From Oscillatoriales cyanobacterium PMM_0019 (GTDB lineage Bacteria > Cyanobacteriota > Cyanobacteriia > Cyanobacteriales > CASBRB01), in assembly GCA_949127975.1 (NCBI GenBank), contig CASBRB010000300.1:1-36836 (forward strand): a DNA stretch of 36,836 nt, written 5' to 3'. The notes beneath the pieces are model-generated. The model was given only the letters and a program-made list of their open reading frames with translations. It was not told the DNA's origin and did no database searches. Made by a program: the position numbers and the translations under genes. This document shows positions 1 to 36,836 of this stretch, piece by piece (within the stretch, counting starts at the first letter, position 1; every line of letters begins with the position of its first letter).

Positions 1-114
1 ATAATACAACTGTTTACGTGGGAATGTCAACACCTTGGTCGTCTGAGTAGTAGCATGACGCCGATTTATACCGATTTACTCCAATTTACTCCAATTTTTG
101 GCTACCCTTGTAAA

Positions 115-1260
115 ATGACAGCAGCGCAGTCTTCTATAGCAACACCCTTTGACTGTGAGATGATGCGTCAGTGCATCCAACTCGCCCGTCGCGCCTTAGG
201 ATGCACAGCCCCGAATCCCTTAGTGGGTTCCGTAGTTGTCAAAGATGGGCAGATAGTGGGGGAAGGGTTTCATCCAAAAGCAGGTGCTCCCCATGCCGAA
301 ATTTTTGCCCTGGGAGACGCGGGTACACTAGCTAAGGGAGCTACAATTTACGTTAATCTAGAACCATGCAACCACTACGGACGCACACCACCATGTACGT
401 CCGCGTTAATAGAAGCTGGGGTGTCTAAAGTGGTGATAGGCATGGTAGATCCCAATCCGCGAGTGGCTGGTAGTGGGATAGAAAAATTAAAGCAGGCTGG
501 GATTGAAGTAGTGGTGGGGGTAGAGGAGGAAGCTTGCCAGAAGCTCAATGAAGCTTTTGTGCATCGGATTCTTTACCACAAACCTTTTGGGATATTGAAA
601 TATGCCATGACTTTAGATGGCAAGATTGCTACTAGCACGGGGCATAGCGCTTGGGTAACTAACCCAGAAGCTCGTCAAGCGGTACATCAGTTGCGGGCGG
701 CTTGCGATGCCGTAATTGTCGGCGGGAATACAGTGCGTTTGGATAATCCCCTGTTAACCAGCCATAAAGCGCACGCCCACAATCCGCTGCGGGTGGTGAT
801 GAGTCGCTCTCTCAACTTGCCGTTAGACGCTCATGTGTGGCAGACAGCAGACGCTCCCACCTTAGTGTTAACCGAAGCAGGTGCGGCTCCTTCTTTGCAG
901 CAAATGTTACTGAAAAAAGATGTTGAAGTGGTAGAGTTAACGCCATTAACTCCAGAAAAGGCGATGGAGTATTTATATAAGCGGGGGTTGCTCTCGGTAC
1001 TATGGGAATGTGGTGGTAAATTAGCTGCCAGAGCGATTACCGAAGGCGCAGTGCAAAAAATCCTAGCCTTTATTGCTCCTAAAATTGTCGGTGGCATTGC
1101 AGCGCCATCACCTGTGGGAGATTTGGGGTTGGAAACGATGACTGAGGCACTAACATTGGAAAGAGTTAGCTGGCAACCAGTGGGTTCAGATTGTCTGGTA
1201 GAAGGTTATTTGCCTCCACACCATTTTCAACCACTTGAAGAAAGATTACTATCAACATAA
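115..1260 (+). CDS. ribD: Bifunctional riboflavin biosynthesis deaminase/reductase RibD
   Basis: Carries out two steps of riboflavin synthesis in the cytoplasm: deamination of the pyrimidine made from GTP, then NADPH-dependent reduction of its ribosyl side chain. Counting from the ATG at 115 (381 aa), the N-terminal cytidine-deaminase-type domain shows HAE with His60 and catalytic Glu62, and the zinc ligands Cys85 and Cys94 in PCNHYGRTPPC. The C-terminal reductase domain (about 160-375) has the KYAMTLDGKIATSTGHS segment typical of RibD. The frame is open to the window edge, and an ATG at 55 is also possible, but the extra 20 residues are low-complexity and not typical, so I prefer 115. Length fits the family. 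The next gene begins 2 nt after the stop, suggesting co-transcription. Confidence 0.95.
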   Translation: MTAAQSSIATPFDCEMMRQCIQLARRALGCTAPNPLVGSVVVKDGQIVGEGFHPKAGAPHAEIFALGDAGTLAKGATIYVNLEPCNHYGRTPPCTSALIEAGVSKVVIGMVDPNPRVAGSGIEKLKQAGIEVVVGVEEEACQKLNEAFVHRILYHKPFGILKYAMTLDGKIATSTGHSAWVTNPEARQAVHQLRAACDAVIVGGNTVRLDNPLLTSHKAHAHNPLRVVMSRSLNLPLDAHVWQTADAPTLVLTEAGAAPSLQQMLLKKDVEVVELTPLTPEKAMEYLYKRGLLSVLWECGGKLAARAITEGAVQKILAFIAPKIVGGIAAPSPVGDLGLETMTEALTLERVSWQPVGSDCLVEGYLPPHHFQPLEERLLST

Positions 1261-1261
1261 T

Positions 1262-1870
1262 ATGCTCAAAGTGGTATTTAGCAGCCTAGTGCTTGGAAGT
1301 TTCGGTTCACAAACAGGGCTAGGGATGGGAGGGCTACGCTGGTGGCAACCTGTTAACAGTAAGGTAAATAAAGAGGAGCAGGAGGAAGAAGAAATCTTGA
1401 CGAGCTACCAAACGCAAGACGAAATCGTTGCACCAGAGCATCTACAACGAAACGGTTCCGCTATCGAGGCTAAAAAAGACCCCCGCTTGCTCGGTTGGGA
1501 GTTTAAGATTGTACGGACAAATGGTAACTTATTCCGCAACCCAGCAGTTTTTCAACAACTGTGTGAGGAAGAAGCTGAAGCAGGCTGGATTTTGCTAGAG
1601 AAACTAGACGACAGGCGGGTGCGGTTTAAGCGCCCTATTGCCCTGCGGGAAATAATTAATCCAGAACATTTGTCTTTTGACCAATACAGGTGTTTTTACG
1701 GTTCCCTATGGACACCGATGACATGGGTAAGTTTGATGGCTGCCATCTTAACCATGCTAATACCAGCATACCTGGGTTATGCTTATGTATCAAGTCTACT
1801 CACCCATAGGATGGAGCGATCGCAGGATACCACTAAACCGCTACCCTTTCAAGAACCTCCAACACCTTAA
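1262..1870 (+). CDS. Conserved cyanobacterial membrane protein of unknown function
   Basis: About 202 aa. An ATG 2 nt after the ribD stop begins a hydrophobic stretch (MLKVVFSSLVLGS), so I take 1262 as the start; an upstream ATG at 1235 would overlap ribD by 26 nt. After an acidic, glutamate-rich linker comes a compact domain with DPRLLGWEFKIVR and EEAEAGWILLEKLDDRRVRF, then one clear transmembrane segment near the C-terminus (about 160-185, WVSLMAAILTMLIPAYLGY) and a polar tail. The arrangement suggests a single-pass or two-pass membrane protein with a cytoplasmic domain. I do not recognise a defined function; the tight spacing with ribD suggests shared expression, not necessarily a role in riboflavin synthesis. 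Confidence 0.75.
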   Translation: MLKVVFSSLVLGSFGSQTGLGMGGLRWWQPVNSKVNKEEQEEEEILTSYQTQDEIVAPEHLQRNGSAIEAKKDPRLLGWEFKIVRTNGNLFRNPAVFQQLCEEEAEAGWILLEKLDDRRVRFKRPIALREIINPEHLSFDQYRCFYGSLWTPMTWVSLMAAILTMLIPAYLGYAYVSSLLTHRMERSQDTTKPLPFQEPPTP

Positions 1871-2014
1871 GTAGGAGGAACCGTGCGTATGGCGAGGGTG
1901 ATGGAAAACTCTACCCTTCACCCAACTTCGTCGCTACTGAAAGGCTAAAACATCGACAGGACGGTAAATTTGGAATTTATTGTCAGTGGTATGGTAAAAA
2001 GCGATCGTTTCTGT

Positions 2015-2020
2015 TATGAT
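2015..2020 (+). promoter_or_regulatory. Possible -10 box of tRNA-Leu
   Basis: TATGAT lies 16 nt before the tRNA 5' end, a suitable distance for a -10 element. The -35 region at the expected distance (TGGTAA) is weak, so the call is tentative. Confidence 0.35.
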
Positions 2021-2035
2021 AGGTAATAGGCACGA

Positions 2036-2117
2036 GCGGATGTGGCGGAATTGGCAGACGCGCTAGATTTAGGTTCTAGTTCCGAAAGGAGTGAAGGTTC
2101 AAGTCCTTTCATCCGCA
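2036..2117 (+). tRNA. tRNA-Leu (anticodon UAG)
   Basis: An 82-nt class II tRNA that reads CUA-type leucine codons. The 7-bp acceptor stem is GCGGATG (2036-2042) with CATCCGC (2110-2116), and the discriminator base is A2117. The anticodon stem CTAGA/TCTAG encloses the loop TTTAGGT with TAG at 2070-2072. A variable arm (TTCC, GAA loop, AGGA) marks it as a class II tRNA. The T arm GGTTCAAGTCC is canonical. CCA is not encoded. It stands alone, with a dispersed palindromic repeat about 60 nt downstream. Confidence 0.97.
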
Positions 2118-2178
2118 TTAGCGTCAGGGTAAGGGTTTCAGCTTTTGTATGAGTTGAACTGGAACCCTTTGAGAATAA

Positions 2179-2251
2179 GCATTGTAGGTTGGGTTGAGGA
2201 ACGAAACCCAACATTAAGGTTTAAAAGCCTTGAGTTTCCCTCTGTTCAAGC
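2179..2251 (+). repeat. Dispersed palindromic repeat, long form, copy 1
   Basis: Contains GTAGGTTGGGTTGAGG followed by ACGAAACCCAACA, whose TTGGGTT and AACCCAA arms can pair. The whole 73-nt unit, including a flanking tail ending in CTCTGTTCAAGC, recurs at 6378-6450 with only three differences. Shorter copies of the core are at 6345-6369 and 35696-35740. Confidence 0.85.
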
Positions 2252-2299
2252 CCAGAGCCCATTGATTAATAAAATTTATCACTAAGTAGGGCAGCGCAG

Positions 2300-2950
2300 A
2301 TGGTCACATTAGAACTGAGACAAATAAGCGTCCCCCCAGGGCAGCGTGTAGTGCTGTGCAATATTAGTTGGCAGGAGTTTGAAGCAATTTTACAGGAATT
2401 GGACGAACATCGGGCAACGCGACTGGCTTACCACAAGGGAACTTTAGAAATCAGGATGCCATTACCAGAACATGAGGTGAGCAAGGAAATCATTGGGGAT
2501 ATGGTGAAAATCTTGCTAGAAGAACTAGATATGGATAGAGAATGTTTTGGTTCGACTACTTTTAAGCGAGAGGATATGGCAGCAGGAATTGAGCCTGATA
2601 ATTGTTTCTATATCCAAAATCATAGGTTGATGATTGGTAAGACGAGATTGGATTTGACAGTAGACCCCCCACCAGATTTAGCGATCGAAGTAGATATTAC
2701 CTCAAAAACGCAACTGGATATTTATGAATGTCTAGGAGTGCCAGAATTGTGGCGCTACCAACAAGGTAAACTCCAAATTAGTATTCTGCAAAAAGGCAAA
2801 TATATTGACTCTCAAAACAGCCATATTTTTCCTCAGTTGCCAGTGATTGAAGCCATTTCTCAGTTTTTAGAAATGAGCAAGACAACAGGTACAAGTCCAG
2901 CAATCAGGGCATTTCGGAAGTGGGTAAGAGAAGCAATAGCCACTGGCTAA
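2300..2950 (+). CDS. Uma2 family (DUF820) putative restriction-type endonuclease
   Basis: 216 aa. Matches the Uma2/DUF820 family, a PD-(D/E)XK-fold group greatly expanded in cyanobacteria. Visible hallmarks are the N-terminal SWQEFEAILQELDEHRATRLAYHKGTLEI-type region (two parts, about 24-52), then GIEPDNCFYI (about 95-104) and PPPDLAIEVDIT (about 123-134), where the acidic residues of the presumed metal site lie, followed by the ELWRYQ segment common in the family. The C-terminal 30 residues form a short helical tail. Biological role is unknown; many copies are thought to be mobile or selfish. It is not obviously in an operon, with a repeat and tRNA upstream. Confidence 0.85.
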   Translation: MVTLELRQISVPPGQRVVLCNISWQEFEAILQELDEHRATRLAYHKGTLEIRMPLPEHEVSKEIIGDMVKILLEELDMDRECFGSTTFKREDMAAGIEPDNCFYIQNHRLMIGKTRLDLTVDPPPDLAIEVDITSKTQLDIYECLGVPELWRYQQGKLQISILQKGKYIDSQNSHIFPQLPVIEAISQFLEMSKTTGTSPAIRAFRKWVREAIATG

Positions 2951-3013
2951 TAGTATTAATTGAATGAACAGGCGGCCTGAGTAGGGAGTCAATTAGTGGG
3001 GCATTTATATAGC

Positions 3014-3029
3014 AACCGCCAAGGCGGTT
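3014..3029. repeat. Perfect 16-bp palindrome in intergenic spacer
   Basis: AACCGCCAAGGCGGTT reads the same on both strands. It lies between the convergent Uma2 and xisI genes, and a partial echo (GACCGCC then GCTATATTT) follows about 80 nt later. It has no U-run, so it looks more like a dispersed repeat than a terminator. Confidence 0.6.
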
Positions 3030-3156
3030 AGGACATTCTCTCAATCTCACATCCAGTCACAGTAAGGGCTTTACTCCTGACTCCAAGACGAGGACCGCCT
3101 GACTCCTGCTATATTTAGTTTAACCGTTTTTGGAGTCTTGTTTTCATTATAGGTCT

Positions 3157-3492
3157 TTAACCAACCCCATAACGGGAAAATTGGCGTTTAAAAGAGGAAT
3201 GAAAACCCAGAACTATATCGGTAGCGGGTACACCCATCTCAATCAACCTTTCGGCTATAGATTCTTCCGTACCGTTATATTGAATCCAAATTTTACCGTT
3301 TTCAATATCAAAGTGTAGCACAGGCCCAAATACCCGCTTATCTCCTTGCCAGCCTACATAAGCCAGTTGATAATGGTCATGTTCTTTATCAAATATTAGC
3401 TCTGATTTCACCGTATCAGTGGTGGTTGCTATTTCGGCGTGTTCTGTCAAAATTTGCTGGACAAATTGCCGATATTGTTCTACTTTATCCAT
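3157..3492 (-). CDS. xisI: XisI family protein (fdxN element excision controlling factor-like)
   Basis: 111 aa. Matches XisI, first described as an accessory factor for excision of the fdxN element in heterocyst-forming Anabaena. Hallmarks visible are the N-terminal MDKVEQYRQFVQQIL, YQLAYVGWQGDKRVFG in the centre (about 41-56) and the C-terminal IVLGFHSSFKRQFSRYGVG-like end. It overlaps the upstream xisH by 13 nt, so the two are translationally coupled. No XisF recombinase or fdxN-element end is visible nearby, so a true excision role here is doubtful; such orphan pairs are common in cyanobacteria. Confidence 0.92.
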   Translation of the reverse strand: MDKVEQYRQFVQQILTEHAEIATTTDTVKSELIFDKEHDHYQLAYVGWQGDKRVFGPVLHFDIENGKIWIQYNGTEESIAERLIEMGVPATDIVLGFHSSFKRQFSRYGVG

Positions 3493-3896
3493 TGTTTAAT
3501 CTCCTCTAATTTAGGATCGTAAATCATCAATTTTACTTGATAACGTTTCAGAGCGCGTTGGATGAAAGAAAGCTGGAAAAAATCCTGATAGGTTTCAAGG
3601 GGAATGGCTAAGTAAACAATGCGGTCTGGTTCTTGTTCTTCAAGTGCTTGGCTATAATTAAGATATTGCCCCAATGCAGTATGAAACGCGCTAATATCTG
3701 AATCCCCAATAAAGCTTTTAATTTCTACAGCAATTTTTTCTGAATCCCGTTCTGCGGCGATCGCACTTTCTGCTGCCAAATCAATTTGTAATTTGACTGC
3801 TTCGCTAATACGTATCGTGAAAGGATCGTGGGTAATCTTCCATCCGCCTTTGATTAAGGCATTTTTAACCTGTTGATGGAAAATGTCTTTAGCCAT
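3480..3896 (-). CDS. xisH: XisH family protein
   Basis: 138 aa. Matches XisH, the usual partner of XisI. It begins MAKDIFHQQVKNALIKGGW and contains QIDLAAE (about 37-43) and KIAVEIKSFIG (about 54-64), an acidic/EIK arrangement that resembles a PD-(D/E)XK nuclease core. The gene precedes xisI and overlaps it by 13 nt. In Anabaena the xisH and xisI products are needed together with XisF for fdxN element excision; away from that context the function is unknown and a toxin-antitoxin or nuclease-like role has not been shown. Confidence 0.92.
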   Translation of the reverse strand: MAKDIFHQQVKNALIKGGWKITHDPFTIRISEAVKLQIDLAAESAIAAERDSEKIAVEIKSFIGDSDISAFHTALGQYLNYSQALEEQEPDRIVYLAIPLETYQDFFQLSFIQRALKRYQVKLMIYDPKLEEIKQWIK

Positions 3897-3933
3897 TCTG
3901 AATGTTTTCGATCGGGACTATAGCTAATGGTAT

Positions 3934-3989
3934 CAGGACTTATGCTGATTGGGCATCTGTAGGGGCAAACCCCCTGTGGTTGCCCATCT
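3934..3989. repeat. Degenerate copy of the AGGACTTACGCA palindromic element
   Basis: Reads AGGACTTATGCTGATTGGGCA and then AGGGGCAAACCCCCTGTGG; the core is inverted relative to the copies at 29355 and 30169. Only one recognisable end remains. It lies between the marC 3' end and the xisH start. Confidence 0.55.
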
Positions 3990-4003
3990 TTTCAACTGTG
4001 TAG

Positions 4004-4648
4004 TCACTTTAGAAGATTAGGAGCAGCAGTTTTGAGCAATTCCAATGTGCCATTAGCGATTAGCTGTACGGCGATCGCCAAAATCAAAAAGCCTAAGATC
4101 CGGTTCAGTGCGCCGATTCCTGTCTTGCCCAGTTTCTCGATTAAGGGTTCCCCTAACTTAAGAAACAAATAAATCAATCCGCCCAGCAAACCAATCCCCA
4201 AAGCACATCCCAGATAATCGATCCATTTTGTTGCCTGAGTCGCCTGACTAATTACTACCCCTATCGCACCAGGACCACTAATCATCGGCACAGCCATCGG
4301 CGTAAACGAGACATCTTCCTGATCTACCCCTGCTTGATTTTCCTCAGTTGTCAGTCTCTGCCGCGCCGTTATCATTTCCCAGGCAGTGTGTCCCACGATT
4401 AGCCCGCCTGCAATTCGCAGCACTCCCAGCGAAATCCCAAAAAAGCCGAGAATGAGTTTACCCAGAAACAAAAATGCCACCAGCACCCCAATCACATTGA
4501 AAGCCGTTTTACGAGCCTGCTTCAGGCGATAGCGGGGCGTATCTTCGGCAGTGAGGCTATAGAAAATCGGAACTGCCCCAATGGGATTGGCGATCGGAAA
4601 CAGACCTGCAAGCGTTCCAAACGTGTAAAAAATGAGCGATTGCCACAT
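4004..4648 (-). CDS. MarC family integral membrane protein
   Basis: 214 aa, about six transmembrane segments. Matches the MarC/UPF0056 family: the N-terminal helix carries GLFPIANPIGAVPIF, the family hallmark, and the centre has PMAVPMISGPGAIGVVI, the second conserved loop. The last helix contains GFLILAIAVQLIANG. Located in the inner membrane; the transported substrate, if any, is not established for this family, and the early link to multiple antibiotic resistance was not upheld. No partner gene lies beside it: the reductase fragment downstream is broken. Confidence 0.92.
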   Translation of the reverse strand: MWQSLIFYTFGTLAGLFPIANPIGAVPIFYSLTAEDTPRYRLKQARKTAFNVIGVLVAFLFLGKLILGFFGISLGVLRIAGGLIVGHTAWEMITARQRLTTEENQAGVDQEDVSFTPMAVPMISGPGAIGVVISQATQATKWIDYLGCALGIGLLGGLIYLFLKLGEPLIEKLGKTGIGALNRILGFLILAIAVQLIANGTLELLKTAAPNLLK

Positions 4649-4686
4649 ACGGGTGAGATCAATTCCCTAAATTTTTGTAGTCTAGC

Positions 4687-4959
4687 CTAAGTGTGTCCTA
4701 TTACGGGATGAGGCTGGTAGGGTTGTTCTAGGTGGGCAGATTCTGAATCGCTTAATTCCAACTCTAATGCCGCCAATGCTTCCTCTAAATGCTTCATCTT
4801 ACTAGCACCGATAATGGGGGCGGTAACTCCTGGTTGGTGCAACAGCCATGCTAAGGCAATTTGAGCGGGAGACACAGCTCGTTGTGTCGCTAGTTCAAGT
4901 ACTCGATCGACTACCTGAAAATCGGATTCTTGATAATAAAGATGATGGGCAAAGTCATC
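4687..4959 (-). pseudogene. C-terminal fragment of an aldo/keto reductase
   Basis: About 90 codons remain. From 4959 the frame reads DDFAHHLYYQESDFQVV, then SPAQIALAWLLHQPGVTAPI and GASKMKHLEEALAAL, the C-terminal third of an aldo/keto reductase including the NADPH-phosphate binding region, and ends with HPVIGHT. Directly before the first Asp codon is an in-frame stop (TAA, 4960-4962 on this strand), and no ATG, barrel start or catalytic Asp-Tyr-Lys-His tetrad follows. The break coincides with the start of the possible transposon relic at about 4960-5160, so an insertion or deletion there probably removed the N-terminal two thirds. A GTG at 4875 could start a 62-aa peptide, but it would not be a functional enzyme. 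Confidence 0.85.
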
Positions 4960-4975
4960 TTAGTTTTATTTTGTC

Positions 4976-5004
4976 TAGACATGAGATACACACAATGTTA
5001 TTAT
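4976..5004 (+). promoter_or_regulatory. Sigma-70-type promoter before the small ORF at 5030
   Basis: TAGACA (4976-4981), a 17-nt spacer, then TATTAT (4999-5004). It precedes a strong AAGGAGGTGA ribosome binding site at about 5013-5022. Confidence 0.5.
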
Positions 5005-5029
5005 AGACATACAAGGAGGTGATTAGACA

Positions 5030-5158
5030 GTGGCAATCAGACGAGTAACTTTAAAGACTCGTAAACATACGGGATCTATGAAGCAACTAGGGCAAAAGAA
5101 GCGTCAGAAATCTCAATCTACGGTTGGAGAGGCAGAAACTCCAACCGAAACATTGTAG
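5030..5158 (+). CDS. Small basic ORF, possible tail of an IS200/IS605-type tnpB
   Basis: 42 codons beginning with GTG, 7 nt after a near-perfect Shine-Dalgarno AAGGAGGTGA. The peptide is very basic (RRVTLKTRKHTGSMKQL, GQKKRQKSQSTVGE) and ends PTETL. The last 38 nt of the coding region can fold into a 9-bp hairpin (5121-5147). A strong promoter and RBS joined to a basic tail whose coding DNA ends in a hairpin is what an internally deleted tnpB element would look like, and it lies at the breakpoint of the aldo/keto reductase gene. This is inference: no RuvC or zinc-finger residues remain, and it could be an unrelated small protein. Confidence 0.4.
   Translation: MAIRRVTLKTRKHTGSMKQLGQKKRQKSQSTVGEAETPTETL
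5121..5147 (+). repeat. 9-bp hairpin at 3' end of the small ORF
   Basis: CGGTTGGAG (5121-5129) pairs perfectly with CTCCAACCG (5139-5147) around a 9-nt loop. It could be a transposon-end or omega-RNA-type hairpin, or a terminator without a U-run. Confidence 0.65.
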
Positions 5159-5210
5159 GTTGGGATAGTTCAGTGCGACCTGCATTTGAGAAATACCATT
5201 ACAAAAAAAA

Positions 5211-6161
5211 TCAACTGGCGATCGAGATGGCGATTTTACCTGTAGCCCGTCCGGTTTCGCTGTAGGCATGAGCGGCGGCTGTTTCCGATAAGGGATAGGT
5301 GCGATCGATAACGACGCGAAGCTTTCCTGCTTCAATTTGTTCCTTTAAAAACGCGAGGTCTTCGCTATTAGATTTTAGCAAAATAACCTTGTATTTCTGA
5401 CCGGGAGTTATCCAAGTTAGGAAGCTCTTCAAATAATTACCTGGATAAGGCTGAGTTGTGATGTAGACACCTTGCGGATGCAATACGCCCTTGCACTCAT
5501 TAAACGAACAATTACCACTTACATCAAACACGATGTCGTATTTAGCGCTTTCTTTAGTGAAATCCTGTTGAGTATAATCAATTACGCGCTCGGCTCCCAA
5601 GCTTTTCACCAAATCTAAATTTTTACTACTGCAAACTCCTGTTACTACACCAGCCCCCAATATTTTAGCGATTTGAATAGCAAACGTACCCACTCCACCA
5701 GAAGCACCGTTAATCAGCACCTGCTGTCCCGTTTTAATTTGACCTTCATCCCGCAGGGCTTGGAGAGCAGTCATTGCTGCTAAAGGAACTGCTGCTGCTT
5801 GCTCGTGGGTTATGTTGCTAGGTTTACTAGCCGCAACCTTTTCGGACACTGCCGCGTATTCTGCATAGGCTCCACCAGGTAAACCATCCAATCGTGCATA
5901 AATCAAATCTCCCTGTTTAAACTTGGTGATGAGCCCGCCAGTTTCTACTACTTCCCCCGACACATCGAATCCTAAAATCATCGGAAATTTAGTACCCGTA
6001 ATAATTTTTAGCATGCCCTTTCTGATTTTCCAGTCAATTGGATTCACGCTGGCAGCATACACTTTTACCAGCATTTGATCCGGCTTTATTTTTGGTTTTT
6101 CTACTTCTGCTTCTTCAAAAACTTCGGGAGAACCGTAACGGTTAATAATAATAGCTTTCAT
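5211..6161 (-). CDS. Zinc-independent MDR family NADPH:quinone-type oxidoreductase
   Basis: 316 aa from the ATG at 6161 (MKAIIINRYGSPEVFEEAEV); an upstream in-frame start at 6224 would add an atypical hydrophobic leader that runs into a repeat, so I reject it. Belongs to the medium-chain dehydrogenase/reductase superfamily. The GroES-like N-terminal half has VKVYAASVNPIDWKIRKG (about 31-48), and the Rossmann half has GQQVLINGASGGVGTFAIQI with its nucleotide-binding GASGGVG motif. Structural-zinc cysteines are absent, which fits quinone oxidoreductase/enone reductase-like members. It ends TGRATGKIAISI, typical of the group. Substrate unknown. It stands alone; an imperfect palindromic element sits just upstream. 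Confidence 0.9.
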   Translation of the reverse strand: MKAIIINRYGSPEVFEEAEVEKPKIKPDQMLVKVYAASVNPIDWKIRKGMLKIITGTKFPMILGFDVSGEVVETGGLITKFKQGDLIYARLDGLPGGAYAEYAAVSEKVAASKPSNITHEQAAAVPLAAMTALQALRDEGQIKTGQQVLINGASGGVGTFAIQIAKILGAGVVTGVCSSKNLDLVKSLGAERVIDYTQQDFTKESAKYDIVFDVSGNCSFNECKGVLHPQGVYITTQPYPGNYLKSFLTWITPGQKYKVILLKSNSEDLAFLKEQIEAGKLRVVIDRTYPLSETAAAHAYSETGRATGKIAISIAS

Positions 6162-6194
6162 CTTATTACCCAGGTAGATGACAACAGGATAGGG

Positions 6195-6267
6195 AATTAC
6201 GCAGCCTGGCAAATATAGGGGCAACCACAGGGGGATTGCCCCTACATCTGTCCCATTCTGCGTAATT
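6195..6267. repeat. 73-bp palindromic element with AATTACGCAG ends
   Basis: Ends are AATTACGCAG (6195-6204) and CTGCGTAATT (6258-6267), a perfect 10-bp inverted repeat. The middle, AGGGGCAACCACAGGGGGAT then TGCCCCTAC, is shared with elements at 7003, 29355, 30169 and 33629, but the ends differ from the AGGACTTACGCA type. It lies in the 5' leader of the MDR gene. Confidence 0.75.
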
Positions 6268-6344
6268 TCTGCAATGGTACGCTTTTTTTCTTAGCATAAA
6301 GATTTACTCATCTAATTCCATCTGTCCACTGGGTGATAAATTTT

Positions 6345-6450
6345 AGTTGAGGGACGAAACCCAACATATTGGTGGCAGCATTGTAGGTTGGGTTGAGGGA
6401 CGAAACCCAACATTAAGGTTTGAAAGCCTTGAGTTTACCTCTGTTCAAGC
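6345..6450 (+). repeat. Dispersed GTTGGGTT palindrome, partial copy plus long copy 2
   Basis: 6345-6369 holds a right-hand partial copy (GTTGAGGGACGAAACCCAAC), followed at 6378-6450 by a full 73-nt copy nearly identical to 2179-2251. Confidence 0.8.
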
Positions 6451-6489
6451 TATCAGCCAATTGGCTATTGGGCTGGAAATGTTATCTGT

Positions 6490-6672
6490 GTGCGTAACAA
6501 AGAACAGTATGCCTTTACCTCTATTGATGCCGCATTGAGTGAAGCAAGTTTCCGTCCACATCTACCTCTTACCCTGGTTTACCAGCAAAATTCTGTCACA
6601 ACATCTGGCTTGTTGGATACTGGAGCCAGCGTAAACGCTCAAGCCTTACCCGACTCAAACAAACCGCGTTAG
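6490..6672 (+). pseudogene. Retropepsin-like aspartyl protease fragment
   Basis: About 60 codons from a GTG. The segment LPLTLVYQQNSVTTSGLLDT leading into GASVN resembles the active-site strand (DTGA) of the small retropepsin-like proteases that are common next to mobile repeats in cyanobacteria. After GASVN the sequence no longer looks like the family and stops 12 codons later, about half the usual length. Most likely a truncated or frameshifted relic; the following DNA holds GCGAAGC repeats that may mark the breakpoint. Confidence 0.5.
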
Positions 6673-6675
6673 CCG

Positions 6676-6714
6676 ATAGCGAAGCGTGGCGAAGCCATAG
6701 GCGAAGCGAAGCGT
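6676..6714 (+). repeat. GCGAAGC-type short tandem repeat
   Basis: Four to five spaced copies of GCGAAGC around a GAAGCCATAGGCGAAGC core, a dispersed motif common in filamentous cyanobacteria. It directly follows the aspartyl-protease fragment. Confidence 0.7.
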
Positions 6715-7119
6715 ACAAGTAGAGCAGTACCTTGCGGAATCGGGGGATTGGCTCAAAATATCTCCAGGTTGCCAAATATGAGATTGTGGTATGTTAAGAT
6801 TAATGCAACAATGCAGGTAAGGATAGGTATAGCAAATTAGAGTTTAAATCGGTGGAAGAAGTAATAGATTTAGTAATTTCTTTTAAGGCTGATAAGACGA
6901 AGGTGCTTTGGAGTTCTGAGATATGAGTAAAGATGATACCACAGCTCAAAATATAATAGCGAAACTATAGTAATCGAACTGTTTGGAATGGGTTACACAG
7001 CATATTTAGGGGCAACCACGGGGGGATTGCCCCTACAAACCGCTATATGTAGAGGCAGTGCGTAAGTCCTCATCAGGATTAAAAAAAGTAGAATTGTTTC
7101 CATGATGAATTGGCGAATG
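6715..7119. other. Gene-free spacer with a palindromic element
   Basis: No convincing gene. At 7003-7070 is a one-sided copy of the palindromic element, with the AGGGGCAACCAC core and right end TGCGTAAGTCCT (7059-7070); the left AGGACTTACGCA end is missing or eroded. The rest is AT-rich with short broken frames. Confidence 0.6.
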
Positions 7120-9837
7120 TTAAGTGATTTGTCGCTGCATGAGGGTGGCAAATAAACCTGGTTGCTTAATTAGTTCATCAAAACGACCTTCTTGTACAAC
7201 CTTACCCGATTCTAATACATAAATCCGATCGGCATTCCTAATTGTGCTGAGGCGGTGGGCAATAACTATACGGGTAACTTGCAACTTTTCTAAGCTATCA
7301 ATAACTAGAGTTTGAGTTCTATTATCCAAGGCACTGGTAGCTTCATCTAACAGTAATATGCGCGGTTTGGATACCAACGCTCTGGCAATCAACAGCCGTT
7401 GCCGCTGCCCTCCAGATAAGTTACTCCCTCCTTCACTAATAACTGTGTGCATCCCCATTGGCATGGCAGCAATATCCTCGGCTAAACCAGCCTGACGGCA
7501 AGCTTCCCAAGCTTCGTCTATTGTAATTAAAGCAGCGCCAGCTATGTTCTCCAAAATAGAAACAGCATTGAGTTGACTACTTTGTAGTACTACGCCCAAT
7601 TGCCGACGCACAGCATAAATATTCAGCCCACCCAACTCTTGACCATCATAATATACTTGACCAGATTCGGGAGTTTCAAACCCCAACAGTAACCGCAATA
7701 TGGTAGACTTACCACTGCCAGAAGGACCAACTATGGCAATAAATTCTCCAGCTTGTGCGTGGATAGTCACATCATCCAGCACTGATAGTTTTTGTCCTGG
7801 ATAGCTAAAAGTGACATGATCTAAAGCCAGTCTACCTGAAATTGGTCCAGGATCGGCCTGTTGAGCATTTACTTCCGGATCAGCCTCCATAATTGGCTTA
7901 ATCCGCTCCCATAGGGTGGCAACTGACAACAGGTTGGTAATCACGTCGCCGAAACCTGTAGTACCTGAAATTAAAATACCAAAAGCAGCATTAAAGGCCA
8001 GAAATGTACCTGTGGATAAGCTAGCAGAGCCTTGAATTAAATTAACCGCTGCCGCAAATAAAACAGCAGCACTAAGGGTAGGCAGTATCTGATTGAACAA
8101 AGCAAGGCTGTCTGTTAGCTGCTGTACTTTTAGCTTGAGTTTTTGTTGCTGGGTATACTGTTTACCCCAATGTGCAAAAGCACGTTCTTCTGCTCCTGAT
8201 ACTCGGAGTTTTGCTACTCCGTTAATTAACTGCACCATTAAGCCAAAGATGGTTCCCTCTAGTTCTTGCAAACGTAAGGTATTACGCAGGTTAAGAATAG
8301 CAACAGATATGGTGGTAGTCAGGTTGACTAAGACTATCAATGCCGCAAAAAGCGCTAACTGCCAGTCGTAGTAGAATAATAGTCCTAGGTTCGGTAAAGC
8401 GACTGCACTGGTGAAGAGAGTTTGCAGCACTGTGCCACTCAGTTGACGGCGGATAGTGCTAATCGCTGATACGCGAGAGCGCAAATCTCCTGTGGAATAT
8501 TGGCGAAAAAAGGATACAGGCAAATTCAATAACCGATCCCACACGGCGGCTTGTGTTGACATATCTGCCAGTGTTTCAATCCGCAGCAAGGCAAACTTTT
8601 CAGCTAGTTGAAATATCAACCCTCCCCATGCCGTAGCCAACAGCCCGACGCCGACTTCCACTAACAACCCTCGGTTAGCATCCGGGATGGCAGAGTCGAT
8701 TAAAATTGCTATGGCTTGCGGCGTAACCATCCCCAACAGCGTGATAGCGATGCCAGTCCCGATAATGGTGCGCAAGTCTTTACCATGAGATTGGAGGGCA
8801 AACCTCACCAAATCTAGAGCTTTGAGATGGCGATCGGGCAACGGTTGATAAAATGTGTAAGCTGTAGGAGCCACCATTGCCGCAGTATGGGCATTTACTG
8901 TCATCCGAGTTTTGGATTCTGGATCAAAAATCTGATAACGGGTAGGAGACATTTGCAGCAGTGCTACAGGACGATTTCCTTGACGGGTATAGGCTAGAAG
9001 AGGACCACTATCTCGCTGCCACCAATTATCTGTCAAGAGTACTCGGCGGATGCGGATGCGGGAAGCCCGCGCTAGAGCTTCTATAGGCTCTCTGACTCGT
9101 TGCAGGTTCTCGCTCAAAGCTGGGGGAGAAATGGGAATGCCCATTGCCTGCCCCACCGCACGGGCTGCTAGATATAAGGAAATGTACTCCGGTTTATCTG
9201 ACATTTCATTCCCGAAAGCAGAAGTTGGGTTATTTCCATCTCCTGTTTGGGGTAATACTGACTCAAGTGCTTCTAAAGTGAGTGCAGTAGCTTGATTATT
9301 AAACTGTTCCCGTGCTTGCAAGTTCTGCCATGCTTCGGCTTGCTCCCGCTGCTCTAGTAGTTCAAATTCATAAAGAAAATTAGTATGTAAATGGGAAAAC
9401 TCTCTAAGCAAGGTATCCCCATTCTGGATAGCTGAAGTGTTAACTTGGGGTAGTCCCCTCTCTGAATCCGCAAGCACCCCATTTAGTTGGCGAATCCAGC
9501 CTTCGATGTATGTAGTTTTATCTGGCTGTGCCTCTAGTAAATCTAAACTTATTTTTATCAGTTCCGTTTCTACCAACGCTACCGCTAGCAGACTGCGTCC
9601 GAAATTGGGATCTGGAATTACGCCAAATAGAGCTTCTCCCGGTTCGCAACTGAACAAATAACGGCGGGAACCTACGGTCACTCCATCCTTGACATTTACG
9701 GCAAATAATGCTATATTTCCAGATCTTACCACCCAGACGATCGTCGGGTCATTGAGCAGAATTGGTTTATTACCACCTCTGATTTTCATCTTTACGTCGC
9801 ATTTAGTAGTTTTGAATACAACCCCGATCTCTGCCAT
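7120..9837 (-). CDS. NHLM-type peptide export ABC transporter, second subunit
   Basis: 905 aa fused permease/ATPase that resembles the second ABC protein of NHLM (nitrile hydratase leader) bacteriocin export systems. The first 350 residues lack a peptidase and instead begin with a cyclic-nucleotide-binding-like beta region. A six-helix ABC exporter domain follows (about 350-640), then a nucleotide-binding domain with Walker A GPSGSGKST, signature NLSGGQRQR, Walker B ILLLDEATSALD and the H-loop VIAHRLSTI. The ATG at 9837 has GAGGA four nt upstream and overlaps the previous gene by 46 nt; an ATG at 9789, 3 nt past the upstream stop, is the alternative. It probably forms a heterodimer with the neighbouring C39 exporter in the inner membrane. 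No HlyD adaptor follows. Confidence 0.85.
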   Translation of the reverse strand: MAEIGVVFKTTKCDVKMKIRGGNKPILLNDPTIVWVVRSGNIALFAVNVKDGVTVGSRRYLFSCEPGEALFGVIPDPNFGRSLLAVALVETELIKISLDLLEAQPDKTTYIEGWIRQLNGVLADSERGLPQVNTSAIQNGDTLLREFSHLHTNFLYEFELLEQREQAEAWQNLQAREQFNNQATALTLEALESVLPQTGDGNNPTSAFGNEMSDKPEYISLYLAARAVGQAMGIPISPPALSENLQRVREPIEALARASRIRIRRVLLTDNWWQRDSGPLLAYTRQGNRPVALLQMSPTRYQIFDPESKTRMTVNAHTAAMVAPTAYTFYQPLPDRHLKALDLVRFALQSHGKDLRTIIGTGIAITLLGMVTPQAIAILIDSAIPDANRGLLVEVGVGLLATAWGGLIFQLAEKFALLRIETLADMSTQAAVWDRLLNLPVSFFRQYSTGDLRSRVSAISTIRRQLSGTVLQTLFTSAVALPNLGLLFYYDWQLALFAALIVLVNLTTTISVAILNLRNTLRLQELEGTIFGLMVQLINGVAKLRVSGAEERAFAHWGKQYTQQQKLKLKVQQLTDSLALFNQILPTLSAAVLFAAAVNLIQGSASLSTGTFLAFNAAFGILISGTTGFGDVITNLLSVATLWERIKPIMEADPEVNAQQADPGPISGRLALDHVTFSYPGQKLSVLDDVTIHAQAGEFIAIVGPSGSGKSTILRLLLGFETPESGQVYYDGQELGGLNIYAVRRQLGVVLQSSQLNAVSILENIAGAALITIDEAWEACRQAGLAEDIAAMPMGMHTVISEGGSNLSGGQRQRLLIARALVSKPRILLLDEATSALDNRTQTLVIDSLEKLQVTRIVIAHRLSTIRNADRIYVLESGKVVQEGRFDELIKQPGLFATLMQRQIT

Positions 9838-12029
9838 AATTCCTCATGGGTGCCCCGTTCTACCACTTTGCCTCCATCGAACACTAAAATTTGATCGCAA
9901 TCGCGGATGCTACTCAGCCGATGAGCAACAATAATACAGGTACACCCTCGTCGGCGCAGGTTTTGGTCAATAATTCTTTCATTTTCAGCGTCTAGCGCAC
10001 TGGTAGCTTCATCTAATACTAAAATTGAGGGGTTGTAAACTAAAGCACGGGCAATTTCTAAGCGCTGCCGTTGTCCGCCGCTTAAGTTCGCTCCGCCTTC
10101 TAGGAGTTCAGCTTCATACCCACCAGGTAAGGCTCTTAATACATCATCAATTACTGCATCCTGGCAAGCCTTAACTAAATTACGGTAGGGTACGGCATTA
10201 TCCCACAAAGTTAAATTTTCCCGGATAGTACCGCCAAACAGCAAGATATCTTGATCTACCATTGCCAAAGAATTTACTAGCACCAAGCGCGGAATCTGGG
10301 AACGAAGTTTACCATCGAAGTAAATTTCTCCTGCCCAAGGTTCGTAGAGTCCAGTTACCAGTTTAGCAACGGTAGACTTACCAGAACCACTCGCTCCGAC
10401 CAACGCTACTCGCTCCCCAGGCTCAATTTTCAAGCTGAAGTTTTCAATCAAAGGCGGATCGATGTGGCTATATCCAAATGTAACATTTTGTAACTCAACA
10501 TATCCCTGTAACCGATGTCGGGGTGGTGCCCCCGTGCCTGCCCCGAACGACTGATGTAGCGTCGGCGACGCCGTGCCCGCCCCGAACTGGGGGTCGATTT
10601 CATTATCTAACGCATCGTCGAGCCGCTCTAAGTCGCCTGTGAGTTCCTGGAGGGTACTTCCTAAGTTGATTAAGCGACTAACAGGTTCTAAAAAGCTTTG
10701 CATCAAACTTTGAAAGGCAATGAGCATACCGATGCTGAGCTTGCCATCCATCACCCTTAACCCACCAATAACTAATAAGAGCATAGTGGTAAGCGCAGAT
10801 AGAACGGTGGGCAAAGCTCCGAGAATTTGATTTTGAGTGTCCAGTTCCTGTTGAGCGTTAATTGCTTTAGTGTAGTACCCAGACCACCGAGCAAAGAAAT
10901 CTGACTCTAATGCTGATGCTTTTAGAGTTTCCATGCTTTGAATTCCGGCAATAGTCACCCCGGCAACTTTGCTATACTCTTGTAGCAATCGCATATTGGC
11001 ATCGACTCGCGATCGAGCCAGAGCTTGCAATGCGTATAAATTAATTACAGCAGATATGATACCGATCGCCGTTAACAATCCGTCATACTGATACATTACC
11101 AAGGCATAAAAAAACATCATTACTACGTCGATAACCGTAGTAGTTAAACGCCCTGAAAGTACATCAGCAACTTTGTCATTAATACTGAGACGATAGGCAA
11201 TTTCTCCAGCAAAACGTTGGGTATAAAAACTTACAGGCAGGCGCAGGATGTGCCAGAGAAACTGGCTGGACATACTTACAGCCAGTTTTACCTTCAAGCC
11301 ACGTAAAGACATTAACTGTAGCCATGCTAGTAACCCTCGCAGTCCTGCTGTCATTATCATTCCCACCAGTAGTGGGCGCAGCCACTCTTGCCTACCTTGA
11401 ATTAGAACGTTGTCTATAAATACCTGGGTGAATGCAGGCAGGGCTATCCCCGGAATTACTAGCAAGAATCCCGCTAAGGTTAGGTAAGCGATCGCACCTA
11501 GCGAACCTTGTAATCTTTCCCACAGAGCATTGATAACACTAGGCTTGCGCCCCCCCTTTTCAAAATCCGGTCCCGGCTCCATCAGCAGCATTACCCCGGT
11601 GTATGCCTCATCGAATTGCTCAAATGAGACAGTTCTCGGTCCAGTAGCGGGATCGTTAATATCAACTCGGTTTTTGTGTAATCTTTCTACTACCAGGAAA
11701 TGATTAAAATTCCAGAATACAATATAAGGGCAGGGTACTTCTTGTATAGCAATTAGATCTTTTTTAAACCCCTTACCTATCAGCCCATAATTTCTTGCTG
11801 CTTTGAGAATATTGGAAGCTTTAGAGCCATCGCGAGATACTCCGCACTGCTGACGCAATTCTGCCAACGGGACAATCCGTCCGTAGTAACTTAAGATAAT
11901 TGATAAGGCAGCAGCACCACATTCCACTGCCTCCATTTGTAATACCGTTGGCGTCTTGACTCTTTTGGGTTTGCCTGGGAACCAGTCAAACCTTGGGGAT
12001 TGAATTAAATTCTGTAGAATTTTATACAT
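9792..12029 (-). CDS. NHLM-type ABC exporter with C39 peptidase domain
   Basis: 745 aa peptidase-containing ABC transporter (PCAT). The N-terminal C39 domain has the oxyanion Gln31, catalytic Cys37 (VECGAAALSIILSYYG), His110 (NFNHFLVV) and Asp126 (INDPATG), so it should cleave a leader peptide after a double-glycine-type site as the substrate is exported. A transmembrane exporter domain follows (about 165-450), then the nucleotide-binding domain with GASGSGKST, NLSGGQRQR, ILVLDEATSALD and VAHRLSSI. Between the two is an unusual linker holding a 13-residue tandem repeat (about 481-506). First gene of a two-gene operon. The expected precursor peptide and membrane-fusion protein are not in the window, so the substrate is unknown. 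Confidence 0.9.
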   Translation of the reverse strand: MYKILQNLIQSPRFDWFPGKPKRVKTPTVLQMEAVECGAAALSIILSYYGRIVPLAELRQQCGVSRDGSKASNILKAARNYGLIGKGFKKDLIAIQEVPCPYIVFWNFNHFLVVERLHKNRVDINDPATGPRTVSFEQFDEAYTGVMLLMEPGPDFEKGGRKPSVINALWERLQGSLGAIAYLTLAGFLLVIPGIALPAFTQVFIDNVLIQGRQEWLRPLLVGMIMTAGLRGLLAWLQLMSLRGLKVKLAVSMSSQFLWHILRLPVSFYTQRFAGEIAYRLSINDKVADVLSGRLTTTVIDVVMMFFYALVMYQYDGLLTAIGIISAVINLYALQALARSRVDANMRLLQEYSKVAGVTIAGIQSMETLKASALESDFFARWSGYYTKAINAQQELDTQNQILGALPTVLSALTTMLLLVIGGLRVMDGKLSIGMLIAFQSLMQSFLEPVSRLINLGSTLQELTGDLERLDDALDNEIDPQFGAGTASPTLHQSFGAGTGAPPRHRLQGYVELQNVTFGYSHIDPPLIENFSLKIEPGERVALVGASGSGKSTVAKLVTGLYEPWAGEIYFDGKLRSQIPRLVLVNSLAMVDQDILLFGGTIRENLTLWDNAVPYRNLVKACQDAVIDDVLRALPGGYEAELLEGGANLSGGQRQRLEIARALVYNPSILVLDEATSALDAENERIIDQNLRRRGCTCIIVAHRLSSIRDCDQILVFDGGKVVERGTHEELWQRSGLYSKLLNAT
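10529..10587 (-). repeat. In-frame GC-rich tandem repeat inside the PCAT linker
   Basis: Two copies of CCGTGCC(T/C)GCCCCGAAC (10531-10548 and 10570-10587, 16 of 18 bases alike) with a 39-nt period, encoding FGAGTASPTLHQS and FGAGTGAPPRHRL on the minus strand. Base composition is far richer in GC than the surrounding gene, so it looks like a dispersed repeat inserted in frame. Confidence 0.8.
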
Positions 12030-12040
12030 AGGTTCGTAGT

Positions 12041-12056
12041 GAGGACTTTAGTCCTC
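12041..12056. repeat. GAGGACT palindrome upstream of the PCAT gene
   Basis: GAGGACT and AGTCCTC separated by TT give a 7-bp hairpin 12 nt before the PCAT start codon. The same motif is a common dispersed repeat in filamentous cyanobacteria. Confidence 0.6.
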
Positions 12057-12073
12057 ATAACCATTCTCACCCA

Positions 12074-12110
12074 GCTTGACACTCCCCGGTCGTCATACAC
12101 GGGGATTCTT
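12074..12110 (-). mobile_element. Possible IS200/IS605-type end remnant
   Basis: On the minus strand it reads GAATCCCCGTGTATGACG then ACCGGGGAGTGTCAAG; CCCCG and CGGGG pair. Hairpins of the type GAATCCCC...GGGGAGTGTCAAG are found at the ends of cyanobacterial tnpB-carrying elements. No transposase gene remains here. Confidence 0.4.
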
Positions 12111-12154
12111 GGTTCCTCCACCCTACGAATAGGTTCTATGCTACAGTGGTCAAT

Positions 12155-13189
12155 TTAGGTGCATTTGCCTTGACGTTTGACCCCAGCACCGATTCCTAGT
12201 GCGGTCATAGCGACGAGTCCCAAGATAACGCTGGGTTCGGGGATGGCGCTGGGGCTCGGGTTGGGGTTCGGGCCGAAACACCCCCCCGTCGGAGAAATCA
12301 ACCGATCGATCTGATCGGTCTGTGTTAAGAGGAGCGAGCAATTGTTAGGATCGACAGTGACGAAATCGCCGCGCGAACCACCAGTAGCGATCGTTGTCTG
12401 GGCAAGCGTATTCAAGTTCACCCCAACTACCGTACCGCTGTTGGTGTTTACATAGATATTTCCAGCTATAGAACCAGAACCCAGGGCTGTACCATCGACA
12501 CCCCCAGAAATGAATCCGGAGTCAAATACTTAGCCCCCATTGCTGGTATTGAAACCCAGAATATGCCCCGTACCGTTCTCCGCCGCGTATAAGGTACTAC
12601 CGTCACTGGAGATCGAAAGACCATCAAGGTTTATGCCAGACTGAAACAGACTCGACGTTTTAGCGAGGGGGTTTACCTGCACGATGTCAAAGCCTTGGGA
12701 GACAAAGAGATGCCCGTTTACAGGATTAGCAATAATACCAGTCGCCCTGGTGACACCCGATAAGATAACCTGATTGAATGTGCCATCGGCGTTCAGCTGA
12801 ACCAGATTACCTGAACCCTGTTGCGTCATATAAACTGTACCGCCAACCTGTGCTAACCCGACAGCATTGTTCAAGCCGTAATTCTGGTTCGCGGAAATTA
12901 AATTGGCGTGTTGCCCGTCGGTATCGGTAGGGAACAAACGCGCGTTGCCAAGTTTCTCGGTCACGAGGACTCCTCCGGATGTAGGGAACGCGATCCCAAG
13001 AGGACCAACACCACCGCTCGTTGGAAAATTGTCGGCAAAGGTTGAAAGGCTAAAGCCATCCGAAGAACCTGCCGAGGTGAGTAATAGAGCGGCTTCAGCT
13101 TTGCTACCTAGAAAAGGTGCAATTATCGAAATCGCGAGGATCGGGATAATTTTCAAACCATAGTTGCCCTGTGCTTTTATCCATCTCAT
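12155..13189 (-). pseudogene. PEP-CTERM secreted beta-propeller protein split by an in-frame stop
   Basis: A single 344-codon frame interrupted by one TAA (12530-12532). The first part (219 aa) has a signal peptide (about 12-34, IIPILAISIIAPFLGSKAEA) and NHL/SMP-30-like propeller strands such as GGVGPLGIAFPTSGG and LDGLSISSDGSTLYAAENGTG. After the stop the same frame continues without any shift (VFDSGFISGGVDGTALG, then NIYVNTNSGTVVGVNL) to a PEP-CTERM sorting signal: IPEP, a hydrophobic helix, and a basic end (GVKRQGKCT). The protein would be exported and processed by an exosortase/PEP-CTERM system. With the stop, the product lacks its sorting signal; either a nonsense mutation or a sequencing error explains it. 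Stands alone on its strand. Confidence 0.85.
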
Positions 13190-13282
13190 CAGCCAAATTC
13201 TCCAAATTGGGGTATGTTCCTACCCAGATATTGGGATGGAGATTGTCAAAATATGAACTCGATCGAATAAAATTTCCGGTTG

Positions 13283-13445
13283 CATCTCGTTCCTAGGCTC
13301 TGCCTGGGAACGCCATCCCAGAGGCTCTGCCTCGTGTCTCGTTCCTGGGCTCTGCCTAGGAACGCCATCCCAGAGGCTCTGCCTCGTGTCTCGTTCCTGG
13401 GCTCTGCCTGGGAACGCCATCCCAGAGGCTCTGCCTCCTTATAAC
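13283..13445. repeat. REP-like array upstream of the RAYT gene
   Basis: Three tandem units starting near 13289, 13341 and 13393 (period 52 nt). Each has the palindrome GTTCCTAGGCTC...GGGAAC followed by AGAGGCTCTGCCTC. The array ends about 15 nt before the transposase ATG. Confidence 0.9.
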
Positions 13446-13459
13446 TTATAGGTAACACT

Positions 13460-13993
13460 ATGGGACGCAGCCGCTACCATGTATTAGGAACCCAGCCGCA
13501 CTTTCTCACCTGCACAGTAGTCAATTGGATACCTATATTCGGTAAAATTGAACTAGCACAAATTATTCTAGACTCACTAAGTTTTCTACAACAGCAACAA
13601 CGTCTAGCATTGTATGGTTATGTGATTATGGAAAACCATCTCCACCTGATAGGCTCTGCTGCAAGTCTGTCAAAGGAGATAGGTAATTTCAAATCCTTTA
13701 CCGCTCGGTCTATTATTGAATTACTTAAAAAGAACCGTGCAAATTATATACTCGATCGACTTAAGTTTTACAAACTACAACACAAAGATAACCAGGAATA
13801 TCAGGTTTGGCAAGAAGGATTTCATCCGCAAGCTATTCTGAGTGAGGAGATGTTTAGACAAAAGTTGGATTATATTCACTATAATCCGGTGAGGCGAGGG
13901 TATGTAGACGATCGGGCTCATTGGCGGTACTCTAGTTACCGTAATTACATGGGGGAGCCAGGGTTGCTGATGGTGGAGTTGATTGATTTGTGA
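13460..13993 (+). CDS. REP-associated tyrosine transposase (RAYT, TnpA_REP-like)
   Basis: 177 aa, Y1/HUH transposase fold related to IS200 TnpA. The HUH motif is at 60-62 (ENHLHLIG), preceded by ALYGYVIM, and the C-terminal half has the RAYT hallmarks VWQEGFHPQAI and YIHYNPVRRGYV followed by HWRYSSYRNY. It starts at the ATG 13460 in the sequence AACACTATGGGACGC. The gene is bracketed by REP-like palindromes in opposite orientation (13283-13445 and 13994-14111), the standard layout in which the enzyme recognises single-stranded REP hairpins. Two further loci here keep the ends of this unit but have lost the interior (14507-14572 and 33953-34013). The full-length copy is uninterrupted and so could be active. 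Confidence 0.92.
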   Translation: MGRSRYHVLGTQPHFLTCTVVNWIPIFGKIELAQIILDSLSFLQQQQRLALYGYVIMENHLHLIGSAASLSKEIGNFKSFTARSIIELLKKNRANYILDRLKFYKLQHKDNQEYQVWQEGFHPQAILSEEMFRQKLDYIHYNPVRRGYVDDRAHWRYSSYRNYMGEPGLLMVELIDL

Positions 13994-14111
13994 GGGGAGG
14001 TAGAACCTTTTGCAAGGCTTTCCCAGGTAGAGCCACCGGAAACGAGAATCACGAGAATTGCAGGAGGCAGAGCCTCCTGTAAGGCAACGAGAATCGGAGC
14101 CTGGGAACGAG
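13994..14111. repeat. REP-like sequences downstream of the RAYT gene
   Basis: Follows the transposase stop directly with GAGGGGAGGTAGAACC, then TCCCAGGTAGAGCC and GGAGGCAGAGCCTCC, in the orientation opposite to the upstream array. The copy is somewhat degraded compared with those at 14573 and 34014. Confidence 0.8.
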
Positions 14112-14289
14112 TATCGGGGGAGGCAGTTTTGTTACAAACTTTAACCAAATTCACAAATTAAAGCATCATCGCTCGATCGCGCAAGTGATATACTTTACCC
14201 AATTAGTAGGGAATTTTAGGGGACGCAGCTACCTGCGATGAATCCAAGCAACCAGTGTCACAGGTTAGGGGTAGCAACTTTAATTAGGG
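14112..14289. other. Spacer between the two RAYT-derived loci
   Basis: About 180 nt without a gene or clear repeat; separates the full RAYT unit from the deleted one. Confidence 0.5.
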
Positions 14290-14490
14290 CTTCTCGTTCC
14301 TAGGCTCTGCCTGGGAACACCATACCAGAGGCTCTGCCTCGTGTTCTCGTTTCTCGTTCGTTTTTCTCGTTCCTAGGCTCTGCCTGGGAACGCCGTACCA
14401 GAGGCTCTGCCTCGTGTTCTCGTTTCTCGTTCGTTTCTCGTTCCTAGGCTCTGCCTGGGAACGCCGTACCAGAGGCTCTGCCTCCTGATA
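14290..14490. repeat. REP-like array of the first RAYT deletion derivative
   Basis: Units start at about 14296, 14369 and 14440 (periods 73 and 71 nt). They have the same GTTCCTAGGCTCTGCC palindromes as the array at 13283, but a longer TTCTCGTTCG-containing spacer. Confidence 0.88.
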
Positions 14491-14506
14491 ACTTATAGGT
14501 AACACA

Positions 14507-14572
14507 ATGGGACGCAGCCACTACCATGTATTAGAAAACCAGCCGCACTTTCTCACCTGCACAGTTTTGTGA
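14507..14572 (+). pseudogene. RAYT internal-deletion derivative 1 (21-codon minigene)
   Basis: Starts in the same context as the full RAYT (TAACTTATAGGTAACAC then ATG) and keeps its first 20 codons with few changes (MGRSHYHVLENQPHFLTCTV), then joins at once to the last bases of the gene (TTTTGTGAGGGGAGG). The HUH motif and all the rest of the enzyme are deleted. The junction remains in frame, giving a 21-residue reading frame ending at TGA. REP sequences flank it as for the full gene, so it looks like a non-autonomous element whose ends could still be recognised by the enzyme encoded 500 bp away. Confidence 0.9.
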
Positions 14573-14640
14573 GGGGAGGCAGAGCCTCCTGCAAGGCATT
14601 CCCAGGCAGAGCCTGGGAACGAGAATCAACGAGAATCAAC
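14573..14640. repeat. REP-like end of RAYT derivative 1
   Basis: GGGGAGGCAGAGCCTCCTGC then ATTCCCAGGCAGAGCC and GGGAACGAGAATC; same as the downstream end at 34014. Confidence 0.88.
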
Positions 14641-14710
14641 GAGGCTCATAGCGTAATTAACGATCGGCCTGCCAAAAAAATCAAAAAAGCAGTATCAATA
14701 AGGGGTGCCA

Positions 14711-17632
14711 ATGACTCATAGGTGGCGACGATGCATTAAGTGGGCGCTAGCGAGTTCTTTAGCGATGGGTGGAACGCTAGCAAGTTCTGGGGAAGGAACA
14801 AAAGCGCAGATCAAACCCGATACTACTCTGCCTCACAATTCCATTGTCACACCCCAAGGTTCTACCAGCCAAATTGATGGAGGCACTAGGGCAGGTAATA
14901 ATCTGTTCCACAGCTTCAGTCAGTTTTCTGTTCCTACTGGCGGTACGGCTTTCTTCAACAATGCTCTCGATGTTAAGAGCATTATCAGCCGGGTGACAGG
15001 TGGGTCGATTTCTAACATTGATGGCATTCTCAAAGCCAATGGTACGGCTAACTTATTCCTGCTCAACCCCAATGGGATTATCTTTGGTCCTAATGCCCAG
15101 TTAAATATCGGTGGTTCATTTGTGGGCACTACGTCGAATGCTCTAGGGTTTGGCAACCAGGGTACTTTTAGTGCTTCTACTCCCAATAACCCAGCGCTAC
15201 TGACGGTAAATCCTTCGGCTTTGCTGTTTAATCAAATTGCGGCTCAACCTATTACTATTAACTCAGCAAGGTTCCTAGGGGTAGATATTACTACTGGTAA
15301 TCCGATATATGAAGGGCTAAAAGTACCTAATGGTAATAGTTTGTTATTTGTAGGCGGTGATGTGAAATTAGATGGCGGAATTTTACAGGCACCAGGAGGC
15401 AGAATCGAGGTAGGGGGCTTGACAGCACCAGGAAATATCGGACTGGTAACTGACTCCAACAATCCAGGGTTGATAATCCTGTCGTTTCCTGTTGGGGTAG
15501 AGAGAGCCGATGTTTCTTTAGTCAATACTGCTTATTTAAGTGTCTTGGCTGGCAATGGTGGTTCGATAGCTATCAACGCCCGCAACCTAAGTGTATTAGG
15601 TGGAAGTGTTGTTTTAGCAGGGATAGCACCCAATTCTGGTTCTCTGGGTGCAAAAGCCGGAGATATTACCATTGATGCTACTGGTGTAATCTCAGTCGAT
15701 AACACCAGCTTCATTATCAATCAAGTGTCGAGTCAAGGTATTGGTAATGCTGGCAATGTAGAAATTAGTACCCGTACTCTCAGTGTTACTAATGGCTCTC
15801 AAATAGATGCTGTTACTGCTGGGCAGGGAAATGCCGGAAATGTCAGGATTACTGCAACCGATCGCATCAATTTTGATGGGGTAGATAGTTATGGAAGCCC
15901 CAGTGTTACCTCCAGCTCAATAGAACCGGGAGGAGTGGGAAATGGGGGCAATGTAGAAATAAAAACAGGTACTCTCAGTGTTACTAATGGCAGCCAAATA
16001 CAGGCTGGTATTTTTGAAGAGGCAAAGGGAAATGGGGGGAATTTGAAAATTACTGCAGATTTCATCAACTTTGATGGGGTAGGTAGTGGTGCAGGCACCT
16101 CAATAAATCCGGGAGGAGTGGGCAATGCAGGAAACATCGAAATCAGTGCAGGTACTATCAGTATTGCTAATAGGGCTCAAATAAATGCCGATACTTTGGG
16201 AATGGGCAATGCGGGAAACATTGAAATAGGTACAAATTCTCTCAATGTTACTCATGGGGCTGAAATAAATTCCGCTACTTTTAAACAGGGAAATGCAGGA
16301 AATGTCAGGATTACGGCAAAGTCCATCAACCTTGATGGAGTAGGTAGTAATAGAGGTTCCAGTATTGTCACCAGCTCAGTAAATTGGGGAGCAGTAGGCC
16401 ATGGGGGCAATGTGGAAATTAATACAGATACTCTCAGTGTTACTAATGGCAGCCAAATAGGTGCCGCTATTAAGGGACAGGGAAATGGGGGCAATATAAA
16501 GATTACTGCAGATTCCATCAACTTTGATGGGGAAGGTAGTAATGGAAAATCTAGTCTTGCTGGCAGCTCAGTAAATCCGCGAGGAGTGGGCAATGCGGGC
16601 AATGTGGAAATTAATACAGGTACTCTCAGTGTTACTCATGGCGCTCAAATAAATGCCCTGACTTATGGACGGGGAAATGCGGGCAGTGTCACGATTAATG
16701 CTAGAGATAGCATCAATTTTGATGGGGTAGGTAGTGATGGCTCTCCTAGTAGTGCAGGCAGCTCAGTAGAACCGGGAGCAGTGGGCAATGGGGGCAATCT
16801 TAATATCACTACCCGTAACCTCAGCTTGACTAATGGGGCGGGAGTCACAACCAGCAGTAATGGCTTAGGGGATGCAGGCGACATTTTAAATATCATTGCT
16901 GACAAGCTGACTCTGGATAAAGGCGTAATCTTCACCGTCAGCCCCTCCGGTAATGGTGGGAATATCAGAAATATACAGGTGCAAAACTTGTTGCTCTTGC
17001 GTAACCAAAGTCAAATCTCCACAACGGCTGGTACCCAGCAGAGTGGTGGTGGCAATGGCGGAAACATTAATATCACTGCTAGTTCTATCGTCGCCGTTCC
17101 ATCAGAAAATAGTGACATTACAGCCAATGCCTTCGCCGGAAGAGGTGGCAATATTCAAATCAGCACCCAAGGAATCTTTGGCATCACTTCCCAGAAAATT
17201 CCAACATCTCAAAGTTATATTACAGCGAGTTCTCAGTTAGGAGTAAACGGTACCATCCAAATCACTACCCCTGGTGTCGATCCTAGTCGAGGATTAGTCC
17301 CGCCACCAGTAGCCCCAGCCGCTCCCAATGTGGCACAGGTTTGTCAAGCTAGTAGTCGGCAAGGAGGTAGTCGATTCATCAATGGCGGGCGAGGTGGTTT
17401 GCCAGCTAATCCTAGTGAAGCACTCAGTAGTAGCACCTTGTGGTCAGATCCGCGAGTACCTGTTGGAGGAGCAGAGAATTTTTCAATTTATCAGAATAGC
17501 CCTCAAAAGTCAATTGAAGAAGCAACTGGGTGGATAAAAGGCCCAAACCGCACTGTAATCCTGATATCTCAAACTCCTACCGCCACCACCTCTAGTTCTG
17601 AGTCTATATCGGATGGTTGTCATGCACCCTAA
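14711..17632 (+). CDS. TpsA: two-partner secretion exoprotein, filamentous haemagglutinin type
   Basis: 973 aa from the ATG at 14711 (a GTG two codons earlier is possible). A signal peptide (about 1-35, WALASSLAMGGTLASSGEGT) is followed by the TPS/haemagglutinin activity domain (about 40-180), with GNNLFHSFSQFSVPTGGTAF and the hallmark NPNGIIFGPNAQLNIGGSF. A long beta-helix follows with at least seven repeats of NVEINTGTLSVTNGSQI-type units spaced by ITADSINFDG strands. The C-terminus has VAQVCQASSRQGGSRF, usual in cyanobacterial TpsA proteins. It is secreted across the outer membrane by its TpsB partner, whose ATG lies inside the end of this gene. Likely a surface adhesin or filament; ligand unknown. 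Confidence 0.93.
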   Translation: MTHRWRRCIKWALASSLAMGGTLASSGEGTKAQIKPDTTLPHNSIVTPQGSTSQIDGGTRAGNNLFHSFSQFSVPTGGTAFFNNALDVKSIISRVTGGSISNIDGILKANGTANLFLLNPNGIIFGPNAQLNIGGSFVGTTSNALGFGNQGTFSASTPNNPALLTVNPSALLFNQIAAQPITINSARFLGVDITTGNPIYEGLKVPNGNSLLFVGGDVKLDGGILQAPGGRIEVGGLTAPGNIGLVTDSNNPGLIILSFPVGVERADVSLVNTAYLSVLAGNGGSIAINARNLSVLGGSVVLAGIAPNSGSLGAKAGDITIDATGVISVDNTSFIINQVSSQGIGNAGNVEISTRTLSVTNGSQIDAVTAGQGNAGNVRITATDRINFDGVDSYGSPSVTSSSIEPGGVGNGGNVEIKTGTLSVTNGSQIQAGIFEEAKGNGGNLKITADFINFDGVGSGAGTSINPGGVGNAGNIEISAGTISIANRAQINADTLGMGNAGNIEIGTNSLNVTHGAEINSATFKQGNAGNVRITAKSINLDGVGSNRGSSIVTSSVNWGAVGHGGNVEINTDTLSVTNGSQIGAAIKGQGNGGNIKITADSINFDGEGSNGKSSLAGSSVNPRGVGNAGNVEINTGTLSVTHGAQINALTYGRGNAGSVTINARDSINFDGVGSDGSPSSAGSSVEPGAVGNGGNLNITTRNLSLTNGAGVTTSSNGLGDAGDILNIIADKLTLDKGVIFTVSPSGNGGNIRNIQVQNLLLLRNQSQISTTAGTQQSGGGNGGNINITASSIVAVPSENSDITANAFAGRGGNIQISTQGIFGITSQKIPTSQSYITASSQLGVNGTIQITTPGVDPSRGLVPPPVAPAAPNVAQVCQASSRQGGSRFINGGRGGLPANPSEALSSSTLWSDPRVPVGGAENFSIYQNSPQKSIEEATGWIKGPNRTVILISQTPTATTSSSESISDGCHAP

Positions 17633-19413
17633 TAGACTCTTTCCCAGCATGGAGCTGTCTTTGCTCTATCTCAGTTTAGTTGTGCTGCTCGGCAACCTGA
17701 TGGCTTATCCGCTGAGAGCGCAGACTATTGCTCCAAGTCAAGTCCCTAATCCTGTTATCCGCATTCCTGATAAACCCCTGGAGTTTCCATCACCTTCTCC
17801 TTCTCCCCTACCTAATCAACAAGACATTCTACATACTAAACCCTCAATTTCTCCAAGTCCGCAGGAATCCCCAGATGCAATTCCTGGTACTATTAATGTT
17901 AAACGTTATGAAGTTGTCGGTAGTACAGTTTTCTCCATTCAAAAGTTAGCCGAAGTAACAAAGCCCTTCATCGGAGAATCTGTCTCTTTTGAAGAGATGC
18001 TCAAAGCCCGTGAAGCAGTCGAGAAGCTCTATGCTGAGAAGTTACCCTATTACTACTGTTTTCATTCCGCCCGGTCAATCTATTCAGATTGATGGGGGTG
18101 TTGTGAAAATACAAGTAGTTGAGCGGGGATTGAATGGGTCACAGATTAAAGTGACAGGCACTCATCTCCTCGACCCTAACTATGTACGCAGTCGCCTAGC
18201 GATCGCCACCCGTGCGCCACTCAATAAAGAGCGCTTAGTGGAAGCTCTGCGACTGCTACAACTCGATCCTCTAATTGATAGCGTATCTGCCGAACTGTCA
18301 CCTGGGATAAAACCTGGGATGGAGTTACTGGAAGTCAAGGTAAAGGAGAGACCACCCTTTACTGCTCAGATAGATATTGATAATGGTCGTTCGCCTAGCG
18401 TGGGAAGCTTGGAACGTCAATTACAAGTCAACCAAGCTAACTTATTGGGATTAGGAGATATTTTTCTTGCCGCTTATACCAATACAGATGGTAGCAATTC
18501 TCTCGATACTAGGTACGCAATACCCCTTAGTCCTTACAACACGGCTCTAATTTTGGGCTATGGTACTACATCCAGCAATGTTATAGAACGTCCTTTCAAC
18601 CAGTTAGATATCATTTCTCACTCGCGCTACTACGAATTGACACTGCGCCAGCCACTACTCCAAAAAGCCCCAGAGCGATCTACCCAAGAGTTTGCTGTTG
18701 GTATAACCGCTTCTCGACGGGAAAGCGAAGCCTCCCTTCTTAACTTACCCTTTCCCCTGTCAGCCGGAGCTGATGACCGAGGACGGACGCGAATATCAGC
18801 ACTGCGGTTTTTTCAGGAATATAGACAGCGAGACGATCGAGAAGTTCTTACTGTGCGATCGCAGTTTAGTTTGGGACTGGATGCCCTCAATTCTACAATT
18901 AATGCTACTGGACCAGATAGCCGTTTTTTCGCTTGGCTGGGTGAGGGGCGGTGGTTTCGTCATTTAGGTCGAGATCCAGATACTGCTTTATTAGTGCGAG
19001 CCGACGTGCAACTGGCTTCTAGTGTACTCGTACCCTTAGAACAGTTTGCTTTGGGTGGTCAAACTAGCGTTCGGGGGTACCGTCAAGATGCTTTACTTAC
19101 CGATAATGGCGTTTTTGCCTCAGTTGAGTTGCAGTTACCCATCTTCCATACACTTTATCGGGAGACAGTTTTACAAATCATTCCTTTTTTTGATTTTGGC
19201 GAAGCTTGGAATAGTTCAGGTGCAGCAAATCTTAACCCTAATACTGGGGCAACCCCTAATACTCTAGCCTCTGTTGGTCTTGGTTTACAACTGCGGCAGG
19301 GAAATTTTAATGCCCGTTTTGATTGGGGTATACCTTTAGTTGATTTTCCATCAAGGAGGGCAAATTGGCAAGAAAACGGTTTGTATTTCTCAATAAACTA
19401 CACTCCATTTTGA
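17613..19413 (+). pseudogene. TpsB: ShlB/FhaC-family outer membrane transporter, frameshifted
   Basis: Exports the neighbouring TpsA. The reading frame starts at ATG 17613 (or 17622), overlapping the tpsA end, with a signal peptide (LLYLSLVVLLGNLMAYPLRA), a proline-rich linker and a POTRA domain beginning INVKRYEVVGSTVFSIQKL. At about 18040-18050 the frame breaks: after EAVEKLYAEK it runs to a stop at 18092, while another frame carries the expected continuation ITTVFIPPGQSIQIDGGVVK and the whole barrel to 19413 (GQTSVRGYRQDALLTDNGVF, ending FSINYTPF). A loss of two bases or a gain of one explains it. If real, TpsA would have no exporter here. A single sequencing error is equally possible because both halves are otherwise intact. 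Confidence 0.88.
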
Positions 19414-22070
19414 AGTATGTTATTTTAGCAGTAAGCCTGACTCTGGTAATTGTGTTGGGGCATACTACAGTAGATTTGCAGTCCGTTCAGGCTAGTCTAC
19501 CATTGTCGATCGGAGAGTTAGCGCCTGTTTCTGTCTCGAATGGTGGGGCTGAAATTATTGCCCAAGCTATGACTGCCCCACAGTTAGTACAACAGGGTAG
19601 AAAATTTTATGAAGCTGGACAATTTGAGAATGCCCTAACAAGTTGGGAACAAGCTGCTGATGCCTACAAGCAGATGAGTGATGAAACGGGGGTTACTGGT
19701 AGCGCAATTAACCAAGCCCAAGCTTTAAAAGGAATGGGATTTTCCCGTAGAGCTTGCAAAACGTTAGTGCAAGCTTTAAAAATTGATGATGAGATTTGTG
19801 AAAATTCAAGCTTAAATAAGCAAACTTTACCAAAACAAGAAGTTACTCCTTTACGAGCAACTGGATTGCGCAGTCTTGGCGAGATTTTATTAAACATTGG
19901 GAATTTTGAACAATCTCAGGAAGTTTTGCAGCGGAGTTGGGAAATAGCTAAAAAATTATCTTTATCTGAAGCTCAGGGAGATGCACTACTCAGCCTAGGC
20001 AATACAGCACGCGCTTTAGGTAACAGAGAGCGCGATCGAAAAGAATCGATCGGCGATAATCAACCTACATTACGTAATACTTCAATAAACTGCTCTCAGT
20101 CGCCTAATATTGGTAAATCTACAGAAGCTATAGAGTACTATCAAAAAGCTATCGATTTGTATCAACAAGCGACAGTATGCTATCCAAAATCCGACAACCG
20201 AGCTACTTCATCAATAACACCAATTCATGCTCAACTAAATCAACTGAGTTTACTGCTAGAAATTGACCAGTGGTTGCGAAAACACTATCAACAGTCAGAG
20301 GCGGATAACTGGCTGTCTCAAGTCCGGCCAAAAATTAAGGAATTGATCGATCGGTTACAGCCTTTGATTGCTAATTTACCCCGCAATCACGAAGCAGTCT
20401 ATACCAAAATTAATTTTGCCCGCAGCCAGACTCTCCTTCTAAGACAAGGCTTTGACCCCAATATCTCTCGAGAGGAAGATATTAAAAAGCTATTAGACAA
20501 TGCCATTCAACAAGCTAAATACCTGGGGGATAAGAAAGCCGAGGCTTATGCTGTTGGAAACCTAGGTTGGATGTACGAACAGATCGATCAATTATGCAAT
20601 GCTCTAAAATCTACCAAAGAAGCTTTGCAAATCGCTAATGAAATTAAAGCTCAAGAGATCGTAGCTCAGTGGGAATGGCAGTTAGGACGCATTTTTACAA
20701 AGAAGAAAGAGCCAGATAATGCGAAGGGAGTCTATGAGGATGTAGTAAACATTCTACAGTCCATACGCAAAAATTTGACAGCAGTTAATAGAGACGCTCA
20801 GTTTTCTTTTCGAGATGATGTAGAACCTCTCTATCGGCAGTTAATTAATCTGGTTTTGAGAACCGAAAAAACTTCTGAACCAAGTCAGGACAATCTTAAA
20901 CAAGCCATCCAGTATATTGACGATCTTCAACTAGCAGAACTGGAAAACTTTCTTGGATGTACACCGAAGTTAGTGCAGAGCCACCAGAGTATCCCAATCG
21001 AACACAATATCGATCGGACCGATCAAATTACCGCTCAGATCGAGAAAGTCACCAGCAACAAAGCAGCTTTAATTTATCCGATCGTTCTGGAAGACCGTGT
21101 AGCGTTGATCTTCAAGTTACCACACCAGCCCCTTCAATACTATCAGACTTCCATAAACCAGAATGAAGTAAAAAGTAAACTGAAGCTATTACGAGAATCT
21201 TTAATAAAAGAGGATGAAGATGTTGATAAGATTAATAATCTTTCTAAAGAAGTCTATGGATGGCTTGTCAACCCGATTGAAGAATCTCTTAAAAAAAGCC
21301 TTGATGTAGAAACTTTAGTGTTTGTACTAGATGGTGACTTACGAAATATCCCAATGGCAGTTCTCCACGATGGTCAAAAATATCTAGTAGAAAAAGAATA
21401 TAGTATTGCTGTAGCTCCAAGCTTACAGCTTATCGATCCCAAGCCGCGAGTCGGAAAATTGAAAGTTTTGATGGGTGGAATAGAAAAATATCCAACGGGA
21501 GAGGATTCCCAATTTTCTGATTTGCAAATCCAAAAAGAACAGCTACAGCCAATAAAGGAAGAAGTAGAGGCTAGCGCAATACTTTTGAATTCGCAATTTA
21601 CTAAAAATAATTTACAGAATCAACTCAAATTGAACAGCTTTTCCGTAGTTCACCTGGCGACTCATGGCCAGTTCAGCTCCGACCCAGAAGAAACTTTTAT
21701 TGTCGCTTATAAAGAACGAATCAAGCCTAATGATTTGCAAGAGTTAATTCAAAGTAGTAAAATAAACGATGCTAGCAGCATCGAATTGCTTGTTCTCAGT
21801 GTTTGCGAAACAGCTCAGGGAGATAATAGAGCAATTTTAGGACTAGCAGGTATAGCAGTAAAGTCAGGGGCAGGCAGTACACTGTCTACCTTGTGGTTAG
21901 CTCCGACTGATTCCACTAATCAATTAGTAGTGCAATTCTATAAAGAGTTATCCAAACCCCATATGACGACAGCTAAAGCCCTCCACAATGCTCAAAAAGC
22001 CCTCTTTAATAAGTATGACTACGCTCCCTACAACTGGGCATCTTATACTCTGGTTGGAAATTGGCTCTAA
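19365..22070 (+). CDS. Secreted or membrane-anchored TPR-CHAT protein
   Basis: 901 aa. The only start that includes the N-terminal hydrophobic segment (about 17-33, YVILAVSLTLVIVLGHT) is a TTG at 19365, preceded by AAGGAGGG five nt upstream; it overlaps the tpsB end by 49 nt, so it is translationally coupled. TPR-type helical repeats span about 70-460 (e.g. GRKFYEAGQFENALTSWEQA). The C-terminal CHAT domain is a caspase-like fold with the likely His-Cys pair at His767 (HLATHGQFSS) and Cys814 (LVLSVCETAQGDNR), followed by GLAGIAVKSGAGSTLSTLW. CHAT proteins beside TPS genes are frequent in cyanobacteria; a role in processing or sensing the secreted protein is only inference. Forms an operon with tpsA-tpsB. 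Confidence 0.92.
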   Translation: MARKRFVFLNKLHSILKYVILAVSLTLVIVLGHTTVDLQSVQASLPLSIGELAPVSVSNGGAEIIAQAMTAPQLVQQGRKFYEAGQFENALTSWEQAADAYKQMSDETGVTGSAINQAQALKGMGFSRRACKTLVQALKIDDEICENSSLNKQTLPKQEVTPLRATGLRSLGEILLNIGNFEQSQEVLQRSWEIAKKLSLSEAQGDALLSLGNTARALGNRERDRKESIGDNQPTLRNTSINCSQSPNIGKSTEAIEYYQKAIDLYQQATVCYPKSDNRATSSITPIHAQLNQLSLLLEIDQWLRKHYQQSEADNWLSQVRPKIKELIDRLQPLIANLPRNHEAVYTKINFARSQTLLLRQGFDPNISREEDIKKLLDNAIQQAKYLGDKKAEAYAVGNLGWMYEQIDQLCNALKSTKEALQIANEIKAQEIVAQWEWQLGRIFTKKKEPDNAKGVYEDVVNILQSIRKNLTAVNRDAQFSFRDDVEPLYRQLINLVLRTEKTSEPSQDNLKQAIQYIDDLQLAELENFLGCTPKLVQSHQSIPIEHNIDRTDQITAQIEKVTSNKAALIYPIVLEDRVALIFKLPHQPLQYYQTSINQNEVKSKLKLLRESLIKEDEDVDKINNLSKEVYGWLVNPIEESLKKSLDVETLVFVLDGDLRNIPMAVLHDGQKYLVEKEYSIAVAPSLQLIDPKPRVGKLKVLMGGIEKYPTGEDSQFSDLQIQKEQLQPIKEEVEASAILLNSQFTKNNLQNQLKLNSFSVVHLATHGQFSSDPEETFIVAYKERIKPNDLQELIQSSKINDASSIELLVLSVCETAQGDNRAILGLAGIAVKSGAGSTLSTLWLAPTDSTNQLVVQFYKELSKPHMTTAKALHNAQKALFNKYDYAPYNWASYTLVGNWL

Positions 22071-22833
22071 TGTTATCTAAATCATAACTTAGGAATGTAT
22101 ATTCAGTTATTTCACATTTGAGCAGCACTGGACTAACCAATTGCTCTTGAACAAGCTTGTCTAATCCAACCGAATTTAACAGGTTTTTCCAATCATTTTT
22201 CAGATTGTCGTCTTGTGGAGAGGTAAGGCGGAGGTTAGCTAAACGAGTCAGGGCATCGTACCAAATATCTGGTTGGGCGGTGTTGATTTGATCTTCATAG
22301 TCAGGAGTTAGCGCCACTCGTTTTACCCATCCGTCTACTTTAACCAGATCTGGTTTAGAGTTTTTGTTAGATCCACAGTTGAGGGTGAAGTACCAGTGGT
22401 AAAACTTACCTTCTTCGAGAGCATTCTTTGGATCTAAGGGTAATGGGATGCTAACAATTCCTGGTGTTTTATGTAGGCTAAAGTAAGTTTGGTAGAGAGT
22501 ATGTCCTTTACGGTTGTGCAGTGAGAATTCTCCAGAATATATGTCTTCAGGCGCATAGGGGACATAAACCCAAAAGTTTGGATATTGAGAAGTGGTGAAT
22601 CCCTGACCTTTTAGTAATGACCCCAGTTCTTTTTCAGGTATCAAGGCATTCAACTCCTTTGGTGTCCTCTTACACTGTGGAGGAGGTCCGAAAGTCCCCT
22701 CTGGCGTTGGATGACCAGCAGGAGGTGGAGCTGATGGTGGATCGGGTAAGGATTGGGCAGAGGCAGGGAAGATTGTCATACTAGCGAGTGCTAGTGTGAT
22801 AGCCAAAACCGTTTCCAGCTTTTGTGTAGACAT
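22006..22833 (-). CDS. DUF928 family exported protein
   Basis: 275 aa. Signal peptide at the N-terminus (VLAITLALASMTIFPASAQS), a proline-rich stretch, then the DUF928 domain with NFWVYVPYAP (about 83-92), EFSLHN and GIVSIPLP. The protein should be periplasmic or outside the cell. The function of DUF928 is unknown, but it often accompanies CHAT/TPR and TPS genes in cyanobacteria, as here. The gene is convergent with the TPR-CHAT gene, and their 3' ends overlap by 65 nt. A 238-bp MITE lies 10 nt upstream of the start codon, so the promoter must be inside or beyond the element; no clear Shine-Dalgarno is present. Confidence 0.88.
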   Translation of the reverse strand: MSTQKLETVLAITLALASMTIFPASAQSLPDPPSAPPPAGHPTPEGTFGPPPQCKRTPKELNALIPEKELGSLLKGQGFTTSQYPNFWVYVPYAPEDIYSGEFSLHNRKGHTLYQTYFSLHKTPGIVSIPLPLDPKNALEEGKFYHWYFTLNCGSNKNSKPDLVKVDGWVKRVALTPDYEDQINTAQPDIWYDALTRLANLRLTSPQDDNLKNDWKNLLNSVGLDKLVQEQLVSPVLLKCEITEYTFLSYDLDNIRANFQPEYKMPSCRERSHTY

Positions 22834-22843
22834 CTTGATTTAA

Positions 22844-23081
22844 CGCGAGTTCGACGGCTTAAAAAGCAGCAGGGGTAAGGGCTGACAATTCTTTTGGATG
22901 AATATTCAAAGAAGTCACGAAATCATCATACCTGAAATTTAGCTCAAAAGCATCTTCAGCCTAAATCTATTCTCATTAATTTTGGCTTATTGACACTATT
23001 TGTCGGGCTATTTTCAACTTGCTGTAGACCAAAGTTCAGACTAGATGGGCGTTATAACTTCAACCCTACGTCGAACTCACG
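22844..23081. mobile_element. MITE with 13-bp inverted ends and a 9-bp target duplication
   Basis: The ends CGCGAGTTCGACG (22844-22856) and CGTCGAACTCACG (23069-23081) are inverted with one mismatch. Both sides carry the identical 9-bp direct repeat TTGATTTAA (22835-22843 and 23082-23090), as expected for a target-site duplication. The 238-bp interior has no gene. It sits 10 bp upstream of the DUF928 start codon. Confidence 0.82.
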
Positions 23082-23106
23082 TTGATTTAAATTTGTAGGG
23101 GGCTTG

Positions 23107-25491
23107 TTAATGTGGTTGAGTTTGAGAAGCAGTATCAATGACTACCCAACCCAATGTAAAACTAAAAGATAGTACCGATGGGATCAGTGGCATCCAACCA
23201 CCTGACTCTAGGATAACAAGGCAAATTTCATATAACAACCAAATGACAGAGCAGCTAGCCAGTCCCAAGTATAATCGCGATCGAATACGAAAAGCTAGCA
23301 ACCCACCTGTAAGAGACCAGAGCCAAACCCAAAGTGTATCACCCCACTGGAAATTTCCCCATTGAGGCAAAACCCAGAGTTGCTTGCGGTCACCCTCAAC
23401 AGCACTGAGAATGGCACTCACCATATGGGTATTAAGCCATAAGCCACGCATTTCTCCGTTATATGGAGTTTTGTGTTGATCTGGATGGAGAGGGTCTGTT
23501 ATACCGATAATAATAATTTTGCCTCTTATATCTTTGGGATCTAACGATCCCCCTAAAACATCTCGAAACTTAATTGCCTTGGCAATTAAACCCTCCTGAG
23601 ATAAGGGTCGAAAATTTAATAAAATTTCGTTGTTTGTTCCAGTTAAATGTTGATAGCCAACAGTATGAGATGCCAATCCTTTTAAAAGAGTTGTACCAAA
23701 CAGCAATTCTCTATTTTGAAAATTCAATTTTTTGCCTTTTTGTTCAAAGTATTTATTTCCTAATAAGAGGCTAAAAGCATAGGGTGAATTGGAACAATCA
23801 TCACACTTACTCTTCATCCATAAAACTTGGCGACGGATGATATTATCACCATAATCCTGGTAACCGTCGGTGAATCCTACCTGCTCTTTCAATTGTTTTT
23901 TTGAGAATTCAATGGGGGGTCGAATACTTTTAATAGTGGGACTACCAACAAAAGAGCTAGCAATGAAATTTGTGTGCTTATTGAAACTGGCTAAAATTTT
24001 ATCATGTCCGGGTGGTACTGGGTCAGGACGAACAATATCCAAGCCGATTGCTATCGGTTGATATTGCTCCAATTTTTCTACAATTTGAGCAACTATAGCA
24101 TCACTTACTAACGGATGGCCATACATACTCATATCTTGTCCATCACCTTCCACAACCACGACCCGGTCATCTATAGGTATAGATGACCTTAGTCTCATTA
24201 AAGTGTCATAAGCAGGGAGTTCTAAAGGTTCAAATGTCCCTAGCCATCGCATTCCCATCAGCAAGCTCGTTACTACAACACTAGCAACCAAGGCTGTTTT
24301 CAGCTTTGGTTTGGGTTGGGGTGGTAGGGGGGGTGGTATGGGAATTGGTTGGGAATCGTCCTTCTTTTTATCCCGCAATTCTTTCCAAGTCGGCGGGACT
24401 TCAGTAGGGTTTTGACAAATCATGGGCAACCAGCTAGCACCGGGAAATTCCGACTCTATACCCTGCAAACATTGCCGCGCTTCCCTCACTGCTAAATAAA
24501 AAGGGTTCCCCTTGACAAACTCTTTGAGAAAGTACTTCAAAAACTTCTGTGCCACCCGATCTGGGACTGGTTCTCTCATGACAATTATTTGGGGAATATG
24601 TAAATCATCTAACTGCTGCGCTAATCCCAAACCATCACAAGAGTTAAAAATCGCAAACTGCAACCCGCTATCTCTGGCATTAACCAGGGCATATTTTAAC
24701 TGTTCGATAGTTAATTTCTCATTAGGATTTATATGTATATACCCCGTTTCCCCATTGGCTTGGGTAGAACCATGCCCTGCAAAGAACAGAATATCCCATC
24801 CCTGCTCGTTCCGAAGGTGCTCATCTAATTTCCAGCGCTGTGGCTCCACCAAAAACTCCAGTTTTGTGTCTGGCAAATTCTTCAGTTCCCTGCTGTCTGC
24901 CTGAATGTCAATCCCAGTAGAATCGCCCAGAATAACTAATACTCTCACTTGTTTAGCGGAATTTTTTGCCTGATTTACTGGCTCTACGTCCAGGGCACTT
25001 AAAGCGACTTCTGCTTTGGGATAATCCTCAAAAAAACGCCAAAGATGCCAGGGGATTTTTCTGAGGTTATTGTCTTCGGTTTGAATAATCACTCGAATTG
25101 CATCATCTTGGGATAATTGCCGCCTTAATTTGCGATCGATGTGGCGAAAATTTTCAGTATCCAGCCAAGAATCAATTTCGTTTTGCAACTGCTGACATAT
25201 TTGCTTAAAATCGGTACGGGAAACGTGAGTCACGTCAACTTCATCGAATGTGATGTCTTCATCGCTCACCTGGGGCTGACGCAAACCTGTATTTATGGAG
25301 AGAGACTGATAGAGTAACTGATAGAGTAACTGCCAACGGCGGTAGCGGTCGAGAATAATTGGTGCAGCAGGTAAACTACCCTTAAATTGCCACCACTTAT
25401 CTTTGCCATCTTCCCGCAGTTGGACAGTTACATAGGAGAAGCCATCTTGTAAGGTACCTTTTCCCAAGTCAAAAATAACTAACTTACTCAT
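23107..25491 (-). CDS. Membrane CHAT-CHASE2 protein
   Basis: 794 aa from the ATG at 25491, which overlaps the upstream stop by 8 nt and has GAAGAG before it; an ATG at 25515 is less likely. The cytoplasmic N-terminal half carries a CHAT caspase-like domain (about 180-360) with the presumed catalytic His240 (LFFAGHGS) and Cys285 (AIFNSCDGLGLA). A proline-rich linker (PIPIPPPLPPQP) leads to a transmembrane helix (about 400-417), a CHASE2 sensor domain (about 425-715, with DDRVVVVEGDGQD and GKIIIIGITD) and three C-terminal transmembrane helices. The layout suggests an extracytoplasmic CHASE2 signal acting on a cytoplasmic protease. Third gene of an operon with the sigma-like and DUF1822 genes. 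Ligand and protease target are unknown. Confidence 0.92.
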   Translation of the reverse strand: MSKLVIFDLGKGTLQDGFSYVTVQLREDGKDKWWQFKGSLPAAPIILDRYRRWQLLYQLLYQSLSINTGLRQPQVSDEDITFDEVDVTHVSRTDFKQICQQLQNEIDSWLDTENFRHIDRKLRRQLSQDDAIRVIIQTEDNNLRKIPWHLWRFFEDYPKAEVALSALDVEPVNQAKNSAKQVRVLVILGDSTGIDIQADSRELKNLPDTKLEFLVEPQRWKLDEHLRNEQGWDILFFAGHGSTQANGETGYIHINPNEKLTIEQLKYALVNARDSGLQFAIFNSCDGLGLAQQLDDLHIPQIIVMREPVPDRVAQKFLKYFLKEFVKGNPFYLAVREARQCLQGIESEFPGASWLPMICQNPTEVPPTWKELRDKKKDDSQPIPIPPPLPPQPKPKLKTALVASVVVTSLLMGMRWLGTFEPLELPAYDTLMRLRSSIPIDDRVVVVEGDGQDMSMYGHPLVSDAIVAQIVEKLEQYQPIAIGLDIVRPDPVPPGHDKILASFNKHTNFIASSFVGSPTIKSIRPPIEFSKKQLKEQVGFTDGYQDYGDNIIRRQVLWMKSKCDDCSNSPYAFSLLLGNKYFEQKGKKLNFQNRELLFGTTLLKGLASHTVGYQHLTGTNNEILLNFRPLSQEGLIAKAIKFRDVLGGSLDPKDIRGKIIIIGITDPLHPDQHKTPYNGEMRGLWLNTHMVSAILSAVEGDRKQLWVLPQWGNFQWGDTLWVWLWSLTGGLLAFRIRSRLYLGLASCSVIWLLYEICLVILESGGWMPLIPSVLSFSFTLGWVVIDTASQTQPH

Positions 25492-26743
25492 GTTTCTCTT
25501 CGATAATTGATTCAATTACGAAATTTTCTGTGATACTGAATTCATCAGCAGAAATTTTGATTTGGAACACTTTTCCCCTAGGACAACCAAATTTTGGCAA
25601 TTGCATAAACTCATCTTGGCTTCGGGAACATACTTCTTGAAGAGTTTCCCCTAATTGAGAAAGCAAAGCTAACTTAATATTAGGTGGCAGATAAGTTTCT
25701 CCCTTAGCTGGATGTAGTTGCACGCGAATACTTACTCTCTGCTCAGTTTCCGGTGTCAAACCGACCAGCAAAGCGACAGATTTATTCCCCAGTTGTATTC
25801 CTAGATCGATTAGCTTGATCCCCCTAACAGGCACCGCTGTTACTTCTCTAACAGCCAAGTCTCTATGTCCTAACCTAAAGTCGAAATTCCCTGACTCTGA
25901 ATTTAAAAGTGCTTCTAGGGATTGCCAACCCGCCTCAAAAATATGCCCAAACCATTTGCTCAAATTAATCGCTACAGCCGGTTTAGTTTCTTCAACAAAG
26001 CGCCCCATCCGCCGCTTGTATAGCTGCTGTCTCCATTTATTATCTGACAGTAGCGCTGCCCATTGTTCAAAAGGCACATCCACTTGTAGACGGGGGAAAT
26101 AGACACTTTTATCGCCTAGGTACTGCAATAATTTTGTTGCCTGAGCCTCAGACAAAGTTGGCAATGGTGGGAGTTTCTCTTTCATATTCAATCCCAGCAT
26201 CGCCTGCATCAAGATGAGGTCTTCAATTAACTTCTCTCCTGCCAATACATAGGTGCGGGATTCTTTAGTATATTTCCCCGATGACTTTAGCTGGCGATGA
26301 GTCGCAAACCCGGACACTTGTATACAGCACTCATCCTCTTCTGCTGCCAAATCTACCTGCACTGCCAAGTAATAATCACCTGCCCAACTGGGAATATCTA
26401 CCCACTCTTGGGGCACGCACAAGTCTTCTGAATCAAACGGTTCACTAGGTATTAGCACTATTCTTGCCAAATCGCCCAACTGAATTGCCGTACCATTTAC
26501 CACTTCTAATGTATCATCAATCGAACCGATCGAGGGTTGAGGCAAAGAACTTTCAACACACCAGGCTGAAAGCCAGGTGAGGAAAGTATTTAAGCAAACT
26601 TTATTGAGATAGGCGTTGTAACGAGCGTGAGTATTAGAATAATCCTGAGTTTGCTCCCAGATTCTATTTCGCTCTTTCGGAGTAACTTGTAAACTTAACC
26701 AAGGACTAAAATCCCGATATAGCTCATTTAATCTTGCACTCAT
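25484..26743 (-). CDS. DUF1822 family protein
   Basis: 419 aa from the ATG at 26743, which has AAGGAG eight nt upstream; an ATG at 26779 is weaker. Recognised as DUF1822 by SNTHARYNAYLNKVCLNTFL near the N-terminus, and QEWVDIPSWAGDYYLAVQVD and the GIQLGNKSVALLVGLTPE region further on. No signal peptide or membrane helix is seen, so it is probably cytoplasmic. The family is restricted mainly to cyanobacteria and commonly lies between a sigma-like regulator gene and a CHASE2 or CHAT gene, as here. Its biochemical role is unknown; it may link regulator and sensor. It overlaps the CHAT-CHASE2 gene by 8 nt, so the two are coupled. Confidence 0.85.
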   Translation of the reverse strand: MSARLNELYRDFSPWLSLQVTPKERNRIWEQTQDYSNTHARYNAYLNKVCLNTFLTWLSAWCVESSLPQPSIGSIDDTLEVVNGTAIQLGDLARIVLIPSEPFDSEDLCVPQEWVDIPSWAGDYYLAVQVDLAAEEDECCIQVSGFATHRQLKSSGKYTKESRTYVLAGEKLIEDLILMQAMLGLNMKEKLPPLPTLSEAQATKLLQYLGDKSVYFPRLQVDVPFEQWAALLSDNKWRQQLYKRRMGRFVEETKPAVAINLSKWFGHIFEAGWQSLEALLNSESGNFDFRLGHRDLAVREVTAVPVRGIKLIDLGIQLGNKSVALLVGLTPETEQRVSIRVQLHPAKGETYLPPNIKLALLSQLGETLQEVCSRSQDEFMQLPKFGCPRGKVFQIKISADEFSITENFVIESIIEEKHE

Positions 26744-26991
26744 TTCAATCTCCTTGTTTTCTAGACTCCAAATGAACATTAGTCATGAACGCGATCGATC
26801 TTTGATGGTTCAGAACGCTTTTTCCAAAGGAATACCCAAATTGGCGCACCCTTAGAGTGCTTCCTTTAAAAACATCTCTCATAGCTATTGGCTTGCATTC
26901 TTCTATTTTAACATAAACCTCTGATTTTAACATAAATATCTTAGCCGAATTGAAGATCTCAGTAACTTCATGATGAGTTATACCAAGCTGG
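26744..26991 (-). other. Intergenic remnant containing a decayed extra repeat unit
   Basis: The 248-nt gap between the sigma-like and DUF1822 genes. Read on the minus strand it holds a broken copy of the 39-residue repeat of the upstream gene (CANLGIPLEKAF then a stop, from about 26852 down to 26800) and an HTH-like string in another frame (RIASQLGITHHEVTEIF, about 27000-26950). This looks like the former 3' end of the sigma-like gene after frameshifts. Confidence 0.55.
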
Positions 26992-28623
26992 CTAGCTATT
27001 CGTTGTCCAATAAATTATTAAACATTCTTGAAAAACGTGATAGATGTTTGATGGTTCAGAGCGGTTTTTCCAAGCAATGTCCAAATTAGCGCACGCTTCT
27101 TGTACAATCCCTTCTCTTACTAGAGTTAAATTTTCTAAACATTTTTCAAGCACCTGATGGATGTTTAATGGGTTATAGCAGTTTTTCCAATTAATGCCCA
27201 ATGTGGCGCATGCTTGTTGAACGAACTGCTTTTCTAGCCTCAAAATTATTAAACATTTTTCAAGCACTAGATCGATGTTCTCTGCTTTAGATCTGTTTAC
27301 CCAAGCAATGTCCAAATTGGCACAGACTTGCTTAGTAATGACGTTTAAAACATTTTTCATCACTTCTTCGACATATTCTCTAATAATACTATAAATTTTT
27401 CTGATAAAATATTCATCTATATCATGATTAACTAATTCACATATATTTTTCAACAGTTTTACCTGAAAACTTTTAAGGCAATGAGATATAGTCGTCTGAT
27501 GAACCTTGAACTTGACTGCTATTGGTACTTGTTTCATTTCAAAATCGTAAGAACTTATTAAAATTTTTTGGTTTGTTTCGGTTAGAAAAATTAACTGCTT
27601 TCTACCAAGATTATTTATTTGAAGATAAAGCTCATGACGATCGTCTTCTTCCTCTGCTTCAAAAAATAAACTACTATCGACTTCATGAGGTAATTCCTCA
27701 AGAGATATGGTGCTTGAATTACGGTAGAGATTACGGTATTCTCTTAAGGCATTAATACAGACTTGCATCCAAGCCATTTCTTGGTCATCAATGTTTAAAC
27801 TTACAGAATCTTCTTGGGGTCTGTTAGAGTTGTAGACATTGGCAGCTTCGTGGAAAATTTCTTGTGTAGGTTCACTCCATATTAGCCCACTTCCTATAGT
27901 CGGTGAAATATGACTATGGTATATTGGTCTAAAATATTTAACAGCCAAGATAAATTTGCCAGTTTGTTGCTGATTGTATCCTTTGTGTAACAGAGCGGCT
28001 TTCAAATTAATATAACTCGCTTTATACAACAGCCTCCACGGCGAAAAACTATGACCATAGGCTTCGCTCAAACTCCAATTAATATGATAATTGAGACTAG
28101 CCTGGACATAAGTTCCTAAAGAAGCTATATCGTTATTATAATTGATTAATAGCTTAATAAATCTTTTTTGGTTGTACAACAACTCTCTGGCAATACCAAA
28201 ATTTGTTCTCAACAAGTCAAAGCGATGTTCTAAACTACTATTGTTAGATAAAGATTTTTGAGCCGCATAATAGCAATTTAGTTCACAATACGCTCTCAAA
28301 TGTTGCATCACTAGATGTTTCCTGTTTTTCGGTTCCCATTGTAACCTAGCATTCCAATTGCGATCGAACATTATCCAAAGTAACGAAAGTAAAAGGGTAT
28401 CGGGACCCTTTAAAAAAATTGCAACCTGGCTAAATTGGTAATACCATCTCAACAAAGTTAACAAGAATTCCGCTAATTGCTCTATGCTAAACTCAGCAAA
28501 TCCAGGATAGTTTTCTATATATAATAAAATATTATTCCGCAAGATAAGGTCGGTTTTCCATGTAGTACTGGAAACGCCATTTTCGGATGGCAATGTGATA
28601 AAACGGAAAAATCTACTATACAT
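26992..28623 (-). CDS. Sigma-70-like regulator, cyanobacterial DUF1822/CHASE2-associated type
   Basis: 543 aa. The middle part (GHSFSPWRLLYKAS, then KFILAVKYFRPIY and FHEAANVYNSNRP, about 190-270) matches the divergent sigma-70-like proteins that head DUF1822/CHASE2 operons in cyanobacteria. Region-4-like HTH residues lie at about 351-392 (QVPIAVKFKVHQTTISHCLK). After them come three tandem 39-residue repeats (ACANLDIAWKNRSEPSNI type, 431-543), not part of normal sigma factors. Regions 2 and 3 are not convincing, so DNA-dependent sigma activity is unproven; it might be a regulator or anti-sigma-like protein instead. It starts at ATG 28623 with a near-consensus promoter 28 nt upstream. The C-terminus may be truncated by a frameshift. 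Confidence 0.7.
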   Translation of the reverse strand: MYSRFFRFITLPSENGVSSTTWKTDLILRNNILLYIENYPGFAEFSIEQLAEFLLTLLRWYYQFSQVAIFLKGPDTLLLSLLWIMFDRNWNARLQWEPKNRKHLVMQHLRAYCELNCYYAAQKSLSNNSSLEHRFDLLRTNFGIARELLYNQKRFIKLLINYNNDIASLGTYVQASLNYHINWSLSEAYGHSFSPWRLLYKASYINLKAALLHKGYNQQQTGKFILAVKYFRPIYHSHISPTIGSGLIWSEPTQEIFHEAANVYNSNRPQEDSVSLNIDDQEMAWMQVCINALREYRNLYRNSSTISLEELPHEVDSSLFFEAEEEDDRHELYLQINNLGRKQLIFLTETNQKILISSYDFEMKQVPIAVKFKVHQTTISHCLKSFQVKLLKNICELVNHDIDEYFIRKIYSIIREYVEEVMKNVLNVITKQVCANLDIAWVNRSKAENIDLVLEKCLIILRLEKQFVQQACATLGINWKNCYNPLNIHQVLEKCLENLTLVREGIVQEACANLDIAWKNRSEPSNIYHVFQECLIIYWTTNS

Positions 28624-28650
28624 CTCGATTGCCCTGATAACATCAAGTTA

Positions 28651-28679
28651 ATATTAGCACTATTTTTTACCTTTGTCAA
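28651..28679 (-). promoter_or_regulatory. Near-consensus promoter of the sigma-like/DUF1822/CHAT-CHASE2 operon
   Basis: On the minus strand TTGACA (28679-28674), a 17-nt spacer and TAATAT (28656-28651). It lies 28 nt before the ATG of the sigma-like gene and is the best promoter match in the window. Confidence 0.75.
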
Positions 28680-28763
28680 GTGATTTGTTATACATTTTCA
28701 TATTGTTTTCAACCAAAATATTGCTATTACTCCCCGCTCAATCAAACGGTATGAAATGAGTAC

Positions 28764-29182
28764 TGCCCACTTACTAGATTATTGTGATCGCTGGAAGGGT
28801 TTTATGAATTTTCAGGAGGTAGGTTTACATCTTGCACCCTTTTTAACAGCGACGAGGCAGAGCCTCCTATTCCTTATTCCCAGGCAGAGCCACCGGAACG
28901 AGCCGATGGTGTCAGGTGGGCATTTCCCACTTATTAGGTTATTGCGATCGCTGGAAGGGTTTTATGAATTCTCAGCAGGTAGGTTGACATCTTGCACCCT
29001 TTTTAACAGCGAGGAGGCAGAGCCTCAAAGCTTTCGTTCCCAGGCAGAGCCTGGGAACGAGAGGAAACGAGCAGAACGAACAGAAGACAAACAGGACACC
29101 TTGACAGGCGCAGACCGCACCCTACTTAATAGATTATTGGGAGCGCTTGAAGGGTTTTATGAATTTTTAGGCAGGCAGATGC
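28764..29182 (+). repeat. Three direct repeats with REP-like cores
   Basis: Units at about 28764-28868, 28924-29026 and 29116-29182 share GATCGCTGGAAGGGTTTTAT, and the first two also CATCTTGCACCC and TTTTTAACAGCGA; the third is shorter and diverged. REP-type AGGCAGAGCCTC and GTTCCCAGGCAGAGCCTGGG sequences end the first two. A 159-codon open frame across them is a by-product of the repeat. No gene is supported between 28624 and 29646. Confidence 0.82.
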
Positions 29183-29210
29183 GAAAATCTAGTCCCTATT
29201 CCTTGAGACA

Positions 29211-29332
29211 GAAGCCTATTGCCTGCTGGAGTTAGACGTTCTCCCCTACTACTGTGTTGCGCCTCTCGATAACGCTACAAGATACAACTACTGTAATACA
29301 AACTGAGTGAGACAGCAGTCTGAGGCAGATGA
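29211..29332 (+). repeat. Leader duplication, copy A
   Basis: 122 nt beginning GAAGCCTATTGCCTG and including GAGACAGCAGTCTGAGGCAG; recurs with about 85-90% identity (estimated by eye) at 31053-31174. A further shared block (CATATTTTCGCCAACCTGCT) follows at 29485-29523 here and 31199-31237 there. Confidence 0.88.
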
Positions 29333-29354
29333 ACCTTACCTATTTTTCCACTTA

Positions 29355-29447
29355 AACAGGACTTACGCACACTGGGCACACTGGGCACACACAGGGGGTT
29401 TGCCCCTACGAACCCGCTATATATAGAGGCAGTGCGTAAGTCCTGTT
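29355..29447. repeat. Palindromic element with 15-bp perfect ends
   Basis: AACAGGACTTACGCA (29355-29369) and TGCGTAAGTCCTGTT (29433-29447), 93 bp in all. The core has ACAGGGGGTTTGCCCC. It lies between the two shared blocks of leader copy A and is absent from copy B. Confidence 0.88.
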
Positions 29448-29646
29448 AAAACCAAAAAATTTGCCGAGACAGCGAATCCATATTCATATTTTCGCCAACC
29501 TGCTCCTAATAAATCATCAGACAGGAATCAGCCGAGTAAACCATCTGCTTCCTTGAACCTTCCTGCCACCTTGGCGGGGTGAACCAGGATATGTGGGCTT
29601 TTCGGCAGAGTTCTTTCTAAACTCACACTAAATTTCAGGACTCAAC

Positions 29647-30129
29647 ATGAAAAAGTCACTAGCATTAGGTACAGGTTTTCTCGCAGCAATAGAATTAATG
29701 ATTGCTCCGACTCAGTTAGTATTAGCGTCCTCAACTTATACAATCACAGTTCCAGCAAATGTGTCCTGTGTTAATACTAACATTAATGTATCAGGAGGTC
29801 AGTTAGTAGAATTTTTAGCAGTGGGACTTGCTACCCACGGCTATGAGGGAGGGGTTGTGAATGGGACCCCGCAAACTAATCCAGATGGCGACAGGTTCCT
29901 TAATGGTGCCAACATTGGAAAAGGGAATGGTCTAAGTACGCGAGGTTTATTATATTCAGGACCTGTTGGTGCGCTTATAGGTAAGGTAGGACCAAATGGG
30001 AAATACTTTTTTATAGGTGCAGGCAATCAATTGTTTATGCCGCAGTCAGGACAGTTGTATATGTGTTACAACGATTCTATTTTCTATGATAATACTGGCT
30101 ATTACAGGGTGACTGTAACGGCTGACTAG
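29647..30129 (+). CDS. Secreted LecA/PA-IL-like lectin-domain protein
   Basis: 160 aa with a signal peptide (about 1-28, GTGFLAAIELMIAPTQLVLA). The mature part resembles the PA-IL (LecA) galactophilic lectin fold: NPDGDRF, then PVGALIGKVGPNGKYFFIG (about 102-120), LYMCYNDSIFYDNTGYY and the final VTVT strand follow the same order as in LecA, including the YND...DNTG segment where LecA binds calcium. Two cysteines (Cys40, Cys138 approximately) may form a disulfide. Probably periplasmic or extracellular and possibly sugar-binding; this is inference from pattern, not proof. It lies alone in repeat-rich DNA. Confidence 0.6.
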   Translation: MKKSLALGTGFLAAIELMIAPTQLVLASSTYTITVPANVSCVNTNINVSGGQLVEFLAVGLATHGYEGGVVNGTPQTNPDGDRFLNGANIGKGNGLSTRGLLYSGPVGALIGKVGPNGKYFFIGAGNQLFMPQSGQLYMCYNDSIFYDNTGYYRVTVTAD

Positions 30130-30168
30130 ATGGTCATACGACTTACGCACTTTAACGCTATTACGTTG

Positions 30169-30257
30169 AGGACTTACGCAGACTGGGCATATGTAGGGGT
30201 AACCACAGGGGGATTGCCCCTACCACCCGCTATATGTAGTGGTAGTGCGTAAGTCCT
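30169..30257. repeat. Palindromic element with AGGACTTACGCA ends
   Basis: AGGACTTACGCA (30169-30180) and TGCGTAAGTCCT (30246-30257), 89 bp. A loose extra half end (ACGACTTACGCAC) lies just upstream at about 30139-30150. The core AGGGGTAACCACAGGGGG is shared with the other copies. It lies between the lectin-like and TPR genes. Confidence 0.88.
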
Positions 30258-30320
30258 ATCTCTACAGTGAGCGATCGCCAGAACAACCTGCAAAAATCAA
30301 CCTATCTAAGAAGACCAATT

Positions 30321-31046
30321 ATGAACTATCTGAAGTTGCACATTTTTGGTACACTTGCGTTATTAGAATTTGCCATTTTAGGAACTGGAGTAATTGAAAA
30401 AGCCAATGCACAAAAAGTTTTTCAAGTAGTCCCAAGCATAATCTGTCTACCAAATGAGCCTGATGCTCAATCTCAGCCAGATGGAGCACCACTTTCTGTT
30501 CAGGAATACCTACAACGGGGGGATACAGAAATTAAGGCCGATCGCTGTAAAGCGGCGATCGCGGACTATAGCCAAGCCATCAAGCTCGAGCCTCAGAATG
30601 TCAAGTCATATTGGAGACGGGCAATTGCCCGTTCTGCTCTGGCAGAGGCTCTTTTTAAACCAAAACAAATGAACCAAGTAATTGACGATCTGAACCAGGC
30701 GATTGCAATTGAACCGAACACTCCTCAACTATATTTGTTACGGGGGTATGCCTATCTTAGTCTCCCTAGGAACTTTTTTTCTCCGCGCTCTTCCGTAAAA
30801 CGCGCTTACCAGGACTTCAGCAAGGTGATCGAGCTGCAACCAAACAATGGCGCAGCTTATGTAGGTCGTTACGTTGCCGATCTTGGTCTAGGTGATAGAA
30901 ATCAGACTAATTATGACCAACGAAAGGCAAATTTACTTGACTCTGCTGAATTGGCACAAGTTGACAATAGTGTTGCTCAGGGAAGACAAGAAGAGGCGGT
31001 GCGGCTGATGCAGTTGACGCTTTTTTTGAATGCAATAGGCCGATAG
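30321..31046 (+). CDS. Exported TPR protein
   Basis: 241 aa from the ATG at 30321, which begins a signal peptide (NYLKLHIFGTLALLEFAILG, cleavage near ANA-Q); an in-frame ATG at 30267 would put 18 polar residues before it. Mature protein has tetratricopeptide units: YLQRGDTEIKADRCKAAIAD then YSQAIKLEPQNVKSYWRRAI, DDLNQAIAIEPNTPQLYLLR and DFSKVIELQPNNGAAYVGRY. It should be periplasmic or surface-exposed and act as a protein-protein scaffold; no partner can be named. Copy B of the leader duplication starts 7 nt after its stop. Confidence 0.8.
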   Translation: MNYLKLHIFGTLALLEFAILGTGVIEKANAQKVFQVVPSIICLPNEPDAQSQPDGAPLSVQEYLQRGDTEIKADRCKAAIADYSQAIKLEPQNVKSYWRRAIARSALAEALFKPKQMNQVIDDLNQAIAIEPNTPQLYLLRGYAYLSLPRNFFSPRSSVKRAYQDFSKVIELQPNNGAAYVGRYVADLGLGDRNQTNYDQRKANLLDSAELAQVDNSVAQGRQEEAVRLMQLTLFLNAIGR

Positions 31047-31052
31047 GCACAT

Positions 31053-31174
31053 AGAAGCCTATTGCCTGTTGGGGTTAGACGTTCTCCCCTTCTACCGTGT
31101 CGCAGATCTCGACAACGCTACAAGATACAACGACTGTAATACAAGTTGAGTGAGACAGCAGTCTGAGGCAGGTG
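31053..31174 (+). repeat. Leader duplication, copy B
   Basis: Counterpart of 29211-29332, followed after 24 nt by the second shared block at 31199-31237, without the palindromic element found in copy A. It precedes the ELWxxDGT gene. Confidence 0.88.
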
Positions 31175-31378
31175 AAGATTAACCATCTTGCCAATTTTCA
31201 TATTTTCGCCAACCTGCTCCCAATAAATCATCAGACAAAACCAAAGGAATACAGCAACGAAAGCCTGAAGCGACCATTGCCTGTGTGTATGCCTAACTTA
31301 TCACCATACAGCCGTGGGAGCCCCAGGAGTGGACTGTTTTGTAGCTTCAAATGTACTTATTCTACCAAAGGAGGATTT

Positions 31379-33566
31379 ATGTCCACAGACTATGTTAGCA
31401 GTCGAAATGGTATAGCTCAAGGGCTAGACATCTCTCCGAAACTCAATAATTACCAAAATTCGGTGTCAAGTCTTAATGCCAAAACTTATCCCAGTGCCAG
31501 TTTCAGCAGTAGCAGCAGTAGCAGCAGTTCGGAGACTCCGGTACTTGTTAAGGACTTTAGTCAAATAGGATATTTTAGCGATCCTACTAACGTCAATGGC
31601 ACCCTTTTCTTTGAGGTTGATGGAACTCAGTTGTGGAAGACTAATGGCACCACCTCTGGCACCGTCGAAGTCTTTGACTTTAACCCTGCAAAGGTTAGTA
31701 GTCTACCGACATTTCTCACCAATCTAACCAACGTCAACGGTACCCTGTACTTTGACGGCTATGATTATACTCATGGCGTGGAACTATGGAAGAGTGACGG
31801 CACCACTGCTGGCACTGTCTTAGTCAAGGACATAAACCTGGGGGATTTAAACTCAAGTCCTACTAATCTAACCAACATCAACGGTACCCTTTTCTTCGGT
31901 GCCAAGGATGGTAATAATCAAGGCTTCTATGAGCTGTGGAAGAGTGACGGCACTGCTGCTGGCACCGTTCAACTAGCACTAGGTGACAACAACCCTTACA
32001 ATAACCCTAGATCTTTTACAAACGTTAACGGCACCCTGTTCTTTGTTTCCTCTGATAATCTATGGAAGAGTGATGGCACCGCTTCTGGCACTGTCCCAAT
32101 TACAACATACAACTACAACCCTAACTTTATCCCTCTCTCTCTTACCAGTCTCAATGGCACCCTGTTCTTTAGTTACTTGAATTATTCCACGCTAGATTAC
32201 GAGCTATGGGAGAGTGATGGCACTGCTTCTGGCACAGTTGTAGTTAAACCAGGCAACTACAACCTTACCGATCTAACCAACGTCAATGGTACCCTATTCT
32301 TCGCTGCAACTGATAGTACTAATGGTACAGAGTTATGGAAGAGCGATGGTACTGCTGCTGGCACCGTTCTATTCAAAGACATCAATCCAGGAGCTGATAA
32401 CTCGAATCCTGCAAATTTAACCAACATCAATGGCACCCTGTTTTTTACAGCTACGGTGGGTGGGCTATGGCACGGAGCTGTGGAAAACCGATGGCACCGC
32501 TGCTGGCACCGTTCTAGTCAAAGACATAGACCCAGGGCCTAATGGCTCTAATCCTACTAATCTAACCAACGTCAATGGTACCCTGTACTTCGAGGCAAAT
32601 GATGGCACCAATGGCCTAGAGTGGTGGAAGAGTGACGGCACCGCCGCTGGAACTGTCCCAGTCCCAAGCATTGACCCTAATCTTGCTATCTCAACGATCG
32701 TCAACAATACCGTGTATTTAGTTGGTGGCTATAATATTTATTCTGCCACCGGCAGACAGTTGTGGGAATTCTCTGCTGGTAACAATTCTAACTCTAGTAC
32801 CCCTAGTTCAGACTTCAACGGAGATGGGAAGTCAGACTTATTATGGCGCAACTCTGCTACGGGAGAAGATGTAGTGTGGTTTATGAATGGTTCCAGCCTT
32901 TCTTCATCTCAAGATATTTTTCCTGTTTACGACAGAAACTGGAAAGAAGTTGCTACGGGTGATTTCAACGGCGATGGAAAAGCTGATATCTTGTGGCGCA
33001 ACTCTTCTACGGGAGAGGATGTAGTGTGGTTCATGAATGGCACTAATATTTCCTCTTATCAAGATATTTTAGCCGTTCCCGACCAGAACTGGAACATAGT
33101 AGGTACTGGGGATTTTAACAATGATGGTAAGACTGATATCTTGTGGCGTAATTCCAAGACGGGTGAAAATGTAGAGTGGTTTATGAATGGAACATCCATT
33201 TCTTCAACGCAAGATATTCTTCCTGTTTACGATATTAATTGGCAAATAGTGGGTACTGGGGACTTTAACAAAGACGGTAAGACTGACATTGTGTGGCGCA
33301 ATAAAGCTACAGGTGAAGATGTTGTGTGGTTCATGAATGGAACTACCATTTCTTCAACGTCAGATCTTCAAGCACCTGCGATCGGCGACACCAATTGGCA
33401 TATAATGGGAACAGGTGATTTTAAAGGCGATGGCAATACAGATCTAGTTTGGCGCAATTCTGCCACTGGTGAAGATGTTATCTGGTTTATGAATGGGATT
33501 ACCCTATCCTCATATCAGGATACTTTAGCTGTCCCCGACCAGAATTGGCAGATTGTCGGTACATGA
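31379..33566 (+). pseudogene. ELWxxDGT/FG-GAP repeat surface protein, frameshifted
   Basis: The start is the ATG at 31379 behind a strong AAAGGAGG; upstream codons back to 31172 are not typical. A serine run (about 42-50) comes first. Eight ELWKSDGTAAGTVLV-type repeats follow, six in the first frame and two in the second. At about 32452-32463, in GGTGGGTGGGC, the frame shifts by one base; the first frame then runs into a stop at 32542, while the other carries GYGTELWKTDGTAAGTVL on to 33566. The C-terminal half has five FG-GAP/VCBS-like units (DFNGDGKSDLLWRNSATGED then VVWFMNG), probably calcium-binding. It resembles exported adhesion proteins of cyanobacteria; no classical signal peptide is visible. 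A G-rich slip site suggests either sequencing error or a switching site. Confidence 0.85.
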
Positions 33567-33628
33567 TGTTCGAGCCAACTTTTTGAGAAATTTTTGCCGA
33601 TCGCCCATTTGCAATTTTAGGCGATCGG

Positions 33629-33671
33629 CATATATAGGGGCAACCACAAGGGGATTGCCCCTACAAACCGC
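33629..33671. repeat. Core-only copy of the palindromic element
   Basis: ATATAGGGGCAACCACAAGG then GGATTGCCCCTACAAACCGC, without recognisable TACGCA ends. It leads straight into the REP array. Confidence 0.65.
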
Positions 33672-33679
33672 TTATTTCT

Positions 33680-33935
33680 CGTTCCTAGGCTCTGCCTGGG
33701 AACGCCATACCAGAGGCTCTGCTTCCTATTCTCGTTCCTAGGCTCTGCCTGGGAACGCCATACCAGAGGCTCTGCTTCCTATTCTCGTTCCTAGGCTCTG
33801 CCTGGGAACGCCATACTAGAGGCTCTGCCTCCTATTTTCTCGTTCCTAGGCTCTGCCTGGGAACGCCATACCAGAGGCTCTGCCTCGTTTTCTGGTTTCT
33901 GGTTCGTTTCTCGTTCCTAGGCTCTGCCTCCTTGT
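33680..33935. repeat. REP-like array of RAYT derivative 2
   Basis: Units begin with GTTCCTAGGCTCTGCC at about 33681, 33734, 33787, 33842 and 33913; the first periods are 53, 53 and 55 nt. Tandem and nearly identical, so recently amplified. Confidence 0.92.
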
Positions 33936-33952
33936 AACTTATAGGTAACACA

Positions 33953-34013
33953 ATGAGACCAAGCCACAAATTACTCTAGACTCACTAATTTTTCTGCAAC
34001 ACCAGCTTGGTGA
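33953..34013 (+). pseudogene. RAYT internal-deletion derivative 2
   Basis: Begins in the same context as the full RAYT (TAACTTATAGGTAACAC, then an ATG), keeps about 18 nt of the gene start, then a second segment matching 13559-13594 of the full gene (AAATTACTCTAGACTCACTA, then TTTTTCTGCAACA), and then the gene end GTGAGGGGAGG. So two interior stretches were lost. No useful reading frame remains (TAG after eight codons). REP-like sequences flank it on both sides. Confidence 0.88.
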
Positions 34014-34160
34014 GGGGAGGCAGAGCCTCCTACAAGGCATTCCCAGGCAGAGCCTGGGAACGAGAATCAACGACAATCAGACATTCACGAGAATTCTAGG
34101 AGGCTCTGCCTCCTGGAAGGCATTCCCAGGCAGAGCCTGGGAACGAGAAACACGAGAATA
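34014..34160. repeat. REP-like downstream end of RAYT derivative 2
   Basis: Two tandem units of GGCAGAGCCTCCT...AAGGCATTCCCAGGCAGAGCC then TGGGAACGAG, about 80 nt apart, in the opposite orientation to the upstream array. The last unit ends 12 nt from the recQ-like stop codon. Confidence 0.88.
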
Positions 34161-34171
34161 AAAGTTGTCAA

Positions 34172-35638
34172 CTAAAGTCGTGAGTTCAAGCGTCGAGAAC
34201 AATTGTCACACTGAAGGCATTGCCACTGGGCAGCATCTTTAGAGAAACCAAAAGCGTGGAGCAAAAACTGCCAGCGACACTCTTGCGTCGTCAGGTACTG
34301 AGTCATCTGAAACTGCAACTGCTGCTGCATGGCATTCAGTTCGGTAAAACTGCGGGATGGTTTAGACAAATGCCTAACATAATGAAAGGGGTCTTGCCAT
34401 TCTAGCTGCCCAGTACTGTGGAGCAGTGCTAGGGTAACGGCACTTTCCTGAAACTGCTTGGCTACTGCCGTTACTTCTCCTTGAAGCGGTAATTTTTTAG
34501 CTTGTTGCTGGGCGTTCTGGTATTTTGTAAGCAACTGCCCAGCAAAATATTGGCGTCTTTGCTTATCTTCTGGATAGAGCCATCCCGTCGGCTCGCACGC
34601 CAATGTCAAGGCTTCTGCTGGCTTACCATCCCTTCCCGCTCGCCCCATTTCCTGAACATATTCGGAAAGCAACAAAGGCGGATGAAAATGTAAGATCCAT
34701 CTTACATCTGCTTTATTGATGCCCATGCCAAACGCACAAGTACAAACTACAAACAGCACTTTCCCACTCAGCCAGTTAGTTTCAATTACTCGGCGTTCTG
34801 CTGGAGTTAGCCCTGCGTGATAAGCTGCTGTAATATAACCTTTTGGCTCTAGCCATTCAACGAGTTCTTCGCACTCTCGTCGAGTGCGGACGTAGACTAA
34901 GCCAACTTGTTGAGGTCGAGCCTGAATAAAGTTTAACAGTTGTTGGCGGCGTCCTCTAGGTGTCCAGATGGTTTTAACTTTAAGGCTGAGATTTTGCCGA
35001 TAAGGGCTGATAAGAAACTGCTCCGGGTGTTGCAGTTGCAGAACTTCTCGAATAGTTTTCTGGGCTGTGGAATCGGCTGTGGCGGTGAAAGCAGCGATCG
35101 CTATCTTTGTCCCTTCTGGTTTAAGCTTGAGTAAAGCTGGGCGCACCGCTCCCAAACGCCGATATTCTGGTCGAAATGTCTCCCCCCATTGTACCAAGCA
35201 ATGTGCCTCATCAATTATTAATCCATTAATCTTCACTTGGGGATTACACAACCGTTGCCATACTTCCTTACTCAGTAGCGTTTCTGGCGACAGGTATAGC
35301 AATCGCAGTTGTTGCCCTTCCACAGCTTGAAAAGTCTGCCGCTTTTGCTGGCTTGGCAATTCACTATGCAACAGAGCTGCTGGTAATTGTCTAGAGTGTA
35401 ATTCCTGCACTTGATTTTCCATCAGCGCTATCAAGGGGGAAACCACCAGCGTTAATCCCGTTTGCAGCAAAGCTGGCAGTTGAAAGCAAATGGATTTACC
35501 TGCGCCCGTAGGCATGACAATCAAAGCATCTTGCCCAGACAACAAGCTATTAATAATTTCTCCCTGAGGTTGTCGAAAATCCTCATAACCCCAGATTTTT
35601 TTTAAAGTAGCGCGGACTCTTTGCCATTCATTTGTCAT
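34172..35638 (-). CDS. recQ: RecQ-like ATP-dependent DNA helicase
   Basis: 488 aa superfamily 2 helicase that unwinds DNA 3'-5' in repair and recombination. Motif I is TGAGKS (44-49), motif II DEAH (143-146), motif III FTATADSTA, and motif VI QEMGRAGRDGKPAEA. The end has a RecQ zinc-binding module with CRWQFLLHAFGF and QCLQCDNC. It is shorter than E. coli RecQ (about 610 aa) because the winged-helix region is reduced and the HRDC domain is absent, as in other short bacterial RecQ proteins. ATG at 35638 chosen for MTNEWQRVRATLKKIWGYE, the usual start. It stands alone; a REP array abuts its 3' end. Confidence 0.93.
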   Translation of the reverse strand: MTNEWQRVRATLKKIWGYEDFRQPQGEIINSLLSGQDALIVMPTGAGKSICFQLPALLQTGLTLVVSPLIALMENQVQELHSRQLPAALLHSELPSQQKRQTFQAVEGQQLRLLYLSPETLLSKEVWQRLCNPQVKINGLIIDEAHCLVQWGETFRPEYRRLGAVRPALLKLKPEGTKIAIAAFTATADSTAQKTIREVLQLQHPEQFLISPYRQNLSLKVKTIWTPRGRRQQLLNFIQARPQQVGLVYVRTRRECEELVEWLEPKGYITAAYHAGLTPAERRVIETNWLSGKVLFVVCTCAFGMGINKADVRWILHFHPPLLLSEYVQEMGRAGRDGKPAEALTLACEPTGWLYPEDKQRRQYFAGQLLTKYQNAQQQAKKLPLQGEVTAVAKQFQESAVTLALLHSTGQLEWQDPFHYVRHLSKPSRSFTELNAMQQQLQFQMTQYLTTQECRWQFLLHAFGFSKDAAQWQCLQCDNCSRRLNSRL

Positions 35639-35664
35639 TGCGTAAAATAAATAGAAATATTGGT

Positions 35665-35670
35665 ATTATA
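35665..35670 (-). promoter_or_regulatory. Possible -10 box of the recQ-like gene
   Basis: TATAAT on the minus strand, 27 nt before the ATG. No good -35 box lies at 16-18 nt, so it may be a -10-only promoter or chance. Confidence 0.35.
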
Positions 35671-35695
35671 CGGGATGGCAGGACTTTGAGCCGCT

Positions 35696-35740
35696 ATTGT
35701 AGGTTGGGTTGAGGAACGAAACCCAACAACCCAACATATT
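35696..35740 (+). repeat. Dispersed GTTGGGTT palindrome, short copy
   Basis: GTAGGTTGGGTTGAGG, then ACGAAACCCAAC followed by a second AACCCAAC, between the divergent recQ-like and GDPD genes. It lacks the tail of the copies at 2179 and 6378. Confidence 0.8.
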
Positions 35741-35893
35741 CGATACATGGTATTTGCCTCTAAGGAAATTACAGAGCTTTGAGAGCTGGTATGCTATAGT
35801 ATTTTTAGATAATGGGAATAGTGGCTTTAAATAATAGACACAAATATTTCCATTATCTAGTATAAAACTAAGCAGTGCAAATGTAAAGTAAAA

Positions 35894-36604
35894 ATGCAGT
35901 TAGAAATTATCGCGCACCGGGGTTTTTCTGCTCTAGGACCTGAAAACACCGTGGCGGCTTTCTCTGCGGCTATCCAACATCAGGCAAATTCGATCGAGTT
36001 CGATGTTCAGCTTTCCTCAGACGGTGTACCTGTGATTATCCATGACGCCACCGTGGAGCGAACCACTTCCGGGTATGGCTTAGTAAGAGAGAAAACCCTG
36101 GAACAGTTGAAGGCGCTTGATGCGGGTGCTTGGTTTAATCCGAAATTTGCTGGTGAACAGATTCCAACGTTACTAGAAGCCTTAAGGGCGATTAAAGTAG
36201 GGAGTTTACCTAAGTTTATTTATGTAGAGGTAAAGCAATCCCATCAGTGGGCAGCGACAGATATAGATAATCTTGTCCAGACGATTATTAGTGAAGATTG
36301 GAAGGATAGATGTATCGTTGCTTGTTTTGAAGAAAAGTTTCTGGAGCAGGTGCGGTTTAGTGGTATCACTTTAGGCTATCTGGTTAATTCCCTAGAGACG
36401 TACACGCAAAAAATAAGAGCTGTTGCTGGTAACGCCATCATGTTGAGCGAATACCATGTTTTGCTCGATAATCCTAATCTAGTTAAATCCAGCAGAAGTC
36501 AGGGAGTTGATGTGGTAGCTTGGACAGTAGATAGTAAGGAGGATTTACAAAGATTAGTAGATATAGGAGTGGTGCGGATAGTAACAAATTCCCTAATCGG
36601 TTAA
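35894..36604 (+). CDS. ugpQ: Glycerophosphodiester phosphodiesterase
   Basis: 236 aa cytoplasmic GDPD, hydrolysing glycerophosphodiesters to glycerol-3-phosphate and an alcohol. The active-site His8 is in IAHRGFSALGPENT (with Glu17), metal and catalytic residues Glu35, Asp37 and His50 lie in IEFDVQLSSDG and VIIHDATVERTTSG, and Glu112/Lys114 in YVEVK. The end has VDVVAWTVDSKEDLQRLVD, typical of the family. No signal peptide, so the UgpQ type rather than the periplasmic GlpQ type. ATG at 35894 follows a weak RBS. It converges with the MFS gene downstream, separated by 13 nt. Confidence 0.95.
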   Translation: MQLEIIAHRGFSALGPENTVAAFSAAIQHQANSIEFDVQLSSDGVPVIIHDATVERTTSGYGLVREKTLEQLKALDAGAWFNPKFAGEQIPTLLEALRAIKVGSLPKFIYVEVKQSHQWAATDIDNLVQTIISEDWKDRCIVACFEEKFLEQVRFSGITLGYLVNSLETYTQKIRAVAGNAIMLSEYHVLLDNPNLVKSSRSQGVDVVAWTVDSKEDLQRLVDIGVVRIVTNSLIG

Positions 36605-36617
36605 ATTGTTTAATTGT

Positions 36618-36836
36618 TTAACTGGACTTTTTCCGACTGGTAATCATCAGTGAGGCAATAACTGCACTAGCTAGAGCTAGTCCAACGGCAATTAACATCA
36701 CCAACCGGAAGCTATCGACAAAGGAAGATGCGATCGCTCTATGTAGTGCTGCACTAACTTCCTTACTCAGTCCCGGAGGCACTTGGGCGGCAGCAAGATT
36801 AATCCGCTGTGCGGAAAGAAACTGTTGCGCTTCTGG
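36618..36836 (-). CDS. MFS drug-type transporter, C-terminal part
   Basis: Only the last 72 codons lie inside the window; the gene continues past its end. The visible part reads QRINLAAAQVPPGLSKEVSA and then one transmembrane helix (LVMLIAVGLALASAVIASLM) followed by a short basic tail (ITSRKKSS). An amphipathic loop ending in AIASSFVDSFR before the last helix is typical of the 14-helix DHA2 multidrug transporters. Substrate cannot be told from this fragment. Confidence 0.65.
   Translation of the reverse strand, partial: PEAQQFLSAQRINLAAAQVPPGLSKEVSAALHRAIASSFVDSFRLVMLIAVGLALASAVIASLMITSRKKSS

Follow-up and report, generated by a model that had tools for sequence, protein, structure and literature searches.

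RAYT units of the window

Three related units bounded by REPs lie on the forward strand of the window, the whole 36,836-nt stretch of DNA that was analysed (Table 1). Unit A holds an intact RAYT gene, and units B and C retain only remnants of one. The unit A protein scores 106.9 bits against NF047646 REP_Tyr_transpos (REP-associated tyrosine transposase), above the family-model cutoff of 80, and so belongs to the RAYTs; its match to Pfam Y1_Tnp is weak, and it matches the solved TnpAREP 4er8 at E=4e-5. Comparison with relatives and with 4er8 reveals the HUH motif ENHLH and the catalytic-tyrosine motif DYIHYNP. The dN/dS ratio is ~0.05-0.15 for the 11 relatives with computable dS and, judged on sequence grounds, the gene is under purifying selection. 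Ribosomes may bind the gene at AGGTAA within the leader, and leader-like gene starts are also present in relatives. The gene stands between two inverted REPs, the arrangement of a REPtron, with a proximal right REP that no longer folds (-4.6 kcal/mol, z +0.6 against shuffles). This decay speaks against unit A as an autonomous transposon, the role given to it in the preliminary description.

Table 1 Features of the three RAYT units in the window
Feature	Position	Strand	Description
Unit A, whole	13284-14115	+	REP array, 17-nt leader, intact RAYT gene, inverted REPs; last REP ends 14111
Unit A 5' REP array	13285..13440	+	three ~50-nt copies, period 52; hairpins fold, z -4.2
Unit A leader	13442-13458	+	TAACTTATAGGTAACAC, 17 nt
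Unit A RAYT gene	13460-13993	+	intact, 177 aa; motifs ENHLH, YIHYNP
Unit A proximal 3' REP	13994..14050	+	inverted, decayed; folding no better than shuffles
Unit A second 3' REP	14061..14111	+	palindrome 1 intact, palindrome 2 disrupted
Unit B, whole	14291-14640	+	REP array, leader, ATG, gene end, inverted REP
Unit B 5' REP array	14291..14486	+	three copies, spacing 73 and 71; folds, z -4.7
Unit B leader	14489-14505	+	identical to unit A leader TAACTTATAGGTAACAC
Unit B remnant frame	14507..14572	+	RAYT codons 1-20 joined to last codon and stop; junction 14565/14566
Unit B 3' REP	14573..14627	+	inverted, intact; pairs with 5' REP, 51 nt, 88%
Unit C, whole	33676-34160	+	leader, ATG, different internal deletions, stop at codon 9
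Unit C 5' REP array	33676..33931	+	four copies and a fifth REP shortened by deletion
Unit C leader	33935..33951	+	identical to units A and B
Unit C RAYT remnant	33953..34006	+	codons 1-4/5 fused to about codons 33-46; frame closed by a stop at codon 9
Unit C gene tail and 3' REP	34007..34067	+	TTGGTGAGGGG, intact REP; right breakpoint as in unit B
Unit C second 3' REP	34098..34149	+	further 3' REP of the unit

The coordinates bear out the common layout that had been described for units A and B, from REP array through leader, ATG and gene end to inverted REP. The two match over 135 nt at 93% identity (E=2e-54), far beyond chance. From its ATG at 14507 unit B reads MGRSHYHVLENQPHFLTCTVL and a stop (14570-14572), 21 codons in all. 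The join is CACAGT followed by TTTGTGAGGGG, where nucleotides 60-527 of the parent gene (468 nt) are absent; with unit A taken as parent, the microhomology at the join is 0 nt. The loss of the gene interior is thus real, covering codons 20/21 to 176, but the last codon (TTG), which had been counted as lost, is retained together with the stop. The right REP of unit B folds at -16.4 kcal/mol (z -4.4), and the unit as a single strand at -57.5 kcal/mol (z -9.6). Its inverted REPs can form the hairpin of a REPIN, being complementary at 88% over 51 nt.

Unit C, absent from the preliminary description, was found in the same stretch by a genome-wide search with the unit B core. It carries several unrelated deletions, and the one that shortened its fifth 5' REP probably lay between GGCTCTGCCT repeats. 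The right REP of unit C folds at -15.8 kcal/mol (z -4.2), a value for this REP by itself. Because the unit C frame stops at codon 9, the retention of a 21-codon frame in unit B is probably due to chance; the frame is present as described, and the meaning attached to it finds no support.

Relations among the three units

Exact copies of the leader number three in the 5.7-Mb genome, every one of them in a RAYT unit. When two or three mismatches were allowed, there was no excess over a reversed-pattern control (39 matches in all versus 53). The exact leader with its ATG had no match in the species-genome collection or in viral contigs, from which records near the source genome were possibly left out. 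The idea that the leader is ordinary REP spacer, without relation to RAYTs, is accordingly rejected for the source genome.

The flanks of the three units are mutually dissimilar, with local scores of 9-11 against a shuffled mean of 9.0 and maximum of 15. This shuffled-level similarity rejects a tandem segmental duplication that included the flanks, and argues that the unit itself, from REP to REP, was what was copied.

Units B and C share features that unit A lacks: ACACAATG, AGCCAC at codon 5, and ATACCAG in the 5' REPs. Across the gene tail and right REP, identity is 93% for B-C, 81% for A-B and 78% for A-C, and in the 5' REPs B-C identity is slightly above A-B. Only the leader with the first five codons favors A-B (92% versus 87%), the reason being extra changes in C. 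A sister relationship with C is therefore more probable for unit B than direct descent from A. As for the earlier proposal that A is both parent and likely helper of B, the intact RAYT could act in trans, but the grouping of B with C lends the parentage no support. The sequence comparisons do support an origin of unit B by internal deletion in a copy of a RAYT unit, although not clearly of A; its parent was possibly another, unsequenced RAYT copy.

The interior losses of B and C differ. Codons 1-20 and about 33-46 survive in one or the other, which means that the ancestor of the two carried a more complete gene. The right breakpoints of B and C coincide to within 1-2 nt, at parent nucleotides 526-528, a distance of 7-9 nt upstream of where the stop codon ends. 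This shared 3' breakpoint could reflect one common event followed by a second loss.

Perfect matches to TTNGTGAGGGGAGGNAGA in the source genome are confined to the three units and a solo REP on contig C66. The latter (C66:335-397, locus L007) is a 3' REP within a short tandem repeat. It starts with AGCTTGGTGAGG, as the REP does in unit C, and a moving or duplicating REP unit may begin at this point.

Copy number and mobility in the source genome

The unit B core gives 159 REP-type matches in the genome, many of them overlapping or paired at one site. The genome-wide search for the leader found no amplified family carrying it, the leader with a RAYT remnant or gene being confined to the three sites; B and C are thus not dispersed in many copies in the manner of REPINs. 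A different REP-bounded miniature element does recur, with 43 matches to its 84-nt interior (some being fragments of one locus), the best of them 97-99% identical; C361:2912-2997 and C463:1764-1840 are examples. We rejected derivation of this interior from the RAYT unit, as only TTCTCGTTTCTCG-type spacer is in common. The abundant non-autonomous element of this genome is thus made of REP ends and a non-RAYT interior, and nothing shows movement of B or C after their deletions. The preliminary description saw in unit B a step from an autonomous to a non-autonomous transposon. The internal deletion that it named is there; its mobility finds no support, given the single copy of each derivative and the other interior of the amplified element. 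That no derivative was amplified suggests that gene loss alone does not yield a successful REPIN.

RAYT units and relics in other genomes

The source genome is alone in its family within the genome set drawn. RAYT matches at E<=1e-20 were found in 16 of 120 genomes of the order, the source genome included, and nearly always once per genome. A query with the leader and gene start over 245 genomes returned full or broken RAYTs, with such short derivatives in the source genome only. The DNA search of the order scored two candidates per genome, so that relic counts are lower bounds.

The neighborhoods of 80 RAYTs from public genomes held no comparable relic, except at L161, in a deltaproteobacterial MAG that also has a full RAYT, and at L158, where a C-terminal fragment lies. 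The second RAYT copy at L161 is 93% identical to its neighbor and lacks the part from codon 124 to just before the REP. Two other relics lie in genomes that have a full RAYT as well: L197 (UBA11372) lost codons 68-149, and L198 (Anabaena catenula) has two deletions. At L236, L233 and L200 the internally deleted RAYT is the only copy seen in each genome. When deletion endpoints are aligned, the right ends of B and C coincide, while the right ends of relics in other genomes mostly fall at different points of the gene (codons 120, 149 and 149). Microhomology across the relics is 0-5 nt, which fits slippage or end joining. L237 was not counted as a relic with the B/C right breakpoint, because its 3' match is ~8 nt and the alignment is ambiguous.

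Full units in more than one copy are also found. Planktothrix rubescens has two at distant sites (L246 and L247), 82% identical over 871 bp, whose REPs match in cross arrangements too. Another genome of the order has two related units at distant sites (84-89%), one of them interrupted.

Origin of units B and C

The reading that we favor, and hold to be probable, is that B and C go back to REPtron copies, of which internal deletion has left decaying relics that are at most potentially non-autonomous. Among its support is that all three units have REP ends, RAYT sequence and an exact copy of the leader in common. By this account, the shared anatomy and unrelated flanks would reflect copying of the whole REP-to-REP unit to three sites within the 37-kb stretch, either driven by RAYT or through REP recombination, and A would be the copy that kept its gene. 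The copying may have gone by recombination between REP arrays rather than by transposition. In the B/C lineage the interior would have been lost by separate deletions joining a 5' part of the gene to the last codon, beside the foot of the right-REP hairpin, presumably through slippage of replication at the hairpin or through nicking by RAYT. Since B and C retain both REP ends, mobilization in trans by the RAYT of unit A is possible in principle.

Ordinary pseudogene decay of duplicate RAYTs, with no role for REPs and no link to transposition, overlaps with this explanation and is a serious contender, to which we give slightly less than an even chance. Internal deletion of only-copy RAYTs (L200, L233 and L236), the short microhomologies and the unrelated deletions of unit C are what such decay would leave. 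It does not explain why the REP ends of B and C fold well when the proximal right REP of A has decayed, nor why B and C share a right breakpoint.

That shared breakpoint, together with the join at L161, gives a hint from sequence of a role for the REP hairpin or for RAYT cleavage; it stays a hint because other relics break elsewhere. One specific form is that the right breakpoints of B and C were made by enzyme, either by RAYT nicking next to the right REP or through insertion of a REP unit starting at the last codon. The agreement of B and C within 1-2 nt, the L161 copy that joins just before its REP and the solo REP on contig C66 that begins like unit C would fit, as would the cuts of E. coli TnpAREP, described as made at CT 5' or 3' of the REP in the part of that study consulted (PMC8266576). 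We nevertheless regard this form as unlikely: there is no CT at the unit B junction, other relics have their ends at different places in the gene, the tail sequence that A, B and C share beyond the REP favors deletion within a whole unit rather than a newly inserted REP, and the events are few and were compared post hoc. It is rather improbable, too, that RAYT units generate their own gutted derivatives in general, in which RAYT nicking, or replication stalled by the hairpin, would set the right end of the deletion at the base of the right REP, so that REP pairs with shrinking remnants would become REPIN precursors.

Just as little do we expect unit B to be an active non-autonomous REP transposon (REPIN- or MITE-like), derived from A and moved by its RAYT: the paired REP ends with their strong single-strand fold, the intact motifs of the RAYT and the proposed origin of REPINs from REPs flanking an IS200-like element (PMC3116915, in the passages covered) would suit it, but B and C are single copies without an amplified leader family, A is not the closest unit to B and has a decayed proximal right REP, and the amplified REP-bounded element has another interior.

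Comparison with known systems

MITEs can form from insertion sequences by internal deletion. Units B and C resemble them in keeping their ends, in having lost the transposase interior and in the presence of a full copy nearby. For an origin of B as a MITE of A, the internal deletion is seen, yet B groups with C rather than with A. Unlike MITEs, B and C are unamplified single copies, and RAYTs, in the passages of Bertels and Rainey 2011 that were covered (PMC3116915), are proposed to be single copy and not to mobilize themselves.

RAYTs between inverted REPs are well described (Nunvar 2010, PMC2817692), and RAYT/REP units are also known in cyanobacteria (PMC6006769; GTAG-REP survey, PMC3733652). 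As in the REPtron or RAYT unit of the sections consulted (PMC2817692, PMC3733652), the gene here lies between inverted REPs with a REP right after the stop codon; unlike there, two of the three units have no gene interior. Two inverted REPs forming one long hairpin are shared with the REPIN as outlined in PMC3116915, whereas B and C have a RAYT remnant as their loop and occur singly instead of in many copies. The TnpAREP subclass 2.4, as excerpted from PMC6006769, is like unit A cyanobacterial, with NHxH and WQ motifs and long REPs; its pattern is NH[IFV]H, WQ and YIxNNP versus NHLH, WQ and YIHYNP in unit A (many relatives have YIHNNP), a comparison of motifs only.

An origin of REPINs from REPs flanking an IS200-like ancestor was proposed by Bertels and Rainey 2011 (PMC3116915), and within the open-access passages covered the intermediates of this RAYT-to-REPIN route are undocumented. 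Units B and C and the relics elsewhere show that REP-to-REP units missing most of the RAYT gene exist, and they are candidate intermediates of that route. We met no description of internally deleted RAYT units in the part of the open-access literature covered, outside which an earlier one may exist. That a genome sometimes holds two or more related RAYT units, as here and in Planktothrix and the genome of the same order, bears on the view of RAYTs as single copy and non-self-mobile.

Other insertions and repeats at RAYT loci

Two RAYT genes contain inserts. At L199 (G235:C1:3822300-3824000) the insert is ~160 nt long, its inverted ends are of the AGAGGGTGTTTGAAAAGT type and have TA on their outer side, and it is MITE-like of the Tc1/IS630 type; at L238 (G278:C31) it is ~100 nt and lies near codon 140. 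Repetition of gene-end 12-mers in 3' REP arrays is clear at L199, L216 and L160, most other matches being near chance. At L216 and L160 each repeat of a tandem array comprises the 3' REP along with the last RAYT codons and the stop.
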